DNA of 64,000 nt from contig NC_014151.1 of the NCBI RefSeq assembly GCF_000092865.1, positions 3,844,001 to 3,908,000 of the forward strand, given 5' to 3'. Positions 1 to 64,000 of this stretch are shown here, piece by piece (within the stretch, counting starts at the first letter, position 1; each line of letters starts with the position of its first letter). Both the position numbers and the translations under genes were made by a program. The stretch is from Cellulomonas flavigena DSM 20109 (GTDB taxonomy: Bacteria > Actinomycetota > Actinomycetes > Actinomycetales > Cellulomonadaceae). The notes beneath the pieces are model-generated. The model saw nothing but the letters and a program-made list of their open reading frames with translations. It searched no databases and was not told where the DNA came from.

Positions 1-370
1 TCCAGGCGATGCCGAACATCGCGCCGGCCTGCTTGCTGACGCCGGCCACGCCCCGGCTGGCGACCGTGATGTGCACGAGGGTGATGGCGAGCGCGACGAG
101 CGCGATGATCGCGAACGCCAGGCCGCCCTGCCCCGTGGAGGTTCGGGTCCCGGAGCTCACGGCGGTCCGCCACTGCACCGCGTAGCCGACGAGCCACGCG
201 ACGCCCCAGACCCCGAAGAGCAGGCGGTCGTCGATCTCCGACTCCCGCACGCGACGCTGCTGGGCGGCGACGATCGCGAGCCCGGCGCGCGGGTCGAGCG
301 GTGCGTCGTCGACGTCGTCCTCGGGAATGCCTTCCGGGTGGACTCCTCCCGGCCGCTGCGTGTCGTCCAC
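1..370 (-). CDS. Membrane protein of unknown function, N-terminal part (cut by window edge)
   Basis: I do not recognise a named family. The 123 visible residues start with an acidic, disordered head (about 1-30), then an alpha-helical stretch and two hydrophobic segments near residues 50-67 and 83-103, so this is a multi-pass membrane protein whose C-terminus lies outside the window. The GTG start at 370 is chosen because GGAGG sits 8 bases upstream. A TTTGC-GAT-GCAAA inverted repeat lies just upstream at 444-456, so transcription is probably controlled by a DNA-binding protein. It is divergent from the CPBP gene at 572. Confidence 0.7.
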   Translation of the reverse strand, partial: MDDTQRPGGVHPEGIPEDDVDDAPLDPRAGLAIVAAQQRRVRESEIDDRLLFGVWGVAWLVGYAVQWRTAVSSGTRTSTGQGGLAFAIIALVALAITLVHITVASRGVAGVSKQAGAMFGIAW

Positions 371-443
371 CGCGCGTCCTCCGTCCTCGTCGTCCTGCGT
401 CGCGTCGTCCGGGAACCACGCCGCGGTGCGCGGCGCGATCAAC

Positions 444-456
444 TTTGCGATGCAAA
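444..456. promoter_or_regulatory. Operator-like inverted repeat TTTGC-GAT-GCAAA
   Basis: Perfect 5-base arms around a 3-base spacer in the AT-richest stretch of the region, followed by a further CTTTGC half-site at 460-465. It lies 74 bases upstream of the membrane-protein start at 370 and about 115 bases upstream of the CPBP gene. It would suit a winged-helix repressor; the regulator gene itself is not visible here and may lie beyond the left edge. Confidence 0.4.
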
Positions 457-558
457 CTACTTTGCCCGCCCGGCGCCCTGGGCGTCAAGACCCGACGAAC
501 CGGACGTCCGCACCGCGCGCGGGAGCAGCACGCCCGGTCGGATCCCCGGCGGCGCCGT

Positions 559-564
559 CTACGC
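559..564 (+). promoter_or_regulatory. -10 hexamer TACGCT of a leaderless promoter
   Basis: TACGCT ends 7 bases before the GTG at 572 and no ribosome-binding site precedes that GTG, the layout typical of leaderless actinobacterial mRNAs. Confidence 0.5.
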
Positions 565-571
565 TGCCCCG

Positions 572-1420
572 GTGAGCAGCGCACCGGCCGTCGACGGCGA
601 GGAGCCGACCGGCACGCCGACGACCCGCGACGGGCGCGCCGGGGCACCGCCACCCGGCGAGCGCGCCGTCCGCCGCCGGCTGGGCGCGGAGATCTGGATC
701 GTGCTCGGCCTGTCGCTCGGGCGGTCCGCGGTCTACGCCGTCGTCTCGCTCGTCGCCAAGCTCACCGCCGGGCCACCGCTCGCCGACCAGTCGACGACGC
801 TGAACCCCAGCCAGTCGCCGCGCCCGTACCTCGACCTCACCTACCAGCTGCTGTCGATCGGGTTCGCGCTGCTGCCCGTCGCGCTCGCGCTGTACCTGCT
901 GTCCGCGAACGGCCGCTCGGCGGTGCGGCGCATCGGCCTGGACGGCGCGCGCCCCTGGCGCGACCTCGGGGTCGGGCTCGGCCTCGCCGGCGTCATCGGC
1001 ATCCCCGGGCTCGGGCTGTACGTGGCCGGGCGCGCGCTCGGGATCACCGTCGAGGTGCAGGCGTCCGCGCTGAACGCCGCGTGGTGGACGATCCCCGTAC
1101 TGGTGCTCGCGGCGCTGCAGAACGCGCTGCTCGAGGAGGTCGTCGCCGTCGGCTACCTCATGGAACGGCTGCGCGAGATGCGCTGGGGCACGCCGGCGAT
1201 CATCGCCGCGAGCGCGCTGCTGCGCGGCGCGTACCACCTGTACCAGGGGTGGGGCCCGTTCGTCGGCAACGTCGTCATGGGCGTCGTGTTCGCGGAGTAC
1301 TACCGCCGTCGCCGGCGCGTCATGCCGCTCGTCGTCGCGCACACCGCGCTCGACGTGGTCGCCTTCGTCGGGTACGCGGTGCTGCCCGAGGAGTGGCTGG
1401 AGGCCGTCGGCATCACGTGA
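572..1420 (+). CDS. CPBP family intramembrane metalloprotease
   Basis: A 282-residue multi-pass protein of the CPBP (Abi/CAAX protease-like) family, expected to cleave or process substrates inside the cytoplasmic membrane. It has about eight hydrophobic segments and the family motifs in order: the Glu-Glu pair at 188-189 (LLEEVVAVGYL), His222 in the YHLYQGWG segment and the HTALD motif at 257-261. The Arg often found shortly after the Glu pair is not at the usual place; many actinobacterial members share this variant. The GTG at 572 is preferred over earlier in-frame starts because the upstream residues look non-coding and a leaderless -10 lies just before it. It stands alone and converges on a small HTH gene with a hairpin between them. 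Substrate unknown. Confidence 0.8.
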   Translation: MSSAPAVDGEEPTGTPTTRDGRAGAPPPGERAVRRRLGAEIWIVLGLSLGRSAVYAVVSLVAKLTAGPPLADQSTTLNPSQSPRPYLDLTYQLLSIGFALLPVALALYLLSANGRSAVRRIGLDGARPWRDLGVGLGLAGVIGIPGLGLYVAGRALGITVEVQASALNAAWWTIPVLVLAALQNALLEEVVAVGYLMERLREMRWGTPAIIAASALLRGAYHLYQGWGPFVGNVVMGVVFAEYYRRRRRVMPLVVAHTALDVVAFVGYAVLPEEWLEAVGIT

Positions 1421-1467
1421 CGCGGGGCTCGATCGACCGCTCGCGCCCGAAGGGGGTGGATCGATCA

Positions 1468-1502
1468 CTCTCTCGCGGGAGGCGGGGGCTTCCGCGTGAG
1501 AG
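1468..1502. terminator. Bidirectional hairpin between convergent genes
   Basis: CTCTCTCGCGGGAG pairs with CTTCCGCGTGAGAG (one mismatch, one G-U). It sits between the ends of the CPBP gene (1420, plus) and the HTH gene (1527, minus), so it can terminate both. A second GATCGACC/GGATCGATC inverted repeat flanks it at about 1430-1466. Confidence 0.55.
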
Positions 1503-1526
1503 GGCGATCCGATCAGGCGGGCGGGG

Positions 1527-1748
1527 TCAGCGGCGGCCGTACTTGCGGTGGACGGCCTGCTTGCTGACGCCGAGCATCGTGGCGATCGCGGCCCACGGGA
1601 CCCCCGCGGCCCGCGCGCGTCGCACGGCGACGGCCTCGCGACGGTCGACCTCGGTGCGCAGGCGGTGCAGGGCGAGCAGGGCGCCGAGCGGGTCGTCGTC
1701 CTCGGCGCGGGCGACCAGTGCGGCCATGTCGGCCTCCTCCTGGGGCAT
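1527..1748 (-). CDS. Small helix-turn-helix DNA-binding protein (73 aa)
   Basis: A 73-residue basic protein whose last 30 residues form a helix-turn-helix (VPWAAIATMLGVSKQAVHRK), typical of small actinobacterial proteins annotated only as HTH or hypothetical. The acidic N-terminal half is helical. The ATG at 1748 has AGGAG about 7 bases upstream. The recognition helix SKQAVHR resembles Xre or sigma region-4 folds. Two near-identical palindromes lie directly upstream (1777-1792 and 1809-1824), so autoregulation and control of the divergent gene at 1906 are likely. What signal it responds to cannot be read from the sequence. Confidence 0.75.
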   Translation of the reverse strand: MPQEEADMAALVARAEDDDPLGALLALHRLRTEVDRREAVAVRRARAAGVPWAAIATMLGVSKQAVHRKYGRR

Positions 1749-1776
1749 CGTGGAACTCCTGGGTGGGTGCGACGTC

Positions 1777-1792
1777 GTCAACACAGGTTGAC
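1777..1792. promoter_or_regulatory. Operator-like palindrome, copy 1
   Basis: GTCAAC-ACAG-GTTGAC, 6-base arms. Its centre is 32 bases (about three helical turns) from that of the second copy, so two dimers could bind on the same DNA face between the HTH gene and the divergent fusion gene. Confidence 0.55.
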
Positions 1793-1808
1793 GCACGGCG
1801 CGTCGCAC

Positions 1809-1824
1809 GTCAACACATGTTGAC
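1809..1824. promoter_or_regulatory. Operator-like palindrome, copy 2
   Basis: GTCAACA-CA-TGTTGAC, 7-base arms. Near-duplicate of the copy at 1777-1792. It lies about 70 bases upstream of the -10 of the plus-strand gene. Confidence 0.6.
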
Positions 1825-1892
1825 CCTCGAGGATGAGACGCGGACCTGCACGACCCACCGCGAGGAGGACGAGCGCGCGCAGGTCCGCTGCC

Positions 1893-1898
1893 TAGACT
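1893..1898 (+). promoter_or_regulatory. -10 hexamer TAGACT of a leaderless promoter
   Basis: TAGACT ends 7 bases before the ATG at 1906; no Shine-Dalgarno sequence lies between them. Confidence 0.6.
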
Positions 1899-1905
1899 CG
1901 CCAGC

Positions 1906-4527
1906 ATGCACGCCTCGTCGACGCCAGCACCCGACGGTGCCGACGTCGACGCCGCCCCCGGACCCGCCACCGCGCGCGAGGCGCCCACGACCAGCGCGAC
2001 CCCCGCCCGCACCGTCCCGGACGGCACGAACACGTCACCGCCGACCTCGCCCGTGCGCGCCGTGCGCTCCCGTGTGGACGTGCAGGACGTGCGCCCACCG
2101 CGCGTCCACCACCCCAGCGACCTGCTGGGCGCGACGCTGACGACGCTGCTCGCCGTCGTCGTCGTCGTCCTCGCGACGTACGCGCAGAACACCACCACCG
2201 GCGTCGCCGAGGACGTGCAGGGCTTCGCGACGCTGCTGCGGCGCATCCTGTTCGTCCCCGTCAACGTGCTCGTCGGCTTCACCACCGTCGTCGTGCCCAT
2301 CGCGGTGCTCACCGAGCTCGCGCTGCGACGCCTGGGCCGCCAGCTCCTGCAGGCGGTCCTCGCGGCCGCCGGCGCCATGGTCGTCGTCGCCGCGCTGCAC
2401 TGGACGTTCCTCACGTTCGGCTCCGCCGAGCTCGTGCAGGGCCTGTCGGTACGGCTCGGCGGCCAGTGGCGCCTGACGATCCCCGAGTACACCGCGATGC
2501 TCACGGGCCTGCTCACCGTCGCCGGGCCGCGCGGCCGCCGGCGCAGCGTGGCGTGGTCCTGGAACCTGCTGTGGCTGACGACGGGCGTCGTGCTCATCAC
2601 CGCCGCCGGCTCCCTGCCCGGGCTGGGGCTGTCCCTGCTCGTCGGGCGCGTCGCCGGGCTCGGCGTGCGCTACCTCGGCGGCGTCGACCCCGAGCGGGCC
2701 TACGGTGACGCGCTGCTCGCGGGCATCCGACGCGCCGGCGTCGAACCCGCGGACGTCGTACGCGTCCCCGACCCCGCGCTCGACGCCGACCGCACCCTCG
2801 CCACGCAGGACGCGCTCGCGATGCTGCCGCCGGCGACACCCGCGCAGCTCGCGCTCGTGCGGGCCTCCGGCGACCGCGTCTACGACGTCACCACCGACGA
2901 CGGCCGGCACCTCGACCTCATCGTCTTCGACGGCGACCGGCAGGTCGTCGGCATGCTCACCCGGCTGTGGCGCAGCCTGCGGCTCCGCGGCCTCGAGGGC
3001 CGCTCCGCGCTGTCGCTGCGGCGCGCCACCGAACGTGCCGCGTTGCTCTCCTACGCCGCGCGCGCCGCCGGCGTGCGCACCCCGCAGCTGCTGAGCATCG
3101 CCGAGGCCGAGGACTCGATGCTCCTGCTGCAGGAGAGCACCGACGCGGCCGTGCCGTTGTCGGACCTCACGCGTGAGGACATCGGGGACGACGACCTGCA
3201 GGCGATCTGGGAACAGCTGCGCCTCGCGCACGCCGCGGGCATCGCGCACCGCGCCCTCACCGCCGACGTGGTCCTCGTCGACCAGCGACCCGGCGCGCCC
3301 CGCGTCTGGATCACGGCGTGGGAGCAGGGGGACGTCGCGTCGTCGGAGCTCGCGCGACGCATGGACACCATGCAGCTGCTCGCGCTGCTCGCGCTGCGTG
3401 TGGGCGCGGCCCGCGCCGTCGCGTCGGCCGCCGCGATGCTCCCGGACGACGACATCGACGGCATCGGTCCGCTCCTGCAGACCGTCGCGCTCCCCCGCCG
3501 CACGCGTGAGGAGATGCGCGCCCACAAGGAGATCCTCGCCGAGCTGCGCTCCGCGCTCGTGGCGCGCATCCCCGAGGCGGACGTGCAGCCCGCGCAGATC
3601 GTGCGCTTCGGCGCCCGCACGCTGCTCACCATCGTGCTCACGGTCGTCGCGGTCTTCGTCGTCCTCGCGTCCGTCAACGTCGCGCAGATCGGGCCCGTGC
3701 TCGCGCGCAGCGACTGGCGGTTCTCGGTGCTCGCGTTCGGTCTCGGGCTCCTCACCCTCGTGGGCGCGGCGCTCGCGTTCGTCGCGTTCTCGCCCGTGCG
3801 CCTGTCCGTGTGGCGCGCGACGCTCGTGCAGTCCGCCGCGACCTTCGTCGCGCTCGCCGCGCCGGCCGGCATCGGCCCCGCCGCGCTCAACCTGCGCATG
3901 CTCACGCGCCGCGGCGTCAGCGCGTCCCTCGCCGGCGCGACCGTGGCGCTCGTGCAGGTCAGCCAGTTCGTCACCACGCTGCTGCTGCTGCTCGTGCTCA
4001 CCGTGACGTCGGGCGTGCAGTCCCCCACGCCGTTCTCCGTGCCCCCGGCCGTGCTCATCGTCATCGCGGTCGTCGCCGCCGCCGTCGGCGTGGCGCTGCT
4101 GTTCCCCGGCGTGCGCACCTGGGTGCAGCGCACGGTCGGACCGACGTTCCGGCAGACGCTGCCGCGCCTCATCGAGGTCGTCGGGCAGCCGTGGCGGCTC
4201 GCGCTCGCGGTCTTCGGCAACGTGCTCATGACGATGGGCTACGTGCTCGCGTTCGACGCCGCGCTCGTCGCGCTCGGCCAGGAGGCCTCGCTGGTGCAGG
4301 TGGCGCTCGTGTACCTCACGGGCAACACCGCCGGCGCGCTCATCCCCACCCCGGGCGGCATGGGCACCGTCGAGACGGCGCTGGCCGCCGGCCTGTCCGG
4401 GTTCACCGGCACCAACATCGGTGTCGCCTACACGGTGGCGCTGCTGTTCCGCCTGCTGACCTTCTGGCTGCGCATCCCCCTCGGCTGGGTCGCGATGCGC
4501 TACCTGCAGCGCGTCGGCGAGCTCTGA
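1906..4527 (+). CDS. Pseudokinase-like domain fused to lysylphosphatidylglycerol synthase-type flippase domain
   Basis: An 873-residue membrane protein. Residues about 1-75 are a Pro/Thr/Ala-rich head; about 75-260 hold several membrane segments; about 280-540 is soluble and follows the layout of small-molecule kinases, including IAHRALTADVVLVD (His448) where a kinase catalytic loop would be, but the catalytic Asp and the metal-binding Asn are missing, so it looks like a degenerate kinase. Residues about 565-870 form a second set of membrane helices matching the LPG_synthase_TM/UPF0104 family, related to the MprF flippase half, with the family-like GAGLIPTPGGMG region written here as GALIPTPGGMGTVETAL. 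A role in moving or flipping a lipid or cell-wall intermediate is inferred from the family. The ATG at 1906 fits a leaderless promoter. Confidence 0.75.
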   Translation: MHASSTPAPDGADVDAAPGPATAREAPTTSATPARTVPDGTNTSPPTSPVRAVRSRVDVQDVRPPRVHHPSDLLGATLTTLLAVVVVVLATYAQNTTTGVAEDVQGFATLLRRILFVPVNVLVGFTTVVVPIAVLTELALRRLGRQLLQAVLAAAGAMVVVAALHWTFLTFGSAELVQGLSVRLGGQWRLTIPEYTAMLTGLLTVAGPRGRRRSVAWSWNLLWLTTGVVLITAAGSLPGLGLSLLVGRVAGLGVRYLGGVDPERAYGDALLAGIRRAGVEPADVVRVPDPALDADRTLATQDALAMLPPATPAQLALVRASGDRVYDVTTDDGRHLDLIVFDGDRQVVGMLTRLWRSLRLRGLEGRSALSLRRATERAALLSYAARAAGVRTPQLLSIAEAEDSMLLLQESTDAAVPLSDLTREDIGDDDLQAIWEQLRLAHAAGIAHRALTADVVLVDQRPGAPRVWITAWEQGDVASSELARRMDTMQLLALLALRVGAARAVASAAAMLPDDDIDGIGPLLQTVALPRRTREEMRAHKEILAELRSALVARIPEADVQPAQIVRFGARTLLTIVLTVVAVFVVLASVNVAQIGPVLARSDWRFSVLAFGLGLLTLVGAALAFVAFSPVRLSVWRATLVQSAATFVALAAPAGIGPAALNLRMLTRRGVSASLAGATVALVQVSQFVTTLLLLLVLTVTSGVQSPTPFSVPPAVLIVIAVVAAAVGVALLFPGVRTWVQRTVGPTFRQTLPRLIEVVGQPWRLALAVFGNVLMTMGYVLAFDAALVALGQEASLVQVALVYLTGNTAGALIPTPGGMGTVETALAAGLSGFTGTNIGVAYTVALLFRLLTFWLRIPLGWVAMRYLQRVGEL

Positions 4528-4545
4528 GCCGACCGGGGCACAGCA

Positions 4546-4582
4546 CGGCCCCCGTCGTGCCGGGGGCGGACGACGGGGGCCG
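4546..4582. terminator. Strong hairpin between convergent genes
   Basis: CGGCCCCCGTCGT pairs perfectly with ACGACGGGGGCCG over an 11-base loop. It lies between the fusion gene end (4527) and the small minus-strand gene end (4607) and can serve both. Confidence 0.65.
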
Positions 4583-4606
4583 GTGGCTGGTGCGTGAGCC
4601 GGTGGC

Positions 4607-4744
4607 TCAGGCGGCGAGCGCGTCGCGCTGCGCGGGGACGCTCACGGAAGCCTCGAGGCGGGCGGCGATGGCTGCCCAGCGGCCGAGCGGGATGACCTGC
4701 GGCCGGACCTCGTGCGGCTCTGCGGCCGAGTTGCGCTGGTCCAT
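4607..4744 (-). CDS. Small hypothetical protein (45 aa)
   Basis: A 45-codon open frame starting at ATG 4744 with AAGGGG 8 bases upstream and ending in front of a strong terminator. The product is a soluble peptide with an amphipathic helix (LGRWAAIAARLEAS) and no cysteines or membrane segment. A good -10 (TAATGT, 4842-4847 on the minus strand) lies upstream, with a CCCTCC-TTGC-GGAGGG hairpin in the leader. Promoter, RBS and terminator together make it a credible gene; function unknown. Confidence 0.5.
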   Translation of the reverse strand: MDQRNSAAEPHEVRPQVIPLGRWAAIAARLEASVSVPAQRDALAA

Positions 4745-4801
4745 GACGAACCCCTTCGTTCGGTAGCCCGGCTGACCGCGTGGGTCCCGTGGCTTTGCGT
4801 C

Positions 4802-4817
4802 CCCTCCTTGCGGAGGG
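4802..4817. promoter_or_regulatory. Leader hairpin upstream of the 45-aa gene
   Basis: CCCTCC-TTGC-GGAGGG is a perfect 6-base stem with a 4-base loop, between the -10 (4842-4847) and the RBS of the minus-strand small gene. It could be an attenuator or mRNA-stability element. A CTGAC-AA-GTCAG palindrome lies just beyond it at 4830-4841, next to the -10, and could be an operator. Confidence 0.35.
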
Positions 4818-4959
4818 TTTGCCGTTTCGCTGACAAGTCAGACATTAGACGGCTCTCACGAGGAACGGAAGGTGTCCGGGTCACTTGTCCTGGACACCGG
4901 CCCAATTCACCCGGACGGCCGGTACCTGGGACGCGGCGCGCGGGCGGATCGGGTGGTGC

Positions 4960-4997
4960 GAGGCCCGGCCACCCGTCCGTTCGGGTGACCGGGCCTC
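4960..4997. terminator. Hairpin after csbD-like gene
   Basis: GAGGCCCGG...CCGGGCCTC with an inner CCCG/CGGG stem, about 20 bases past the stop of the minus-strand CsbD gene. Confidence 0.6.
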
Positions 4998-5019
4998 GTC
5001 CCGGAGGTCGTGCGGTGGG

Positions 5020-5190
5020 TCAGCGGAAGGCGTCCTTGACGCTCTCGCCGGCCTGCTTGAGGTTGGCCGACGTCTGGTCCGCGCGGCCCTCGGCCTCGCG
5101 CTCCTCGTCGCCCGTCGCCTTGCCCACGGCCTCCTTCGCCTTGCCGCCGGCCTCCTGCGCGGAGTTCTTCAGCTTGTCGTCCAGGCCCAT
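5020..5190 (-). CDS. CsbD family stress-response protein
   Basis: A 56-residue, strongly charged, helical protein with the CsbD layout: MGLDDKLKNSAQEAGGKAKE followed by a second Lys/Glu-rich helix and ending in KDAFR. CsbD proteins are abundant under general stress in many bacteria, but their biochemical role is unknown. Start ATG 5190 with AAGGGAG about 8 bases upstream. A -10-like TAGCGT (minus strand, 5222-5227) lies about 30 bases upstream and a terminator follows at 4960-4997, so it is monocistronic. Confidence 0.9.
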   Translation of the reverse strand: MGLDDKLKNSAQEAGGKAKEAVGKATGDEEREAEGRADQTSANLKQAGESVKDAFR

Positions 5191-5224
5191 GGGGGGACTC
5201 CCTTCATCGGTGGTCCCCACGACG

Positions 5225-5824
5225 CTAGGTCGCGTCCGGCGAGCCCGCATCCGGAGCGCCCTCGTCCCGCAGGCGCGGCTCGGTGCGGCGTGCGGGCACG
5301 ACACCCGACTTGTCGGCGTAGAACGCCCGCACGACGTCCATGTCCGCGCGCACGTCACCGGTCAGCTCGATGGTCGGCCCCAGGCCCGTCGTCATCGTCG
5401 TGCGGTCCACGTACCCCAGGGTCACCGGCAGGTTCGCCGCCCGAGCGATGCGGTAGAAGCCCGACTTCCACCCGGAGCCGGACCGCGTGCCCTCGGGCGT
5501 CACGACGAGGTAGAACCGCTCACCGGCAGCCATGCGCGCCACCAGGTCGTCCACGAGGCCCGCGGGGTCCCGCCGGTCCACCGGGATGCCGCCCAGCGCA
5601 CGCATCATCGGGCCCGCCGGGCCCTGGAACAGCGTGTGCTTGCCCAGCCACCGGAACGGCAGATCCTGCTCCCACGCGATCCCCAGCATCAGGACGAAGT
5701 CCCAGTTCGACGTGTGCGGCGCGCCGATGAGGATGCCCGCGCCGCCACGCGGCACCCGCTCGGTGCGCAGCTCCCACCTGCTCACGCGCCAGAATGCCCG
5801 CGCCACCGCGCGACGCACGCTCAC
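5225..5824 (-). CDS. 1-acyl-glycerol-3-phosphate acyltransferase-like protein
   Basis: A 199-residue PlsC-family acyltransferase, expected to move an acyl group from acyl-CoA or acyl carrier protein to a lipid acceptor at the membrane. Motif I is HTSNWD (His37-Asp42), the GGIPVDRR block around 78-85 matches motif II and PEGTR at 110-114 matches motif III. It has no clear transmembrane helix, as in the short soluble-like members. The GTG at 5824 overlaps the stop of the bacteriophytochrome gene (GTGA), so the two are translationally coupled. The exact acceptor lipid cannot be told; the coupling to a photoreceptor is unusual. Confidence 0.85.
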   Translation of the reverse strand: MSVRRAVARAFWRVSRWELRTERVPRGGAGILIGAPHTSNWDFVLMLGIAWEQDLPFRWLGKHTLFQGPAGPMMRALGGIPVDRRDPAGLVDDLVARMAAGERFYLVVTPEGTRSGSGWKSGFYRIARAANLPVTLGYVDRTTMTTGLGPTIELTGDVRADMDVVRAFYADKSGVVPARRTEPRLRDEGAPDAGSPDAT

Positions 5825-8103
5825 GGCGTCGTCCCCGCGGGCAGGTCGGCGTCGCGGCACAGCAGCAGCAGCGTCATGTCGTCCTTCGAGTCCGGGTCGG
5901 AGCAGTCCGCGACGACCTCGTCGATGTCGACCGGCACCCGCGGGTCGGGCCGGTCGAACTGCCGGACCAGCCGGTCGATCCCCTCCGTGAGCGCCGTGCT
6001 GCGCGAGTCCACGAGGCCGTCGCTGTACAGCACCATCCCACCGCCGGGCGCGACGTGCAGCCGGGTCACCGGCGGGTCGCCCGACCCGACGCCGACGGGG
6101 CGGTCCACCGGCATCGACACCAGCTCCGCCCCGCCGTCGGGCGTGAGCTGCAGCGGGCGCGGGTGCCCCGCGGCACCGATGAGCACCTCGCCCGTCCGCG
6201 GGCACACGACGGCCACGACGACCGTCGCCATCTCGTCGGGCATCGTGCGGCGCGCGAGCTCGTCGAGGTCGACGAGCGCCTCGTGCACGTCGCTGCACCG
6301 CATGAGGTACGCCCGCAGCGCGTTGCGGAGCTGGCCCATGGCCGCGGCCGCACCCAGACCGTGGCCCGCGACGTCCCCGACGACCACCGCGAACCGGCCG
6401 TCCGGGAGCTCGAGCGCGTCGTACCAATCACCGCCGACGCGCCCGCCGGCCGCCGGTACGTACCGCGCCTGCATCGCCCACCCGGGCACCACCGGCAGGC
6501 GGCGCGGCAGCAGCGAGAGCTGCACGGTGTGCGCCGCGGCCACCTGCCACCGGTTGCGCACGATGACGACCTCGAGGAGCCGGGTGCGCAGGTCCTCGAC
6601 GGCCCGCACGTGCTCCGGCGCCCACGGCTCGCAGCGCCCACGCACGACCTCGCGCCACCGCTCGAACGACTTGCGCGGGCTCAGCCGCACGTCGGCACCC
6701 TCGCGGTGCGCGATCGCCTTGTTCTGCGGGTCGCCGCCCCAGTAGATGTCCCGCACGTGCTCCTGCCGCAGCCACACGACGACCTGGTCGTCCGGCAGCC
6801 GCACCGCCAGCACCCCCGCCACGTCCGGCAGGGCCGCCGCCAGCTCGGGATCGGTCCGCCCGATCGCGGTGCGCACGGTCACCGGGTCCGGCCGGGACAG
6901 CACCCACGCGCGCAGCGCGTCGACGTCGACGTCCGCCTCGCCGGCGGTGGCCGTCTGCCCGTCGGCGACCACGACGAGGCCGTGCGCCGGCACGACCGAC
7001 AGCAGGCCGGGGTCCTTCCCGGCGAGCGCCTCGGCGAGCCCGCGGTCCGGGTCCCGTGCCTCCGGCAGCAGGCGCGCGATCTCCGCCTGCGCGGCCAGCT
7101 CCCGCTCCAGCTCGCGGTCCTGCGCCCGCGCGACCAGCCGCAGCGACAGCGCGGAGCCGAGGAACTCCGCGGCGGCGCGCGCACCGAACGGCACGAGGTG
7201 CGGACCGGCGTAGTGGTGGCACGCGATGAGTCCCCACAGCCTGCCGTCGCGCAGCAGCGAGATCGACATCGAGGCGCGCACGCCCATGTTGCCGAGGTAC
7301 TCGAGGTGGACCGGCGAGACGCTGCGCAGCACCGAGTGCGTGAGGTCCAGAGGCTCGCCGGACGTCGCGTCGAACGCCGGGACCAGCCGCGCCGGGGTGT
7401 AGGACACGTCCGGGATGAGGCGGATCCAGTTGGTCTCGTACAGCGCGCGGGCCTGCGCGGGGATGTCCGAGGCCGGGTAGTGCAGGCCGAGGAACGAGTT
7501 GAGGTCACCCCGGCGCGCCTCGGCGACGACCTCGCCGTTGTGGTCCGCGTCGAACCGGTAGACCATCACGCGGTCGAAGCCCGTCAGGTCGCGGACCTCC
7601 TGCGCAGCCGCGTCGTAGAGCTGCTCGAGCCCGTCGGCGCGGTTGAGCCGCTCGAGCGCCCCACGCACGGACTGGTACGTGTTCGGGAACGAGAAGGGGC
7701 GCGGCCCGCGGGCGACCTCGACCTCGACCACCAGCAGCGTGCGGCCGCCCAGCGCGACCCGGTGCAGGATCGCGTCGGCGAGGACCGGGCCGGGCAGGTC
7801 GACGCTCAGCGGGTTGCGGGCACGCAGGTCCCCGAACGTGCGCACGTGCGTGCGCAGCGCCGCGGCCGCCGACTCGCCCAGCACGTCCGCCACCGGCGCC
7901 CCGACCGCGTCGTCGACGTCCACGCCCGTGAGGTCCGCGACGTTCGCCGAGACGTGGCGCACCACGAGGTCCGGCTCGGACAGGGCCAGCAGCACACCGT
8001 GCGGCTGCACCGAGCCGGGGATGCGGATCGGCTCGTCCGCGCACGTGTCGAGGTCGACCGCGGGCGGCGCGACGGGCACCGCCGTGCTCGACTCGTCCGC
8101 CAC
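5821..8103 (-). CDS. Bacteriophytochrome with SpoIIE-type PP2C phosphatase output
   Basis: A 760-residue red/far-red photoreceptor: PAS (about 15-125), GAF (about 150-325), PHY (about 340-500) and a C-terminal SpoIIE/PP2C phosphatase (about 525-760). Cys21 in the CADEPIRIPGSVQPHG block is the biliverdin-attachment cysteine of bacterial phytochromes. The GAF domain keeps DIPAQAR (Asp213), His266 in SVSPVHLEYL and the ACHH pair near 295-297; the PHY tongue has PRKSF at 476-480. The phosphatase keeps GGDWYD (557-562), GDVAGHG (576-582) and a late SKDDMTL metal-binding region. Light would therefore control dephosphorylation of a Ser/Thr protein, by family analogy an anti-sigma antagonist, rather than a histidine kinase relay. 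GTG 8103 is chosen for a GGGAG 8 bases upstream; GTG 8109 is an alternative. No haem oxygenase gene lies nearby. Confidence 0.92.
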   Translation of the reverse strand: MADESSTAVPVAPPAVDLDTCADEPIRIPGSVQPHGVLLALSEPDLVVRHVSANVADLTGVDVDDAVGAPVADVLGESAAAALRTHVRTFGDLRARNPLSVDLPGPVLADAILHRVALGGRTLLVVEVEVARGPRPFSFPNTYQSVRGALERLNRADGLEQLYDAAAQEVRDLTGFDRVMVYRFDADHNGEVVAEARRGDLNSFLGLHYPASDIPAQARALYETNWIRLIPDVSYTPARLVPAFDATSGEPLDLTHSVLRSVSPVHLEYLGNMGVRASMSISLLRDGRLWGLIACHHYAGPHLVPFGARAAAEFLGSALSLRLVARAQDRELERELAAQAEIARLLPEARDPDRGLAEALAGKDPGLLSVVPAHGLVVVADGQTATAGEADVDVDALRAWVLSRPDPVTVRTAIGRTDPELAAALPDVAGVLAVRLPDDQVVVWLRQEHVRDIYWGGDPQNKAIAHREGADVRLSPRKSFERWREVVRGRCEPWAPEHVRAVEDLRTRLLEVVIVRNRWQVAAAHTVQLSLLPRRLPVVPGWAMQARYVPAAGGRVGGDWYDALELPDGRFAVVVGDVAGHGLGAAAAMGQLRNALRAYLMRCSDVHEALVDLDELARRTMPDEMATVVVAVVCPRTGEVLIGAAGHPRPLQLTPDGGAELVSMPVDRPVGVGSGDPPVTRLHVAPGGGMVLYSDGLVDSRSTALTEGIDRLVRQFDRPDPRVPVDIDEVVADCSDPDSKDDMTLLLLCRDADLPAGTTP

Positions 8104-8152
8104 CTGCACGCTCCCGTCCCCGACGCGCCGAGCGCGTCCACGTCGACGGTGA

Positions 8153-8158
8153 AGGCTA
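8153..8158 (-). promoter_or_regulatory. -10 hexamer TAGCCT for the phytochrome gene
   Basis: TAGCCT on the minus strand, about 50 bases before the GTG at 8103, in the short gap after the aldo/keto reductase gene. This allows the phytochrome-acyltransferase pair its own promoter. Confidence 0.35.
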
Positions 8159-8206
8159 GTCGATGCCGGTCTGCGGCAGCACGCGACGGCGTGCAGTCCG
8201 GGCCCG

Positions 8207-9184
8207 TCAGCGCTCGAAGGGCGCGTCCAGCCACGCCTCGGCCGGCGGCACCAGCGTCTCGAGCTCGTCGAACAGCACGTCGGGCAGCTCGGCGGCCGCG
8301 GCGGCGAGCGTCTGCTCGACGCGCTCGGGCCGGGACATGCCCACGATCGTCGAGGCGAACCGCTCGTCGCGCAGCGAGAACTGCAGCGCGGCGGTCGCGA
8401 GGTCCGTGCCGTGCGCCGCGCAGACGTCCCGCATCGCGTCGACCGCCGACAGCACCGGCTCCGGCGCGGGCCGGTAGCCGTAGGACCCCCACGCACCGGC
8501 CGGGCGCGCGAGGAGGCCACCGCCGTAGACCGCCGCGTTGAGCACCCCCATGCCCCGGGACCGGGCCTCGGCGATGATCGCGCCCGCCGAGCGGTCCACG
8601 AGCGTCCACCGGTTGTGGACGAGCAGCACGTCGAAGACACCGAGCGCGAGGTACCGGGCGATCTCCTGCACGCGCCCGCCCGCGAGGCCGACAGCTCCCA
8701 CGACACCGGACTCGCGCAGCTCGACGAGCGCCTCGACGGCGCCGTCCGGGCCCGTGAGGTCGTCGAACTCGTGGAACTCCGGGTCGTGCAGGTGCACCAG
8801 CGGCAGGTGGTCCAGCCCGAGCCGGGTGCGCGACTCGAGCACCGAGCGGCGCACGCGCTCGCCGGAGTAGTCGCTGCCCTCCGGGTCGACCTTGGTCGCC
8901 ACGACGTACCCGGGCGGCACACCGCCGGCCGCCGTCAGCGCCGCACCGATGCGCCGCTCGCTCTCACCGCCCGAGTACCCGTTGGACGTGTCGATGAACC
9001 GGATGTCGCTGTGCAGCGCCGCGCGCACGGTGTCGATGCCGCGCTCCGGCGAGACCTCGTGCCCGTAGTTCCCCGGCATGCTCCCCAGGGGGCTGCCGCC
9101 CAGCGCGAGCGCGCTCACGGTCAGTCCCGTCCCCGGCAGGGGGCGGAGCCACCCGGGACCTCCGGGCACGTGGCGCAGGGTCAT
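8207..9184 (-). CDS. Aldo/keto reductase
   Basis: A 325-residue NAD(P)-dependent oxidoreductase of the TIM-barrel aldo/keto reductase superfamily. The tetrad is visible: Asp and Tyr in FIDTSNGYSGGESERRIG, Lys in VVATKVDPEG and His in LVHLHDPEF. The sequence resembles the branch containing D-threo-aldose (L-fucose/galactose) dehydrogenase and pyridoxal dehydrogenase, which oxidises sugars or aldehydes, but the substrate cannot be fixed from sequence. Start ATG 9184 with GGGAGGG 6 bases upstream. It lies between the PBP and phytochrome genes on the same strand, with a gap of about 50 bases on one side and 103 on the other, so co-transcription is possible but not required. Confidence 0.85.
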   Translation of the reverse strand: MTLRHVPGGPGWLRPLPGTGLTVSALALGGSPLGSMPGNYGHEVSPERGIDTVRAALHSDIRFIDTSNGYSGGESERRIGAALTAAGGVPPGYVVATKVDPEGSDYSGERVRRSVLESRTRLGLDHLPLVHLHDPEFHEFDDLTGPDGAVEALVELRESGVVGAVGLAGGRVQEIARYLALGVFDVLLVHNRWTLVDRSAGAIIAEARSRGMGVLNAAVYGGGLLARPAGAWGSYGYRPAPEPVLSAVDAMRDVCAAHGTDLATAALQFSLRDERFASTIVGMSRPERVEQTLAAAAAELPDVLFDELETLVPPAEAWLDAPFER

Positions 9185-9236
9185 CGTCCCTCCCGACGTC
9201 GGTGTCGTGCGCGGCGCGGCGCGGGCGCGCGCGTGC

Positions 9237-11216
9237 TCAGCCGGCCAGGAACGCCTCGAGGAGCGGGCCGGCCGTCGTCGAACCGTAGTCCCCCTCGCCC
9301 ACGAACACCGCGACCGCCAGGTCACCCTGGATCGCGATCATCCAGGCGTGGTTGCGCAGGTCCGCGTCCGTGCCGAACTGGGCGGTGCCGGTCTTGGCGA
9401 GCACCGGCTCACCCGGGAGGTCCGCGAGCAGGCCGGCGCCGCCCTCGGTGACGACGGCGCGCATCATCGTGCGCAGCGCCTCGGCCTCCGGAGCCGTCAG
9501 GGGCGTGGCCGGCGGCAGCGTCGTGGCGTCGTCGCTCGGCGCGTCGGAGACGGCGCCGTCGGGTGCTGCGGAGTCGGCGCCCGGCGTCACCAGGATGGGG
9601 ACGACGGTGCGGCCCGCGGCGACCGACGCCGCGACGGTCGCCATGCCCAGGGGCGAGGCGAGCACCTCGCCCTGACCGATGACCGACGCCGCGTGCGCGG
9701 TGGCGGACGCGTCGTCCGGGACCGTGCCGAGGAACGCCGGGAACCCGAGCTCGGCCGCCGGTTCCAGGCCCAGCGAGCGCGCGGCGGCGAGCAGCCCTCC
9801 GTCGGCGGCCAGGTCGCGCGCCGCGATGAACGCCGTGTTGCAGGAGTTCGCGAAGGCCGTGCGGAACGGCACGTCGCCGAGCGCGGCGGCCGGGTACCCG
9901 GGGAAGTTCTGGAAGGTCCGCCCGTCGACCGTGATCGACGGCAGGCAGCTCACCGCGGACTCCGGCGTCAGCCCGCCGCGCAGGTACGCCAGCGCGCTCA
10001 CCACCTTGAACGTCGAGCCTGGCGCGTACTGCCCCACGGTCGCGGTGGACAGCCCCCCGCTGCCCGGGCCGTTCGCGGCGGCGAGCACCTCACCCGTCGA
10101 CGGGCGGACCGCCACGATCGCCGAGGCCGGCACGAGCGCACCGATCACGTCCTCCGCGCGCTGCTGCAGCGCGGGGTCGATCGACGTCTGCAAGGGCTCG
10201 CCGTCGACCGGCGGGACGTCGAGCAGCACCCGCTCGGCGCCGCTCTGGCCCACCGCCGTGACGACGACGCCCGGGGTGCCGCGCAGCTGGGTGTCGTACT
10301 GGCGCTGCAGCCCGGACAGGCCCGCCTTGTCCCCCGCCACGACCTCCCCGTCCGACGCCTCGACGATCTCGGCGGTCGCGTCGCCGACCGTGCCGAGGAT
10401 CGCGCGCGCGAACGTGCGCGTCAGTGCCAGGGGCAGCTCGTCGGGCACGAGGTTCACGCCGGGCAGGTCGCCGAGCGCGACGAGGTCGTACGACGCGTCG
10501 CCCGCGCGCACGACGATCGCCTCGACGAACGCCTGCGGGCCCGCGCTCGCGACGCGCTGCGCGTACGCCTCGGGGTCCATGCCGAGCGCGGTCGCCAGGC
10601 CGCGGGCCGCCGCGTCGGCGTCGCCACCGGTCTCGGCCAGGCGCTGCTTGTCGATGCCGATGCGGGACACGGGTCGCTTCTCCACCAGCGGCGTGCCGCC
10701 CTGGCCGAGCACGGCACCGCGCTCGGCGGGCCGGCGCACGAGCGTCAGGCTCTCACCCGTCGTCAGGTCCGGCGCCAGCAGCGACAGCGCCCAGCGTGCG
10801 CGCCACGGCTGCTCCTCGTCCTCCTCGTCACGCACGAGCTGCGCGGTCGCGGTGTACGTCCAGTCCTGCTCCACCCACGGCAGGTCCCACGTGACCTCGA
10901 GGGGCGCGGTGGCCGTCAGCTCGTCCTCCGCGACCTCGACGTCGCCGACGTCGACGGTCGCCGTGGCCCGGCCCAGCCCGTCGACGACGGCCGTGCGGGT
11001 CGCGGCGAGCTCGTCGGGCGCCGGTGCGTCGGGGGCGAGCGGCACCGCCGTGAAGTCGCCGGACCCCAGGGCCGCGGCGAGCGCCTCGGCGGCGGGCCGC
11101 GCGTCGGGCACGCTCGCGCTGCACGCCTGGAGAGTCACGCCCGACAGTGCCAGCACCACACCCGCCAGCACCCGTCGTGGGCCCTGGCGCCGCACCGTCG
11201 TCCGCTCCGCACGCAC
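9237..11216 (-). CDS. Class B penicillin-binding protein (lipoprotein-type transpeptidase)
   Basis: A 659-residue cell-wall transpeptidase. The N-terminus has a basic stretch and hydrophobic helix ending in a lipobox (SGVTLQAC), so it is probably a membrane-anchored lipoprotein. Residues about 35-160 match the NTF2-like MecA_N domain, then a PBP dimerisation region, then the transpeptidase with all three motifs: nucleophile Ser401 in STFK, Ser458-Cys-Asn (SCN) and Lys608-Thr-Gly (KTG, followed by TAQ). It crosslinks peptidoglycan stem peptides and is a beta-lactam target. MecA_N-bearing actinobacterial PBPs resemble PBPA/PenA-type enzymes and the low-affinity staphylococcal PBP2a architecture. 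GTG 11216 has AGGAGG about 9 bases upstream. Confidence 0.9.
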   Translation of the reverse strand: MRAERTTVRRQGPRRVLAGVVLALSGVTLQACSASVPDARPAAEALAAALGSGDFTAVPLAPDAPAPDELAATRTAVVDGLGRATATVDVGDVEVAEDELTATAPLEVTWDLPWVEQDWTYTATAQLVRDEEDEEQPWRARWALSLLAPDLTTGESLTLVRRPAERGAVLGQGGTPLVEKRPVSRIGIDKQRLAETGGDADAAARGLATALGMDPEAYAQRVASAGPQAFVEAIVVRAGDASYDLVALGDLPGVNLVPDELPLALTRTFARAILGTVGDATAEIVEASDGEVVAGDKAGLSGLQRQYDTQLRGTPGVVVTAVGQSGAERVLLDVPPVDGEPLQTSIDPALQQRAEDVIGALVPASAIVAVRPSTGEVLAAANGPGSGGLSTATVGQYAPGSTFKVVSALAYLRGGLTPESAVSCLPSITVDGRTFQNFPGYPAAALGDVPFRTAFANSCNTAFIAARDLAADGGLLAAARSLGLEPAAELGFPAFLGTVPDDASATAHAASVIGQGEVLASPLGMATVAASVAAGRTVVPILVTPGADSAAPDGAVSDAPSDDATTLPPATPLTAPEAEALRTMMRAVVTEGGAGLLADLPGEPVLAKTGTAQFGTDADLRNHAWMIAIQGDLAVAVFVGEGDYGSTTAGPLLEAFLAG

Positions 11217-11466
11217 CGTCGTGTCCTCCTGTCGCGCCCTGCGTCGTCGCAGCCGACCGCGGCCGTGCGGGCGCGCTCGGGCGCCCCGTCCGCGCAGGAT
11301 CGCCCGAGCCTGTCACCCCGGCCCTCACCCGCGGGCATGGTTTGCGCTGATCTTCACCTCTCCTCCCCACTCGGGCACCCGTCCTGGACACGTGGTTGGA
11401 CCATCACCCGGGCCAAATCCGGCGGATCGGTTGCAGCTGGACGCACGTCCGGGATTGCATTCGTCC

Positions 11467-12168
11467 ATGAGCACCGGGGGGACGTTCCTGAGACCGCGAC
11501 GGCCCGAGCCGCCTGACACCGTCGGTGAGCTCGACGACCGCGACCGCCTGCAGGCGGCCGGGGTCCTCGCCGCCGCCCTCGCACCGGACCCGGGCTACAC
11601 CTACCTGTTCCCCGTCGCCGCGCGTCGCGAGCACGAGCTGCGCCAGGTGTACCGGATGACGCTCGCGGACGGGCTGCGTCACGGCCGCGTGCTCGTCACC
11701 AAGCTCGGTGACGAGGTCACGGGCGTCCTGGCGCTGTACGGGCCCGGCACGTACCCCATGACCCCCGGGCGCTGGTGGCGCCAGGCCCACCGGCTCGCGC
11801 GCATCGCGGCGCACACACGGGAGCACAGCCTCGGGATCATCCGCTTCGGCGAGCTGACCTCCCGCGGCGTCCCCGGCGACGCGTGGTACGTCGAGGCGTT
11901 CGGCGTGCGGCCGGACCTGCAGCGCGCGGGGCGCGGCAGCATGCTCCTGCGAGCGTTGTTCGAGCACCTCGACGCGCAGGGCGCGCGGTCGTACCTGGAG
12001 ACGACCAACGAGGAGAACGTCGGCTACTACGCGCAGCGCGGGTACACCGAGGCGCACCCGCCGGTCCCCGTCGCGCCCGGCGGGCCGCTCATCCACCCGA
12101 TGTCGCGGCCCGCGGCGACGACCGCCGGGAACGATCCGGTGCCGGGCCCCGTCCGGCCCGTCGCCTGA
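11467..12168 (+). CDS. GNAT family N-acetyltransferase
   Basis: A 233-residue acetyltransferase. The acetyl-CoA pyrophosphate loop is seen in VRPDLQRAGRGSMLLRAL (Q/RxxGxG/A type) near residues 150-165, followed by the ETTNEENVGYYAQRGYTE block typical of the GNAT C-terminus. The 40-residue basic head and the central GRWWRQAHRLARI stretch are specific to an actinobacterial subgroup of unknown substrate. ATG 11467 is preceded by a TTGCAG/TTGCAT pair spaced 18 bases, ending 8 bases before the start; no Shine-Dalgarno is seen, so it may be leaderless. It is divergent from the PBP gene and convergent with the LLM oxidoreductase gene. Confidence 0.8.
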   Translation: MSTGGTFLRPRRPEPPDTVGELDDRDRLQAAGVLAAALAPDPGYTYLFPVAARREHELRQVYRMTLADGLRHGRVLVTKLGDEVTGVLALYGPGTYPMTPGRWWRQAHRLARIAAHTREHSLGIIRFGELTSRGVPGDAWYVEAFGVRPDLQRAGRGSMLLRALFEHLDAQGARSYLETTNEENVGYYAQRGYTEAHPPVPVAPGGPLIHPMSRPAATTAGNDPVPGPVRPVA

Positions 12169-12195
12169 CCTGCGGCGCACTCCGCGGGGCGCCCG

Positions 12196-13041
12196 CTACC
12201 GCGGCGGCCCCGTGCGGACACGCGCCCGCTGGACGTCCGCGGTACCGACCGCCGGGTCCCACAGCGCGTCGACGAACCACGTGACGCCCGCCTCCTCGTA
12301 GGCCGCGAGCAGCTCCGACGCCTCGCCGCGGTCGGTGGGCAGGGCGTCGTGCAGCACGACGTCGAACGGGCCCGCGCCGGCCCCACGACGCTCCGTCACC
12401 CAGGCGACCATCTCGGCGGCGTCCTGCGGGCTGATCCCCTCCTGCGCGCGCTCCCCGCGGTACTGCGCCACGACGCCGTCGTGCCGCAGCGCACGGCCCA
12501 TCGAACGCTCGGACGGGAAGGCACCCACCACCCACAGCGGGATGCGTGTGCGCCCGTCCGGCCGGGCCACCGGCGTCGGCACGAGCCGCATGCCCTCGAC
12601 CCGCAGGTGGGTGCCGGCCACGTCGAACCGCTCACCGGCGAACGACCGGTCGAGCACCGCGAGCGCGTCGTCGAACCGCTCGGCGCGCTCGCGCAGCGTC
12701 GTCGCCTCCCCGGTCACCGCCGCGACGGCGCCGTCCGTCGGGACACCGAGACCCACCGGCAGGACGAGCCGCCCGCCCGACAGGTGGTCGACCGTCACCG
12801 CCTGCTTGGCGAAGACCCACGGTCGGCGGCGCGCGAGCGCGAAGACCAGCGCCCCGAGCGTGACGCGCTCGGTGCGCACCGCCGCGGCGGCCAGCACCGC
12901 GAACGGGTCCCACGCCGGCATGCCGTCGAGGTCCACGCCGTCCCACGTGAAGTACCCGTCCCACCCGTGCTCCTCGGCGTCGACCGCGAGGTCGACGAGC
13001 TCCTGCACCGTCCCGTACGTGCCGACGAACCCGATCTTCAC
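12196..13041 (-). CDS. LLM class flavin-dependent oxidoreductase
   Basis: A 281-residue TIM-barrel protein of the luciferase-like monooxygenase family, using FMN or F420. The N-terminal MKIGFVGTYGTVQELVDLA block, the RRPWVFAKQAVTVDHLSGGR segment (typical P-x-x-x-A-K-x-x-x-x-x-D-x-x-S-x-G-R) and PLWVVGAFPSERS are the family hallmarks. The substrate is not evident. GTG 13041 has GAGGAGG 6 bases upstream. Monocistronic, convergent with the GNAT gene. Confidence 0.85.
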   Translation of the reverse strand: MKIGFVGTYGTVQELVDLAVDAEEHGWDGYFTWDGVDLDGMPAWDPFAVLAAAAVRTERVTLGALVFALARRRPWVFAKQAVTVDHLSGGRLVLPVGLGVPTDGAVAAVTGEATTLRERAERFDDALAVLDRSFAGERFDVAGTHLRVEGMRLVPTPVARPDGRTRIPLWVVGAFPSERSMGRALRHDGVVAQYRGERAQEGISPQDAAEMVAWVTERRGAGAGPFDVVLHDALPTDRGEASELLAAYEEAGVTWFVDALWDPAVGTADVQRARVRTGPPR

Positions 13042-13324
13042 CAGCGACCTCCTCGCCGAGGGTTTCCCGCGCGACTTCACCCGCTCCCGCCGGCGAGTCA
13101 CGACCCGTTCGTGCCGTCCGCCTCGCGACGCTACCGGCGGCCACCGACACCGCTCCCCGCCGTGGTTCGGTAGCCTCCCGCACGCGCGAGCGGGCACACC
13201 GCGAGGCCCACCCTCGGTGGTGGGATCGCGCGCGGGCGCCTACCGTGGCCGAGAACGCGGGACCACCCGCGATCCACGAGGGGCGGGCGGGCACGACGTG
13301 ACGGAGGGAGAGGGGGTGCAGGAC

Positions 13325-13882
13325 ATGAGCGACGAGTACCGGCTCACGACCCCCGGTACCTTCGACGCCGGCACCTCGAGGGACGGGCGCACACCCGCCC
13401 CACCTGCGACGTTGCCCCCGGACGACGCCCTCGCGCAGGGCGCCGGCGGGCGGTCGCTGACCACGGGCCGACCCCCGGACCGGTACCTGCCGGTGCGGCG
13501 CTGGCTCGTCGAGCAGGCTGAGGACCTGCGCGGCATGCGCGGCGACCTGCGCGAGCAGCTCGCCGCGTCCGTCACCCCTTCGGGCGGGAGCGAGGCGACC
13601 GCCGACGACGTCGTGCTCGTCACGTCGGAGTTCGCGACCAACGCCCTCGCGCACGGCCGGGCGCCGGCGCACGTGCAGCTCCTCGTCGACGGCCGCGAGG
13701 TGCTCGTCGTGGTGTCCGACGGCGACGCCGCGCACGCGCCGTTCGTCGCCGCGGGGCGCGAGCCCGGGGCGGGCGGCTTCGGCCTGCAGATCGCGCAGCG
13801 GCTGTCGACGGGCGTCGGCTGGTGGACGGACTCGACGGGCAAGCACGTGTGGGCGACGTTCGGCGTCGCGCCGGTCGCCTGA
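13325..13882 (+). CDS. RsbW/SpoIIAB-like ATP-binding protein (anti-sigma factor-type HATPase)
   Basis: A 185-residue protein whose C-terminal two thirds is an HATPase_c_2 domain: N-box EFATNALAHG (Glu102, Asn106), a DGD G1 region, and GGFGLQIAQRLS (G2-like). It ends in the WATF strand of the family. Actinobacteria use many such proteins as anti-sigma kinases that phosphorylate STAS anti-anti-sigma factors, with SpoIIE-type phosphatases opposing them. No partner STAS or sigma gene is adjacent; the nearest PP2C is the phytochrome at 5.8-8.1 kb. The N-terminal 45 residues are disordered. ATG 13325 follows an AGGGGG purine run 8 bases upstream; an in-frame GTG at 13298 is an alternative. Confidence 0.82.
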   Translation: MSDEYRLTTPGTFDAGTSRDGRTPAPPATLPPDDALAQGAGGRSLTTGRPPDRYLPVRRWLVEQAEDLRGMRGDLREQLAASVTPSGGSEATADDVVLVTSEFATNALAHGRAPAHVQLLVDGREVLVVVSDGDAAHAPFVAAGREPGAGGFGLQIAQRLSTGVGWWTDSTGKHVWATFGVAPVA

Positions 13883-13962
13883 CACCGGTCGCCCGGCGGC
13901 GGCCCGCCGGCACCCCGGACGCCACGGCCCGGACGCGCGCCGCACGCGGGCGCGCCTGCGGC

Positions 13963-13968
13963 GACAAT
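13963..13968 (+). promoter_or_regulatory. -10 hexamer GACAAT of a leaderless promoter (aroD)
   Basis: GACAAT ends 6 bases before the ATG at 13975 and no Shine-Dalgarno is present. Confidence 0.4.
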
Positions 13969-13974
13969 CGCTCC

Positions 13975-14763
13975 ATGACGACGAGCGACGGCGTGCTGCG
14001 GCTGCGCGGCGCGGTCCTGGGCGGCGCGGTCCCGCTGGTGTGCGTGCCGGTCGTGGCACCGGACCCCGACGCAGCGGCGCGGGCCACCCGGGCGATCCCC
14101 GCCGGGATGGCGGACGTCGTCGAGCTGCGTCTCGACCACCTCGTCGGCGCCGCGGGCGACCCGGGCGTCGTGCACGCCGCCGTCGGTGCGGTGCGCGCCG
14201 CGCTCCCGGACGGCGTGCCGCTGCTCGCGACGTTCCGGTCGGCCCGCGAGGGCGGTGCGCAACCGGCGGACGACGCGGCGTACGCCACGGTGGTCGACGC
14301 CGTCGCGGGCGGTCCGCACGGCGCGCCCGTCGCCGACGCGGTGGACGTCGAGCTCGCCGCTCCCGGCGCAGCGGCGCTCGTGGCGCGCGCCCACGCCGCC
14401 GGGCTGGCCGTCGTCGTCTCCCACCACGACTTCGACGCGACGCCCGCCGCCGGGGAGGTCGTCGCCGTGCTGCGCCGGCAGCGCGACCTGGGCGCCGACG
14501 TGTGCAAGGTCGCGGTCATGCCGCACGACGCGGACGACGTGCTCGCGCTGCTCACGGCGACGCGCACGTTCGCGCGCGACGCCGACCGGCCCGTGGTGAC
14601 GGTGGCGATGGGCCGCCTGGGACTCGTGACGCGGCTCGCGGGTGGCGTCTTCGGCTCGGCCATGACGTTCGCGAGCGTCGGCACCGCGAGCGCCCCGGGG
14701 CAGGTCGACGCGGCGGTGCTGCGCGAGGTCCTGCCCCTGCTGCACGCTCCCGACGGCGCGTGA
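13975..14763 (+). CDS. aroD: 3-dehydroquinate dehydratase, type I
   Basis: A 262-residue cytosolic enzyme converting 3-dehydroquinate to 3-dehydroshikimate by a Schiff base on lysine. Catalytic elements are in place: Glu50 in VVELRLDHL, the VVSHHDFDATP block with the His150/151 pair, Lys178 in DVCKVAVMP, and the late SAPGQVDAAVLREVL tail of the type I fold. Most actinobacteria use the type II enzyme (AroQ) for the shikimate route, so this type I gene may be an additional or catabolic enzyme; no quinate or other aro gene is adjacent. ATG 13975 is leaderless. Confidence 0.9.
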   Translation: MTTSDGVLRLRGAVLGGAVPLVCVPVVAPDPDAAARATRAIPAGMADVVELRLDHLVGAAGDPGVVHAAVGAVRAALPDGVPLLATFRSAREGGAQPADDAAYATVVDAVAGGPHGAPVADAVDVELAAPGAAALVARAHAAGLAVVVSHHDFDATPAAGEVVAVLRRQRDLGADVCKVAVMPHDADDVLALLTATRTFARDADRPVVTVAMGRLGLVTRLAGGVFGSAMTFASVGTASAPGQVDAAVLREVLPLLHAPDGA

Positions 14764-14803
14764 GCGGGCGACGTCCCCCGCGACGGCACCCCGGGGCGTC
14801 CCG

Positions 14804-15496
14804 CTACTCCCCGAGCATCCGGTAGAGGTCGCGGCGCAGCTCGTCGAGCTTCTGCACCGTGCGCTCGCGCTGCTCGGCGGTCCCCTCGGCACCGACCTGA
14901 CGCAGCACGCCGAGGAGCTTGCCCGACGCCTCGATGAGGTCGCCGTGCTCCTCCCAGCGCTGTGCGGCGGGGCCCCACGCGGCCGCGAGCTCGTCCGGGT
15001 GCGCCTCGACGTACGCGCGCCCCTCCTCGGTCAGCGTGTACTCGGTGCGGGCGCTGCCCGCGTCCGTCGGCGTGACGAGACCCTCGTCGGTGAGCTGCTG
15101 CAGCGTCGGGTACACCGAGCCCGGGCTGGGACGCCACAGGCCGCCGGTGCGCTCGCCGATCGCCTTGATGAGGCCGTACCCGTTGGAGGGGAACTCGGCG
15201 AGCAGCTGCAGGATCGCGGCGCGGACGTCGCCCTTGCGCGCACGTCCGCGGCGTCCGCGAGGACCGAACGGGCCGCCGGGGCCGAGCGGACCGCCGGGGC
15301 CGAGCGGACCGCGGACGCCGAACGGGCCGCCGGGACCGAACGGGACCGCGGGCCCGAGAGGACCGCCGGCGCCGAACGGGCCGCCGTGCCACGGTCCGCC
15401 GCGCGGGTCGTCGCGATCGGCTGCGTCGGGGCCGGGCCGGGGGCTGCGGCGTGGGGGGCGTCCGTCGGCCCCGGGGCGGTGGGGGAAGTTCCGCAT
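14804..15496 (-). CDS. PadR family transcriptional regulator with a Gly/Pro-rich N-terminal extension
   Basis: A 230-residue repressor. Residues about 85-160 are the PadR winged helix ([20 protein letters not shown], then [15 protein letters not shown] and a [10 protein letters not shown] wing), and 160-230 form the helical dimerisation part. Residues about 35-80 are a collagen-like low-complexity run of GPFG, GPLG and GPGG units, encoded by imperfect DNA repeats at about 15255-15385. ATG 15496 has AGGAGG 6 bases upstream. A perfect CCGATATATCGG palindrome sits about 20 bases upstream, the expected kind of PadR autoregulatory site. No obvious target gene is adjacent except the AI-2E exporter upstream on the same strand. 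Confidence 0.88.
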
Positions 15497-15517
15497 GATG
15501 TCCTCCTGAGATGTTCC

Positions 15518-15529
15518 CCGATATATCGG
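15518..15529. promoter_or_regulatory. PadR-type operator CCGATATATCGG
   Basis: Perfect 12-base palindrome, unusually AT-rich for this DNA, flanked symmetrically by ATGTTC (15511-15516) and GAACAT (15541-15546). It lies directly upstream of the PadR gene and is the best candidate for its own operator. Confidence 0.65.
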
Positions 15530-15591
15530 CACAGTACGCCGAACATCGATCGTTCGCCAGAGCCGGACGCTCCCGCGTCCCGGGACGACGA

Positions 15592-15625
15592 AGCGCGCGG
15601 CCCGCCTGTCGGCGGACCGCGCGCT
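15592..15625. terminator. Hairpin after the AI-2E transporter gene
   Basis: AGCGCGCGG-C-CCGCC pairs with GGCGG-A-CCGCGCGCT around a TGTC loop, 25 bases past the minus-strand stop at 15650. Confidence 0.6.
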
Positions 15626-15649
15626 CGGCACGTCGCAGGTCGGCAGCCG

Positions 15650-16996
15650 TCACACGGACGGCGCGCCACCCCGTGCGTCGTCGCCCGCGGACGAGTCGTC
15701 GGCGGGCGCGTCGTCGGCCGGGTCCGACGTCGCCGCGCCGGACGTCGCCGCGCCCGACGTCGCCGCGCCCGACGTCACCGCGGCCGACGTCGCCGCGGCC
15801 GACGACGACCCTGGGGTCTCACCCGGGTCGTGCAGCATGTGCGACTGCACCAGCTCGTGCCGCTGCACGTAGGTGTTCGCCACCGCCTGGATCGTCGCCG
15901 CGATCGGCAGGGCGAGGAACGCCCCGAGAGCCCCGAAGACCGCCCCGAACGCCAGCACCACGACGAACGACACGGCCGCGTTCATCTCCAGCGCCCGCGC
16001 GGACACCTTCGGTGCGAGCCACAGGTTCTCGACCTGCTGGTAGCCGAGGATGAACGCGAGCACCCCGAGCGCCTGCGGCACCCCCTGCGACGTGAGCGCC
16101 ACCGCGACGGGCAGCGCACCGCCGATGTACGTGCCGATCGTCGGCACGAACTGCGAGACCACACCCGTGAACAGCGCGAGCGGCAGCGAGTAGGGCGTGC
16201 CGAGGACCGCGAGGAAGACGAACGTCGCCACCGTCGCGACCGCCGCCAGCACGATGCGCGTGGTGATGAAGTCGGAGACCTTGGCCTGTGTGACCTCCCA
16301 CAGGCGCAGCACCTCCTGCTGCCGGTTCGGCGTCAGCCAGCGGCAGATCGACGCCCGGAACTTCGGCCCCGCCGCGAGCAGGTAGTACGTGACGAGCATG
16401 ATCGTCAGCGTCGCGAACAGCCCGCCGATGATCGTCGTGCCCACGAGCAGCGCACCGGACGCGACCTCCGAGCCCCACTCCTCCGCCCCCTGGCGCAGCA
16501 GGTCGTCCACCTCCGGCACCTGGACCGCGAAGCGCTCCTCGACCATCTCCTGCGCGGACGTGTAGAGCGTCGGCACGTTCTTGACGAGCTGCACGAGCTG
16601 CTGCACGAAGAGGTTGCCGAACAGCGCGAAGACGACCAGCGTCACCACCAGCCCGCCCAGCAGCGCGGCCGCCGCGGCACCGCCGCGCTTCCACCCGTGC
16701 CGCACGAGCCAGACCACGATCGGCTCCAGCGCGAGGGCCAGGAAGAACGCGATCAGCAGGTTGACCAGCAGGCCCTGCAGCGCCCCGAGCGCGTCCCACG
16801 CGAAGATCCCGACGAACACCGCCACGACCGCCATGGCCAGGCCCTTGCCCCACCACCGCGGCGGGCGGCGGGCGTCGTGCTGCAGCGGGCGCGTGCCCTC
16901 GTCGCCCGGCGCCGTCGGAGCGCCGAAGACCGGCTGCATGCCGGGCGCGGCGGGCGCGGGCCCCCCGGCGGTGGTCGTCGTGTCGTCGGTCGTCAC
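15650..16996 (-). CDS. AI-2E family transporter (PerM/TqsA-like)
   Basis: A 448-residue membrane protein of the AI-2E exporter-like family, trimeric secondary carriers for signals, metabolites or ions. About eight hydrophobic segments occur between residues 50 and 385; the family signature QFVPTIGTYIGGALPVAVAL and the ILGYQQVENLWLAPKV block are clear. The N-terminus (1-50) is Thr/Ala/Pro-rich and the C-terminus (390-448) contains a five-residue repeat (AATSG units) encoded by a tandem DNA repeat. GTG 16996 has GGAGG 7 bases upstream. Substrate unknown. Confidence 0.88.
   Translation of the reverse strand: MTTDDTTTTAGGPAPAAPGMQPVFGAPTAPGDEGTRPLQHDARRPPRWWGKGLAMAVVAVFVGIFAWDALGALQGLLVNLLIAFFLALALEPIVVWLVRHGWKRGGAAAAALLGGLVVTLVVFALFGNLFVQQLVQLVKNVPTLYTSAQEMVEERFAVQVPEVDDLLRQGAEEWGSEVASGALLVGTTIIGGLFATLTIMLVTYYLLAAGPKFRASICRWLTPNRQQEVLRLWEVTQAKVSDFITTRIVLAAVATVATFVFLAVLGTPYSLPLALFTGVVSQFVPTIGTYIGGALPVAVALTSQGVPQALGVLAFILGYQQVENLWLAPKVSARALEMNAAVSFVVVLAFGAVFGALGAFLALPIAATIQAVANTYVQRHELVQSHMLHDPGETPGSSSAAATSAAVTSGAATSGAATSGAATSDPADDAPADDSSAGDDARGGAPSV
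15726..15805. repeat. 15-base tandem repeat inside the AI-2E gene
   Basis: About five units of a GACGTCGCCGCGCCC-like sequence, coding for Ala-Ala-Thr-Ser-Gly and close variants in the disordered C-terminal tail. Copy number probably varies between strains. Confidence 0.7.
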
Positions 16997-17098
16997 TGGT
17001 GTCCTCCGCGGACGTCGGTGGAGTGCGGCGAGCGACGCGTCGGCGTGCCCCAGGGCACACCCTAGGTCCGCGCACCCACCCGAGGGCCGCGTGAGGGC

Positions 17099-17104
17099 TA
17101 GGGT
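17099..17104 (+). promoter_or_regulatory. -10 hexamer TAGGGT of a leaderless promoter
   Basis: TAGGGT ends 7 bases before the ATG at 17112. Confidence 0.6.
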
Positions 17105-17111
17105 CCCCGTC

Positions 17112-17693
17112 ATGGCGCCCGACGCCCTCACCCCCGCGGACCTGCCGGTGCGGGTCCGCGACGCGACCGTGGCCGACGCGGCCGCGTGCGCGGCGGTCTA
17201 CGCGCCGTACGTGCGGGACACGACCGTGTCGTTCGAGGCCGAACCCCCGACGACGGCGCAGATGGCGGACCGCATCACCGCGTCGCTCGCGACGCACGCC
17301 TGGCTGGTCGCCGAGCTGCCCACCGGTTCGCCCGGCGCGGGCCGCGTCGTCGGGTACGCCTACGCCGCGCCGTACGCGGCACGCGCCGCGTACCGCTGGG
17401 CGTGTGGCACGAGCGTGTACCTCGAGCCCGGGCGGCGGCGCACCGGCGCGGGCCGGGCCCTGTACACCGCGCTCCTCGAGCGGCTCGCCGCGCTCGGCTA
17501 CCGCCAGGCCGTCGCCGGGTACACCGAGCCCAACCCGGCCAGCGCGGGCCTGCACGCGTCCCTGGGCTTCGAGGTCGTCGGGACGCTGCGCGGCGTCGGC
17601 CACAAGCACGGCGCGTGGCGGGACGTCACGCTCGTGCAGCGGCCGCTCGGCGACGGCTCCCGCACGCCGCCCGCACCGACGGGCGCGTCGTGA
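17112..17693 (+). CDS. GNAT acetyltransferase of the phosphinothricin acetyltransferase type
   Basis: A 193-residue acetyltransferase. The Pat/YncA-like features are clear: VRVRDATVADAAACAAVYAP at the start, SVYLEPGRRRTGAGRALY (acetyl-CoA loop), and AGYTEPNPASAGLHASLGFE followed by VGHKHGAWRDV near the end. Members acetylate phosphinothricin, methionine sulfoximine or related amines. The ATG at 17112 fits a leaderless promoter. The stop overlaps the start of the LysE-type exporter gene, so the two are coupled; an acetylase with an amino acid exporter fits detoxification of toxic amino-acid analogues, which is an inference. Confidence 0.85.
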   Translation: MAPDALTPADLPVRVRDATVADAAACAAVYAPYVRDTTVSFEAEPPTTAQMADRITASLATHAWLVAELPTGSPGAGRVVGYAYAAPYAARAAYRWACGTSVYLEPGRRRTGAGRALYTALLERLAALGYRQAVAGYTEPNPASAGLHASLGFEVVGTLRGVGHKHGAWRDVTLVQRPLGDGSRTPPAPTGAS

Positions 17694-18346
17694 CCGCTGC
17701 CGGACCGGGCCTCGACCTGGGGCCCGCGCTGCTCGGCGGTCTGCTCGCGGGCTGGGGCATCGCCGTGCCCGTGGGAGCCGTGGGGGTGCTGCTCGTGCTG
17801 CTCGGCGCCCACCACGGACGGCGCGTCGGGTGCGCCGGCGCCATGGGCGCAGCGGTCGTCGACGGGGTGTACGCGACGCTCGCCGTCGTGCTCGGCTCGG
17901 CGCTCGCCCCGGTGCTCGTGCGCGCGGCCGCGCCCGTGCGGTGGACGGCGGCGGTCGTCCTCGTGGTCGTCGCCGTGCTGCTGCTGCGCCCGGCGCTGCG
18001 CCCGTCGGACGCCGGCCCGTCGCCGGCAGCCCCGGACGCCCCCGGGATGACGCCGTCGCGGGCCTTCACGCTGGTCGTCGCCGCGACGGCGCTCAACCCC
18101 GCGACGGTCGTCTACTTCGTCGCCCTGACGTCCGGCGCCGCCACGACGACCCTCACCACCCCCGCGCACCGGGTGGCGTTCGTGCTCGCGGCGTTCGCCG
18201 CGTCGGCGTCGTGGCAGCTGCTGCTCGGCAGCGCCGGCGCGTGGGCCGGGGCCCGGCTGACCGGTCCGCGCGGGCGGCGGTGGACGGCGGTCGTGGGCGC
18301 TCTCGTCGTGCTCGCGCTCGCGCTGCGCACCGCGCTCGCGGGCTGA
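17690..18346 (+). CDS. LysE family amino-acid exporter-like membrane protein
   Basis: A 218-residue protein with six hydrophobic segments and the LysE/RhtB pattern: an N-terminal GGLLAGWGIAVPVGAVGVLLV helix (the family's P-GP position), a conserved ATALNPATVVYFVAL segment in the middle and a Gly-rich fifth helix. It should export an amino acid or analogue across the cytoplasmic membrane. GTG 17690 overlaps the stop of the acetyltransferase gene by four bases (GTGA). A linker of Pro/Ala/Asp separates helices 3 and 4. It ends 8 bases before the convergent GntR gene. Confidence 0.8.
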   Translation: MTAAGPGLDLGPALLGGLLAGWGIAVPVGAVGVLLVLLGAHHGRRVGCAGAMGAAVVDGVYATLAVVLGSALAPVLVRAAAPVRWTAAVVLVVVAVLLLRPALRPSDAGPSPAAPDAPGMTPSRAFTLVVAATALNPATVVYFVALTSGAATTTLTTPAHRVAFVLAAFAASASWQLLLGSAGAWAGARLTGPRGRRWTAVVGALVVLALALRTALAG

Positions 18347-18353
18347 CCGCCCG

Positions 18354-19001
18354 TCAGGCCGGCGGGTGGAGCAGGTCGGCGAGGTGCGTGAGGTGCGCGC
18401 GCACGGCGACGGGCCCGCGCCGCTGCACGTCCGCGAGGTACGCGGTGTGCTCGTCGACCAGTGCCGGGACGTCGTACCGGGTCCGCGCGTGCAGCAGGAG
18501 CAGGGCGACCTCGGCGCCGAGCGCCGCGTACGCGTCCGTCAGGCGCGGTGAGCCGGCGGCCGCGACGAGCGCGAGGTGCACCCCCGCGTGCGCGCGCTGC
18601 ACCGCCGGCCAGTCGCCCGGGTCGGCCGCCGTCAGTGCCGCGAGCGCCTGCTCGACGGGCGCGACGACCTCGGCGGGCCACGCCGCAGGGTGCCGCTCGC
18701 CGAGGATCCGCACCGCCTCGCACTCGAGCGCCGCACGCAGGTCCTGCAGGGAGCGCACCTCGGCGTCCGTCAGACGCGCGACCCGCGCGCCGCGGTACTC
18801 CTGGACGGCGACCAGCCGCTCGGCCGCGAGCGCGGCCAGGGCCGCACGGACGGTGTGCCGCGAGACGCCGTGCGCCGCGGCGAGCGCCTCCTCGCGCAGC
18901 GGCTCCCCCGGGGTGAGCCGGCCGTCGAGGACCGCCTCGCGCAGCGTGCGCGCCAGGGTGCGGGCGGCGGTCGGGCCCGCGGCCGTCGAGTGCGCGGTCA
19001 C
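18354..19001 (-). CDS. GntR family transcriptional regulator (FadR/FCD type)
   Basis: A 215-residue regulator: winged helix in about 10-75 (LREEALAAAHGVSRHTVRAAL) and an all-helical FCD ligand domain in about 90-210, with the metal/ligand-binding Asp/Arg/His pattern in DLRAALECEAVRI and AHAGVHLALV. GTG 19001 overlaps the stop of the upstream EamA transporter gene (GTGA), so the two form an operon. A textbook FCD-type site, TTGT-TAC-ACAA, lies upstream of the operon at 19944-19958, so autoregulation is expected. Confidence 0.88.
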   Translation of the reverse strand: MTAHSTAAGPTAARTLARTLREAVLDGRLTPGEPLREEALAAAHGVSRHTVRAALAALAAERLVAVQEYRGARVARLTDAEVRSLQDLRAALECEAVRILGERHPAAWPAEVVAPVEQALAALTAADPGDWPAVQRAHAGVHLALVAAAGSPRLTDAYAALGAEVALLLLHARTRYDVPALVDEHTAYLADVQRRGPVAVRAHLTHLADLLHPPA

Positions 19002-19939
19002 GCGGCCGCCGCCACGGTGGTGCGCGTGGCGCGGGCGCCGAGCGCGAGGACGACGAGCCCGGTTGCGAGCACCGCGAGCCCGGCCCACGCGACGGCCGGG
19101 AGCCGCTCCCCCAGGACCGCGAGGCCGAGCACGGTGGCCGTGAGCGGCTCGGCCAGGGTGAGCGTCGCGACCGTGGGTGCGCCCAGACGTGCCAGGCCGT
19201 ACCCGAAGAGCACGTACGCCGCCGTCGTCGTCACGAGTCCCAACCAGAGCACGGTGAGCAGCCCGGCGGGGGTCGCGAGCCCGCCGCCGCCGACGGCCGC
19301 CAGCACCCCGACGCTCAGCACACCCGCGACCCCGAACATCGCGCCCATGCTCGTCGTCGACGCCCACCCCGCGTCGATGAGCGCCGCGCCGGCCAGCGTG
19401 TACGTCGCGTAGGCCGCGCCCGCCCCCACCGAGGCCAGCACGCCGAGGAGGTCGACGCCGTCCCCCGCAGGCACCGGGGTGTCACCGGGCGCCAGGCCGA
19501 GGACGACCACGCCGAGCGTCGCCAGGCCCGTCGCGGCGAGCCACGTGCGATCCGGCCGCGCGCGGCCGGTCGTCCACGTCACGAGCCCCGTCAGCACCGG
19601 CGCGGACCCCAGCGCGACGACGGTGCCCACGGCGACCCCGTTGCGCGCGGTCCCGAGGAAGAAGGCGGGCTGGTAGGCGAGCACACCGAGCGCACCGAGC
19701 GCAAGGGCGGTGAGCGTGCCGCGGTCGAGGCGGCGCCGGGCGGGGCCGCCCGGCGCGGGGTCGGCGGCCCGGCGGGGGCGCCGGGCGACGAGGGCCGCGA
19801 CGACTCCCAGCGCGATCCCGCCGACGGCGATGCGCGCGGCCCCGAGCGCGAGCGGGTCGGCGGCGGGTCCGAGCGCCTGCGCGGTTCCCGTCGTCCCGAA
19901 GCAGACGGCCGCCAGGAGGACGGCGAGCAGAGGGCGCAC
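18998..19939 (-). CDS. EamA/DMT family transporter
   Basis: A 313-residue drug/metabolite transporter with ten hydrophobic segments arranged as two EamA repeats (about 1-150 and 160-300), including FGTTGTAQALGP in helix 1 and LAEPLTATVLGLAVLGERLP in the second repeat. Such carriers export amino acids or other small metabolites; the substrate is open. GTG 19939 is probably leaderless because TAACAA(T) lies about 6 bases upstream and overlaps the operator for the co-transcribed GntR regulator, so transport and its regulator are induced together. Confidence 0.88.
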   Translation of the reverse strand: MRPLLAVLLAAVCFGTTGTAQALGPAADPLALGAARIAVGGIALGVVAALVARRPRRAADPAPGGPARRRLDRGTLTALALGALGVLAYQPAFFLGTARNGVAVGTVVALGSAPVLTGLVTWTTGRARPDRTWLAATGLATLGVVVLGLAPGDTPVPAGDGVDLLGVLASVGAGAAYATYTLAGAALIDAGWASTTSMGAMFGVAGVLSVGVLAAVGGGGLATPAGLLTVLWLGLVTTTAAYVLFGYGLARLGAPTVATLTLAEPLTATVLGLAVLGERLPAVAWAGLAVLATGLVVLALGARATRTTVAAAA

Positions 19940-19943
19940 GGTG

Positions 19944-19958
19944 GATTGTTACACAATC
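19944..19958. promoter_or_regulatory. GntR (FCD)-type operator overlapping a -10
   Basis: GATTGT-TAC-ACAATC is a perfect palindrome with 6-base arms and fits the TnGTnnnACnA consensus of FCD regulators. On the minus strand it contains TAACAAT, placed to act as the -10 of the leaderless EamA gene, so a bound regulator would block RNA polymerase directly. Confidence 0.75.
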
Positions 19959-20019
19959 GTGGTCTGTGGCGCGCCCGTCGCCCGCGAGCGCGACGGGCGC
20001 GCCGCCCGTGCTCCGTGGG

Positions 20020-20412
20020 CTACGCCGACTCCTCGGCCGCCGGCCCCGTCCCCCCGGCACGCCGCACGTCCCCGGTCCGCCGCTCCCGACGCCCGCGCAC
20101 CAGCTCGGTGGCCAAGGCGTCGAGCGGCTGCGCGAACGGGTCGAGGAACGCGCTCAGCCAGTCCTCGACGACACCCAGCGCCCGCGGGTCGACGCGGTAG
20201 AGCCGCCGCGGCCCGTCGGCGCGCACGACGACGACGCCGGCCTCGCGCAGCACGCGCAGGTGCTGCGACGTCGCGGGCTGCGAGATGCCGAACTCGTCGC
20301 GCGCCGCGGCGACGAGCTCGCCGGCGGCGCGCTCGTCGTGGCCGAGGTGCTCGACGAGCCGTCGACGCACGGGCTCGGCGAGCGCGGCCAGGACGGTGTC
20401 GACGTGGGGCAC
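20020..20412 (-). CDS. ArsR family transcriptional regulator
   Basis: A 130-residue winged-helix repressor: LAEPVRRRLVEHL, then the recognition segment ISQPATSQHLRVLREAGVV and the DGPRRLYRVDP wing. No metal-binding cysteine pair is present, as in the SRPBCC-associated ArsR group. GTG 20412 has a GAGGTG purine run about 9 bases upstream and lies 4 bases after the stop of the SRPBCC gene, so the pair is one operon. The likely operator is the ATAAG-T-CTTAT site at 21127-21137. C-terminal 25 residues are disordered. Confidence 0.88.
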   Translation of the reverse strand: MPHVDTVLAALAEPVRRRLVEHLGHDERAAGELVAAARDEFGISQPATSQHLRVLREAGVVVVRADGPRRLYRVDPRALGVVEDWLSAFLDPFAQPLDALATELVRGRRERRTGDVRRAGGTGPAAEESA

Positions 20413-20416
20413 GGGC

Positions 20417-21064
20417 TCACACCTCGGGTGCCGGCTCGCCCGTGTAGAACGCGCGCGTCCGGGCGCCGGCCGCCCGGGCGTCGGCCTCGTCGCGGCCGTC
20501 GGCGGCGTCGGCGCGGGCCCAGTCGGTCGCGGCGTGCTCGATGAACGCGCGCCCCTCGGGCGTCGTGTGCCACGTGTCGCCGATCTCCTGGGCGATCGCC
20601 TCGCCCGTCGCGAGGTGCGCGGCCAGGCCCCACAGCGCGAGGTCCCAGCCGACCCCGACGGCCCCGGGCCCGAACTGCTCCCAGAACTGCGGGTCGACGT
20701 GCGACTCGTGCCGCAGCGTGAGCTCGGTGCCGCCGTCGACGGGTGCAAGGGCGACGTCGACCCAGCTCACCTGCCCGCCGAACTCCCAGGTGAGCGCGAA
20801 CCTCTCGGGCGCGCGGCACTCCTCCACCGTGCCGCCGGCGTTGCCGATCACCTGGTACCGCCCGCCGAGCCGCAGGTCACCCTCGACGGGCGCGAACCAG
20901 CGCGGGATCCGCTCGGCGTCGGTGAGCGCGTCCCACACGTCGGCCGGCTCGGCCCGGTAGACGCGGCGCGCGACCGCGATCTTGGTCGGGGTGCCGTCGC
21001 GCTCGCCACGGTCCAGCTCACGGGCGACCAGCCCGACCTGCTCGAGTGCGTCGATGCCTGCCAT
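20417..21064 (-). CDS. SRPBCC (AHSA1-like) domain protein
   Basis: A 215-residue protein with a START/AHSA1-type hydrophobic ligand-binding fold: ARRVYRAEPADVWDALTDAE, RIPRWFAPVEGDLRLGGRY, then the TWEFGGQVSWVDVAL strand region. A C-terminal extension (about 150-215) is more polar and is common in actinobacterial members located beside ArsR genes. Its ligand is unknown. ATG 21064 starts an operon with the ArsR regulator; the promoter overlaps an ArsR-type operator about 60 bases upstream. Confidence 0.85.
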   Translation of the reverse strand: MAGIDALEQVGLVARELDRGERDGTPTKIAVARRVYRAEPADVWDALTDAERIPRWFAPVEGDLRLGGRYQVIGNAGGTVEECRAPERFALTWEFGGQVSWVDVALAPVDGGTELTLRHESHVDPQFWEQFGPGAVGVGWDLALWGLAAHLATGEAIAQEIGDTWHTTPEGRAFIEHAATDWARADAADGRDEADARAAGARTRAFYTGEPAPEV

Positions 21065-21126
21065 CGGGTGCTCCCTCTGCTCGTCCCGCGCTGCGCGTCG
21101 TGCGCGTCGCTCGTCGCCAGCATCGC

Positions 21127-21137
21127 ATAAGTCTTAT
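21127..21137. promoter_or_regulatory. ArsR-type operator ATAAG-T-CTTAT
   Basis: Perfect 5-base arms in an AT-rich island upstream of the SRPBCC-ArsR operon. On the minus strand TAAGAT/TATAAG -10-like hexamers overlap or adjoin it, so binding would repress the operon. Confidence 0.65.
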
Positions 21138-21232
21138 CTTATACGCTACCCCTCGACGCCCGTGCCGTCGCGCGGCGGGCCGGCCGCGTGCTGCTCCCGC
21201 CGGTGGCCGCCGCCGAACCGGCCGACCAGTGG

Positions 21233-21715
21233 TCACGGCGGCGGTGAGAGCCTGCGCTCGTAGCGACGCAGGACCGGGTGCGGGGGAAACGTCGTGCGGG
21301 TCGTCGTCGACGTCGCACGCCACCCGCGCCGCTCGTAGAACCGGATCGCCCGCAGGTTCTGCTCGAAGACCCGCAGCCACGCCGTGCGGTGCCCCTGCGC
21401 GCGCAGGTGGTCCAGCAGCTCGTCGTGCGCGAGCCCGGCCAGCCCGCTGCCCCACGTGCGGACGGCGGTGCCGAAGTGCAGCAGCTCGTCGCCGCGCGTC
21501 GCCGCGAACCCCGACAGCTCCCCGTCGCGCACGACCGCGAAGCAGTCCACCCCGGGGTCGGCGAGCTCCGCCTCCCATCGGTCGCGCACGCGTGCGGTCG
21601 GGAACGGGTGCGCGTCCTGGGGGAAGATGTGCCCGAGCCCGACCTCGCCGCCCTCGCGCTGCACGACCAGGAGCACGTCGAGGTCGCCGACGCCCAGGGG
21701 CCGCAGCACCGCCAT
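21233..21715 (-). CDS. GNAT family N-acetyltransferase
   Basis: A 160-residue acetyltransferase. The fold is seen from [19 protein letters not shown], a central beta region with the [20 protein letters not shown] acetyl-CoA helix, and [20 protein letters not shown] at the end, the standard GNAT C-terminal block. The ATG at 21715 fits a leaderless start: TACCGT on the minus strand ends 7 bases before it. Divergent from the YnfA gene. Substrate unknown. Confidence 0.8.
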
Positions 21716-21722
21716 GACCGCC

Positions 21723-21728
21723 ACGGTA
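21723..21728 (-). promoter_or_regulatory. -10 hexamer TACCGT of a leaderless promoter
   Basis: TACCGT on the minus strand ends 7 bases before the ATG of the GNAT gene at 21715. Confidence 0.5.
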
Positions 21729-21755
21729 CGGCCCGCACCCCGACGAGAGGACCCC

Positions 21756-22091
21756 ATGACCGCGCTGCGCTCGATCCTGCTGTTCGTGGCCGCCGCCGGG
21801 CTGGAGATCGGCGGTGCGTGGCTCGTGTGGCAGGGGCTGCGCGAGCACCGCGGGTGGGTGTGGGTCGGCGCCGGCGCGATCGCGCTGGGTCTCTACGGCG
21901 TGGTGGCCACGCTGCAGCCCGACGCGAGCTTCGGCCGGATCCTCGCCGCGTACGGCGGCGTGTTCGTGGCCGGGTCGCTGCTGTGGGGCATGGTGGTCGA
22001 CGGGTTCCGGCCCGACCGGTGGGACGTGACCGGGGCACTCGTGTGCCTGGTCGGCGTCGCGCTCATCATGTACGCCCCGCGCCCGTCCTGA
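21756..22091 (+). CDS. YnfA/UPF0060 family small membrane protein
   Basis: A 111-residue protein of four transmembrane helices with the UPF0060 signature: [20 protein letters not shown] in helix 1 and [20 protein letters not shown] followed by [20 protein letters not shown]. The family is distantly related to small multidrug resistance exporters, and some members raise tolerance to cationic compounds; a transport role here is inference. ATG 21756 with GAGAGGA 5 bases upstream. Length is normal for the family. Confidence 0.9.
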
Positions 22092-22157
22092 CGCGCTCCG
22101 GGCGGTGCCCGGCCACCTGACCTGGGCCGTCGCCGACACATGGGACGAACGCACCGT

Positions 22158-22194
22158 TGTGCCGCACGCCATGGCCGACGACACTTGCGGCACA
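22158..22194. promoter_or_regulatory. Inverted repeat TGTGCCGCA/TGCGGCACA in the pfk leader region
   Basis: Perfect 9-base arms separated by 19 bases, ending 40 bases before the phosphofructokinase start. It could be a pair of half-sites for a regulator or a leader hairpin. Confidence 0.4.
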
Positions 22195-22234
22195 CGGCCG
22201 GCCCCCGCCCGGCCACCGGCGCGACGGAGGCGGC

Positions 22235-23371
<1,137 letters not shown>

Positions 23372-23434
23372 CGACGGGCGCGCCGCGCAGTCCGTCCCGG
23401 ACCGGCCTCCCGCGCCCGTGACGCACCACCCGGC

Positions 23435-23440
23435 TAGGGT
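23435..23440 (+). promoter_or_regulatory. -10 hexamer TAGGGT for the GH13 gene
   Basis: TAGGGT lies 36 bases before the ATG at 23477, in the 105-base gap after the phosphofructokinase gene. Confidence 0.4.
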
Positions 23441-23476
23441 CGTGGCGGACGCCCCGGACGGTCCGCAGGAGGTGGC

Positions 23477-24718
23477 ATGGGCTGGACCGAGCACGCGATC
23501 TGGTGGCACGTGTACCCGCTGGGGGCGGTCGGCGCACCGATCCGCACCCCGGACGCCGACCCGGAGCCGCACCGCCTCGACCGGCTCGTCCCGTGGCTCG
23601 ACCACGTCGTGCGGCTGGGTGCCAACGGCGTGCTGCTCGGCCCGGTGTTCGCGTCGTCCACCCACGGCTACGACACCACGGACCACTTCCGCGTGGACCC
23701 GCGCCTGGGCACCGGCGACGACCTCGAGCGGTTCGTCGCCGCCGCGCACGAGCGCGGGCTGCGCGTGCTCCTCGACGGGGTGTTCAACCACGTCGGCGCG
23801 CAGCACCCGCTGGTCGCGCAGGTGCTGGCGGAGGGCCCCGACGGCCCCCGCGCGTCGTTCCTCGACGTCGACTGGGCGCACCCCGACGGCCCGCGCACGG
23901 GCGACTTCGAGGGGCACCGCGCGCTCGTCGCGCTGAACCACGCCGACCCGGCGGTCGAGTCGTACGTCGTCGACGTCATGACGCACTGGCTGGCGCGCGG
24001 CGCCGACGGCTGGCGCCTCGACGCCGCGTACGCGGTGCCGCCGGAGTTCTGGGCGCGTGTGCTGCCGCGCGTGCGCGAGCACCACCCCGACGCGTGGATC
24101 GTCGGCGAGGTCATCCACGGCGACTACGCGGGGATCGTGGCGGCGTCCGCGATGGACTCCGTGACGCAGTACGAGCTGTGGAAGGCGGTCTGGAGCAGCC
24201 TGCTCGACCGGAACTTCTGGGAGCTCGACCACGCGCTGGGCCGGCACGGCAGGCTGCTCGACACGTTCGTGCCGCAGACGTTCGTCGGCAACCACGACGT
24301 CACGCGCCTCGCGACACGGGTCGGGCCGCGCGCGGCCGTGCTCGCGGTCGTGGTCCTGCTGACGGTGGCCGGCGTCCCGTCCGTCTACTACGGCGACGAG
24401 CTGGCGTGGACGGGGCTCAAGGAGGACCGCGAGGGCGGCGACGACGCGGTCCGACCGTCGCTGCCGGCGTCGCCCGACGACCTCGGTGACGACGAGCGGT
24501 GGATGCTGCGCACGCACCAGGACCTCGTCGCGCTGCGCCGCCGCCACCCGTGGCTGCACACCGCCCGGACCGCGAGCGACGAGCTGACGAACACCCGCTA
24601 CCGCTACACGTCGACGTCCGCCGACGGCGCCCACCGGCTGCACGTCGAGCTCGACGTGACCGACGAGCCGCGGGCGGTGGTGCGGGACGACGACGGTCAG
24701 GTGCTGTTCACGACGTGA
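23477..24718 (+). CDS. Glycoside hydrolase family 13 (alpha-amylase-like) enzyme
   Basis: A 413-residue intracellular enzyme (no signal peptide) with a complete GH13 barrel: motif I DGVFNHVG (100-107), motif II GWRLDAAY with nucleophile Asp182, motif III GEVI with acid Glu211, and motif IV FVGNHDV with the transition-state-stabilising His273-Asp274. The small C-terminal beta domain is present. It acts on alpha-glucosidic bonds; the short length and absence of a B-domain insert resemble maltodextrin- or trehalose-related amylases, but specificity is open. ATG 23477 has AGGAGG 5 bases upstream. It overlaps the end of the convergent methyltransferase gene by 11 bases. Confidence 0.9.
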   Translation: MGWTEHAIWWHVYPLGAVGAPIRTPDADPEPHRLDRLVPWLDHVVRLGANGVLLGPVFASSTHGYDTTDHFRVDPRLGTGDDLERFVAAAHERGLRVLLDGVFNHVGAQHPLVAQVLAEGPDGPRASFLDVDWAHPDGPRTGDFEGHRALVALNHADPAVESYVVDVMTHWLARGADGWRLDAAYAVPPEFWARVLPRVREHHPDAWIVGEVIHGDYAGIVAASAMDSVTQYELWKAVWSSLLDRNFWELDHALGRHGRLLDTFVPQTFVGNHDVTRLATRVGPRAAVLAVVVLLTVAGVPSVYYGDELAWTGLKEDREGGDDAVRPSLPASPDDLGDDERWMLRTHQDLVALRRRHPWLHTARTASDELTNTRYRYTSTSADGAHRLHVELDVTDEPRAVVRDDDGQVLFTT

Positions 24719-25271
24719 CGCGCCGCAGCCGCACCCCGCGGTAGAGCACCGACGGGAGCGCGAGCCCCCGCACGAGCACCCGCTCGCACGTCCACCCCGG
24801 CACGTCGTCGACAGCCGCCCGCACGCCGTCGAACGGCGCGACCCCGACGTCGTACAGGTAGGCGGTGCCCGTGGGCCGCAGCACGCGCAGCACCTCGCGG
24901 ACAGCGGTCGCCAGCGGGGACCAGTGGTGGAAGCTCATCGTGGAGACGACGACGTCGAACGACGCGTCCGCGAACGGCATCGCGGCCGCGTCGCCGACGG
25001 TGACGGCGGTGCGGCCCGCCAGGCCGGCACGGGCGAGGACCCCGCGGGCGTGCGCGACCATCTGGGGCGTGACGTCCAGGCCGTCGACGCGCAGGTCGGG
25101 GCGCCGTCGCGCGAGCGTGCGGACCAGCGCACCCGGCCCGCTGCCGACGTCCAGCACCCGCCCGCCCTGCGGTGCGTCCCGCGACGCCCGCTGGGCGGCC
25201 CGCCACTGCAGGACGGTGAAGAACCTGCCGGTGCTGCGCTGGTACGCAGCCGGCACCGTGTAGTCGACCAT
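24708..25271 (-). CDS. Class I SAM-dependent methyltransferase
   Basis: A 187-residue methyltransferase: motif I VLDVGSGPGALVRTL, post-I acidic residue in VDGLDVTPQMV, motif II-like DAAAMPFADASFDVVVS and motif III EVLRVLRPTGTAYL. It belongs to the Methyltransf_11/UbiE-like group; the methyl acceptor is unknown. ATG 25271 has AGGGGG 6 bases upstream. Its 3 prime end overlaps that of the convergent GH13 gene by 11 bases. Confidence 0.88.
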   Translation of the reverse strand: MVDYTVPAAYQRSTGRFFTVLQWRAAQRASRDAPQGGRVLDVGSGPGALVRTLARRRPDLRVDGLDVTPQMVAHARGVLARAGLAGRTAVTVGDAAAMPFADASFDVVVSTMSFHHWSPLATAVREVLRVLRPTGTAYLYDVGVAPFDGVRAAVDDVPGWTCERVLVRGLALPSVLYRGVRLRRVTS

Positions 25272-25319
25272 CCCGGCCCCCTGCCGTCGTCGTCGGCTGC
25301 GAGGGTACCGGTACCCGCC

Positions 25320-25550
25320 CTACGTCTCGTCGACGCCCTCGGGCCCGCCGGGCTCCCAACGCAGCAGGTCCCCCGGCTGGCACTCGAGCACCTCGCACAG
25401 CGCGTCCAGCGTGGTGAACCGCACCGCCTTGGCGCGGCCGTTCTTCAGCACGGCGAGGTTGGCCGGGGTGATGCCGACGCGCTCGGCGAGGGTGCCGACC
25501 GACATCTTGCGTCGCGCGAGCATGACGTCGACGTCGACGACGATCGGCAT
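25320..25550 (-). CDS. YozG-like Cro/C1-type helix-turn-helix regulator
   Basis: A 76-residue regulator consisting almost entirely of one HTH domain: VDVMLARRKMSVGTLAERVG, ITPANLAVLKNGRAKAVRF and TTLDALCEVLECQPGDLLRW. The LKNG and CxxL-x-CQPGDLL blocks are typical of the YozG group, which is almost always encoded with a DUF2975 membrane protein. Here ATG 25550 overlaps the stop of the DUF2975 gene (ATGA). The inverted repeat at 26050-26074 is the likely target for autoregulation. It ends with an acidic tail. Confidence 0.9.
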   Translation of the reverse strand: MPIVVDVDVMLARRKMSVGTLAERVGITPANLAVLKNGRAKAVRFTTLDALCEVLECQPGDLLRWEPGGPEGVDET

Positions 25551-26038
25551 CAGATCACCTCGTCGAGCTCGTCGCGCAGGCGGCGGGCCTCGCGGTCGCG
25601 GTCGACGGCCTGCGCGAGCAGCATCCGCAGCAGCAGCACGACGAGCGCGACGCCGCCGAGGACCAGCGCGGCACCGCCGACCAGCAGCACGACACCGGGC
25701 GCGACGGCCTCCCCCGGCGCGAGCACGACGCCGAGCGCGAGCACCAGCACCGAGGCGGCGGCGATCGCGCCGACTATGACGTCGACCCAGCGGAACGCCT
25801 GCGGGGTGAATACCTCCTCGCGCCGCACCATCGTCAGCAGCCGCCACACGCACACGGCGCACACCTGGAGGGTGACGATCCCCAGCACGACGATCACGAC
25901 GAGCGCCGTCCGCACGCCGGGCGGCGCCTCATCGAGGTCCTGCCACAGCAGCGGGGTCATGAACCCCTGGACGAACAGGGTCCCGGCGAGCGCGAGCGCG
26001 ATGACGACGCGCAGCGCACGGACGGTGAGGTCACGCAT
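25550..26038 (-). CDS. DUF2975 family membrane protein
   Basis: A 162-residue protein with four transmembrane helices (about 8-28, 43-66, 86-107 and 115-140), the DUF2975 pattern FTPQAFRWVDVIVGAIAA between helices 2 and 3, and a charged C-terminal helix. It precedes and overlaps the HTH gene, the usual arrangement of this pair, in which the membrane protein may sense a condition for the regulator. ATG 26038 has GAGAGGA about 7 bases upstream. Function unknown in biochemical terms. Confidence 0.85.
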   Translation of the reverse strand: MRDLTVRALRVVIALALAGTLFVQGFMTPLLWQDLDEAPPGVRTALVVIVVLGIVTLQVCAVCVWRLLTMVRREEVFTPQAFRWVDVIVGAIAAASVLVLALGVVLAPGEAVAPGVVLLVGGAALVLGGVALVVLLLRMLLAQAVDRDREARRLRDELDEVI

Positions 26039-26049
26039 GGGAGTTCCTC

Positions 26050-26074
26050 TCGATAGACAAGAGAACCCTATCGA
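26050..26074. promoter_or_regulatory. Operator-like inverted repeat upstream of DUF2975-HTH operon
   Basis: TCGATAG and CTATCGA, 7-base perfect arms separated by 11 bases, with a second TCGATAAACGATGG element adjoining. The repeat covers the minus-strand TAGGGT -10-like hexamer, so the YozG-like protein binding here would repress its own operon. Confidence 0.65.
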
Positions 26075-26149
26075 TAAACGATGGTAGCGGCAAGAAGGAG
26101 CCCGAGGCCGACGGAAGGCCCCCGCGGCGTGTGGTCACACCTCGACCCG

Positions 26150-26232
26150 CAACCCTGGAAGTGGTCACACCTCTGACCACCCAGCGGGGTTGTCCGAGGA
26201 GGGGCGGAAGTGGTCACGTCGTGCCGACACCT
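26150..26232. repeat. Dispersed GTGGTCAC repeats
   Basis: GTGGTCACACCTC begins at about 26131 and again at about 26161, the second followed by TGACCACC, and GTGGTCACGTCG occurs at about 26211. With the hairpin at 26233-26270 this makes a cluster of palindromic GTGGTCAC units in a 287-base gene-free gap between the DUF2975 and oxidoreductase genes. No gene is visible in the gap. Confidence 0.6.
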
Positions 26233-26270
26233 CGCACGGTGGTGGTCACATCCGTGACCACCACCGTGCG
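26233..26270. terminator. Perfect 17-base-pair hairpin
   Basis: CGCACGGTGGTGGTCAC, loop ATCC, GTGACCACCACCGTGCG. It lies 56 bases past the end of the minus-strand oxidoreductase gene. It is long and perfect enough to terminate transcription, and shares its core with the GTGGTCAC repeats beside it. Confidence 0.65.
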
Positions 26271-26325
26271 GGTCACGGGGCGGACGACGCGGTGGGCCCG
26301 CGCACGCCAGCCGGCCGGCCTGCGG

Positions 26326-27249
26326 TCAGACGCGGACGACGACCTTGCCGCGCACGTGCCCCTCGGCCACGAGGTCGTGGGCGGCGGCCGTCTCGGTGAG
26401 GTCGAACACCCGCGCCACGTCGACCTTCACCGCTCCGTCGTCGATCAGCCGCGCCAGCGCGTCGAGGTCCGCGGTGCTCGGCCGCACCCACACGTGGTGC
26501 CCGCCGAGCTCGTCACGCGCGGCGACGTCCGTGATCGACGCGACCGTGCCGCCGTCGGCGAGCAGCGCGCGGGTCGTCGTCACCAGGTCGTCGGTGCCGT
26601 AGTCGAGGACGACGTCCACGCCGTCCGGTGCGAGCGCGCGCACCCGCTCGACGAGCCCGTCGCCGTACGTCACGGGCTCGACCCCCAGCCCGCGCAGGTA
26701 CGCGTGGTTCCGCTCCGACGCCGTGCCGACGACCCGCGCCCCGCGCGCCCGCAGGATCTGCACCGCGAACTGCCCGACCCCGCCGGCCGCCGCGTGGACC
26801 AGCACGGTCGCGCCCGCCGCGACGCCGACGCGCTCGATCGACTGGTACGCCGTCAGGCCCGCGAGCGGGACGGCCGCGGCCTCCTCGAACGTCAGGGACG
26901 CGGGCTTGCGGGCCAGGGTCCGCACGGGTGCGGCGACGAGCTCGGCGAACGTGCCGCCGTGCACCCAGTCCTTGCGGGCGTACCCGTAGACCTCGTCGCC
27001 GACGGCCAGCTCGGGCACGTCGAGGCCGACGCGCTCGACGACGCCCGCGACGTCCCAGCCCGGCACGACCGGGAACTGCACGTCGAGCAGCCCGTCGAGG
27101 TACCCGGCGCGGAGCTTCCAGTCCACGGGGTTGACGCCCGCCGCGCGGACGCGGACCAGCACGCTGTCCGGGGCGACCGTGGGCTCGGGCTGGTCGGTGA
27201 GCTGCAGGACGTCGCTGCCGCCGTAGCGGTCGTAGGTGATGGCACGCAT
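26326..27249 (-). CDS. Zinc-independent NADPH:quinone oxidoreductase-like (MDR superfamily)
   Basis: A 307-residue medium-chain dehydrogenase/reductase: MRAITYDRYGGSDVLQL at the start, AAGVNPVDWKLRAGYLDG, the FPVVPGWDVAGVVE core and the nucleotide-binding VLVHAAAGGVGQFAVQILRA. Catalytic and structural zinc ligands are absent, as in quinone reductases and enoyl reductases of this superfamily. It probably reduces quinones or activated alkenes with NADPH. Start ATG 27249. It is flanked by a GTGGTCAC repeat cluster and a perfect hairpin downstream and by a 73-base tandem repeat upstream, which is unusual for an otherwise ordinary gene. Confidence 0.88.
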   Translation of the reverse strand: MRAITYDRYGGSDVLQLTDQPEPTVAPDSVLVRVRAAGVNPVDWKLRAGYLDGLLDVQFPVVPGWDVAGVVERVGLDVPELAVGDEVYGYARKDWVHGGTFAELVAAPVRTLARKPASLTFEEAAAVPLAGLTAYQSIERVGVAAGATVLVHAAAGGVGQFAVQILRARGARVVGTASERNHAYLRGLGVEPVTYGDGLVERVRALAPDGVDVVLDYGTDDLVTTTRALLADGGTVASITDVAARDELGGHHVWVRPSTADLDALARLIDDGAVKVDVARVFDLTETAAAHDLVAEGHVRGKVVVRV

Positions 27250-27285
27250 GCGACCCGCAACAGCCCCGCCCCGCCCCCACATTCC

Positions 27286-27495
27286 ACGCCGACCGGAACC
27301 CGGCTCACCGACCGAGGGGCCGTTCGGTGAGTCACGTTCCGGTGGACGGCGCATGCGCACGCCGACCGCAACCTGGCTCACGGAATGGGGGGCCGTTCGG
27401 TGAGTCACGTTCCGGTGGACGGCGCATGCGCACGCCGACCGGAACCTGGCTCACGGAATGGGGGCCGTTCGGTGAGTGAGGTTCCGGTCGGCGGG
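27286..27495. repeat. 73-base tandem repeat, about 2.9 copies
   Basis: Units start at 27286, 27359 and 27432, an exact period of 73. Each holds an ACCGGAACC-type arm and a GGTTCCGGT-type arm (GTTCCGGTGGAC in copies 1-2, GGTTCCGGTCGGC in the last) around a CTCACnGA...TTCGGTGAG core, so each unit can fold into a hairpin. No gene is present in this 258-base gap between the oxidoreductase and TetR genes. Confidence 0.85.
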
Positions 27496-27507
27496 GGGCG
27501 GGCGGGG

Positions 27508-28077
27508 TCAGGTGAGGGTGGCGAGGAGCGGGCGCACCGCCGCGCGGACCTGCGCGACGTCCGTGCCGGCCTCGATCATCGCCCCCGCCTTGTGGACGAC
27601 GGCGTTGACGAGCTCGGCGACGACCTCCGGGTCCGGCACCTGCGCGTCGCGCAGGGCGACGACCAGCGGCTCGACGAGCTCGCCGTGCATCTGCGCGACC
27701 CACGGGTCGGCGAACGCCCGCGGGCTGAGCGACGCGAGCGCCGTGATCACCGCGTGCTCCCCCTCCGCGACGAGCGTGAGGTTGGCGTCGGCGTACGCGA
27801 CGACCCGGTCGGCCGGGTCGTCGTGCGCGGCCGTCGCGGTGGTGATCGCCTCGCGCCAGCGGGGCAGCGCCTCGACGACGACGGCCCGGAAGAGCTCCTC
27901 GCGGGACGGGAAGTAGTGGTAGATGCTCGGGCGTGAGAGCCCCGCCCTCGCGGCGACGTCCGCGAAGGTGGGCTCCACGTCGGGTGCGGCCGCGATGAGC
28001 TCGCGGGTCGCGTCGAGGATCGCCCGCCGCTGCGCCTCGCGGTGCTCGGGCACCGAGCGCGCCGTGATCCGTGGCAC
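27508..28077 (-). CDS. TetR family transcriptional regulator
   Basis: A 189-residue regulator: the N-terminal HTH has ILDATRELIAAAPD, TFADVAARAGLSRPSIYHYF and PSREELFRAVV; the C-terminal two thirds is a helical ligand domain. It is the last gene of an operon behind the FtsX-like permease and LolD-like ATPase and most likely represses it through the TGTTGACG-CCG-CGTCAACA site at 29944-29962. The GTG at 28077 lies 17 bases after the ATPase stop with GACGAGGAGGACGC just upstream. Confidence 0.9.
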   Translation of the reverse strand: MPRITARSVPEHREAQRRAILDATRELIAAAPDVEPTFADVAARAGLSRPSIYHYFPSREELFRAVVVEALPRWREAITTATAAHDDPADRVVAYADANLTLVAEGEHAVITALASLSPRAFADPWVAQMHGELVEPLVVALRDAQVPDPEVVAELVNAVVHKAGAMIEAGTDVAQVRAAVRPLLATLT

Positions 28078-28093
28078 GCGTCCTCCTCGTCCG

Positions 28094-28786
28094 TCAGACG
28101 GTGCCGAGGCGCCCGTCGACCATCTCGAGCACGCGGTCGCAGTGCTCCAGCACGTCGTGGTCGTGCGTGACCATCACCGTAGCCACCCCGAACTCGTGGG
28201 TCTCACGCGCGAGCAGCTCGACGATCTCGTGGCTGCGGCGCCGGTCGAGCGCCGCGGTGGGCTCGTCGACCAGCAGCACCGACGGCGACGCGACGAGCGC
28301 GCGGGCGATGCCGACGCGCTGCCGCTCTCCGCCCGACAGCTTGCCGGGGCGCCGGTTCGCGCGCTCGGCCATGCCGACGGACTCCAGCAGCCTCTCGGGC
28401 GGCGTGGCGGCGCGGCGCCCCGTGATCTTCTCGACCAGGCGCAGCTGGTCGATCGCGGTGAGCGCAGGCACGAGGTTGCCGGACTGGAAGACGAAGCCCA
28501 GGTTCTCGCGGCGGAAGCGCGCGAGCGCCCCGCCGGACAGCGACGTGAGGTCGTGGCCGGCGACGACGACCGAACCGGACGTCGGGCGCGTCAGGCCGCC
28601 GGCGACCGCCAGCAGGCTGGACTTGCCGGCGCCGGACGGGCCGACGATCGCGACGATCTCGCCGGGGGCGACCGTGAGGTCGACGTGGTCGAGGGCGTTG
28701 ACCTGCGTGTCGCCGTCGCCGAAGGTCAGGACGACGTCGCTGAGGGCCAGACCCGTGCGGGTCGCGGTGGCGGTGGTGGTGGTCAT
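28094..28786 (-). CDS. ABC transporter ATP-binding protein (LolD/MacB type)
   Basis: A 230-residue ATPase with Walker A GPSGAGKS (49-56), Q-loop in FVFQSGNLVPALT, signature LSGGERQR (150-157), Walker B VLLVDEP (170-176) and the switch His in VMVTHDHD. This class powers MacB/FtsX-type permeases that act by mechanotransmission, moving lipids, peptides or drugs rather than small substrates through a channel. ATG 28786 overlaps the stop of the permease gene (ATGA), so the two are made together. Confidence 0.92.
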   Translation of the reverse strand: MTTTTATATRTGLALSDVVLTFGDGDTQVNALDHVDLTVAPGEIVAIVGPSGAGKSSLLAVAGGLTRPTSGSVVVAGHDLTSLSGGALARFRRENLGFVFQSGNLVPALTAIDQLRLVEKITGRRAATPPERLLESVGMAERANRRPGKLSGGERQRVGIARALVASPSVLLVDEPTAALDRRRSHEIVELLARETHEFGVATVMVTHDHDVLEHCDRVLEMVDGRLGTV

Positions 28787-29910
28787 CGGTTCTCTCCGAG
28801 CGCGGTCACGGGGTCGACACGGGCGATGCGGGCGGTGGCGACGAGCGCGCCGACGAGGCCCAGGACGAGGAGCAGGACGCCGCCGACCGCGATGGGGCCG
28901 GTCTCCAGCTCGAACGGCATGCCGGTGCCGAGCAGCAGCGAGCCGAGCCCGAGGCCGACGGCCAGGCCGACCGCGATGGACCCGACGAGCAGGATCGCGG
29001 CCTGCGCGAACCCGTCACGCAGCAGGAACGGCGTGGAGGCGCCCATGGCACGCATGACGGCGAGCTCACGGGTGCGCTGCACGGTCCACAGCGTGAAGAA
29101 CGCGCCGACGACCAGCGCCGAGATGGCGTAGAGGAAGCCCTTGATGAGGTCCATCGTCATGATCTCGGCCTCGTAGCCGGGCGAGGAGTCGAACGCCTCC
29201 TCGATGGTGCGAGCGTCGGTGCCGGTGGCGGCGCCGCCCGCCTCGAGGTCGGGCAGGCCGTCGACGCCGCGCAGCGCGACGACGCTCGCGGAGTCGTACG
29301 CCTCGGCGTCGGCCTCCTGGCCGGGGGGCGTCGCGGAGTGGATCTCCTGCCAGGTGCGCAGGTCGAGGAAGCCGGTGTCGACGTGGCCGAACGTGCGCTG
29401 GTCCTGCGTGAACCCGACGACCTCGAGCTCGGTGCCGACGCGGTCGATGGTGAGCACGTCACCGAGCTGGACGCCCTCGTCCTGCGCGGAGACCGACAGG
29501 ACGACCTCGCCCTCGCCGGCCAGCGCGCGGCCCTCGCCGGTGGCGGGCTCGACGAACCCGCCGCGCTCGACGCCGAACAGCGTGAGGTCGACGGGCGTGC
29601 CGTCGTCGTTCTTGGCGTTGACGATCGCGGTGCCGAGCAGCTCGGCGTCGGCGACGTCGTCGCGGTCGGCCCACGCGTCGCGGTCGGCGGTCGTGACGAC
29701 GCTGCGCGTGAACGCGGAGTCGGTCTTGGTGCCGTCCTCGAAGGCGACGCCCTGGATCGGGCTGCGCAGCAGACCCGAGACGCCGTCGACGACGAGGCCG
29801 GACGACAGGCCGGACAGCAGGACCATGAGGACGCTGATGAGCGCGATGACGGCGCCCATGAGTCCGAAGCGGGTGCGCGCGAACGCGAGCTCGCGCAGTG
29901 CGAGGAACAC
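28783..29910 (-). CDS. FtsX/MacB-like ABC transporter permease
   Basis: A 375-residue permease. Helix 1 (about 15-38, FGLMGAVIALISVLMVLLSG) is followed by a large extracytoplasmic domain (about 40-240) and three C-terminal helices (about 250-370), with ELAVMRAMGAS in the coupling region, the FtsX-like pattern. It works with the ATPase encoded next to it. GTG 29910 is used with GAGAGG about 11 bases upstream. First gene of the permease-ATPase-TetR operon; the promoter contains the TetR-type operator. Substrate unknown; related TetR-controlled pairs are often linked to envelope stress or antimicrobial export. Confidence 0.88.
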   Translation of the reverse strand: MFLALRELAFARTRFGLMGAVIALISVLMVLLSGLSSGLVVDGVSGLLRSPIQGVAFEDGTKTDSAFTRSVVTTADRDAWADRDDVADAELLGTAIVNAKNDDGTPVDLTLFGVERGGFVEPATGEGRALAGEGEVVLSVSAQDEGVQLGDVLTIDRVGTELEVVGFTQDQRTFGHVDTGFLDLRTWQEIHSATPPGQEADAEAYDSASVVALRGVDGLPDLEAGGAATGTDARTIEEAFDSSPGYEAEIMTMDLIKGFLYAISALVVGAFFTLWTVQRTRELAVMRAMGASTPFLLRDGFAQAAILLVGSIAVGLAVGLGLGSLLLGTGMPFELETGPIAVGGVLLLVLGLVGALVATARIARVDPVTALGENR

Positions 29911-29942
29911 GGGTGGGAGACCTCTCGGTGGACTGACGCGCC

Positions 29943-29985
29943 TTGTTGACGCCGCGTCAACATGTTACGGACGCGGCGTCGACAA
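29943..29985. promoter_or_regulatory. TetR-type operator nested in a larger inverted repeat
   Basis: TGTTGACG-CCG-CGTCAACA (29944-29962) is a perfect 8-base-arm palindrome. In addition TTGTTGACGCCGCGTC (29943-29958) and GACGCGGCGTCGACAA (29970-29985) are inverted copies with 15 of 16 matches. A TAACAT -10-like hexamer (29962-29967, minus strand) lies between the arms, so two dimers could clamp the promoter of the ABC operon. Confidence 0.75.
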
Positions 29986-30000
29986 AACAGCCCCGGGGGG

Positions 30001-30753
30001 TCAGGATGTGACGAGACCCACGACGAGACCACCCGCGATCGCGACCATGACGAGCGCGATGACGGCGTCGAGCACCCGCCACGCGCCGGGGCGCGCGAAC
30101 GCCGGGCGCAGCAGCGCCGCGCCGTACCCGAGCGCGGTGAACCACAGCACGCTCCCGACGCCCGCACCGGCCGCGAACCACCAGCGCGCGTCGCCGTGGC
30201 CCGCCGCCACCGAGCCGAGCAGCACGACCGTGTCGAGGTAGACGTGCGGGTTGAGCCAGGTGAGCGCGAGCGTCGTCAGGGCGAGGGCGGCGGCGGACGT
30301 GGCGACGGGCGCGGCGGTCCGCGGCGGGGCGACGACGGGCGCCCCGGACGCGAGCGCGGGCAGGGGCACCCCGGTGCCCGCGACGACGGCGACGGGCTCA
30401 CCACCCGGCGCGCGCGACCCGCCACCCTCCGTCCCGTCGCCCTCCGGCCCGTCGACGACGAGCGCGGCGTCACCCCGCACGGCACGGCGGGCCGCGAGCG
30501 CGCCGTACGCCAGCAGCACCACGGCGCCAGCGAGCGTCATGACGACGGTGAGCGCGCGGCTCGCCGCGATGACGGTGCCCACGCCGGCCGTGCCCGCGGC
30601 GATGAGCACGAGGTCCGACACGGCGCAGATCGCCACGACGAGCCCGACGCGCTCGCGGCGCAGCCCGTACCGCAGCACGTGCGCGTTCTGCGCGCCGATC
30701 GCGACGATCAGTCCCAGCCCGAGCCCGAGGCCGGCCAGCGCGGAGGTCCACAT
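30001..30753 (-). CDS. argO: LysE/ArgO family basic amino-acid exporter
   Basis: A 250-residue exporter with six helices and the ArgO/LysE hallmark at the N-terminus, GLIVAIGAQNAHVLRYGLRR, plus ALTWLNPHVYLDTVVLLGS in helix 4. The family exports L-arginine and/or L-lysine. A long polar loop (about 95-150) separates helices 3 and 4. ATG 30753 fits a leaderless promoter: TAGCGT on the minus strand (30761-30766) ends 7 bases before it. It is divergent from an ArgP-like LysR gene, the classical arrangement, so induction by arginine/lysine through that regulator is expected. Confidence 0.88.
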   Translation of the reverse strand: MWTSALAGLGLGLGLIVAIGAQNAHVLRYGLRRERVGLVVAICAVSDLVLIAAGTAGVGTVIAASRALTVVMTLAGAVVLLAYGALAARRAVRGDAALVVDGPEGDGTEGGGSRAPGGEPVAVVAGTGVPLPALASGAPVVAPPRTAAPVATSAAALALTTLALTWLNPHVYLDTVVLLGSVAAGHGDARWWFAAGAGVGSVLWFTALGYGAALLRPAFARPGAWRVLDAVIALVMVAIAGGLVVGLVTS

Positions 30754-30760
30754 GCCGTCG

Positions 30761-30766
30761 ACGCTA
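30761..30766 (-). promoter_or_regulatory. -10 hexamer TAGCGT of the argO leaderless promoter
   Basis: Ends 7 bases before ATG 30753. The argO and argP -10 elements are only 45 bases apart, so one ArgP-bound region can control both promoters. Confidence 0.6.
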
Positions 30767-30811
30767 GGCGCCGACGCGGCACAAGCCCAGCGACAGTTCT
30801 GCACGGACCGT

Positions 30812-30817
30812 TAGCGT
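30812..30817 (+). promoter_or_regulatory. -10 hexamer TAGCGT of the argP leaderless promoter
   Basis: Ends 6 bases before ATG 30824. Confidence 0.55.
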
Positions 30818-30823
30818 TGCTGC

Positions 30824-31723
30824 ATGCCCGACTGGGACCTCGGCCAGCTCCGCGCGCTCGCCGCCGCGGCGGACCTCGGCACGTTCGACGCCGCCGCCCG
30901 CGCGCTGCACGTCACGCCGTCCGCCGTCAGCCAGCGCATCAAGGCGCTCGAGCAGACGGCCGGCGCCGTGCTGCTGCGCCGCGACCGCCCCGTGCGCCCC
31001 ACCGCCGCGGGCGAGCCGCTCGTGCGCCTCGCCCGCCAGCTCGACGCCCTCACCGCCGACGCGACCCGTCACCTCACCGGCGAGGCGGGCGTCCCGCGCG
31101 TCACGCTCGCCGTCAACGGCGACTCCCTCACCACGTGGGTGCTGCCCGCGCTCGCGCCGCTGGCCGACCGCATCGCCCTGCAGCTCGTCCGCGAGGACCA
31201 GGACCGCTCGGCCGACCTGCTGCGCGACGGGTCCGTGATGGGCGCCGTCACGTCGCAGGCCGTCCCGGTGCAGGGCTGCACCGTCGAGCCGCTGGGCGTC
31301 ATGCGGTACCGGCCGCTGGCCACGCCCGCGTTCGCCGCGCGCTGGTTCGGCGACGCGTGGCGCACCGACGGCGTGCGCCCGGGCGCGCTGGCCGTCGCGC
31401 CCGTCGTGGTGTTCGACGCCGACGACCACCTGCAGGACCGGTGGCTGCGCCGCCGCCGCGTCGACCCCGCACGACCGCCGCGGCACCTCGTGCCCGCGTC
31501 CGCCGACTTCGCCACGGCCGTGCGCCTGGGCCTCGGCTGGGGCATGCTGCCGGGCCTGCAGGCCGCCGACGACGAGGCGGCGGGCCGGTTGGTCCGCCTC
31601 ACCGACGACGTCGTCGACGTGCCCCTGCACTGGCAGCAGTGGTCGCTGCGCACCGCCGCGCTCGACGCCGTCGCCGACGCCCTGCGCACCGCCGCGGTGC
31701 ACGCGCTGCCCCCCGCGGGCTGA
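30824..31723 (+). CDS. argP: LysR family regulator, ArgP-type
   Basis: A 299-residue LysR regulator: HTH at about 8-65 (GTFDAAARALHVTPSAVSQR, then IKALEQTAGAVLLRRDRPVR) and a ligand domain with VTLAVNGDSLTTWVLPAL, typical of the ArgP/LysG/IciA branch that senses lysine or arginine. It is divergent from argO, which it should activate. The ATG at 30824 is leaderless. A strong bidirectional terminator follows at 31723-31750. Confidence 0.9.
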   Translation: MPDWDLGQLRALAAAADLGTFDAAARALHVTPSAVSQRIKALEQTAGAVLLRRDRPVRPTAAGEPLVRLARQLDALTADATRHLTGEAGVPRVTLAVNGDSLTTWVLPALAPLADRIALQLVREDQDRSADLLRDGSVMGAVTSQAVPVQGCTVEPLGVMRYRPLATPAFAARWFGDAWRTDGVRPGALAVAPVVVFDADDHLQDRWLRRRRVDPARPPRHLVPASADFATAVRLGLGWGMLPGLQAADDEAAGRLVRLTDDVVDVPLHWQQWSLRTAALDAVADALRTAAVHALPPAG

Positions 31724-31750
31724 CGCCGGCGCCCCCTCCGGCGCCGGCGT
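31723..31750. terminator. Perfect 11-base-pair hairpin between convergent genes
   Basis: ACGCCGGCGCC, loop CCCTCC, GGCGCCGGCGT. It starts in the argP stop codon and can serve both argP and the convergent DUF4173 gene. Confidence 0.7.
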
Positions 31751-31771
31751 GCCCGCGGTGTCCCGCGTCGC

Positions 31772-33586
31772 TCAGCGACCCGAGAGCTCGACGTCCCAGC
31801 AGTCCACCGGGTCCACGTCCACCCCGTCCGCCAGCACGCGCGCCGCACGCACCCGCGCGAGGTTCCACTCGCCGATCTCGTCCGGCTCATCGACCGACCG
31901 GCCCAGGAGCGTGCACGAGCGCAGCGGCTCGTCCAGCGCGTCGAGGACCGGCACCGCGTCGGCGGACAGTCCGCGCAGGTAGTCGACGTCGAGCGCCTCG
32001 CGCGCCGCGACGGTCGTGTTGTGCCGGGCGATCTGCGCGTCCGGGTCCGCGACCGCCAGTCCCAGCACCGCCACCGCGAGCACCTGCACCACGGCGACCG
32101 GCAGCCACGTGCCCCGCCAGCGCACGCCCGCCGCCATGACGAGCAGCAGCACGACCGCGAGCGCGACCTCCACCACGAGCACGAACAGCCGCAGCCGCGT
32201 CAGCCCGAACGCCTCCACGTAGAGGTCCATGCGCCGCAGCGCCGAGGCCACGACGCCCAGGGTGCCGACGCACAGCACACCCAGCGCGACGCGCGCGACG
32301 AGCCGGTCCGTCGAGGTCGCCCGCGGGGCGCGTCGTGCCGCGACCCCGACGACGACGAGCGTGAGCGCCGTGACGACCACGAGCTGCGCGAAGCCCTGCC
32401 GGGCGTACTCGGCGTGGCTCAGGCCCAGGGTCTCCAGCACGTGCCGGTGCCCGTCGACCAGCGCACCCACCTGCACCAGCACGAACGCCAGCACGAGCAG
32501 CGCGAGCGACCCGACGGGCAGCAGCCACTCCCCGCGCCGGGCCGGCCGGCCCTCGCCCATGCGGTGGTCCGACCACCCCGGGGGCGCGATCGCCAGGTGC
32601 GCGAGCGTCGCGACGACGAGCGCGACGAGCACCCCGACGACGAGGCGCGCCGGCAGCGTGCCCAGGTCGAGCGTCGGGATGTAGCTCGCGAAGACGCTGT
32701 CGGCGCTCGCGAACAGCGCGCCGAAGACGGCGAGCAGGACGACCGTGACAGCCAGGCTGCGCAGCGCCACGACGAGCTGCCCGCGCCGCTCGCCGACGAG
32801 CGCGCCGAGGCCGTGGCGCACCCACGGCAGCGACCGCAGCGCCCCGGCCGCACCGGTGAGCGGACTGAGGATGACGGCCCACGCGCTGCTGGCGGAGGTC
32901 ACCGCGACCGCACCGGCCACCAGAGCGGTCACGACGCAGAGCGCGACCACCCAGCCGGCGTCACGCACCGCGGCCGTCGCGACGAGCGCGACCGCGAGCG
33001 CCACCGTGACGAGCTCGAGCCACGCCTTGCGGCGGACGAGCACCGGCACCGCGGCCCCCCAGACCGCGAGCCCCACGAGCGCCAGGCCCAGGCCGGGCAG
33101 GTCCGTCACGAGCAGCGCGCCACCCAGGAGACCGACGCCGGCGCTCGTCGCGAGCACCCACGCCGGTGCGGGGACCTTGCGTGCGGCCCAGAACGCGTCG
33201 TGCGCGAGCGTGAACCGCGTCGGCGGCAGCGGCGGCGGGACGGGCGCGAGGCGGTGCGGGGGGACGTGGTGGGGAGCGGCGGGGTGACCCGCGAACGGCG
33301 GGGGGACGCCGGGCCCGGGCGGCGCAGCCTGTGCCGGCGCGTCGGGTGTCGGGGCAGCAGGTGCCGACGCAGCAGGCGCCGCCGCAGCAGGTGCCGACGC
33401 AGCAGGTGTCGGGGCAGCGGGTGTCGGCGCGTCGGGTGTCGGCGCGTCGGCAGGAGGCGCGGGTTCCGCGGCCGCGGGGGCCGCGGCGGGCGAGCCGTCC
33501 GCGTCGTTCGCCGCGCCCGCGCCGGTGGGCTCGGGGCCGTTCTCGTCCTGGGGCTCCGTGGGGGCGTTCGCGCCGGGGTCGTCCAT
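31772..33586 (-). CDS. DUF4173 family membrane protein with a Pro/Ala-rich head
   Basis: A 604-residue membrane protein. Residues about 1-115 are a disordered Ala/Pro head with APTPDAPTPAAP-type repeats; the rest has about twelve hydrophobic segments and the DUF4173 hallmarks: VFASYIPTLDLGTLP, LSHAEYARQGFAQLVVVTAL and the RMDLYVEAFGLTRLRLFVLV block, then PDAQIARHNTTVA. Its function is unknown; such proteins often sit beside sensors or sigma factors, but here no partner is adjacent. ATG 33586 fits a leaderless promoter: minus-strand TAGCGT (33593-33598) ends 6 bases before it. Confidence 0.85.
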   Translation of the reverse strand: MDDPGANAPTEPQDENGPEPTGAGAANDADGSPAAAPAAAEPAPPADAPTPDAPTPAAPTPAASAPAAAAPAASAPAAPTPDAPAQAAPPGPGVPPPFAGHPAAPHHVPPHRLAPVPPPLPPTRFTLAHDAFWAARKVPAPAWVLATSAGVGLLGGALLVTDLPGLGLALVGLAVWGAAVPVLVRRKAWLELVTVALAVALVATAAVRDAGWVVALCVVTALVAGAVAVTSASSAWAVILSPLTGAAGALRSLPWVRHGLGALVGERRGQLVVALRSLAVTVVLLAVFGALFASADSVFASYIPTLDLGTLPARLVVGVLVALVVATLAHLAIAPPGWSDHRMGEGRPARRGEWLLPVGSLALLVLAFVLVQVGALVDGHRHVLETLGLSHAEYARQGFAQLVVVTALTLVVVGVAARRAPRATSTDRLVARVALGVLCVGTLGVVASALRRMDLYVEAFGLTRLRLFVLVVEVALAVVLLLVMAAGVRWRGTWLPVAVVQVLAVAVLGLAVADPDAQIARHNTTVAAREALDVDYLRGLSADAVPVLDALDEPLRSCTLLGRSVDEPDEIGEWNLARVRAARVLADGVDVDPVDCWDVELSGR

Positions 33587-33592
33587 GGCGTC

Positions 33593-33598
33593 ACGCTA
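33593..33598 (-). promoter_or_regulatory. -10 hexamer TAGCGT of a leaderless promoter
   Basis: Ends 6 bases before the ATG of the DUF4173 gene at 33586. Confidence 0.55.
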
Positions 33599-33690
33599 GG
33601 GTCGCGGGCGCCCTGCCGTCCGACGTTCCGCGTGCGCATTCCGTCCGGGTGCGTGCAGGTCCGGTGACGGGTTGGTGGACGGGTCGCCCG

Positions 33691-34578
33691 TCAGGGTGCC
33701 GGGCGCTCGACGAGGTCCAGCTCGACCGCGACGACGACGCCACGTGCACCGCGCGTGGTCACGCTCCCGGCGAGCACGTCCCGGTCGGTCGGCGCGACGC
33801 GGCGCAGCGCGCCGGCCCCCGTCACGACGCTCACCGCCCGCACGCCGTGGGGCGTCAGGACGTCCGTCACCCGGGCGTCCTCGGGGACGCGCGGGAGCGC
33901 GGCGCGGGGACGGCCGCGGCCCGACGCGGCCGCGACGGGCTCGACGCCGGTGGGGAGCCCGGCGAGGGGCACCAGGCCGTAGTGCGCGGTCGCCGCGAGC
34001 AGGTCCCGCCACCGTGCGCCGACGCCGACGTGGGCGCGCGCCAGCACCGGCAGGACCGTCACGGCCGTGAGGCCCTGCGTCGAGACGAGCACGACGCTGT
34101 CGAGCCCCTGCACGTCGGCGTCCGCGGGGAGGCCGGCGTCCGCGGGGAGGTCGGCGCCCGCGGGGAGGTCGACGTCCGGCTGGGGATCGACGTTCGGCGT
34201 GCCGGCGGGGTCCCGCGGGGTGTCGACCGCCGGGGACTGCGGGGTGTCGGCGGCGGGGTCCTGCGGGGCGCCGGCCCTGCGCTCGTCCGTCGGCACCGCG
34301 ACGGGCACACCGTGGGCGCGCGCCGCACGGACCACCTGCGCGACCTCGTGCGACGTCCGGGGGCGCGCGACGAGCACCGGCCGCCGGGCGGCGCCCGTGG
34401 CAGCCCCGGGCGCCGTCGAGGTCGTGGTGAGCCGCACGGGGACGGTCTCGACGAGTTCCTCGGCCAGGGCCGCGAGCGCGGGCGGGACGGTGGAGCACCG
34501 GGCCGCGGCGTCCACCGGTCCGGGTGCGGGGCGCGCGTGGGTGAGGGTCACGGCGTCCGTGGGCAACGGCAGGAACAT
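33691..34578 (-). CDS. Reduced FAD-binding (PCMH-like) protein with an internal repeat
   Basis: A 295-residue protein that seems to keep only the FAD-binding part of a vanillyl-alcohol-oxidase/berberine-bridge-type flavoenzyme: VLVARPRTSHEVAQVVRAAR and HGVPVAVP near 65-95, then VGVGARWRDLLAATAHYGLV and PLAGLPTGVEPVAAASG in about 180-220. The usual C-terminal substrate domain is missing. Between the halves lies a low-complexity insert (about 100-150) of LPADAD/LPAGAD six-residue units. The His that would carry covalent FAD is not evident. ATG 34578 has GGAGAGGGG 7 bases upstream, so it is translated. It could be a degenerate or scaffold-like relic, or a genuine short variant. Confidence 0.6.
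   Translation of the reverse strand: MFLPLPTDAVTLTHARPAPGPVDAAARCSTVPPALAALAEELVETVPVRLTTTSTAPGAATGAARRPVLVARPRTSHEVAQVVRAARAHGVPVAVPTDERRAGAPQDPAADTPQSPAVDTPRDPAGTPNVDPQPDVDLPAGADLPADAGLPADADVQGLDSVVLVSTQGLTAVTVLPVLARAHVGVGARWRDLLAATAHYGLVPLAGLPTGVEPVAAASGRGRPRAALPRVPEDARVTDVLTPHGVRAVSVVTGAGALRRVAPTDRDVLAGSVTTRGARGVVVAVELDLVERPAP
34105..34195. repeat. 18-base tandem repeat inside the FAD-binding gene
   Basis: Units of the form GTCGGCGTCCGCGGGGAG and close variants, four to five copies, encoding the Leu-Pro-Ala-Asp-Ala-Asp/Gly repeat of the protein insert. Confidence 0.65.
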
Positions 34579-34664
34579 GCGGCACCCCTCTCCTGACGCG
34601 CCGACGGCGTCGCCCGGGAGGAGAGCGGCACGCACTGCGTGATACGTCCCGCCGGGTGGCGGGC

Positions 34665-35462
34665 TCAGGCGTCCGCGACCGCCGCGGCCAGGCGCGCCGC
34701 CACCTCCCGCACGCACGCGCGCAGCTTCGGCCCGCCGACGACCCGGAACGGCACCGGCACCGCCGCGAGCTGCTCGGCGTACCAGGCGGGGTTGCTCGTC
34801 GTCCCCCGCAGCCGCGTGGTGGTGGCGTCGACGCGCGCGAGCGTGCCCAGCCCGCCCGGCAGGTGACGGGCGACGTCGCCGTCGTGCCGCCGGCACACGA
34901 GGTACCACCGCCCGTGCCGCACCACGACCGCCCACGGGTCCACGTCCGCGCCCCACTCGTGCCCCGGCTCGGAGCGGTACCGGACGCGGACGGGCCGGCG
35001 GTCGGCGCAGGCCTGCACGAGCGCGGCGGTGAGGGCCGGGTCGGGCCGGGCAGCGCCGCGGTCGGGCGCGGCGGCCGTCGAGCGCCGCACGACGGACGCC
35101 TGCGCGGCGACACGCTCGGGCAGCGCCCGCAGCAGCTTCTCGAGCGCGGAGGCGACAGGGTCGGTGCGGTCGCGCACGTCGTGGTGGCCGTCGAGCACGG
35201 CCATGACCAGACCGAGGGCCTCGTCGGCGCCGAAGACCAGGGGCGGCATGCGCACGCCGCGCCCGAGCCGGTACCCGCCGTACGGTCCGCGCTCGGACGT
35301 CACCGGGACACCGGCCGCGCGCAGGACCGCGACGTAGCGGCGCGCGGCCCGCTCGGACACCCCGAGAGCCGTGGCCAGGCCTGCGGCCGTGAGACCCGGT
35401 GCAGCCTGCAGCTCGGCGAGGGCGAGCAGCGCGCGGGAGGTCGGGCTGGTGCGGTCCGTCAT
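34665..35462 (-). CDS. YafY-type WYL-domain transcriptional regulator
   Basis: A 265-residue regulator: winged HTH at about 8-65 (GLTAAGLATALGVSERAARR then YVAVLRAAGVPV and the GPYGGYRLGRG wing) followed by a WYL domain at about 130-215 (VRVRYRSEPGHEWGADVDPW, VVVRHGRWYLVCRRHDGD). WYL domains bind ligands, often nucleic acids or small effectors. ATG 35462 has GAGGGGG 5 bases upstream. Divergent from the DinB-like gene; CCGGA elements in the gap are candidate operators, so it probably controls that neighbour, a common pairing in actinobacteria. Confidence 0.88.
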   Translation of the reverse strand: MTDRTSPTSRALLALAELQAAPGLTAAGLATALGVSERAARRYVAVLRAAGVPVTSERGPYGGYRLGRGVRMPPLVFGADEALGLVMAVLDGHHDVRDRTDPVASALEKLLRALPERVAAQASVVRRSTAAAPDRGAARPDPALTAALVQACADRRPVRVRYRSEPGHEWGADVDPWAVVVRHGRWYLVCRRHDGDVARHLPGGLGTLARVDATTTRLRGTTSNPAWYAEQLAAVPVPFRVVGGPKLRACVREVAARLAAAVADA

Positions 35463-35479
35463 GGTGCCCCCTCAGGCGT

Positions 35480-35512
35480 CCCGGACGATCCGGACGCGGA
35501 ACGTCCGGAACC
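35480..35512. promoter_or_regulatory. Triple CCGGA element between WYL and DinB-like genes
   Basis: CCGGACG, CCGGACG and CCGGAAC occur in 33 bases of the divergent gap, immediately upstream of the DinB-like -10 at 35518. Candidate binding site of the WYL regulator. Confidence 0.35.
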
Positions 35513-35517
35513 GACCC

Positions 35518-35523
35518 TACGGT
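35518..35523 (+). promoter_or_regulatory. -10 hexamer TACGGT of a leaderless promoter
   Basis: Ends 7 bases before the ATG at 35531. Confidence 0.55.
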
Positions 35524-35530
35524 CGCCTCC

Positions 35531-36109
35531 ATGGACGACGACACGACGGGTACCGGGGCCCCGATCCCGATCACGATCACCGAGCCCGCCGTGGACGCGG
35601 GCGAGGTCGAGCTGGCGCTCTTCATGCTCGAGCGCTCACGTGCGACGTTCGCGTGGAAGGTCGGCGGCCTCGACGCCGAGGCGCTGCACCGCGCGTTCCC
35701 GCCCTCCGCCATGACCCTCGCCGGGCTGGTCAAGCACATGACGCTCGTCGAGTACGACTTCGTCGCGCGCTGGCTGGGCGCGGGCGGCTACGGACCACCG
35801 TTCGACGGCACGACGCCCGAGGACTGGCCGGACTACGACTGGCGCACCGCGCAGGACGACTCCCCCGCCGAGCTCTACGGCTGGTACCGCGAGGCCGTCG
35901 AGCGGGCGCGCGAGGTGTGGGAGCGCGTGACCGCCGACGGTGGCCTCGACGAGCCGGCCGGCATGCAGTGGCCCGACGGGCACCCCAACCGGCGGCGCGT
36001 GCTGGTGGACCTCAACGCCGAGTACGCGCGCCACCTGGGGCACGCGGACCTGTTCCGGGAGGCGGTCGACGGGCTCGTCGGGGAGGACCCGCCGCATCCC
36101 GAGCCGTAG
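35531..36109 (+). CDS. DinB superfamily protein (DUF664 type)
   Basis: A 192-residue four-helix protein of the DinB/YfiT superfamily. LALFMLERSRATFAWKVGGL opens helix 1, LAGLVKHMTLVEYDFVARWL carries the first metal His, and VDLNAEYARHLGHADLFREA carries the second His pair. Members are metal-binding and include mycothiol- or bacillithiol-dependent enzymes, so a thiol-transferase role is possible. The ATG at 35531 is leaderless. Divergent from the WYL regulator that may control it. Confidence 0.85.
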   Translation: MDDDTTGTGAPIPITITEPAVDAGEVELALFMLERSRATFAWKVGGLDAEALHRAFPPSAMTLAGLVKHMTLVEYDFVARWLGAGGYGPPFDGTTPEDWPDYDWRTAQDDSPAELYGWYREAVERAREVWERVTADGGLDEPAGMQWPDGHPNRRRVLVDLNAEYARHLGHADLFREAVDGLVGEDPPHPEP

Positions 36110-36122
36110 GCCGCGGCCCCCG

Positions 36123-36176
36123 CAGGGCGGGCGGGCCGTCAGGCGGGCGGGCGGGCCGTCAGGCGGGCGAGCCCGC
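36123..36176. repeat. GGGCGGGCGGGCCGTCA direct repeat
   Basis: Two close 20-base units (GGCGGGCGGGCCGTCAGGCG-like) end in a GGCGGGC-GA-GCCCGCC hairpin. It covers the 3 prime end of the small minus-strand gene and probably acts as its terminator. Confidence 0.5.
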
Positions 36177-36344
36177 CGTCGGGGGGAACTCCGGCGCGGG
36201 ACCACCGAAGAAGCACTGGCACGGGCCGTCGACGTGACGGAACGGCGTACCGGGGCGGGCGGCGCAGGGCACGGGCGAGGGGGCGTCGCGCTCGTCGCGC
36301 AGCGGGCGGGCGTCGGGCATGAGCAGACGTAGCAGCGTGGCCAT
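36159..36344 (-). CDS. Small Cys-containing hypothetical protein (61 aa)
   Basis: A 61-codon frame starting at ATG 36344 with a strong GGAGGACACG ribosome-binding site. The product begins MATLLRLLMPDARPLRDERD and contains three cysteines, one near residue 33 and a closely spaced pair in DGPCQCFFGGPAPEF. I do not recognise a family. The C-x-C motif and small size would suit a metal-binding or precursor peptide, but nothing around it (DinB-like and VOC genes) supports a peptide pathway. Confidence rests on the RBS and on the ordered end in a GC-hairpin. Confidence 0.45.
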   Translation of the reverse strand: MATLLRLLMPDARPLRDERDAPSPVPCAARPGTPFRHVDGPCQCFFGGPAPEFPPTAGSPA

Positions 36345-36529
36345 CGTGTCCTCCGTCCCCCCCGGTCCGTCGTGGTGCCGACACCGTCCAGGAGTGCCGA
36401 GCGGGTGCGAACGTACACCGCCGGCGGCTCTCGCAGGTGATATCGGCATGAGAACCCTCCACCGTGACCTCCACCCCCCGTGGTCGACCGCCGATCGTCG
36501 CCGGGCAGCGGGATGTCGGTGGGCGGTCC

Positions 36530-36535
36530 TAGCGT
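36530..36535 (+). promoter_or_regulatory. -10 hexamer TAGCGT for the VOC gene
   Basis: TAGCGT lies 66 bases before the ATG at 36601. Confidence 0.35.
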
Positions 36536-36600
36536 GGGACGCGACATACCGGACGGGCGAACGCCCGCCGGTGCCGGTGCGAGAGGCAAGGGGCACGGTC

Positions 36601-36969
36601 ATGGCGCACGGCGACATCACGCACATCGACATCCCGGTCGGCGACACGCAGGCGGCGTCGCGGTTCTACGGGAGGCTGTTCGGCTGGGACATCCAGGAGT
36701 ACCCCGGGTTCGAGGGGTACCCGATGTGGCGGGCCCCCAACGGGGTCAGCGGCGGGGGCCTCGCGCCGCGCAGCGAGGACTTCACGGCGCCGCGCAGCTA
36801 CGTCGAGGTCGACTCGATCGACGACGTGCTCGCGCAGGTCACCGAGCTGGGCGGCGAGGTGCGCATGGCGAGGACGCCCATCGACGCGACGAGCTGGTAC
36901 GCGTCGTTCGTCGACCCCGACGGCAACGAGATCGGGCTGTTCGAGGGGAGGACCGGGGGCGAGGGCTGA
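36601..36969 (+). CDS. VOC family protein (glyoxalase/bleomycin-resistance-like)
   Basis: A 122-residue vicinal-oxygen-chelate protein: THIDIPVGDTQAASRFYGRLFGWD-like first module (positions 7-30), GGLAPR in the middle and YVEVDSIDDVLAQVTELGG, then the closing SFVDPDGNEIGLFEG strand. Metal ligands at the expected His and Glu positions are His8 and the Glu in the last strand. Such stand-alone VOC proteins act as small metalloenzymes or ligand-binding proteins. ATG 36601; an AAGGGG purine run lies about 9 bases upstream. Confidence 0.88.
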   Translation: MAHGDITHIDIPVGDTQAASRFYGRLFGWDIQEYPGFEGYPMWRAPNGVSGGGLAPRSEDFTAPRSYVEVDSIDDVLAQVTELGGEVRMARTPIDATSWYASFVDPDGNEIGLFEGRTGGEG

Positions 36970-37032
36970 CGGCTGAGGCGTCCTGGGCAGGAGCCGGGGC
37001 GGACGTCACGGTCGCCCGCCCCGGCCGTCGGC

Positions 37033-37500
37033 TCAGCCCTCGACGCGCAGCGGCAGCACGAGCCGCGTGACGTTCTGCTGCGGGTCACCGCCCGGGGACG
37101 GCTCGGTGACGTACTCCTCCCAGAACTCGCCGCGACCGTCCGCCCCGAGCCCGGCGCGGTCCTCCTCGACGAGGCCCCACGCCTCCGGGAGGCCGTCGTA
37201 GGGGCCCGTGTACGTGAGCGACAGCGCCGGGCCGCCGGGCACCTCGACGACCTCCACACCGTCGGACGACGCGCCGACCTCGGCGTCCACGGCGAACCCG
37301 GCGGTGAGGTCGACGGTGTCCGTCGGCATGCCGCGGTACAGGGCGACCGCAGGGCCGACGATCGGCCAGCCCTCCCGTGCCGCCGCCTGCGCGACGCGCG
37401 TGTACGCGGTGTCGAAGAACCCGACGAGGTCGGACATCGGGACGGTCGCGCGCACCGCCGCGAGGCGGAGCGTGGGCTCGTCGGTCCGGGTGGTGTGCAT
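37033..37500 (-). CDS. GyrI-like small-molecule-binding protein
   Basis: A 155-residue stand-alone GyrI/AraC-effector-binding (SHS2-type) domain: LRLAAVRATVPMSDLVGFFD, GPAVALYRGMP, then VDLTAGFAVDAEV and GPALSLTYTGPYDGLPEAW, the usual ligand-cavity Tyr and terminal Glu region. Such proteins bind drugs or hydrolyse cyclopropanoid compounds. No DNA-binding domain is attached. ATG 37500 has AAGGGG 7 bases upstream. Confidence 0.82.
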   Translation of the reverse strand: MHTTRTDEPTLRLAAVRATVPMSDLVGFFDTAYTRVAQAAAREGWPIVGPAVALYRGMPTDTVDLTAGFAVDAEVGASSDGVEVVEVPGGPALSLTYTGPYDGLPEAWGLVEEDRAGLGADGRGEFWEEYVTEPSPGGDPQQNVTRLVLPLRVEG

Positions 37501-37659
37501 GTCGTCCCCTTGTCTCGTGGCGCCGTCGTCGACGTCGACGCTACCGACCCCGCGGGCGGCGTGAACTCATCGGGCGGCGCGGTCCGGGTGCATCGACGCG
37601 ACCGGCGTGTGACGCATCACCCGGTGGCGTTGTCGCCGCGCGTCCCGCACCGTGGGGGC

Positions 37660-38526
37660 GTGACTCTCGTCGACCCCGTCCGCCGCTGGCGCGCCCGCTC
37701 CGGCGAGGCGCTGTTCCTGCGCGTCGCCGGGCCGCACGGGCACCGCAGCCGCGCCCGCATCCACGAGCGCCCCGGCCCGCGCTGGTTCGCGCCCGACGCC
37801 GCGATCCGCGTGGTGCACGCGGACGCGTCGATGTTCGTCGGGGGACTCCGCTCGCTGCTGCTGCAGTCGCTGCACCCGGCGGCGATGGCGGGCGTCGCGA
37901 GCCACTCGGACTTCCGCGAGGACCCGTGGGGGCGGCTGGCCGGCACGAGCACGTTCCTCGCGACCACGGTGTTCGGCACGGCCGACGACGCGCAGGCGGC
38001 GGTCGACGCGGTGCGGCACATCCACACGCGCGTGCGCGGCGTGACGCCCGACGGCATCGCGTACGCGGCGGACGACCCGGACCTGCTGCGGTGGGTGCAC
38101 GTCACGGAGATCGAGAGCTTCCTCGTCGCACACACGCGCTACGGCGGGCACCGGCTGAGCCCGGCACGCGCGGACGAGTACGTGGCGCAGGCGGCGCGCG
38201 TGGGCCGGGCGCTCGGCGCCGTCGACGTCCCGGAGACGGTGGCGGGGCTGACGGCCGCGATCGAGGGGTACCGCCCGGTGCTGCGCGCGACGCCGGCAGC
38301 CGTCGACGCCGCGCGGTTCCTGCTGCACGAGCCGCCCGTGCCGTGGACGCTGCGTGCCGGGTACACCGCGCTCGCCGCCGCGGCCGTCGAGTCGCTGCCG
38401 GTGTGGGCCACCGACGAGCTCGGCCTGCGCCACCGCGGCCGCGCGGTCCGTGCCGTCCAGCGCGCCGCCGGCCACGGCGCGACGCGCACGATCCGGTGGC
38501 TGCTGGCGGGGCAGCCGGAGGGCTGA
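37660..38526 (+). CDS. MpaB/DUF2236 family oxygenase
   Basis: A 288-residue protein of the oxygenase MpaB (DUF2236, latex-clearing-protein-related) family. LLLQSLHPAAMAGVASHSDF is the signature helix with the likely haem-ligand His, followed by PWGRLAGTSTFLATTVFGT and WVHVTEIESFLVAH, both well conserved. Related enzymes are b-type haem oxygenases. The start is uncertain: GTG 37660 gives the usual N-terminus (LVDPVRRWRARSGEALFL), but no clear RBS or leaderless -10 is seen, and an upstream in-frame start would add basic residues. A strong terminator follows at 38538. Confidence 0.82.
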   Translation: MTLVDPVRRWRARSGEALFLRVAGPHGHRSRARIHERPGPRWFAPDAAIRVVHADASMFVGGLRSLLLQSLHPAAMAGVASHSDFREDPWGRLAGTSTFLATTVFGTADDAQAAVDAVRHIHTRVRGVTPDGIAYAADDPDLLRWVHVTEIESFLVAHTRYGGHRLSPARADEYVAQAARVGRALGAVDVPETVAGLTAAIEGYRPVLRATPAAVDAARFLLHEPPVPWTLRAGYTALAAAAVESLPVWATDELGLRHRGRAVRAVQRAAGHGATRTIRWLLAGQPEG

Positions 38527-38537
38527 GGACGTCGGGA

Positions 38538-38580
38538 GCGTGCAGGGTTGCCGGCGTCCGGCGACGGTGACCCTGCACGC
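38538..38580. terminator. Terminator hairpin after the MpaB-like gene
   Basis: GCGTGCAGGGT pairs with ACCCTGCACGC (11 bases, perfect); an inner GCCGG-CGT-CCGGC stem lies inside the loop. Confidence 0.7.
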
Positions 38581-38662
38581 TTCACGGGCCGCGGGGTGCC
38601 GGTACGTGATGGCAACGCCGTTGCTCCCGCGCGTAAAGGGTTCAGGGCGTTGTCGCCGCATG

Positions 38663-38674
38663 GCAAACCTTTGC
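38663..38674. promoter_or_regulatory. Palindrome GCAAA-CC-TTTGC upstream of the CE15 gene
   Basis: An AT-richer palindrome about 100 bases before the esterase start; a GCAACG-CCG-TTGC-like element lies about 50 bases further upstream. Such pairs suit a LacI-type sugar regulator. A single TGGGAGC half-site (38690-38696) resembles the CebR operator of cellulolytic actinobacteria but has no matching second arm. Confidence 0.35.
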
Positions 38675-38769
38675 ACAGTGGCGTCGACCCTGGGAGCAGT
38701 GCCGCTCACCCGTCGTCGACCTGTGAGCGGACCTGCGCCCCCACACCCACGCAAGGGAGGGACCCGGCG

Positions 38770-40491
38770 ATGAGATCCCCGGTCCGCACGACCTCCAGAC
38801 CCGCCCTGTCCAGACCCGCCCGGTCCAGACGCGCGCTGGTCGTCCTCACGTCGCTGGCGCTCGCCGCCGCCGTCGTCGTCGACGTCCCCCGCGCAGCCCC
38901 CGCACAGGCCGCCCCGTTCGTCGAGGCCGTCGAGAACGCCGGTGCCGACTGCACGTTCCCGTCGCTGCCGGCGACGACGTCGAACAGCCGCCTGCCCGAT
39001 CCGTTCCGCCGGGCCGACGGCACCCGCATCACCACCAAGGCCGACTGGCGCTGCCAGCGCGAGCTCACCCGACGGCTCGCGTAGCGCACCGTGTACGGCG
39101 AGAAGCCGGGCAAGCCGTCCTCCGTCTCCGGGAGTGTCACCAGCTCCCGGATCACGGTGAACGTCGCGCACAACGGCCGCTCGACGTCGTTCTCGGCGAA
39201 CGTCTCGCTGCCGAACCGCCCGGGGCCGCACCCCGCCGTCGTCGTCTACGGGGGCTTCGGCGCGGACACCGCGACCATCCGCGACGCGGGCGCGGCCGTG
39301 ATCAGCTTCGACCCGTACGTCGTCGGCAAGGAGGGGACGGGCCGCGCGAACAAGCAGGGCGCGTTCTACGACATCTACGGGTCGAACAGCTCCACCGGCC
39401 TGCTCATGGCGTGGGCCTGGGGCGTCAGCCGCATCATCGACGTCATCGAGGCGTCGGGCGGCTCGATCCTCACGGCCGACGCGACGGGCGTCACCGGGTG
39501 CTCCCGATTCGGCAAGGGCGCGTTCGTCGCGGGCGTCTTCGACCAGCGCATCGCGCTGACCATGCCGATCGAGTCCGGCACCGCAGGGTTACCCATCCTG
39601 CGCGGCGTGCCCGGCGAGGGTGCGCAGTCGCTGAGCAGCGCGTACGGCGAGCAGCCGTGGTTCGGCGACGCGTTCGGCAGCTACACCGGCAACCCCGACG
39701 GGCTGCCGGTCGACATGCACCAGATGGTGGGGCTCATCGCGCCGCGCGGGCTGCTCGTCATGGACAACCCGCACATCGCGAACCTCGGGCCGCGCTCGGC
39801 GAGCGTCGCGGCGCTCGCCGGCGCCGAGGTCTACAAGGCGCTCGGGGCGGGCAGCAACATCACCTACTGGTCGGACGTCGCGGACGGCACGCACTGCGCG
39901 AACCGTGCGGAGTGGCGGGCACCGCTGCGGCAGAGCATCCAGGCGTTCCTGCTGGGGTCCGGCACACCGCCCGGCCAGATGCGGATCTCGAGCCGTGCCG
40001 CCGGGAACCTCTCGCAGTGGGTCGACTGGACGACGCCGACGCTCGTCGACGGCCCCGTCCCGACGCCGAGCGTGACGCCCACCGCGTCGCCGGCACCGTC
40101 GCCGGCACCGTCGCCGACGCCGTCGATCACGCCGACCCCGTCGCCGACACCCTCGCCCAGCGCCACCCCGACGCCCACCGCGACACCGCCGCCGCCGCCG
40201 AACCCGGGCGGCTGCACGGCCACGGTGTCGCTCAACCAGTGGAACGGCGGGTTCGTCGCGACGATCAAGGTCACCGCCGGGTCGTCGGGCCTCAGCGGCT
40301 GGACGACCACGGTCACCCTGCCGGGCGGGGCGGGCGTGTCCAACGCGTGGAACTCGGTCAACAGCGGGACGAGCGGGACGGTGCGGTTCACCAACGCCCC
40401 CTGGAACGGCACCGTCGGCGCCGGTCAGAGCACCGAGTTCGGGTTCCAGGGCACGGGCAGCGGGGAGGGCATGAGGACCACCTGCGCCTGA
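38770..40491 (+). pseudogene. Secreted glucuronoyl esterase (CE15) with C-terminal CBM2-like module, interrupted by an in-frame TAG
   Basis: Two adjacent frames are one gene: the reading frame is unchanged across TAG at 39082-39084 (codon 105), and the protein continues directly (WRCQRELTRRLA, stop, [11 protein letters not shown]). Before the stop lie a signal peptide (about 1-40) and the start of the esterase; after it the CE15 catalytic part with nucleophile Ser245 in GCSRFGKGA, the MPIESG acid region and His in DGTHCANR, then a Pro/Thr/Ser linker and a CBM2-like module with two Cys and Trp residues (about 480-572). CE15 enzymes cleave the ester between lignin and glucuronoxylan. The TAG looks like a CAG to TAG change. 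ATG 38770 has GGGAGGG upstream. If real, the product is a 104-residue fragment; translation from GTG 39091 would lack the signal peptide. A base-calling error is the alternative. Confidence 0.8.
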
Positions 40492-40499
40492 GCACGTAC

Positions 40500-40546
40500 C
40501 CGGGGCTGCATCGACCTCTCACCCTGAGAGGTCGATCCAGCCCCGG
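40500..40546. terminator. Strong bidirectional hairpin after the CE15 gene
   Basis: CCGGGGCTG-CATCGACCTCTC pairs with GAGAGGTCGATC-CAGCCCCGG around an ACCCT loop. Located between the esterase end (40491) and the end of the convergent GDPD gene (40551). Confidence 0.75.
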
Positions 40547-40550
40547 CCTG

Positions 40551-41294
40551 TCACGCGTCGGCCGATGCGCGGGCCGCCAGCCAACCGGCGAGATGGTCCG
40601 GTCGGTCCGTGATGATCTCGTCGACGCCCAGGTCGACGGCCTGCGCCCAGTGGGACGGCTCGTTCAGCGTCCACACGGCGACCCGCAGGCCCGCGTCCTG
40701 CAGCCGTCGCACGAGCCCGGGGTCCTGGTACACGACGAGCCCGTGCGGGTTCGCCATGACGACGTCGAGCGACGCGCACGCGTCGAGCACGTCGTCGCCG
40801 GCCTCCGCGAGCAGCAGACCCCGCCGCATCCCGGGGTCGGCGGCACGCAGCGCCTCGACCGTCCCCGGCCAGAAGCTCTGCACGACCACCCGGGACGCCA
40901 GGCCGGCCGCGCGCAGCGGACCGGTGACCCGTGCCGCCTCCTCGGGTGTCCACTCACCCTTGACCTCGCACAGCAGGTCGACGGCGGGGTGGCGGAGCAG
41001 CAGCGCGATCACCTCGTCGAGCACCGGCACGCGCTGCCCGGCGTACGCGGGCGAGAGCCACGTACCGGCGTCGAGCTCGCGCACCTCCGCCAGCGTGGTG
41101 TCCTTCACCCAACCCGACCCCGACGTCGTCGCGTCGAGCGTGTCGTCGTGGATGACCACGACGTGCCCGTCGGACGTCAGCTGCACGTCGAGCTCGATCG
41201 AGTCGGCGCCCGCACGGGCGGCGGCCTCGAACGCGGCGAGGGTGTTCTGCGGCGCGACGGACGAGTTGCCCCGGTGCGCGACGACCCTGGTCAC
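40551..41294 (-). CDS. Glycerophosphodiester phosphodiesterase (UgpQ-like)
   Basis: A 247-residue cytosolic enzyme that hydrolyses glycerophosphodiesters to glycerol 3-phosphate and an alcohol. The family signature is intact: VVAHRGNSSVAPQNTLAAFE (catalytic His and Arg), the metal-binding SIELDVQLTSDGHVVVIHDD, LLCEVKGEW and the closing DEIITDRPDHL. There is no signal peptide, as expected for UgpQ. GTG 41294 overlaps the stop of the ugpB-like fragment (GTGA), so it was the last gene of a Ugp operon whose transporter genes are now missing. Confidence 0.9.
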   Translation of the reverse strand: MTRVVAHRGNSSVAPQNTLAAFEAAARAGADSIELDVQLTSDGHVVVIHDDTLDATTSGSGWVKDTTLAEVRELDAGTWLSPAYAGQRVPVLDEVIALLLRHPAVDLLCEVKGEWTPEEAARVTGPLRAAGLASRVVVQSFWPGTVEALRAADPGMRRGLLLAEAGDDVLDACASLDVVMANPHGLVVYQDPGLVRRLQDAGLRVAVWTLNEPSHWAQAVDLGVDEIITDRPDHLAGWLAARASADA

Positions 41295-41770
41295 AGGTAC
41301 GGCTCCACGTTCTCACGGTAGGCGACCTCGAGCTTCGGGGTGATGGCACGCCACGCCGCGGCCGGGTCCTCGCCGCGCAGGACGATCTGCTCGATGCCCT
41401 CGGTGAGCACCTGGTCGGCGCTCGGGACGAACACCCGGATCCAGTCCTGCGAGCGCGCCTTGGCACCGAGCTGGTCGACCGCGGTGCGGAACTGCGGGGT
41501 CGCCTCGTAGACCGCCGCCATCTCCGGGGACTCGACGGCCGACGTCCGCACGGGCATGTAGCCGGTGTTCTGCGAGAAGTACGCGGTCTGCTCGGTGTCG
41601 GTGAGGAACTGCAGGAACATCGCCGCGGCGAGCTGCTCCTCCGGGCTCTTCGACGCCGGGATCGCCAGGCCCGTGCCACCGGTCGGGCGGTCGGGCGCGT
41701 GGGGGGCGCGCCGCGTTGCACGACGGGCCGTGCCCGTCGCCGACCCCGAGGGTGGGGCCGGCCCGGGCAC
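41291..41770 (-). pseudogene. C-terminal remnant of an sn-glycerol-3-phosphate ABC transporter binding protein (ugpB)
   Basis: An open frame of 159 codons whose last 130 or so match the C-terminal lobe of UgpB-type solute-binding proteins: GGTGLAIPASKSPEEQLAAA, FLTDTEQTAYFSQNTGYMPV and the closing VEPYL. The N-terminal two thirds, including the lipoprotein signal and first lobe, are gone; the first 28 or so residues (to about 41687) have no UgpB character. It cannot bind substrate. The permease and ATPase genes are also absent, so most of a ugp operon has been deleted, leaving this 3 prime fragment joined to the intact GDPD gene. Confidence 0.75.
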
Positions 41771-42009
41771 GAAACTAGGTGACCGCCACCGGACGAACCG
41801 GTCACGGGCCTCGCCGTTGCCGGACCGTTCCGCGAGTGTTCACGCAGGTCACGGCCGCGTCGAGGTCCGGTCACCGAGCATCGGACCCCCGTTCGCACCC
41901 CGGCTGCCCCGCCGCCGGGCATGCCTCTCGCCCTGCTCGACGCGCGCCCCGCGCGACGCTCACCTAGCGTGGCAAGCCTCTCCCCCTCGACCCGCATGGG
42001 AGCCTCACC
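41771..42009. other. Gene-free gap at the ugp breakpoint
   Basis: No credible gene. A TAGCGT hexamer at 41965-41970, 39 bases before the GTG at 42010, is the likely -10 for the flavoprotein gene. The left part (41690-41780) marks the edge of the ugp deletion and has no inverted or direct repeat that would show a transposon scar. Confidence 0.4.
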
Positions 42010-43200
42010 GTGCCGACACCTCGCCATCGCGTCCTGATCGTCGGGGGCGGCAACGCCGGCATCTCGCTCGCGGCCAAGCTGCTGCGCGGCGGTTGCCCGG
42101 ACGTCGCCCTCGTCGAGCCGAAGGACACCCACCACTACCGACCGCTGCTGTCGTACGTCGCCGGCGGCGCCGCGACGCTCGACGATCTCACGCGCCCGCA
42201 GGCCGACGTGGTGCCGCGAGGCGTCCACCTGTACGCGGACCGCGTGACGTCGGTCGACCCGCACTCGGCCGTCGTCCACCTCGCCGGTGGCGAGAAGGTC
42301 GCCTACGGCGACCTCGTGCTGTGCCCCGGCTCGGAGGTCGACTGGGACGCCGTGCCGGGGCTGGCCGAGGCCATGGCCACGCCGCACGCCTCGACGAGCT
42401 ACCTGCCCGAGCACGCACCCGACGCGTGGCGGATGCTGTCCGGCCTCACCGCGGGCCGGGCCGTCTTCGCGATCTCCGACCGCCACGTGCCCTGCTCCCC
42501 GGTGGGCCTCAAGCCGCTGTTCCTCGCTGCCGACCACTGGCGGGCCGCGGGCGTCCTCGACGACCTCACGGTCGACCTCCTCGTCGAGGGGCCGCGCCTG
42601 GCCGGCACGGCCGACGCGGACCGGGAGCTGCGCGCCGCGGCCGAGGGTTACGGCGTCCGCATCCTCCCGGGCACGGCCCTGACCTCGGTCGACGCACCGG
42701 ACCGCACGGTGCGCGTGCGCACGCCCGAGGGCACCACGACCATCCACTACGACGCGCTGTTCGTCGCCCCGCCGCACCGCGCCCCGGCCTGGGTCATGGC
42801 GGGCGGCCTGGACGGTGAGGGCACCGACGGGTTCGTCGACGTCGACCCGCTCACCCTGCAGCACCGCCGGTTCCCGCGCGTGTGGGCGCTGGGCGACGTC
42901 GCGACGGTCGACACGTCGCCGTCCGGCGGCGCACTGCGCAAGCAGGTGCCCGTGGTGGCGCACAACATCCCCGCGGCGCTCGTCGGCAAGCCGCTGCGGC
43001 ACTACGACGGGTACACGGTCGCGCCCGTCACGACGTCCCGCAGCGAGCTGCTGCTCGCGGAGCACGCCCGCGACGGCCACCCGGAGCCGACGATCCCGTT
43101 CCCGGACCTGGGCCGTCCCCGCCGCTCGCTGTACTGGTTCGACCGCCACCTGGAGCCGCAGGTCTACTGGCACCGTCTGCTGCGCGGCAAGGTGTCCTGA
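42010..43200 (+). CDS. Sulfide:quinone oxidoreductase-like FAD/NAD(P)-dependent oxidoreductase
   Basis: A 396-residue flavoprotein of the SQR/NDH-2 family. VLIVGGGNAGISLAAKLL is the FAD-binding dinucleotide fold, the DLVLCPGSEVDW segment follows the second FAD strand, and WALGDVATVDTSPSGGALRKQ is the C-terminal FAD motif with the usual Lys. The YRPLLSYVAGG and FDRHLEPQVYWHRLLRGKV blocks match SQR of the HMT2/type II group. Cysteines in LVLCPG and RHVPCSPVG could be the redox pair, but only two are plausible, so sulfide oxidation is likely rather than certain. GTG 42010 is close to a CATGGGAGCC purine stretch. It may be monocistronic. Confidence 0.78.
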   Translation: MPTPRHRVLIVGGGNAGISLAAKLLRGGCPDVALVEPKDTHHYRPLLSYVAGGAATLDDLTRPQADVVPRGVHLYADRVTSVDPHSAVVHLAGGEKVAYGDLVLCPGSEVDWDAVPGLAEAMATPHASTSYLPEHAPDAWRMLSGLTAGRAVFAISDRHVPCSPVGLKPLFLAADHWRAAGVLDDLTVDLLVEGPRLAGTADADRELRAAAEGYGVRILPGTALTSVDAPDRTVRVRTPEGTTTIHYDALFVAPPHRAPAWVMAGGLDGEGTDGFVDVDPLTLQHRRFPRVWALGDVATVDTSPSGGALRKQVPVVAHNIPAALVGKPLRHYDGYTVAPVTTSRSELLLAEHARDGHPEPTIPFPDLGRPRRSLYWFDRHLEPQVYWHRLLRGKVS

Positions 43201-43327
43201 CCGGCGGCACCGCCCTGGGTCCGCGGGCCCGGGCTGCGGGGTGGACGGGGGTGGACGGGGGTCGGCTCGTCGGGGAACCTGGACGTGCCCGGCGTCGACG
43301 CCGGGCTCGTCACCCAGGGGGCCCAGG

Positions 43328-44680
43328 ATGACCGCGACCGTCGACACCATCCCCGTCGTCCCGGGTGCGCCCGTGGTCGGCAGCGTCGCCGAGCTGGCGA
43401 CCGACCCCGCCGCGTTCTTCGTGCGCTGCTACACCGAGCACGGTCCGGTGTTCCGGGTGCGGGCGCTGCGGCGGACGCTCACGGTGCTCGCCGGCCCGGA
43501 GCTCGCGCGGTGGATGGGCTCGCGCGAGGGCCGCGAGAGCCTGCGGTCGGCCGAGGTGTGGCAGGGGCTCGTGGACGAGTACGGCGCGACCCGCACGCTG
43601 ACGGGCGTCGACGGGCCGGAGCACCGGAGGCTGCGTGAGGTGATGCGCCGCGGCTACTCGCGCGAGGCGCTCGACGGCCGGCTCGACGAGCTCGTCGCGA
43701 TCACCGACGAGTGCCTCGACCGCGCCTGGCGGCCCGGCTCGTCGGTCCCCGTGGTCGAGGCGCTGCAGTTCCTCGTCACGAGCCAGCTCGGCACCGTGCT
43801 CACAGGGACGGTGCCGACGCAGTACGTGCGCGACATCCGCACGACGATCCTGTACATCCTCAACGCGCTGGTCACGCGGCAGCGCCCCGAGGTCATCCTG
43901 CGCAGCCCGGTCTACCGCCGCTCGCGTGCACGGGTGCAGGAGCTGGGCGAGGAGATGATCCGCGCGCACCGGGCCCGCGAGCCCCGGCCCGACGGACGCC
44001 GCACCCTCGTCGACGACATCATGGACGCGCACGACGCCGACCCGGACCTGCTCGCCGCGAACGACCTGGTGCTCGCGCTGACCGGGCCGTACGTCGCCGG
44101 GCTCGACACCGTGGCGAACACGCTCGGGTGCCTCGTCCACGCCGTCCTCGCGCACCCCGACGTGCTCGCGCGGATCCGCGCCGAGGCCGACGACGTGTTC
44201 GCGTCGGGCCCGCTCACCGAGGACTCCCTCGAACGTCTCACCGCGACGAACGGCGCCGTCATGGAGACCATGCGGCTCTACCCGATCGCTGTCGCCCAGC
44301 CGCGCGTCGCGAACCGCGACTTCACGTACGAGGGGCACGTGATCCGCGAGGGCGAGCCCGTGTACTGCGCCATCACCGTGCCGCACTTCCTTCCGGAGAT
44401 GTTCCCCGACCCGCTGCGGTTCGACGTCGACCGGTACACCCCCGAGCGCCGCGAGCACGCGACCCCGGGTGCCTACGCGCCGTTCGGCAAGGGTCCGCAC
44501 ACGTGCCTGGGCAAGGGCATCGCGGACGTCCTCATGACGCTGACGGCGGCACGGCTGTTCCACCGGCTGGACCTCGCGCTCGGCCCGCGCGACGCGACAC
44601 TGCGCCGACGTGCGGCTCCCACGCCCGGACCGGTCGCGAGCTTCCGCGTGCGGGTCACCAGGGAGCGTCGCCCCCGCTGA
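43328..44680 (+). CDS. Cytochrome P450
   Basis: A 450-residue soluble P450 monooxygenase: I-helix region LTGPYVAGLDTVANTLG (the usual Ala/Gly-Gly-x-Asp/Glu-Thr as AGLDT), the ExxR pair Glu313-Arg316, and the haem loop FGKGPHTCLGKG with ligand Cys393. There is no fused reductase or ferredoxin gene beside it, so it must borrow electron partners. It resembles the CYP51/CYP120-like branch with a longer meander (FPDPLRFDVDRYTPERRE) more than the macrolide-type CYPs; substrate unknown. ATG 43328 has CCCAGG close upstream; the 127-base gap before it has a GGGGTGGAC direct repeat. Confidence 0.9.
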   Translation: MTATVDTIPVVPGAPVVGSVAELATDPAAFFVRCYTEHGPVFRVRALRRTLTVLAGPELARWMGSREGRESLRSAEVWQGLVDEYGATRTLTGVDGPEHRRLREVMRRGYSREALDGRLDELVAITDECLDRAWRPGSSVPVVEALQFLVTSQLGTVLTGTVPTQYVRDIRTTILYILNALVTRQRPEVILRSPVYRRSRARVQELGEEMIRAHRAREPRPDGRRTLVDDIMDAHDADPDLLAANDLVLALTGPYVAGLDTVANTLGCLVHAVLAHPDVLARIRAEADDVFASGPLTEDSLERLTATNGAVMETMRLYPIAVAQPRVANRDFTYEGHVIREGEPVYCAITVPHFLPEMFPDPLRFDVDRYTPERREHATPGAYAPFGKGPHTCLGKGIADVLMTLTAARLFHRLDLALGPRDATLRRRAAPTPGPVASFRVRVTRERRPR

Positions 44681-44988
44681 CGGAAGCGTGCTCCGCACCT
44701 GTCACGAGCGGAACCGGACCTCGCGCAGCGTGACGGTCCCGAGCTCCGAGCCGTCGCGACGGCCACAGGCCGCCGGTCGCTACCACGGCGACCGCGTGCA
44801 CGACGACGTCGAGGCGCCCGCGCCGGCGATCGACGTGACGGTGCCCGAGCACCCGACCGGCCGACGCCGCGACCGCCCACCGGGCCGCCCACCCCGGCCG
44901 GACGCCTGACCCGCCGCCGAAGCGTGAAGCGTTGCTGCCGGATTCCGGCAACAACGCTTCACGCTTCTCCAGTTCGCGACCGGAACCG
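44681..44988. other. Gene-free gap between P450 and HAD genes
   Basis: About 308 bases without a credible gene; short open frames on the plus strand have no RBS and no recognisable protein. The right part contains the terminator at 44919-44967. Confidence 0.5.
44919..44967. terminator. Very strong hairpin, 16-base perfect arms
   Basis: GAAGCGTGAAGCGTTG and CAACGCTTCACGCTTC, with a further GCCGG-ATT-CCGGC stem inside the loop. It lies 22 bases past the end of the minus-strand HAD gene. Confidence 0.75.
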
Positions 44989-45741
44989 TCAGGCGAACGC
45001 CTCGGGCAGCGCCGCGCGGACCTTGGCGGGCGTGTCCTCCCAGCCCTCGACGGCGATGCACGGGACGCCCGTGGAGATGACGGGGTAGTCGTTGCCACCC
45101 TCGTCGAGGCGGTCGCCGAAGAACACGGCCTGCGCGGGCTCCAGGCCGAGGCGCGCGAGGAGGCGGTTGACGCCGTACGCCTTGTCGATGCCCTTGCGGG
45201 TGATGTCGACGGACGTCGAGCCGCCGGAGCGGACCTCGAGGTCGGGCAGCTGCTCGGCGACGGCCGCGCGCAGCTTCTCCTTCTTGGCGCCGTCGGGGTC
45301 CCACGCGGCCTTGGCGTCGACGGGCGCCTCCTGGCCCAGCGCGGAGAACGTCACCTGGCTGCCGCGCAGCTCGATGCGGTCACCCCACGTGCTCTCCTCC
45401 CACAGGCCGAGCTCGCGGGCGGACGTCTCGACAGCAGCGGCGGCGCGCGCGGACTCGTCGTCCGTCAGCGGCTCGCTGTAGACCTCGGACCACGCGGCGC
45501 CGTCGTGCACGAGGTAGCGGGTGCCGCACGTCGGCAGGACGTGGATCCGCGCGAGCGCGGCGGCGTCGTCGACCGACGAGAGGAGCTGGGCGTCGAACTG
45601 CTCGAACCGGCCGCCGGAGATGATGCCGACCTGCGCGACGCGCGTGAGCGCGACGATCATGTCGACGATCTCGGGGTGGACCTTGCTCTTCGACGGGGCG
45701 AGGGTGTCGTCCAGGTCGAACAGCGCGAGCTCGTACGTCAT
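44989..45741 (-). CDS. HAD-IIB family phosphatase (SPP/phosphomannomutase-like)
   Basis: A 250-residue HAD hydrolase. Motif I is LALFDLDDTLAPS (Asp9 nucleophile, Asp11), motif II lies in GIISGG, motif III is the Lys of GIDKAYGVNRLL and motif IV is FFGDRLDEGGND. The cap is of the IIB type, as in sucrose phosphate phosphatases and eukaryotic-type phosphomannomutases; in actinobacteria such proteins are annotated either way, so the substrate is a phosphorylated sugar but not fixed. ATG 45741 has GGAGG 5 bases upstream. Terminated by a very strong hairpin. Confidence 0.85.
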   Translation of the reverse strand: MTYELALFDLDDTLAPSKSKVHPEIVDMIVALTRVAQVGIISGGRFEQFDAQLLSSVDDAAALARIHVLPTCGTRYLVHDGAAWSEVYSEPLTDDESARAAAAVETSARELGLWEESTWGDRIELRGSQVTFSALGQEAPVDAKAAWDPDGAKKEKLRAAVAEQLPDLEVRSGGSTSVDITRKGIDKAYGVNRLLARLGLEPAQAVFFGDRLDEGGNDYPVISTGVPCIAVEGWEDTPAKVRAALPEAFA

Positions 45742-46027
45742 CGATCCTCCGTGGTGCGGGCGGCGGCCACCGGAGGTGGACCCGCGCGGGGCGCCGCCGC
45801 GGGTGGCGCGGGGCGACGGGTGGCGGGGCAGAACGCCCCGTGACCGGCCCACGGTACCGGTGCGGCCCGTCGGCGGGCGAACGGGTGCCCGCGGACGGGC
45901 GACCCTGCCGGGTGAACCCGTCATCGTCCTCCACAGGGCCCCCGCGGCGGCACCCCGCGGTCCGGTACGTTGACGCACCGGTCCCCCGCGCCCCGGCGCA
46001 CCGCACGACGAGGAGGCACGCGACACC

Positions 46028-46372
46028 GTGCACCGCAACCACGTGTACGTGTTCGACGTCGCCACGGCCGACCCGGCGGCGCTCGACGACCTCGACGCGG
46101 TCCGCGGGGCGCTCACCGCGCTCGCGGACGACGCCGGGCTGCACCCCGTCGGCGCCGAGGCCGTCCACCGCTTCGCGCCGCAGGGCCTGAGCCTGGCGGT
46201 GCTGCTCGCGGAGTCGCACGTCGCGGTGCACACGTGGCCCGAGCTCGGCACGGCGTACGTCACGCTGACGACGTGCCGGCGCCCCGGCAGCGGGTTCGTC
46301 GAGCGCACGCGCACGGCGCTCGCCCGCGCGTGGGGCGGCGAGGTCGTGGCGCGGACGGTGGCGGACGCATGA
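46028..46372 (+). CDS. speD: S-adenosylmethionine decarboxylase proenzyme
   Basis: A 114-residue pyruvoyl enzyme precursor that makes decarboxylated AdoMet, the aminopropyl donor for spermidine. The cleavage site is Glu62-Ser63 in LAESHVAVHTWPE, with proton donor His68 and catalytic Cys83 in YVTLTTC, the same numbering as the well-studied Thermotoga enzyme. The chain self-cleaves at Ser63 to form the pyruvoyl group. GTG 46028 follows AGGAGG by 11 bases. It overlaps the DUF4178 gene (ATGA) and opens a four-gene operon ending with an aminopropyltransferase, so the operon can carry both steps from AdoMet and putrescine to spermidine-like products. Confidence 0.93.
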   Translation: MHRNHVYVFDVATADPAALDDLDAVRGALTALADDAGLHPVGAEAVHRFAPQGLSLAVLLAESHVAVHTWPELGTAYVTLTTCRRPGSGFVERTRTALARAWGGEVVARTVADA

Positions 46373-47082
46373 CGCGGCCCAAGGCCCGCATGAAGCTGGG
46401 CACGCACCTGATCGGCTCGCCGCCGTGGCGGTCCCTCCCGCACGGCGTCGTGGTCTACGGCGAGTGGGACCCGAAGGACCGCACCACGTACTACTGGGAG
46501 GAGTGGGAGCTCCTCGGGTACGAGAACACGGACTTCTGGGTGGAGTACGACCACTACACCCGCAAGGTCACGCTGTACCGGCCGGTCGAGGTGCACGAGC
46601 ACCTGGACCCGACGCAGCTGCGCGAGGGGCAGCAGCTCGTGGTGACGATCGCCGGGCAGCAGCACCCCATCACGGTGGGCGAGGTCGGCGTCGGGACGAT
46701 CAAGCACCTCGACGGCGCGTTCACGTACGACCTGCAGAAAGGCCAGGAGGTCGCGTACGCGGAGGTCCACGGGAACGGGTTCACGCTGTCGGTCGAGAAG
46801 TTCGACGAGCGCGTCCTCGACGTCTACCAGGGCACCGTCCTGGACACCGCGGGCCAGAAGGCGCACTTCGGCAAGCGGGTGGCGCCCTCGCACGTCCGCC
46901 CCACGGCGGTCCTGGTGGTGATCGGCGTGCTCGCCGCCGCACTGGTCAACGTGGTGGACGCGTCCGGCAGCGAGGAGTGCACGCCCCGGACCGTCGTGGC
47001 CGCGGACGGCACGACGACGACCGAGCAGGACTGCCGGCGGCGGTCCGTGTTCGGCACCGGCGGCGGCGGCCTCGGCAAGTGA
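46369..47082 (+). CDS. DUF4178 domain protein with C-terminal membrane anchor
   Basis: A 237-residue protein. Residues about 5-170 are a beta-rich DUF4178 domain (the TYYWEEWELLGYE and WVEYDHYTRKVTLYRPV blocks are characteristic), followed by one transmembrane helix (about 177-195) and a short polar tail with two Cys. DUF4178 proteins are repeatedly encoded with AdoMet decarboxylase, DUF350 and aminopropyltransferase genes, and their role is not known. ATG 46369 overlaps the stop of speD. The domain would lie in the cytoplasm if the N-terminus is inside. Confidence 0.85.
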   Translation: MTRPKARMKLGTHLIGSPPWRSLPHGVVVYGEWDPKDRTTYYWEEWELLGYENTDFWVEYDHYTRKVTLYRPVEVHEHLDPTQLREGQQLVVTIAGQQHPITVGEVGVGTIKHLDGAFTYDLQKGQEVAYAEVHGNGFTLSVEKFDERVLDVYQGTVLDTAGQKAHFGKRVAPSHVRPTAVLVVIGVLAAALVNVVDASGSEECTPRTVVAADGTTTTEQDCRRRSVFGTGGGGLGK

Positions 47083-47170
47083 CACCCGGCCGCACGAGAC
47101 CTGACCGCCACAGACCCGGCCCGACCGCGGCCACCCCCCGACCCCGTACGACGACCGAGGAGAACCACCC

Positions 47171-47374
47171 GTGCTGAACGACGTCCTCTCGACCCTCCTG
47201 TACTCGGTGATCGGCATCGTCCTGCTGCTGCTGACGATCCTCCTGGTGAACAAGCTGTTCCGCCTCAACCTGCACCACGAGCTGGTGGAGGAGCACAACG
47301 TCGCGTTCGGCATCCTCCTCGCCGGGGTGGCCGTCGCGATCGGCATCATCATCGCGGGCGTCATCGGCTCCTGA
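47171..47374 (+). CDS. DUF350 family small membrane protein
   Basis: A 67-residue protein with two transmembrane helices (about 8-28 and 45-65) separated by LFRLNLHHELVEEHNVAFG, the conserved DUF350 loop. It is half the length of the usual four-helix YjfL-type members, so it probably dimerises. GTG 47171 has GAGGAG about 7 bases upstream. It sits between DUF4178 and the aminopropyltransferase in one operon; DUF350 is thought to be a small channel- or scaffold-like membrane partner, but this is not established. Confidence 0.88.
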   Translation: MLNDVLSTLLYSVIGIVLLLLTILLVNKLFRLNLHHELVEEHNVAFGILLAGVAVAIGIIIAGVIGS

Positions 47375-47379
47375 CACCC

Positions 47380-48942
47380 GTGACCGCCGAGGTGCTCGAG
47401 CCGCCCGCGGCCCCGCCGGCGGGCGGGCGCCGCATGGACCGGCCCACGGTCTTCGCCGCCGCGCTGCTGGTCGCGGTCGGCGGGATCGTCTACGAGCTCA
47501 TCCTCGGCACCGCGGCGTCCTACCTGGTCGGGGACTCGGTCGTCGCGTTCTCGGTGGCGACCGGTGTGACGCTGTTCGGCATGGGCCTGGGCTCGCTGCT
47601 CGCGCCGCACCTGCCGGGGCCGTCGGGCATCGCGTTCGTCCGCAACGAGCTCGCGCTGGGGCTCGTCGGCGGGTCGTCGGTGCTCGTGCTGTTCTGGGCG
47701 TACGGGTCGACGACGCTCTACTGGCCGGTGTTCGTGCTGCTGTCGTTGGCGATCGGCACGGGCATCGGCGTGGAGATCCCGCTGCTGATGGCGCTGCTGC
47801 GCGAGCACGGGCGCGACGGCTCGGTGCGGCTGCTGTCGCGCGTGCTGGCCCTGGACTACCTGGGCGCGCTGCTGGCGTCCCTGCTCTTCCCGTTCGTGCT
47901 GCTGCCGACGCTCGGCCTGGTGCGCACGGCGCTCGCCGTCGCGATCCTCAACGTGGGGGTCGCGCTGTTCATGCTCGCGCGCATGGGCCACCGGCCGCGG
48001 TGGACGTGGGCGACGTCGTCGGCGCTGGTGGTGCTGCTCGCGGTGTTCGTGGTCTCGTCGGGCGTCGAGGCGGCGCTCAGCACGCGGCTGTACGAGGACC
48101 CCGTGGTGGCGGCCACGACGTCGAGGTACCAGAAGATCGTCGTCACGGACTACCAGGGCGACGTGCGGCTGTACCTCAACGACCAGCTCCAGTTCTCGTC
48201 GAGCGACGAGGCCCGGTACCACGAGACCCTCGCGCACACGGCCCTGACGTCGGTCGCGGCCCCCGCGTCGGTCGCGATCCTCGGCGGCGGTGACGGCCTG
48301 CTGGCGCGCGAGGTGCTGCGGTACCCGTCGGTGCGCGACGTCGTCGTGGTGGACCTCGACCCGGCCGTGACGGACCTGGCACGGACCAACCGCCTGGTGC
48401 GGGACCTCAACGAGGGCGCGCTGGACGACCCGCGCGTCACGGTGGTCAACGCGGACGCGTTCGCGTGGGTGCGGGGCACGGACCAGACGTTCGACGCGGT
48501 GCTCGTCGACCTCGTCGACCCGTCCAACGAGCGCGTCGCCAAGCTCTACTCGCAGGAGTTCTACCAGGCGGTCGCGGCCCACCTGCGGCCCGGCGGCGTG
48601 ATGTCCACGCAGGCGACGTCGACGTTCTTCACGCCCCGCGCCTTCTGGCAGGTGGTGGCGACGATGGAGGCGGGCGACCCGACGCGCACGGTGGTGCCGC
48701 TGGGCGTCAACGTGCCGTCGTTCGGGGAGTGGGGGTTCGCCCTGAGCCTGCCCGGTGACGGCGACGCGCTGCTGACGTCCACCCCGCCGCCGGACGGCCT
48801 GCGCTTCCACGACGCGGCCTCGCTGGCCGCGACGACGCGGCTGCCCGGTGACCTGCCGCCCCGCGGCGCCGCGCCGTCGACGCTGCTCTCCCCGCGCGTG
48901 CACACCACGTACCAGCGGGACATGGAGGGCTGGCGGTACTGA
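47380..48942 (+). CDS. speE: Membrane-anchored polyamine aminopropyltransferase (spermidine synthase)
   Basis: A 520-residue protein with an N-terminal membrane domain (about seven helices, 22-240) fused to a spermidine synthase domain (about 250-520). The catalytic part keeps SRYQKIVVTDY, the LNDQLQFSSSDEARYHETLA active-site block, VAILGGGDGLLAREVLRYP (AdoMet binding) and LVDLVDPSN with the catalytic Asp. It transfers an aminopropyl group from decarboxylated AdoMet to an amine. The membrane fusion suggests the acceptor or product is used at the membrane or exported. GTG 47380 lies 5 bases after the DUF350 stop. A perfect terminator follows at 48967. Confidence 0.92.
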   Translation: MTAEVLEPPAAPPAGGRRMDRPTVFAAALLVAVGGIVYELILGTAASYLVGDSVVAFSVATGVTLFGMGLGSLLAPHLPGPSGIAFVRNELALGLVGGSSVLVLFWAYGSTTLYWPVFVLLSLAIGTGIGVEIPLLMALLREHGRDGSVRLLSRVLALDYLGALLASLLFPFVLLPTLGLVRTALAVAILNVGVALFMLARMGHRPRWTWATSSALVVLLAVFVVSSGVEAALSTRLYEDPVVAATTSRYQKIVVTDYQGDVRLYLNDQLQFSSSDEARYHETLAHTALTSVAAPASVAILGGGDGLLAREVLRYPSVRDVVVVDLDPAVTDLARTNRLVRDLNEGALDDPRVTVVNADAFAWVRGTDQTFDAVLVDLVDPSNERVAKLYSQEFYQAVAAHLRPGGVMSTQATSTFFTPRAFWQVVATMEAGDPTRTVVPLGVNVPSFGEWGFALSLPGDGDALLTSTPPPDGLRFHDAASLAATTRLPGDLPPRGAAPSTLLSPRVHTTYQRDMEGWRY

Positions 48943-48966
48943 CGCAGCGCGTTGGGCCTGTCGCAC

Positions 48967-49003
48967 GTCGGGCCGCCGGCGCACGAGGCGCCGGCGGCCC
49001 GAC
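48967..49003. terminator. Perfect 16-base-pair bidirectional terminator
   Basis: GTCGGGCCGCCGGCGC, loop ACGAG, GCGCCGGCGGCCCGAC, between the ends of speE (48942, plus) and the secreted LamG-like gene (49013, minus). Confidence 0.8.
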
Positions 49004-49012
49004 CGGACGGGC

Positions 49013-50545
49013 TCAGGCGCCCATGCTGCAGAGGCGGCGCTCCTGCGCCACGTCGACGACGCCGCCCCACGTCCGCACGCCGCTGATGGCACCGGACCAC
49101 GGCGAGGCGCCGTCCTGCGCTCCTCCGAGGCGGAAGGGCCCGGTCGAGGCCACGCCCGCGGCGGCGCTGGCGGTCGCCCCCTCCACCGGCACCTGGTCAC
49201 CCGGCTCGTCGACGGTGCCGAAGCTGCAGGCGTCGAGCCGGACCGTGCCCTGCGCCGCGTCGCGCACCGCGAAGAGGGCGACCCACGCTCCGGGGACGAC
49301 GGGCACCGTCGAGGTGACGGTCGTGCCCCCGGCGCCGTCAGCACCCGCGACGCTGAGCGACCAGCAGAGGTCGACCCCGTCCTCGCACGCCACGGTGCCG
49401 GTGCCCAGCCGGAAGGCGTCGGTCCCCTCGCCGTCCTGGCTGACAACCGTTCCGGGCGCGCTGCCGTCGGCGCGCACGAACGCGGCCACCGACCAGCTGC
49501 CGGTGGTGTCGAGCAGCGGTGCCGCGGTGGCCGCGCCGTCGTCGGCCTCGTCGAGCAGCAGCGCGCCGTCCGTCATCGCGGCCAGCTCCTCCTGCAGCCC
49601 GGCCGTCCACGTGGTCGACGGGGAGAGGGTCAGCACCTGCCCGCCGGTGGCGTCCGTGGCGGTGGTGCCGGCGCCCTCGTCGAGAGTCCACCGGGCGTTG
49701 CCCGTGGGGCTCGACGAGGCCGAGGCGACGGTGAACCGGTAGAAGCGCTCCGGCCCGACGTTGCCCGCCGCGTCGACCGCCTGGACGGAGAGCCCGTGCG
49801 GTCCCGCGGTGGTCGGCGTCCACGTCACGGTGGCGGCCGTGGCGCCGGGCTCGAGGTCCACGCGGGCCGGGCCGCCGTCGAACGCGTAGAGGAAGCCCAC
49901 CACGTCGTCCGTGCCGGGCGCCTCCAGCAGGAACGCGCCGGCGACGCCGACCCCGCCGCTGACGGCGTCCTCGGCGTAGACGGCACCCGCGCCGGGCACG
50001 GCCGTGACCTGCGACGGGCCGGGTGCCGTGGCGTCGACGGCGACCCGGCAGCGGACCTCCGGGCTCTTCCTCCCCGCGGCGTCCCGCCCCTGCACGCTCC
50101 ACTCGTACGTGCGGCCGTCCCGCAGCACGCCCTCCGGCACGGTCACGGCGTGCGAGACGCCGGACCCCTGCGGCGCGGTGGTGGCCGACCACAGCGGTCG
50201 CTTCGTCCGCCCGTCCCGCACCTGGAAGACCGCCTCGAGGACGCCCCCGTCGACGTCGGAGAGCACCGCGCGCAGCGTGGGCGTCGTCGAGCGCAGCGGC
50301 GTGGGGGCCGACGTCGAGCAGTCCGTCCACGGGTTCGACGTGCCCACGTCCACGGGGCGGTCGGGAGCGTGGTTCACGGGGCGCGGCGGCGGGCCGACGG
50401 GCCGGCCGTGCGCGGGCGGAGCGGCGGGGCGCCCGTGCGCGTACGCCGTGCCCGGGACCAGCGCGACGGCGCCGGCCACGAGGGCGACGACCACGGCCCG
50501 GGCAGTGGGGCGTGGGCGGGGCAGGGACGGGACGGGCACGGGCAC
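49013..50545 (-). CDS. Secreted LamG-like/Ig-like multidomain protein
   Basis: A 510-residue exported protein. A signal peptide (about 1-36, ending AYA) is followed by a Pro-rich stretch, two immunoglobulin-like beta domains (about 75-175, with LRAVLSDVDGGVLEAVFQVR, and about 180-285, with the VTWTPTTAGPHGLSVQAVDA strand pattern) and a concanavalin/LamG-like domain (about 290-510) with the WSVAAFVRADGSAPGTVVSQ and WVALFAVRDAAQGTVRL strands. Such proteins bind carbohydrates or act as the accessory part of larger surface or RHS-type proteins; the size here is small and no enzyme domain is present. GTG 50545 has GGAGG 7 bases upstream. Confidence 0.82.
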   Translation of the reverse strand: MPVPVPSLPRPRPTARAVVVALVAGAVALVPGTAYAHGRPAAPPAHGRPVGPPPRPVNHAPDRPVDVGTSNPWTDCSTSAPTPLRSTTPTLRAVLSDVDGGVLEAVFQVRDGRTKRPLWSATTAPQGSGVSHAVTVPEGVLRDGRTYEWSVQGRDAAGRKSPEVRCRVAVDATAPGPSQVTAVPGAGAVYAEDAVSGGVGVAGAFLLEAPGTDDVVGFLYAFDGGPARVDLEPGATAATVTWTPTTAGPHGLSVQAVDAAGNVGPERFYRFTVASASSSPTGNARWTLDEGAGTTATDATGGQVLTLSPSTTWTAGLQEELAAMTDGALLLDEADDGAATAAPLLDTTGSWSVAAFVRADGSAPGTVVSQDGEGTDAFRLGTGTVACEDGVDLCWSLSVAGADGAGGTTVTSTVPVVPGAWVALFAVRDAAQGTVRLDACSFGTVDEPGDQVPVEGATASAAAGVASTGPFRLGGAQDGASPWSGAISGVRTWGGVVDVAQERRLCSMGA

Positions 50546-50686
50546 CTCCGACGTGACGGCAGCCCGGCACGTCCGGACGCGGGGGCGAACATACCGGGCG
50601 GGTCCGACAGCGCGGGCGGGAACGGGCGTCGCTGCCGTCGCCGGCGCGGCACGGGCCGGCCGGGCGGTGACGGGTGCGGTAACCCG

Positions 50687-51253
50687 TCAGACAGCTGCGG
50701 CCGCGCGCGCGGAGCGCAGCGCCGACCCCCACCACACGAGCTGCTCGATCATCGCCTTCGCGGACGCCTCCGCGCGCTCGCCGTCGAGCGTGCCGTCCTC
50801 GCCGATGAGCTCCCACACGTTGGGCAGCACGACCTGGTCGCGCACGGAGTGGACGTGGCACTCGGTGAACACCGGCCGCAGCTGCTCGACCGCGCGGGTG
50901 CCGCCGGCGGCACCGCCGTACGACGCGAACCCGACGGTCTTGCCGCGCCACTCGCCCTGCACGGAGTCGATCGCGGTCTTGAGGTAGCCCGGGTAGCCGT
51001 GGTTGTACTCGGGGGTGACGACGACGACCGCGTCGGCCGCCCCGACGCGCGCGCGCCACGCCTCGGTGTCGCCCGAGCCGTCGAGGGACGCGGGCAGGTC
51101 GACGTCGAGCAGGTCGACGACGTCGACGTCGAGCCCGCCGTGCTCGACCAGGCGGTCGCGCACCCACGACGCGACGACAGGTCCGATGCGGCCGTCGCGG
51201 ACGCTGCCGACGACGAGGAGGACGCGGAGGTCGGGCGCGGCGGTGCTGGTCAT
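50687..51253 (-). CDS. NADPH-dependent FMN reductase
   Basis: A 188-residue flavodoxin-like reductase: VLLVVGSVRDGRIGPVVASW (phosphate-binding loop), VVVVTPEYNHGYPGYLKTAI (flavin ring binding) and YGGAAGGTRAVEQLRPVF (dimer and flavin contact). It reduces FMN or quinones using NAD(P)H, as in ArsH/ChrR/SsuE-related enzymes. ATG 51253 has GGGGAG 8 bases upstream. Divergent from a MarR-hydrolase operon through a gap with shared promoter elements, so the MarR protein may control it. Confidence 0.9.
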   Translation of the reverse strand: MTSTAAPDLRVLLVVGSVRDGRIGPVVASWVRDRLVEHGGLDVDVVDLLDVDLPASLDGSGDTEAWRARVGAADAVVVVTPEYNHGYPGYLKTAIDSVQGEWRGKTVGFASYGGAAGGTRAVEQLRPVFTECHVHSVRDQVVLPNVWELIGEDGTLDGERAEASAKAMIEQLVWWGSALRSARAAAAV

Positions 51254-51319
51254 GATGGGCTCCCCTGCAGGACTGTCGGTGGTGGCCGACACGATGGGCG
51301 GCGTGAACGACGGACTTTT

Positions 51320-51379
51320 ACTTTCCGTCGCAAGCGATCCTCACGAACTGTCACTTACCGTGTCAAGTAAGGTGGTCAC
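51320..51379. promoter_or_regulatory. Shared MarR/FMN-reductase promoter and operator region
   Basis: On the minus strand TTGACA (51361-51366) is followed after 18 bases by GAGGAT, a promoter for the FMN reductase. On the plus strand TAAGGT (51368-51373) ends 6 bases before the MarR ATG, a leaderless promoter. A CTTAC...GTAAG inverted repeat (about 51354-51371) overlaps both and is the likely MarR site. Confidence 0.6.
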
Positions 51380-51874
51380 ATGGTGGACGAGCCGCAGTGG
51401 CTGACGCGCGACGAGACTCTCGCGTGGATCGCGCTGTGCGGCCTGTTCACGCACCTGCCGCACGTGCTCGACCGCCAGCTCCAGCGCGACGCCGGCATCT
51501 CCCTCGCCGACTACCAGGTGCTCGCGTGGCTCTCCATGGCCCCCGACCGCACCCGCCGCATGCGTGACCTCGCCGCCCGCGCCGACGTCACGCTCTCCCA
51601 CCTGTCCCGCATCGTCGCGCGCCTCGAGGACCGCGGCTGGGTGCGTCGCCGCCCCGAGCCCACCGACGGCCGCACCACGCTCGCGACGCTCACCGACGCC
51701 GGCTGGGCCAAGGTCGTCGCCACCGCACCCTGCCACGTCACCGAGGTCCGCCGCCGCGTCTTCGACGGGCTCACCCCGGAGCAGGTCGCGGCGCTCGACG
51801 AGGTCTCCCGGCACATCACCACCGCGTGCGACGTCGCGCTCCCGGACATCGACACCGGGGAGCCCCGCAGGTGA
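51380..51874 (+). CDS. MarR family transcriptional regulator
   Basis: A 164-residue regulator with the MarR fold: dimer helices at both ends, LADYQVLAWLSMAPDRTRRM, RDLAARADVTLSHLSRIVAR (recognition helix) and the RRRPEPTDGRTTLATLTDAG wing. ATG 51380 is leaderless. It forms an overlapping (GTGA) pair with the alpha/beta hydrolase gene and is divergent from the FMN reductase gene, so it probably represses both until an aromatic or oxidative ligand appears. Confidence 0.92.
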   Translation: MVDEPQWLTRDETLAWIALCGLFTHLPHVLDRQLQRDAGISLADYQVLAWLSMAPDRTRRMRDLAARADVTLSHLSRIVARLEDRGWVRRRPEPTDGRTTLATLTDAGWAKVVATAPCHVTEVRRRVFDGLTPEQVAALDEVSRHITTACDVALPDIDTGEPRR

Positions 51875-52719
51875 ACGGCACCGTGCGGGCCGACGACGGC
51901 ACCCTCCTCGCCTACCGCGTGCTCGGCGACGGCCCTGCGCTGCTCTGCCTGCCCGGCGGCCCGATGCAGGACGCCGACTACCTCGGCGACCTCGGCGGCC
52001 TGTCCGCCCATCGGCGGCTCGTCCTGCTCGACCCGCGCGGCACCGGGCGCTCCGGCACGCCCGCCGACCCGACGTCCTACCGCTGCGACCGGCTCGTCGG
52101 CGACGTCGAGCGTGTCCGCGAGCACCTCGGGCTCGAGCGCGTCGACGTGCTCGCGCACAGCGCCGGGGCGAACCTCGCTGCGCTCCACGCCGCCGCACAC
52201 CCCGACCGCGTGGGCCGCCTCGTGCTCGTGACCCCCAGCGTGCTCGCGCTCGGCATCGACGTGCCCGACGACGTGCGACGCGACCTCGCCCGGTCCCGGC
52301 GCGACGAGCCGTGGTTCGCTGACGCGTCGCCCGCGCTCGAGGCCGCCATGGCCGGCGAGGGCGACCCCGGCACCGCCGACCGCATCGCGCCGTTCCTCGC
52401 GGGGCGCTGGGACGACGCCGCCCGCGCGCACCACGCCGCCCAGCGCGGGCGACGCAACGACGAGGCGGCCGCCGCGTACGGCGGGGCGGGTGTCTTCGAC
52501 GTCGACCGCACCCGCGCCGCGGTGCGCGCCCTGCCCGCACCCGTGCTCGCGCTCGCGGGCGGGGTGGACGTGGCCGCGCCCCCCGCAGCGGTGGCGGAGG
52601 TCGCCGAGGCCTACGGCCGGGGGCGGCTCGTCGTGCAGCCGGGCGCCGGCCACGCGCCGTGGCTGGACGACCCGACGGCGTTCGTCTGCGCGGTCGAGGG
52701 CTTCCTCGCGACGCCCTGA
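51871..52719 (+). CDS. Alpha/beta hydrolase (proline iminopeptidase-like)
   Basis: A 282-residue hydrolase. LLCLPGGPMQDADYLGDLGG carries the oxyanion loop, VDVLAHSAGANLAALHAAAH the nucleophile elbow (Ser in AHSAG rather than GxSxG), and GAGHAPWLD the catalytic His. RLVLLDPRGTGRSGTP is typical of the proline iminopeptidase/MhpC-like branch. It hydrolyses an ester, amide or C-C bond; the substrate is open. GTG 51871 overlaps the MarR stop, so expression is regulated with it. Confidence 0.85.
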   Translation: MNGTVRADDGTLLAYRVLGDGPALLCLPGGPMQDADYLGDLGGLSAHRRLVLLDPRGTGRSGTPADPTSYRCDRLVGDVERVREHLGLERVDVLAHSAGANLAALHAAAHPDRVGRLVLVTPSVLALGIDVPDDVRRDLARSRRDEPWFADASPALEAAMAGEGDPGTADRIAPFLAGRWDDAARAHHAAQRGRRNDEAAAAYGGAGVFDVDRTRAAVRALPAPVLALAGGVDVAAPPAAVAEVAEAYGRGRLVVQPGAGHAPWLDDPTAFVCAVEGFLATP

Positions 52720-52806
52720 GACCCGCGCGGGCCGGCGGCCGGGCGCGCCCCCATCCCGCACCCGTGAGACGTCGGTCCGGCCCCACCGCACCCGTCCCGG
52801 CGTGCC

Positions 52807-53046
52807 TCAGGACTGGAACGCCACCGCGTCGGGCCAGCTCCCGGAGCCGCGGAACGTCCGCACGGCCTTGCCCAGCACGCGCAGCGCCGCCGCAGGCCGC
52901 GCCTCGCTCCCGTCGACGTACCAGGCGTCAGGGGCGGCGACGGGAATGACCAGCACGCCCGCGGGCGAGGTCGGCTCGACCCCGAACGTGTAGCTCACGC
53001 TCGCCTCGTCCTCACGGACCTTCCGCCCGTACGCCACCGCACCCAT
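52807..53046 (-). CDS. Hypothetical protein (79 aa)
   Basis: A 79-residue soluble protein starting at ATG 53046, with GGGG 7 bases upstream. It is rich in beta-strand pattern (SVSYTFGVEPTSPAGVLVIP, then PDAWYVDGSEARPAAALRVL), with a conserved-looking Tyr/Trp core and no membrane segment. I do not recognise a family. It is convergent with the hydrolase gene and lies next to, but opposite in strand to, the CHAT-linked block that starts at 53405. Confidence 0.55.
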   Translation of the reverse strand: MGAVAYGRKVREDEASVSYTFGVEPTSPAGVLVIPVAAPDAWYVDGSEARPAAALRVLGKAVRTFRGSGSWPDAVAFQS

Positions 53047-53404
53047 CAGGTACCCCGCTCGAGTCGAACCGCGCCGTCCCAGTCTGCCACCGACGTCACG
53101 CGCGGGTGGGCCTCCTCGCGGCTCGCCCCGGGTGCGCGTCCGTGTACCGGACCCGCCGCGATCTCGTGCTGCAGCAACAGACGGTCGGTCGGTGTCCCCT
53201 GACCGTCCCGCAGCGGCAAGCGGCTGAAGCCACGCGTCCGTCCGACAGAAGGTCGACGGACCGACGAAGCCCGTCGGGCCGACCCCGCGAGCATCCCGGG
53301 GGAGAACGCCTCTCCGACGACGGGGCCGCCACCTCCGGGGCCTCCGGGGGAAACGCGGTCGTACGACGGGACCGCGCACGGTGGCCCGGGACAGGAGGAC
53401 GGAC
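53047..53404. other. Gene-free leader region before the CHAT-linked block
   Basis: About 358 bases without a credible gene. The right half carries CCGGGGGAGA (53296-53305) and CCGGGGGAAA (53344-53353), the box found at three other points in the block. The left half contains GC-rich short repeats with no clear hairpin. Confidence 0.5.
53344..53353 (+). promoter_or_regulatory. CCGGGGGAAA box, site A
   Basis: Exact box 51 bases before the ATG of the OmpA-like gene at 53405, with a one-mismatch copy (CCGGGGGAGA) 48 bases further upstream. Confidence 0.6.
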
Positions 53405-54643
53405 ATGGGCCAGGCACGAACGAGGTGGAGCGCCGTGACCGCGGTCGCGGCAGCGGTCACGGGGCTGCTCACCGGGTGCGCGGCACCCGCGCACCCGGAA
53501 CCGCCTGGCGGTGGCGTCGAGGCGTCCTGGGGCGAGGACTGCGAGGAGATCGTGCAGGCGCCGGTCGCCGCGGGCACGTCCGTGCTGACGGTCGTCGCGG
53601 ACGGCACCGCCAGCGGGCGCGGCCTCACGGCCGCCCCCGGTGTGGGCGAGCTCCTCGCGGCGGCGCAGGCCGACGGTCTGGCGCTGGTCGTCGTCGGGGT
53701 CGACGGCCCCGGGGTGCCGCCGCCCGTCGTGGGACCCGTCAGCCTCGACCCCTACCCGGGCTCCGACTCGGTCGTGGCCGGGCGGGCACGGGAGATCGCG
53801 CTCCGGTGCGGCGCTGCGCTGCTGCACCGCCCGGAGGTGGCGCCCACGACGCCGGGGTCGGACGTGCTCGCGGCCGTCACCACCGCCGTGCGTCAGCAGC
53901 CCGCGGCGATGGGGATCCTCTCCGACGGCGTCGCGAGCGACAGCGTGCTCGACCCCGCAGTCGTCGGCTGGGAGCCCGACACGCAGGCGGTCGTCTCCCA
54001 GCTGCTGGCGACGGGCGCGGACCTGCCTGCGGAGGCGACGCCGGTGACGTGGATCGGCCTCGGGGAGACCACGACCGTCCTGCCCAGCGAGGCGCGCGCC
54101 GGGCTGGGCAGGCTGTGGACGGCGGTGCTGGGGGCGCGCGGCGCCCCGGTCACCGTCGACACGCGGACCGGCTCCACGACGACGCGCGACGTCGGGTCGC
54201 TCCCGGAGGACGTGGTGGCGCCGCCTCAGGCGACCGTCGTGGAGACGAGCACCCGGTCGGTCTGCGTCCTCCTGCCGTCGGTGCTGCTCTTCGGCCCGGA
54301 GGAGACCGAGCTCTCGTCGACCGAGCCGCTGCGGGGGGTGGTCGCCCGCGCCACCGAGGAACCGGCGTGGGTGGTCCGCGTGGAGGGCCACACCGCGGAC
54401 TTCGGCACCCCGGAAGGGCGGGCCCGGGTCTCGCAGGACCGGGCGGACGCGGTCGCGGCCGCGCTCCGCTCCCAGGGCGTGACCAACGAGGTCGTCGCCG
54501 TGGGTCGCGGTGCCGACCGGCCGCGCGCGGACGAGTGGCCGGCAGGTCCGCGCGGCCCGCACGACACCGCCGCGGCGGACGTCAACCGGCGCGTGGAGAT
54601 CCGTCTCGGCGACAGCGACGTCGTCGACGGCGTCCCCTGCTGA
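53405..54643 (+). CDS. Lipoprotein with C-terminal OmpA-like peptidoglycan-binding domain
   Basis: A 412-residue exported lipoprotein: signal peptide with lipobox LLTGC (Cys25), a central domain (about 45-270) with VLTVVADGTASGRGL at its start, which resembles the strand-and-metal-loop opening of VWA-like folds without a complete DxSxS, and a C-terminal OmpA/MotB domain (about 290-405) with the hallmark VEGHTADFGTPEGRARVSQD, RADAVAAALRSQGVTNEVV and NRRVEIRL. It should tether to peptidoglycan outside the membrane. ATG 53405 has AGGAGG 8 bases upstream. First gene of the block; the CCGGGGGAAA box lies 51 bases upstream. Confidence 0.85.
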   Translation: MGQARTRWSAVTAVAAAVTGLLTGCAAPAHPEPPGGGVEASWGEDCEEIVQAPVAAGTSVLTVVADGTASGRGLTAAPGVGELLAAAQADGLALVVVGVDGPGVPPPVVGPVSLDPYPGSDSVVAGRAREIALRCGAALLHRPEVAPTTPGSDVLAAVTTAVRQQPAAMGILSDGVASDSVLDPAVVGWEPDTQAVVSQLLATGADLPAEATPVTWIGLGETTTVLPSEARAGLGRLWTAVLGARGAPVTVDTRTGSTTTRDVGSLPEDVVAPPQATVVETSTRSVCVLLPSVLLFGPEETELSSTEPLRGVVARATEEPAWVVRVEGHTADFGTPEGRARVSQDRADAVAAALRSQGVTNEVVAVGRGADRPRADEWPAGPRGPHDTAAADVNRRVEIRLGDSDVVDGVPC

Positions 54644-54682
54644 CCCGCCCGGCCGTCCCGCCGTGACTCGGGCGTGCCCCGC

Positions 54683-54771
54683 CCGGGGGAAACGCACGAC
54701 CTACGAGTGGTGTCCCCACCCGGAGAAGACGCAGGACCGACGAGTGGTGACCCCCCACACCCCGGGGGATT
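54683..54771 (+). repeat. Three degenerate tandem CCGGGGGAAA-type units, site B
   Basis: Units begin at 54683 (CCGGGGGAAACGCA), 54720 (CCGGAGAAGACGCA) and 54762 (CCGGGGGATTCGCA), each followed by a GGACCnACGAGTGGTG-like segment (CGACCTACGAGTGGTG, GGACCGACGAGTGGTG, GGACCGACAGGTGGTG). Spacing is 37 and 42 bases. The third box ends 50 bases before the ATG at 54822, the same distance as site A. This looks like iterated binding sites of one regulator. Confidence 0.7.
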
Positions 54772-54821
54772 CGCAGGACCGACAGGTGGTGACCACCACC
54801 TCGGACGAGACGGAGGACGAC

Positions 54822-56111
54822 ATGGCGAGGAATCTCGTACCGACCGGCGGACGCGGGCGGAGCACGGCGGCCTGGATCGACAGGCTGCTGAGCCGGCCGG
54901 CGGACGGCGCGGAGCACCAGCACCCGACCCCGGCGGCCGCCGCCGCACTGATCACGGCGGTGTCGACGGCCCACCGCACGAGCGGACGCGCGCAGCGGGC
55001 GCTGCTCCGCGCGAGCAGCCGGCTCGTGCAGGCGGGGAGCAGGGTCCGGGACCGGCAGGACGCGCTCGACGCGCTCGACGCCCGGCGCGCGGACGACGCA
55101 CCCGCCACCCGCACGCGCAGCATGGCCCGCGGGCGGTACCTCCACCCCGCCACGGCGGCGGCGATCGAGGTCGTCGTGCTGCTGGCCGAGATCGGCTTCT
55201 GGTACATGCTCGGCTCGGAGACGCTGGCGTCGTCGGCCTCCCTCCTCGAGCGGCTCCCGGCGATGCTGCTGGCCGCGTTCATCCCGATGTCCGGGTTGTC
55301 CGCGGCGCACGTCGCGGGCCGGCTCGTCGGGCGGGCCCTGCACGGCGAGGTCCTGGACACCGGCCGCCGCGTGATGCTCGTCGGGTCGCTCGTGATCCTC
55401 GCGGTCCTGTGCGGGGTGACCTTCTGGCTCGTGTCGTGGCGCTACGAGGAGTCGCAGATCGGTGCGCGCGAGTTGCCGGGCGCGGCCATGGGCCTGCTGT
55501 TCGCCCTGCTGCTCCCGCTCATCGCGTACCTGCACGCGGTGTGCGTGGACCACGAGCGGCACGAGGCTGCCAAGCAGGCGTCCGAGCGCCTCCGCCTGCT
55601 GCGCGCGCTGTCGCGTGCCGGCGCGGACCTCGTCACTGCGGGCCTCCGGCTCGCAGGGATCATCGACCGTGTCCTCGACGAGATCGAGCGCGTGCTGCTG
55701 ACGGCGCAGGCGATGGTCGTCGCGGCCGACGCCGGGCGCGGCGTCACCTCGACGGTCGCCTTCGCCGAGCGCACGGCCGAGGCCCGCGCCACCCTCGCGC
55801 ACCCCTGGACGCTGAAGGTCGTGGGACCGTCGCTGCCCCTGCACGACGTGGCGCGCGCGATCGACCTGCTGACGGCGTACGCCCCCGACGAGCGCACCGC
55901 GGCACGGGTCACGGCCGTCCAGGAGCGCCTCGCGCGGGTCTTCGACCCGTCGGCCGACGCCCCCTGGTCGGCCGACGCCGCCCCCGCCGCCCCCGCGGGC
56001 GCCACGGCCGATCCGCGCACCGGGTACGCGGGGACGGCGGCCGGCGTCCCCCAGCTGGCGGTCGTCCCGAGCGCGTCCCACGACGAGCCGGCGGAGACGG
56101 AGCGGGCATGA
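54822..56111 (+). CDS. Four-helix membrane protein of the CHAT-linked block
   Basis: A 429-residue membrane protein I do not recognise. A basic helical head (about 1-105), four hydrophobic segments (about 112-132, 145-168, 184-206 and 219-241), then a long helical cytoplasmic part (about 245-395; VDHERHEAAKQASERLRLLR, IIDRVLDEIERVLLTAQ) that looks coiled-coil-like and a disordered tail. No enzyme motif is seen. The arrangement suits a membrane platform or sensor whose helical arm contacts another protein. ATG 54822 has GGAGG about 5 bases upstream. Preceded by three tandem boxes (site B). Confidence 0.75.
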   Translation: MARNLVPTGGRGRSTAAWIDRLLSRPADGAEHQHPTPAAAAALITAVSTAHRTSGRAQRALLRASSRLVQAGSRVRDRQDALDALDARRADDAPATRTRSMARGRYLHPATAAAIEVVVLLAEIGFWYMLGSETLASSASLLERLPAMLLAAFIPMSGLSAAHVAGRLVGRALHGEVLDTGRRVMLVGSLVILAVLCGVTFWLVSWRYEESQIGARELPGAAMGLLFALLLPLIAYLHAVCVDHERHEAAKQASERLRLLRALSRAGADLVTAGLRLAGIIDRVLDEIERVLLTAQAMVVAADAGRGVTSTVAFAERTAEARATLAHPWTLKVVGPSLPLHDVARAIDLLTAYAPDERTAARVTAVQERLARVFDPSADAPWSADAAPAAPAGATADPRTGYAGTAAGVPQLAVVPSASHDEPAETERA

Positions 56112-56126
56112 CCCGCCCCGTCCGAC

Positions 56127-56136
56127 CCGGGGGAAA
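56127..56136 (+). promoter_or_regulatory. CCGGGGGAAA box, site C
   Basis: Exact box 16 bases after the membrane-protein stop, 83 bases before ATG 56220 (62 before the possible CTG start at 56199). GGTCAGGGACC (56145-56155) lies just downstream. Confidence 0.55.
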
Positions 56137-56219
56137 GCCCATCGGTCAGGGACCGAGCACGGGACCGACCCACCGACGCACGTGAAGGAGAGGACACGCT
56201 GTCGTTCAAGGAGAAGTCG

Positions 56220-56465
56220 ATGGTGGCGCTGACCGTCGCCGGGTTGGCCACCGGGGCCATGTGGTACGTGCAGCCGCACACGCCCCAGGAGGTCACGGAG
56301 CAGCGGCGCCAGCAGCAGGAGTCCGACCTGTCGGACTCGCACGAGCAGGTCACCGACGAGCGGCGCCGGCAGGGCATGGAGGACGGCGAGGCGAAGCGGC
56401 GCGACCAGCTGCGCAGCTCCGAGCTCCGACCGCGGCCGGACCTGCCCCGGCTGCGGTTCCGGTGA
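56220..56465 (+). CDS. Small membrane-anchored, charged protein (81 aa)
   Basis: An 81-residue protein: one N-terminal transmembrane helix (VALTVAGLATGAMWYV), then an Arg/Gln/Glu-rich helical tail (QEVTEQRRQQQESDLSDSHE onward) facing one side of the membrane. ATG 56220 has AAGGAG 6 bases upstream. An in-frame CTG at 56199 has an equally good upstream AGGAGAGG and would give the plausible head MSFKEKS, so the true start may be non-standard. No known family. Its stop overlaps the next gene (GTGA). Confidence 0.7.
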   Translation: MVALTVAGLATGAMWYVQPHTPQEVTEQRRQQQESDLSDSHEQVTDERRRQGMEDGEAKRRDQLRSSELRPRPDLPRLRFR

Positions 56466-56971
56466 CCGCCGTGTGGTGGTCGAGCCCCGCCGTGGGCGAC
56501 TGGGTCCGCACGACGCGGACGGAGGCCACGAGCCTCACGGACGTCCTGCAGGGCGGCGGGCTCCCCGCCGGCACGCGCGGCGTCGTCGTGAGCCGGGACG
56601 GCCGCTGGGCCCGCGTGCGCGCCGAGGACACGCTCGGCACGGTCGAGGTCACCGTGCCGGCGCACCACCTGCGGGTCACGGCCCGCGGCCGGGGCGAGGA
56701 GGCGTTCGCCCGGTCGGCAGGGCTGCGGTCGGCGGTCAGGGTGGGCGCGTTCCTCGCGCTCGCCGCCCCGGTGCTGTGGTTCGTCGTGCAGTACATGTGG
56801 ATCAACCGTGGCACGGACGGTCTGCTGGTGGCGCTCGTCCTCGCGGCCCTCGACTCGGCCGCCGTGTCCCTCCTCGAGCTCGTCGACGACCCCGTCCGCG
56901 CGGTCCTCGCCGCCGGCCTGTTCGCCCTCACGGCACGGGTGGCCTTCGGCCCCCGGAAGGGGGAGCGATGA
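56462..56971 (+). CDS. Sensor-like membrane protein with an N-terminal beta domain
   Basis: A 169-residue protein: a beta-rich N-terminal domain (about 1-85) with an SH3-like look (VGDWVRTTRTEATSLTDVLQ, LPAGTRGVVVSRDGRWARVR) and two or three transmembrane helices (about 92-160). I do not recognise a family. GTG 56462 overlaps the stop of the small anchored protein, and its own stop overlaps the VWA gene (ATGA), so the three are translated as a unit. Confidence 0.78.
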   Translation: MTAVWWSSPAVGDWVRTTRTEATSLTDVLQGGGLPAGTRGVVVSRDGRWARVRAEDTLGTVEVTVPAHHLRVTARGRGEEAFARSAGLRSAVRVGAFLALAAPVLWFVVQYMWINRGTDGLLVALVLAALDSAAVSLLELVDDPVRAVLAAGLFALTARVAFGPRKGER

Positions 56972-57729
56972 CGTTCGTCGGCACGCGGTCGGGGGCCCTC
57001 GCGTCCCCCCGGCAGCTGGGCGAGCTCGCACCGCTCAGCACGGCCCGGCGCCGCCGGTGGCCGTTCGCGCTGCTGCTCGCGGCCGCGCTCCTCGGCGCCG
57101 CCGCCTGGTGGGACGCCGCACGACCGCCCACGTCGCTGGCGGAGTCCGCTCTCGTCGGCGCGCGCGGGCCGGCGTGCGTGCGCCTCGTCGTCGCGGAGGA
57201 CGTGTCGGGGTCGATGAGCGACTTCACCGCGGCCCGCCGCAGCGCGCTCGCCGAGCTGGTCGCGTGGGCGCCGCGCAACCTGCGTGCCGACGACGAGCTC
57301 GTGGTGCTCGGTTTCGCCGGGAGCACGGACGTCCCGTGGGGTCCGTGGACCGTCGCGGACCTGCCCGGCGCCCCGGGGCGGACCGGGGGTCCGGCGCTGG
57401 CGGGCGGCACGTTGCTCACCCCGGTGACGTCGACCGTGGCCCAGCTGCCGCCGACCTCGTGCGACACGCTTCTCGTGCTGCTCTCGGACGCGCAGCTCGC
57501 GGACCTGCCGGCCGCCGAGGCGCAGGGGCTGCGGGTGCTCGCCGACGCCGGCGTCCACGACCTGCGGCTCCTGGTGCCGACGGCCGCGATCGACGTGCCC
57601 GGGGAGTGGCTCGATGCGTTCCCCAGCGCCCCGCCGATCGTCGTCGACGGCACGGACGCCGCTGCGACGGGCCTCACGGTCGCGCGCATGCTCGCCCAGG
57701 TCACCGACCAGGAGGTGGTGCGCAGGTGA
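56968..57729 (+). CDS. Membrane-anchored VWA domain protein
   Basis: A 253-residue protein: one N-terminal transmembrane helix (about 31-49) and a von Willebrand factor A domain (about 68-250). The metal-ion site opens with VAEDVSGSM (Asp78, Ser80, Ser82); LVVLGFAGS follows, and TLLVLLSDAQLADLP carries the later Asp of the MIDAS. The Thr loop GGTLLTPV is also present. It would bind a protein ligand through Mg2+ outside the cell. ATG 56968 overlaps the previous stop. In the block it is the likely partner-recognition protein next to the OmpA lipoprotein and the CHAT protein. Confidence 0.88.
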   Translation: MTFVGTRSGALASPRQLGELAPLSTARRRRWPFALLLAAALLGAAAWWDAARPPTSLAESALVGARGPACVRLVVAEDVSGSMSDFTAARRSALAELVAWAPRNLRADDELVVLGFAGSTDVPWGPWTVADLPGAPGRTGGPALAGGTLLTPVTSTVAQLPPTSCDTLLVLLSDAQLADLPAAEAQGLRVLADAGVHDLRLLVPTAAIDVPGEWLDAFPSAPPIVVDGTDAAATGLTVARMLAQVTDQEVVRR

Positions 57730-57802
57730 TCGCGCCCACCCGCGTGGGTGAAACCTCGCAGATCGTCCCGAACCGGGTGTCGAGCGATGCTAGACACCCC
57801 AC

Positions 57803-59212
57803 ATGCCGGACGCGTCCCCCCCGCCCACCGTCGTCGTCCCTCCCGAGGTGCTCGCCGACGCCCTCGCCTGGGCCCCGTGGAGGTCGCGGGAGGGCATCGT
57901 GACGCGCAAGATGGTCGTCGCCCGGGCCGTGGCCGCGTGCAGGGCGCACGCCGTGCCCCTGGAACCCGTGCCCGAGCGCGGACTCAACGCGATCCTCGAC
58001 CACCTCGCCGACCTCGCATGGGTGCGGGCGCAGTACCGCGACGACGTGTGCTCGCTGGCGGGGTCCACGGACACGTCGAACCGCAAGATGCTCGCCCGCG
58101 AGCACCACACGACGGCGGACGAGCTCCTGGAGCTCACCCTCGAGTGGGGCGTGCCCGTGCTCGTCGCGACCTGGCACGCACGCCGCCTCGCGTGGGACGT
58201 GGCCAAGGAGGCGCTCGACGCGGCACCGCCCCCGCTCGCCTCCGCGTGGCGGGAGCTGTTCCGCGACAGCGCCAGCGCGAAGGGCGGGTTCGCGCGGGCC
58301 GACGTCACCGCGGCCGCCATCGGCGCGATGCAGGACCGGGCGAGCGCCGAGGCGTTCCGTGCGGCACCGCCCCTCCAGGAGCTCAGCCGCGTGGCCCACG
58401 CGTACCGGGCGGACTACCTGGAGCACGAGTTCCTGCCGCGGCTGGCCGTGCCCTCGGACCGCGCGGCGGTCCAGCGCGTCATCAGCGTCGCCCGCACAGC
58501 GGCCGGCGACGTCCGCGAGCCGCTGCTGCGACCGCGGGGCCGCTCGCTCGCCGGCCCCGCTCCGCGGGAGGCGCAGCTCGGGCTCTGGGTCGCGGACCGG
58601 GCGGCGGAGCTGGAGGAGCTCACGAAGTACGGCGCGCTGTACGCCCGCAGCCAGGGTCTGAGCGTCATCGAGGCGGAGGAGGTCGTCGAGCGGGCGTCCG
58701 TGCGGCTGCGCGGCAGCGGAGGCGCGACGACGCTGAGCGGCGAGTGGTGGAAGATCCTGCTGGACGAGCTCCGCCCGTACCGCAGGCGCCCGATCTCGGC
58801 CGAGCGGATCGAGGACGAGCTGTGGGAGTCCCCGGAGACGGTCCAGGCGGACGATGCCGCCATCGCGCGCTCCGAGGAGCTGCGGGACCGGATGTACGCG
58901 CAGCTCGCGCAGATGGAGGGGGACCCTCTCGCGCGGGAGGCGGCCGAGGTGTGGCTGCGGTCCGCCGAGGAGGTCCTCGAGGACACCGCGCAGCGACCGA
59001 CGAGGCGCAAGGTCATGCTGCGCGCACGTCAGAAGGTCAGCGAGCACCTCGTCGCCCGCGGCGTCCCGGACGAGCAGGTCGACCAGGTCCTGCGCACCGC
59101 CCGGCTCACGCTCGGCACGCTGTACGCCGCGGCGCAGCGCGAGGACGATCCGGCGCCCGCGGGTCGTCCGGACCAGGACCTGTGGGCGGTCGACGACGCG
59201 GGCCGACCGTGA
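57803..59212 (+). CDS. Protein of unknown function with a weakly sigma-like C-terminal half
   Basis: A 469-residue soluble, mostly helical protein. I do not recognise a family. The second half (about 280-440) has helices arranged somewhat like an ECF sigma factor: YARSQGLSVIEAEEVVERAS resembles a region-2 helix and a Glu/Arg-rich helix pair (LREELRDRMYAQLAQ-like) occurs later, but the resemblance is weak and the core DNA-binding residues are not certain. The first half carries LADLAWVRAQYRDDVCSLAG. ATG 57803 is preceded by GCTAGACA at 57789-57796, a possible leaderless promoter, so the gene may start its own transcript 73 bases after the VWA stop. Confidence 0.6.
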   Translation: MPDASPPPTVVVPPEVLADALAWAPWRSREGIVTRKMVVARAVAACRAHAVPLEPVPERGLNAILDHLADLAWVRAQYRDDVCSLAGSTDTSNRKMLAREHHTTADELLELTLEWGVPVLVATWHARRLAWDVAKEALDAAPPPLASAWRELFRDSASAKGGFARADVTAAAIGAMQDRASAEAFRAAPPLQELSRVAHAYRADYLEHEFLPRLAVPSDRAAVQRVISVARTAAGDVREPLLRPRGRSLAGPAPREAQLGLWVADRAAELEELTKYGALYARSQGLSVIEAEEVVERASVRLRGSGGATTLSGEWWKILLDELRPYRRRPISAERIEDELWESPETVQADDAAIARSEELRDRMYAQLAQMEGDPLAREAAEVWLRSAEEVLEDTAQRPTRRKVMLRARQKVSEHLVARGVPDEQVDQVLRTARLTLGTLYAAAQREDDPAPAGRPDQDLWAVDDAGRP

Positions 59213-59298
59213 CGGCGCGCCACCACTCCGGGACGGGCCCGGAAGACCGATCGGGTGCGAGCATCGCGCCGGACGCACGACGACCCGAAGGACATGAC

Positions 59299-60723
59299 GT
59301 GGACGATCAGACCAGGCCCGAGCGAGACGGTCTCGCGTGGGTGTGGGACGGCGCGCCTCCCGGCGCCTGGACGGTCACCGTGCCGCTCCCCCGGGGTGCG
59401 TCGTACCAGGTGGACCCGGCCGACCCGTGGACCACCGTGGGCTGGGAGATCCCGCCCGGTGTCGACGCGGGCGTCGTCGCGGTGGCGTTCGGCGAGGAGT
59501 GGGCAGCCCTGCTGGCGTCCGCACTGACGGCGGGCGGGGACCCGACGGTCCCCCGCCCGCCGCGCGTCGCCGACGGCTGGGCGCGGCTGGCCGTCGTCCG
59601 CGCCGTCGCGGGGAACGGCATCGTCACGGTTCACCCCGACCTCGTGGCGCTCGACGAGGCCCTGGCCTGGGCGTGGGCCGGTCAGGACGAGATGGCCCAC
59701 GCGCGGCTCGCGGACGCCCCGTGCATCCTCGAGGAGCTCCTCGCGGTCGCGCAGGCCGGCCTGCTGCCGGTCGCCTGCGAGGACGACGTGCGTGCCGCGT
59801 GGTCGCTGGCGGAGCGGCTGGGCCTGGACACCCCGGGTACCCCCCTGCCCGGTGGCACGGACCTCGCGGCACGCGTCGACACCACCGACGTGGCGGACCT
59901 CGCCGCCTCCGCACAGGACGACGCCCGCTCGACGTGGCTGCTCGGGCGCCTCTCCGGGGCCGCCGTCGCCGCCGGGGGCGCCGGTCTCGCGGAGGAGCTG
60001 GCCGACGCGGTGCCGGGCGACCACCCGGTGGTCCCCGCGCCGGTGCCGGTACGGCGCCCGACGATCGCCGAGGTCGTCGCGGTGCACGCCCTGCAGCCCG
60101 TGCTCGAGCAGGCCGCGGTCGACGGCCTGCCGCCGGACGACGCCCACCCCGACGGCCCCCGGGGCGGGCGCCCCGGTGGTCTGGACGGCGCGAGCGTCGA
60201 CGAGGTGCGAGCCGCGCTCGCCGTGTACCGCGAGCGGGGCGTGGCGCGTCGCGTCGCCGAGCTGGAGGCGTGGCTCGCGCAGCGCGAGCCGGACCTGACG
60301 GCCGAGCTCGCGGACCTCGTCGACGCCGACCTGGTGCTCATGGTGTGGGGCTTCGAGCTGCGCCTCGAGGGTGCGACCGCGCACCGCGGGACGGACCTCG
60401 CCGCGGGGCCCGTCCGCCTGCCGCTGGAGTCCGAGGCCCTGTTCCACGAGCTGCTGGGCCGTGCCCGGGTGGAGACCGACGGCTGGCCGGCACTGACACT
60501 GGCGCTCGACGGGCAGCACCTCACCGTCGATCTGTGGCTCCCGGCCGAGCCCGCGCGTCCGGTCGCCGCGGCACGCGTCGTCGTGCCCACGTCGTCCGGC
60601 GCGGTCGAGGTCGCGCTGACCGGGGTCGACGAGCTGCAGGCCACGGGTGCCGTGGACCTCGCGCCCGGCGCCGTGCTGACCACCGGCGCGGTCGAGGTCG
60701 TGGGGGTGCGTCATGCCGGCTGA
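59299..60723 (+). CDS. Unknown protein preceding the CHAT gene
   Basis: A 474-residue soluble protein. Its N-terminal part (about 10-60) has a beta pattern (AWTVTVPLPRGASYQVDPAD), the middle is helical with Asp/Ala-rich repeats, and the C-terminal 120 residues are beta-rich again (VEVALTGVDELQATGAVDL), like a small adaptor domain. No catalytic motif is evident. GTG 59299 is preferred over the in-frame GTG 59209, which overlaps the previous stop, because the stretch between them uses many A/T-ending codons unlike this genome and AAGGA lies 8 bases before 59299. It overlaps the CHAT gene by 11 bases, so the two are coupled and probably act together. Confidence 0.68.
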   Translation: MDDQTRPERDGLAWVWDGAPPGAWTVTVPLPRGASYQVDPADPWTTVGWEIPPGVDAGVVAVAFGEEWAALLASALTAGGDPTVPRPPRVADGWARLAVVRAVAGNGIVTVHPDLVALDEALAWAWAGQDEMAHARLADAPCILEELLAVAQAGLLPVACEDDVRAAWSLAERLGLDTPGTPLPGGTDLAARVDTTDVADLAASAQDDARSTWLLGRLSGAAVAAGGAGLAEELADAVPGDHPVVPAPVPVRRPTIAEVVAVHALQPVLEQAAVDGLPPDDAHPDGPRGGRPGGLDGASVDEVRAALAVYRERGVARRVAELEAWLAQREPDLTAELADLVDADLVLMVWGFELRLEGATAHRGTDLAAGPVRLPLESEALFHELLGRARVETDGWPALTLALDGQHLTVDLWLPAEPARPVAAARVVVPTSSGAVEVALTGVDELQATGAVDLAPGAVLTTGAVEVVGVRHAG

Positions 60724-63700
60724 GCCGCCCGCGTCCCCAGCCGACGGCCTCGGAGAGGGCCTCGACGCCTGGCGCCGCTTCATCGACACCGCCGTCGCCG
60801 CGGACGACCCGGACACCACGCCCTTCGTGCTGGCGTCGGCCGCCGCAGCGCTCGTGTCACCGTCGTTCCTTCCCAAGGACGCACCGAGGCCGGGCCTCCC
60901 CGAAGGTGATCCGAACACGGCGCTGCTGCGTCGCATCGGTGCGGAGCTGCTGGGATGGTCCGGACGCACGGACGGGACGCTCGGCGCCACCTGGCGCGTG
61001 CTGGGGCTGGCGCTGGCCACACGCCATCCGAAGGAGGGCCGAGGGCCGGTCGATGAGCTCGCCCAGCGGGTCCGCGAGGTGCAGGAGGCCGCCGACACGG
61101 CCGCGGGGATCGACCCCACCCTGCACGCCTGGGCGCTCATCGCGCTGGCCGCGATGCACCGCAACGCCCACGGTCTCGAGGCTGCCCTGGAGGCGGCCGA
61201 GCACGCGCTCGCGGTCGCCCGCACTCACCGCTCCCAGGACGACACCCCGATCCCGGTGCTCGTCGAGGCGACGGGAGGCGCCGCGTGGATCCCCGGGCAC
61301 CGCGCCGTCCAGATCATGCTCGAGTCACGGGCCCTGGCCCGGGTCGCCATCGCACGGCACATGCAGCGCGACTACGCAGGAGCAGCTGCGGCTCGTGACG
61401 AGCAGATCGACGTCACGGCGACCGTCCGCGACCAGTACCCGTCGCTGTACGCGAGCGCGCTGTCCCTGCGCTCCGAGACGGCCCTCCACCTCGGCGACCT
61501 CCCCACGGCCCTGCGCCGTGCCGACGAGCTCGCCGCCTGGGCGCAGGAGTGCACCGACACGACCACCCGACGGACGCACCTGCGCCGGGCGTCCGAGCTC
61601 GCGCTCTTCCTGGACGACTGGGACCGGGCACGCGAGCTGCGTCTGGAGCGCCTGCGCCTGTGCCTCGAGCGGGTCCTGGACCCGGTACCGGAGCTCGAGC
61701 CCGCGTCCGTGCACGCCGAGCTGCCGGCGCTGGTGCGGCGCGGGCGCCGGGCGGCGCTGACGGCGATCGGCAACGACGCCTACGAGCTGGCGCGGCTGGC
61801 GCTGAGCTCGGGCGCGGCCGAGCACGACCCCACGGTGCGCGCCGTGGCCCGCGCCTGGCTCGACGTCGCGGACGACGCCTGGGAGGACATCGCGCTCAAC
61901 GGCGCCGTCGCCGTCCGGTACCGCCGACTCGAGGCCGACGCCCTCGACGGCGCCCTGCCCCCGCTCGAGGTGGGACGGGGCATGGTCGAGTGCAGCCGGA
62001 GCTGGCGGCGTGTCGCCGGCAAGCGCCGTTCGGCGGTGCGCGCCGCCCGGCTGGGCGCTCCCGGTGACCCCGAGGTCCTCGCCCGGCTCGAGGAGCTCGC
62101 GGTCGACGCCCCCACGCTGGACCTCGCGCGCATCGACCGCGGCATCGCGCGGTGGCACCTGCGCGCCGCGGACGAGCTGACGGGGGACGCGCGCGTGCAG
62201 GCGCTCGTCGCGGCTCGTCGCCACGCGGCGTCGTCCGCCGCCGGGCTCGTCCTGCGCCGCCCCGACGGCACGGTGCTCGACCTCGATCCCGAGGCCCGCA
62301 TCGACGCGCTCCAGCTCCAGGTCGACACGACGGTGGCGCTGCGGGAGGCGGGCGCCGTCGTCGACGGCACGGACGAGACCGCCGAGCTCGCGCTGCGCGT
62401 GGCGACCCTGCCGGCTGTCGCCCAGCGCTTCGCCGCCTCGGGGAGCCGCACGCGGCGCCTCGCGCTCGAGCGCCGCTACCGCGACTGGCTCCGCGACACG
62501 ATCGTCCTGGCGGCGCGGCTGCAGGACGGCGACGCGGTCGACCAGGTCGCGGAGGTCCTGCGGCGCGACCTCGTCGGGACGATCCTCTACGGCCTCACGC
62601 AGGACGAGATGGCGCCCGGACAGATCGCCGAGCTCGCGCGCGAGCTGACCGCGACGCTCAACGCGACCGTCGAGGACCTCGACGCGGCTGACGACCCGTC
62701 CCCTGGCGACCCCTCGACCGGCCACCGCGCCGTGACGCTCGACGAGCAGCTCGACAAGACGCTCGACGTCATGGGGCAGGTGCTCGGCCCGGTCGCCCGC
62801 ACCCTGTTCGACCCCCGCACGGTCGGCGACCACACGGTGGCGGGTGCGCTGGACAGCGCCTACGGCACCCGCCGTGCGGCGGTCCTGTCGCTGGTGCTGC
62901 TGCCGTCGGACGAGCCGCAGCTGGTCCGCCACCTGGCCTGGCGCGCCGAGGACGACGGCCCGGTGGCGGAGCACCTCGACGTGGTGCCCGCGCCCCGCTG
63001 GCTCGCGGGGTTCGAGGTGGGCCACGAGCCGGAGCGGTTCTTCGCGCGCCTGACGAGCCTCCCGCGGACCGTGCTGCCCGACCACCTCGCCGGTCTGCTC
63101 GCGACGACGGACGCCGAGCACCCGCTGCCACTGACGGTCGTGCCGACCGGGCTGCTCGGCGTGCCCTTCGCGGCCCTCGTGTCGGGCGGACGCCTCGTCC
63201 TGGAGACGGCGTCGGTCGCCGCGGCGCAGTCACTGCAGGCGGTCCGCACGCTCGCCGGCCTCACCACGCCCGACGCCGAGGGCGCACCCCCGTGGGACGT
63301 GGCCGTCTACGACCTCGTCACGCTCAAGCACACCGAGGAGGAGCGGGCGGCGCTGATCGCGCAGCGGCCCAGCACCCACGAGCCGCGGACGCTCGCGGAG
63401 ATGCGGGCCGCCCTGGCCGACCCTGCGCGCCGGGGGGCGATCGGCATCCTCGCGCTCGCGGTGCACGGCACGCGCGGCGCGGACGGCTGGGCCCAGGTGA
63501 AGGTCCTCCCCAGCGGCGAGCTGCTGACGACGGGCCACGTGCTGCAGTGGTACCTGCCGCGGCTGGTCGTCGGGGCGTCGTGCAACACCGACATCCGGTC
63601 CGACGCGGGCGGCGAGCTCGGGGGCTTCCCGCTCGCGTTCCAGCTGCGCGGTGCCGCGACGATCGTCGGCAGCCTGCACTACGTCGAGGACGCCGCGACG

Positions 63701-63862
63701 GCCGAGATCATGGCGGTGTTCTACGCCGCCGTCGGCGCGGGCATGGGCACGGCGGACGCGCTGCGGCACGCGCAGCTGACGTGGGTGAACCGGGACCGCG
63801 CGGCGCGGCTGGCCGACAAGTCACGGTGGGCGTACCTGCTCTGCTACGGGCTGCCGGGCTGA
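60713..63862 (+). CDS. CHAT domain protein (caspase-fold) with helical repeats
   Basis: A 1049-residue protein. Residues about 100-340 are paired helices of TPR type (VDPTLHAWALIALAAMHRNA-like units, MQRDYAGAAAARDEQIDV, LGDLPTALRRADELAAWAQE), about 340-740 are further helices, and about 780-1049 form a CHAT domain of the caspase/separase fold. The catalytic pair is intact: His918 in ALAVHGTRGADGW and Cys957 in VVGASCNTD (the LSACxT region of the family), followed by GGFPLAFQLRGAATIVGSLH and the closing AYLLCYGLPG. CHAT proteins cleave proteins after activation by partners; several are effectors of bacterial conflict systems. ATG 60713 overlaps the previous gene by 11 bases. Confidence 0.9.
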   Translation: MPAEPPASPADGLGEGLDAWRRFIDTAVAADDPDTTPFVLASAAAALVSPSFLPKDAPRPGLPEGDPNTALLRRIGAELLGWSGRTDGTLGATWRVLGLALATRHPKEGRGPVDELAQRVREVQEAADTAAGIDPTLHAWALIALAAMHRNAHGLEAALEAAEHALAVARTHRSQDDTPIPVLVEATGGAAWIPGHRAVQIMLESRALARVAIARHMQRDYAGAAAARDEQIDVTATVRDQYPSLYASALSLRSETALHLGDLPTALRRADELAAWAQECTDTTTRRTHLRRASELALFLDDWDRARELRLERLRLCLERVLDPVPELEPASVHAELPALVRRGRRAALTAIGNDAYELARLALSSGAAEHDPTVRAVARAWLDVADDAWEDIALNGAVAVRYRRLEADALDGALPPLEVGRGMVECSRSWRRVAGKRRSAVRAARLGAPGDPEVLARLEELAVDAPTLDLARIDRGIARWHLRAADELTGDARVQALVAARRHAASSAAGLVLRRPDGTVLDLDPEARIDALQLQVDTTVALREAGAVVDGTDETAELALRVATLPAVAQRFAASGSRTRRLALERRYRDWLRDTIVLAARLQDGDAVDQVAEVLRRDLVGTILYGLTQDEMAPGQIAELARELTATLNATVEDLDAADDPSPGDPSTGHRAVTLDEQLDKTLDVMGQVLGPVARTLFDPRTVGDHTVAGALDSAYGTRRAAVLSLVLLPSDEPQLVRHLAWRAEDDGPVAEHLDVVPAPRWLAGFEVGHEPERFFARLTSLPRTVLPDHLAGLLATTDAEHPLPLTVVPTGLLGVPFAALVSGGRLVLETASVAAAQSLQAVRTLAGLTTPDAEGAPPWDVAVYDLVTLKHTEEERAALIAQRPSTHEPRTLAEMRAALADPARRGAIGILALAVHGTRGADGWAQVKVLPSGELLTTGHVLQWYLPRLVVGASCNTDIRSDAGGELGGFPLAFQLRGAATIVGSLHYVEDAATAEIMAVFYAAVGAGMGTADALRHAQLTWVNRDRAARLADKSRWAYLLCYGLPG

Positions 63863-63868
63863 GGCGGG

Positions 63869-63878
63869 CCGGGGGAAA
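63869..63878 (+). promoter_or_regulatory. CCGGGGGAAA box, site D
   Basis: Exact box starting 7 bases after the CHAT stop and ending 37 bases before ATG 63916. Confidence 0.55.
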
Positions 63879-63915
63879 GGCCATGTGTCATCACCCCACG
63901 ACCCGGGAGGCCCTG

Positions 63916-64000
63916 ATGACCACCACCGATCTCCTCACCGCACCGCCCGCACGCCGCGGCCGCGCTCTGCACCTGGTCGACCTGCAGAACCTCGTGGGGA
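63916..64000 (+). CDS. N-terminal fragment, possible NYN/PIN-like protein (cut by window edge)
   Basis: Only 28 residues are in the window: MTTTDLLTAPPARRGRALHL followed by VDLQNLVG. The LHLVDLQNLVG segment matches the first strand and metal-binding Asp of NYN/PIN-like RNase domains in actinobacteria (the usual LVDLENL), but this is too little to be sure. ATG 63916 has GGGAGG 6 bases upstream and box D 37 bases before, so it belongs to the same regulatory group. An RNase next to a CHAT protein would suit a toxic effector. Confidence 0.5.
   Translation, partial: MTTTDLLTAPPARRGRALHLVDLQNLVG

Follow-up and report, generated by a model that had tools for sequence, protein, structure and literature searches.

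A possible protease-gated sigma switch linked to an envelope module in an accessory operon of Cellulomonas flavigena

Our analysis describes an accessory operon of ten plus-strand genes in Cellulomonas flavigena DSM 20109, the core of which is X-Y-CHAT: a probable sigma factor gene, a gene for a partner protein and a gene for a predicted TPR-CHAT protease. We tentatively read the operon as a horizontally acquired signalling system, in which a protease-gated sigma switch is wired to an envelope module. It occupies positions 53381-66104 of the window (the 64,000-nucleotide stretch of contig NC_014151.1 that was analysed; genome coordinates are window coordinates plus 3844000) and extends beyond the window edge at 64000 (Table 1). 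By sequence or conservation, the OmpA lipoprotein, TM4, two small proteins and the VWA protein form a surface/membrane module, and the rest of the operon encodes the X-Y-TPR-CHAT module, the NYN-like nuclease and the Clp-type AAA+ ATPase.

Table 1. Genes of the operon, with coordinates in window numbering and predicted features.
Gene	Coordinates	Strand	Features
OmpA lipoprotein	53381..54643	+	lipobox ...LLTG-C; putative VWA-like N-terminal domain; C-terminal OmpA peptidoglycan-binding domain
TM4 membrane protein	54822..56111	+	four predicted helices (hydropathy), helical flanks
small1	56220..56465	+	81 aa, hydrophobic N-terminus
TM2 small membrane protein	56462..56971	+	two predicted helices (hydropathy)
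divergent VWA protein	56968..57729	+	membrane protein, single predicted helix (hydropathy); DxSxS = DVSGS
X	57803..59212	+	probable divergent ECF-type sigma (residues 255-449); alpha-helical N-terminal extension of ~250 residues
Y, partner protein	59299..60723	+	directly upstream of TPR-CHAT gene; conserved part = C-terminal ~150 residues
TPR-CHAT cysteine protease (predicted)	60713..63862	+	1049 aa; His918/Cys957
NYN-like (PIN-fold) nuclease gene	63916..64407	+	window part 63916..64000
Clp-type AAA+ ATPase	64404..66104	+	AAA_2 E 5.2e-27

A preliminary description of the window had reported nine consecutive plus-strand genes with tight overlaps. The consecutive arrangement is confirmed in the sequence and the cluster is real, but there is no stop at the edge: the NYN-like gene continues past it and is followed by the ATPase gene, which makes ten. 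Overlaps are found at four of the nine junctions (-4, -4, -11 and -4 bases), while at the remaining five the genes are separated by 53 to 178 bases. As an observation, that description is partly confirmed; the sigma-like character of X and the AAA+ ATPase had escaped it.

The protease is the most clearly recognisable member of the core. Its CHAT domain is detected by Pfam with E 3.7e-18 (66.4 bits against a cut-off of 24), and His918 and Cys957 are invariant in all 24 aligned CHAT proteins, i.e. the query and 23 of 25 database homologues (the partial P0031 and P0035 were omitted). The domain and the intact residue pair thus stand as first described, and loss of the pair across homologues was not seen. 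The TPR repeats give a weak signal: Pfam TPR_10 has E 0.13 in the CHAT protein, and the family profile reaches E 0.0029 against the TPRs of LGN; that profile gave no match to Csx29 among PDB sequences. The closest relative carrying a CHAT homologue is C. dongxiuzhuiae, and further homologues come from Geodermatophilus, Catellatospora and metagenomes; searches of viral contigs returned 0 relatives and searches of phages no match.

A Y-like gene lies directly upstream of the TPR-CHAT gene in all seven distinct loci whose upstream side can be read (the window, L005, L006, L008, L010, L016 and L017; the near-identical L011 and the edge-cut L007 were excluded, and Y of L010 was assigned from position and alignment only). 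The window Y matches that of L025 with E 2.4e-10, and a Y profile found no match among PDB sequences. Directly upstream of Y, three of the seven loci carry a gene recognised by Pfam as sigma (L005, r4 6e-11; L016, r4 5.8e-10; L010, r2 1e-9), and in L006 the corresponding gene gives a sub-threshold sigma signal (TIGR02937 E 0.036, phrog_1740 E 0.016). X occupies the same position in the window. Its structural model, of low confidence, resembles ECF sigma factors in the PDB: in the Z-ranked fold search, sigma factor entries take rows 1-13 and 15, aligned to model residues 255-451, and residues 260-324 superpose on the sigma factor fold with an rmsd of 2.6 over 65. Sequence tests of X against sigma factors were not significant, and window X aligned with plasmid X (hhalign) at E 0.61. 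Position and modelled fold together suggest that X is probably a divergent ECF-type sigma factor. Rows for non-sigma folds (Cdc37, F-BAR, ABC exporter and others) align for the most part to residues 55-141 of X.

The arrangement recalls the protease arm of type III-E CRISPR systems (Csx29, Csx30, CASP-sigma), where, in the accessible text of PMC10028731, Csx30 inhibits the ECF sigma factor CASP-sigma and is cleaved by Csx29. The likeness consists in a TPR-CHAT protein, a partner and an ECF sigma factor in L005, L016 and L010. In contrast to that arm, the operon adds the envelope module, the NYN-like gene and the AAA+ gene, and its named relatives are all Actinomycetota. Neither cas genes nor Cas7-11 (gRAMP) appear for the operon proteins among the Pfam matches listed (for the AAA+ protein the best 25 of 32), and the Craspase label is rejected for lack of a Cas7-11 match there. 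By analogy, the system may work like Csx29-Csx30-CASP-sigma, with no CRISPR part in the operon.

Under this analogy, X would be an ECF-type sigma factor kept inactive by or together with Y. The surface module would detect when the envelope is perturbed, be it by an entering phage, by conjugative entry or by damage to the wall, and detection would activate the TPR-CHAT protease, which would cut Y, or the extension of X, and so release X to redirect transcription. The AAA+ protein might remove or remodel the fragments, and the NYN-like protein might attack RNA as a costly arm. Both cleavage and envelope sensing are steps that we infer, as is the relay from outside detection to the protease proposed earlier. 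The combination of surface proteins, a CHAT protease and a likely sigma factor, with related sets on plasmids, makes an envelope-sensing switch, for stress or for defence, a possible role of the operon.

In the surface module, the OmpA domain of the lipoprotein is confirmed (Pfam E 3.2e-10), and the VWA-like N-terminal domain is a putative assignment read from the sequence; in the L027 homologue, the Pfam VWA match (E 0.12) is below cut-off. The lipoprotein matches L006 (BLASTP 1e-6), L024 (1.8e-11) and L025 (8e-8), and L027 by its N-domain only (5.3e-30); the L026 lipoprotein matches those of L006 and L025, not the window protein directly. A whole-genome search of the L006 genome (E 0.001) gave no match, and across six genomes only its own and G525 (OmpA domain alone) were hit. 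The four hydrophobic helices reported for TM4 are indeed predicted; TM4 has a homologue (E 3.3e-20) encoded on Rhodococcus ruber pYYL1.1, and BLASTP shows no likeness between TM4 and the L006 four-helix protein. Two small membrane proteins had been proposed: TM2 fits, whereas small1 has no helix above the hydropathy cut-off. Homologues of small1 occur in L025 (2.5e-11) and L027 (6e-9), and of TM2 in L025 (8.3e-25) and L027 (1.9e-25 with the ORF extended past the annotated gene, 3.6e-18 with the annotated gene). The membrane VWA protein keeps its complete DxSxS site (by eye) and its helix, but no Pfam VWA model reaches cut-off, the best being VWA_CoxE (E 0.04).

The operon was found in one of 81 genus genomes searched. 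At its site the block is absent in all three relatives compared, and matching DNA resumes no more than about 30 bases from the last stop codon. Because of this distribution, and of the plasmid-borne relatives, the operon is an accessory gene set. On pYYL1.1, homologues of six of the ten operon genes stand beside a shorter CHAT gene. With default filters and E 1e-4, matched operon genes numbered 5/10 in L027, 4/10 in L025, 2/10 in L006 and 0/10 in both L024 and L026, and switching the filters off at E 0.01 gave more matches. None of 42 control ORFs from the window matched the related loci under the default filters at E 1e-4, which against the operon matches rules out a chance aggregation of genes. 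Protein P0004 found one relative only in the protein search, and no match in plasmids or in 57 other genomes.

Co-occurrence of the same genes elsewhere, a check named beforehand, was largely borne out: two Rhodococcus plasmids combine homologues of the envelope genes with Y, NYN-like and CHAT genes, and a Propionibacteriaceae contig does so in part, but the VWA gene, central to the earlier reading, has no sequence match in L024-L027. Also against that reading, the CHAT gene of more distant relatives is accompanied by Y and not by the envelope genes. Such core-only loci are found in Dactylosporangium (L005), G615 (L016), Pseudarthrobacter (L008), G525 (L017) and Rhodococcus (L010/L011), with CHAT proteins 41-46% identical (30% in the Rhodococcus NJ-530 type). 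As a whole, the earlier interpretation is partly supported.

The NYN-like gene bears on an alternative that we regard as unlikely, though the best of the three considered, namely abortive defence by a protease-activated nuclease: CHAT would activate the neighbouring NYN-like ribonuclease, or a different partner, by cleavage, while X and Y would serve as structural adaptors and not as a transcription switch. Homologues of the gene accompany the system in the window, L006, L025 and L027, and in all four the acidic residues (D of the DLxN motif, AD and GD) are conserved, which we take to be those of the NYN/PIN active site. The NYN-type protein suspected at the window edge is NYN-like, but its Pfam score (E 3.7e-4, 21.5 bits) is under the cut-off of 24.2, as are those of L006 (23.6) and L027 (21.1); the records of L025 and L027 label their homologues as NYN domain-containing. 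Both of these plasmids, which have a short CHAT gene, carry the NYN-like gene and no recognised sigma gene, and the accessible text of PMC12799240 reports protease-activated nuclease proenzymes in antiviral systems. Against this alternative, the core-only loci L005, L008, L016 and L017 give only chance-level NYN matches (E 0.004 or weaker), no NYN gene is among the annotated genes of L010/L011, and the L005 and L008 genomes (two of three searched) have no NYN match.

Somewhat less probable is a plasmid- or ICE-borne function connected with conjugation (entry exclusion, plasmid competition or the sensing of mating pairs) and not with phage defence or envelope stress. Relatives are indeed found on plasmids: pYYL1.1 types as conjugative, DN22 p4 as mobilizable, and pNSL1 and pPE-7 as non-mobilizable; the core-only L010/L011 lie on small Rhodococcus plasmids, and L006 adjoins TraG/AAA_10-like and TrbL-like genes, which favours the link. 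However, the window operon is chromosomal, the five flanking genes run against Pfam are not transfer genes, and the location of L016 within a 10.3-Mb contig speaks against it. An endogenous envelope-stress regulator, in which peptidoglycan damage is signalled by the surface module and answered by a repair regulon with no role in conflict, would fit an OmpA-type anchor and membrane proteins adjoining a sigma-like gene, and the protease-controlled sigma release of RseA/RpoE (in the accessible text of PMC10028731), but is the least probable reading given the accessory pattern.

Other known systems resemble the operon in part. MoxR-vWA ternary conflict systems, including iSTAND types with OmpA/PEGA effectors in the accessible text of Kaur 2020 (PMC7159879), have vWA, AAA+, a caspase-fold protease and OmpA in common with the operon, whose ATPase is instead Clp-type and whose VWA protein is membrane-bound and unmatched in L024-L027. 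This label is rejected: the best ATPase models are Clp (ClpA E 5.1e-54), bpMoxR is below cut-off (E 0.067), and the Pfam matches listed for the operon proteins include neither iSTAND nor VMAP. EACC2-caspase systems, which include DUF1822 TPR and ECF sigma genes (in the accessible text of Kaur 2021, PMC8195603), likewise have a caspase-superfamily protease linked with a TPR protein and an ECF sigma gene; neither EACC2 nor DUF1822 is among the Pfam matches listed for the operon. Zorya (ZorA/ZorB) resembles the operon in pairing a multi-helix membrane protein with a peptidoglycan anchor of the OmpA type. PADLOC ZorB matches the OmpA part weakly (E 0.0027, 15.3 bits) and the only PADLOC match of TM4 is PD-Lambda-3_B (E 0.01); the Zorya label is rejected, as no ZorA match was found among the eight operon proteins scanned (all except the NYN-like and AAA+ proteins). 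A literature search, with most subscription journals outside its reach, found no description of the gene set.

On a broader view, which we hold with less confidence than the switch itself, TPR-CHAT proteases of Actinobacteria may release sigma factors from Y in a modular 'CHAT-sigma' circuit that is free of CRISPR. Different sensors would be attached to this circuit, the one used here and on Rhodococcus plasmids being an OmpA/TM4 envelope complex accompanied by an NYN-like nuclease. The analysis names the partner Y, the sigma candidate X and natural comparison loci, some with envelope genes and others lacking them. If the proposal holds, an actinobacterial envelope module would be connected to a caspase-fold protease, sigma release gated by TPR-CHAT proteases would extend beyond type III-E CRISPR, and in the Craspase protease arm CRISPR would have captured one instance of a more general CHAT-sigma logic.

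The window spans G000:C1:3844001-3908000 of a single contig of 4.12 Mb, and its CHAT gene lies in a ten-gene operon. The operon encodes, in order, an OmpA lipoprotein, a four-helix membrane protein (TM4), the 81-aa protein small1, a two-helix membrane protein (TM2), a VWA protein, the sigma-like candidate X, the CHAT partner Y and TPR-CHAT, followed by an NYN-like nuclease and a Clp-type AAA+ ATPase, both of which were read with the right flank beyond the window included. The successive junctions measure 178, 87, -4, -4, 73, 86, -11, 53 and -4 bases, the second value assuming that small1 starts at 56199 (108 with the ATG at 56220). The genes that follow the AAA gene are in opposite orientation. 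The window also carries a tRNA-Ser (cga) gene, distant from the operon.

Coordinates of the operon and of features noted in the window and in other loci
Feature	Location	Strand
Ten-gene operon	53381-66104 in window numbering	+
tRNA-Ser (cga)	window 2725-2810	-
Second CHAT-domain gene, same genome (L001)	G000:C1:2973084-2973767	
ECF sigma gene adjoining Y-CHAT	L016:8900-9760	
851-aa protein, weak TPR match (Dactylosporangium)	L005:5846-8401	
Small protein with zinc-protease motif (Nocardia pPE-7)	L026:12355-12846	
Conjugation-like genes (Propionibacteriaceae UBA6238)	L006:18160-22630	
NYN homologue and following genes (Herbiconiux plasmid)	L029:9950-15021	
412-aa ORF at the site in relative G016	L021:12054-13292	reverse-complement strand coordinates

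The catalytic residues of the protease are intact throughout the family. At least 25 CHAT homologues were found by protein search (best 8000 candidates scored), most of them full length with 41-48% identity, except for one at 87%, a Cellulomonas dongxiuzhuiae protein that is the nearest relative among these candidates. His918 and Cys957 are invariant in all 24 rows of an alignment of the query with 23 of the 25 homologues (the partial P0031 and P0035 were excluded), and in short CHAT proteins both residues, assigned by eye, are kept in 4/4. A scan of genome contigs for the family gave four loci; CHAT was present in 3 of 300 genomes of the Dactylosporangium genome's family, the Dactylosporangium one counted, and on plasmids the family was represented by two Rhodococcus records (30% identity) that hardly differ from each other. 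The beginning of the L016 CHAT protein resembles that of P0021 from Actinoplanes octamycinicus. A TPR gene is the only neighbour recognised beside a short CHAT gene of L028, a Streptomyces plasmid, and thus short CHAT genes occur also without the operon-type gene set. A second CHAT-domain gene lies outside the window in the same genome (E 9.7e-30); the family profile built on the alignment does not list it.

The association of Y with TPR-CHAT is conserved: a Y-like gene reaches up to the start of TPR-CHAT, or stops shortly ahead of it, in all seven loci with a readable upstream side (window, L005, L006, L008 from Pseudarthrobacter, the Rhodococcus plasmid L010, L016 and L017), a count that excludes L007, which is cut by a contig edge, and L011, which is nearly identical to L010. 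By phmmer the window Y matches those of L006 (6e-4), L008 (6.1e-6) and L017 (2.4e-10), while alignments give 39-41% identity for L005 and 28% for L016; the assignment in L010 (21-25% identity) is based on position and alignment. Ahead of Y-CHAT, L017 (G525:C22) carries genes resembling an actinobacterial conservon, by eye roadblock-type, DUF742-like and small GTPase. The 851-aa Dactylosporangium protein, encoded upstream of sigma-Y-CHAT, is possibly another sensor.

A sigma gene is adjacent in several loci. L005, L016 and L010 each have a Pfam sigma gene immediately upstream of Y, and the corresponding L006 gene, whose best matches are sigma models (E 0.036 and 0.016), is likely a sigma factor; in L008 and L017 no sigma gene adjoins Y. 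In the window operon this position is occupied by X. AlphaFold gave a model of X that is of poor quality overall (mean pLDDT 46.9; best part about residues 360-440), yet sigma factor entries fill rows 1-13 and 15 of the structural comparison, and residues 260-324 superpose on SigE with an rmsd of 2.6 over 65. Alignments covering both domains have an rmsd of 9 to 25, which fits a differing domain orientation but also a loose match. None of the sequence tests of X against sigma factors was significant, and X is accordingly classed as a probable divergent sigma factor. The ECF sigma of L016 has two predicted N-terminal transmembrane helices (residues 17-35 and 43-61; start codon uncertain), so that a protease could free this sigma from the membrane.

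Envelope and NYN-like genes are recurrent as well. Three plasmid records carrying an OmpA protein were retrieved in a search with the lipoprotein of L006. Rhodococcus ruber pYYL1.1 (L027) encodes, all on a single strand, proteins homologous to the OmpA lipoprotein (N-domain, 5.3e-30), small1 (6e-9), TM4 (3.3e-20), TM2 (1.9e-25, in an ORF lengthened past the annotated gene), the NYN-like protein (1.7e-19) and Y (1.6e-6), together with a CHAT protein of 440 aa and, preceding Y, a 479-aa protein near X in size. Rhodococcus DN22 p4 (L025) has NYN-like, TM2, OmpA lipoprotein, small1 and Y homologues plus a four-helix protein, and its X-position gene, Y and CHAT stand in that order; pNSL1 (L024) combines CHAT and several TPR genes with an OmpA lipoprotein, a four-helix protein, an X-position gene and a relative of the L025 Y. 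Nocardia pPE-7 (L026) encodes an OmpA lipoprotein and a four-helix protein resembling the L006 one (5.9e-13); it also has a sigma-like gene (TIGR02983, E 6e-5), but no CHAT gene is annotated within the 27 kb examined. None of 42 other window ORFs, run as a control, had a match in L006 or L024-L027. The VWA protein, which the preliminary description had counted as part of the system, was not found conserved: no homologue of it or of the AAA+ protein was found in L024-L027 (a chance-level AAA match in L026, E 0.0056). Between the four-helix and OmpA genes, L026 encodes a small protein with, by eye, an HExxHxxGxxH zinc-protease motif. TraG/AAA_10-like and TrbL-like conjugation genes, with matches below Pfam cut-offs, adjoin the related system in L006, and on a Herbiconiux plasmid an NYN homologue precedes genes for a penicillin-binding transpeptidase and a PP2C phosphatase.

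The ten-gene operon is an acquired block. CHAT-family profile matches were confined to the window's own genome among 81 genus genomes (E limit 1e-30), 394 class genomes (1e-60) and 396 phylum genomes (1e-30), the latter two samples sharing members. The C. dongxiuzhuiae copy, which does not show among the 81, is known from the protein search alone, where its X and CHAT homologues share one contig of 343,629 bases; at least two species therefore have the system. The site was compared in three relatives, out of 12 (besides the window's genome), retaining the right-hand sigma gene. In these the left DNA match ends at window position 48947, 50413 or 51843 and the right-hand match restarts at 66110, 66110 and 66081; in the relative itself the two matches are separated by 24, about 310 or about 1440 bases. 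On its right side the block thus ends where the AAA gene does; on the left the edge varies among the three, and the block may take in the MarR and hydrolase genes lying to the left. Because the third relative, G016, has another, unlike ORF of 412 aa at this place, the site may be a hotspot.

In the mechanism we propose, Y would hold X in check, CHAT would cut Y or X, the envelope proteins would govern CHAT, and the NYN-like and AAA+ proteins would work downstream. A published precedent for such a CHAT-Y-X mechanism, in which cleavage is our inference, is Csx29, which cleaves Csx30, a protein that inhibits an ECF sigma factor (PMC10028731). In EACC2 systems caspase-fold proteases are coupled to ECF sigma genes (PMC8195603), and some iSTAND conflict systems contain OmpA domains (PMC7159879). 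None of these three, as described in the available parts of the sources, equals the ten-gene set, and our literature searches showed no description of it among the records listed. The envelope-linked CHAT system of the preliminary description is real and its envelope link was well guessed, but the core of the system is a protease-partner-sigma module, which occurs also without envelope genes.
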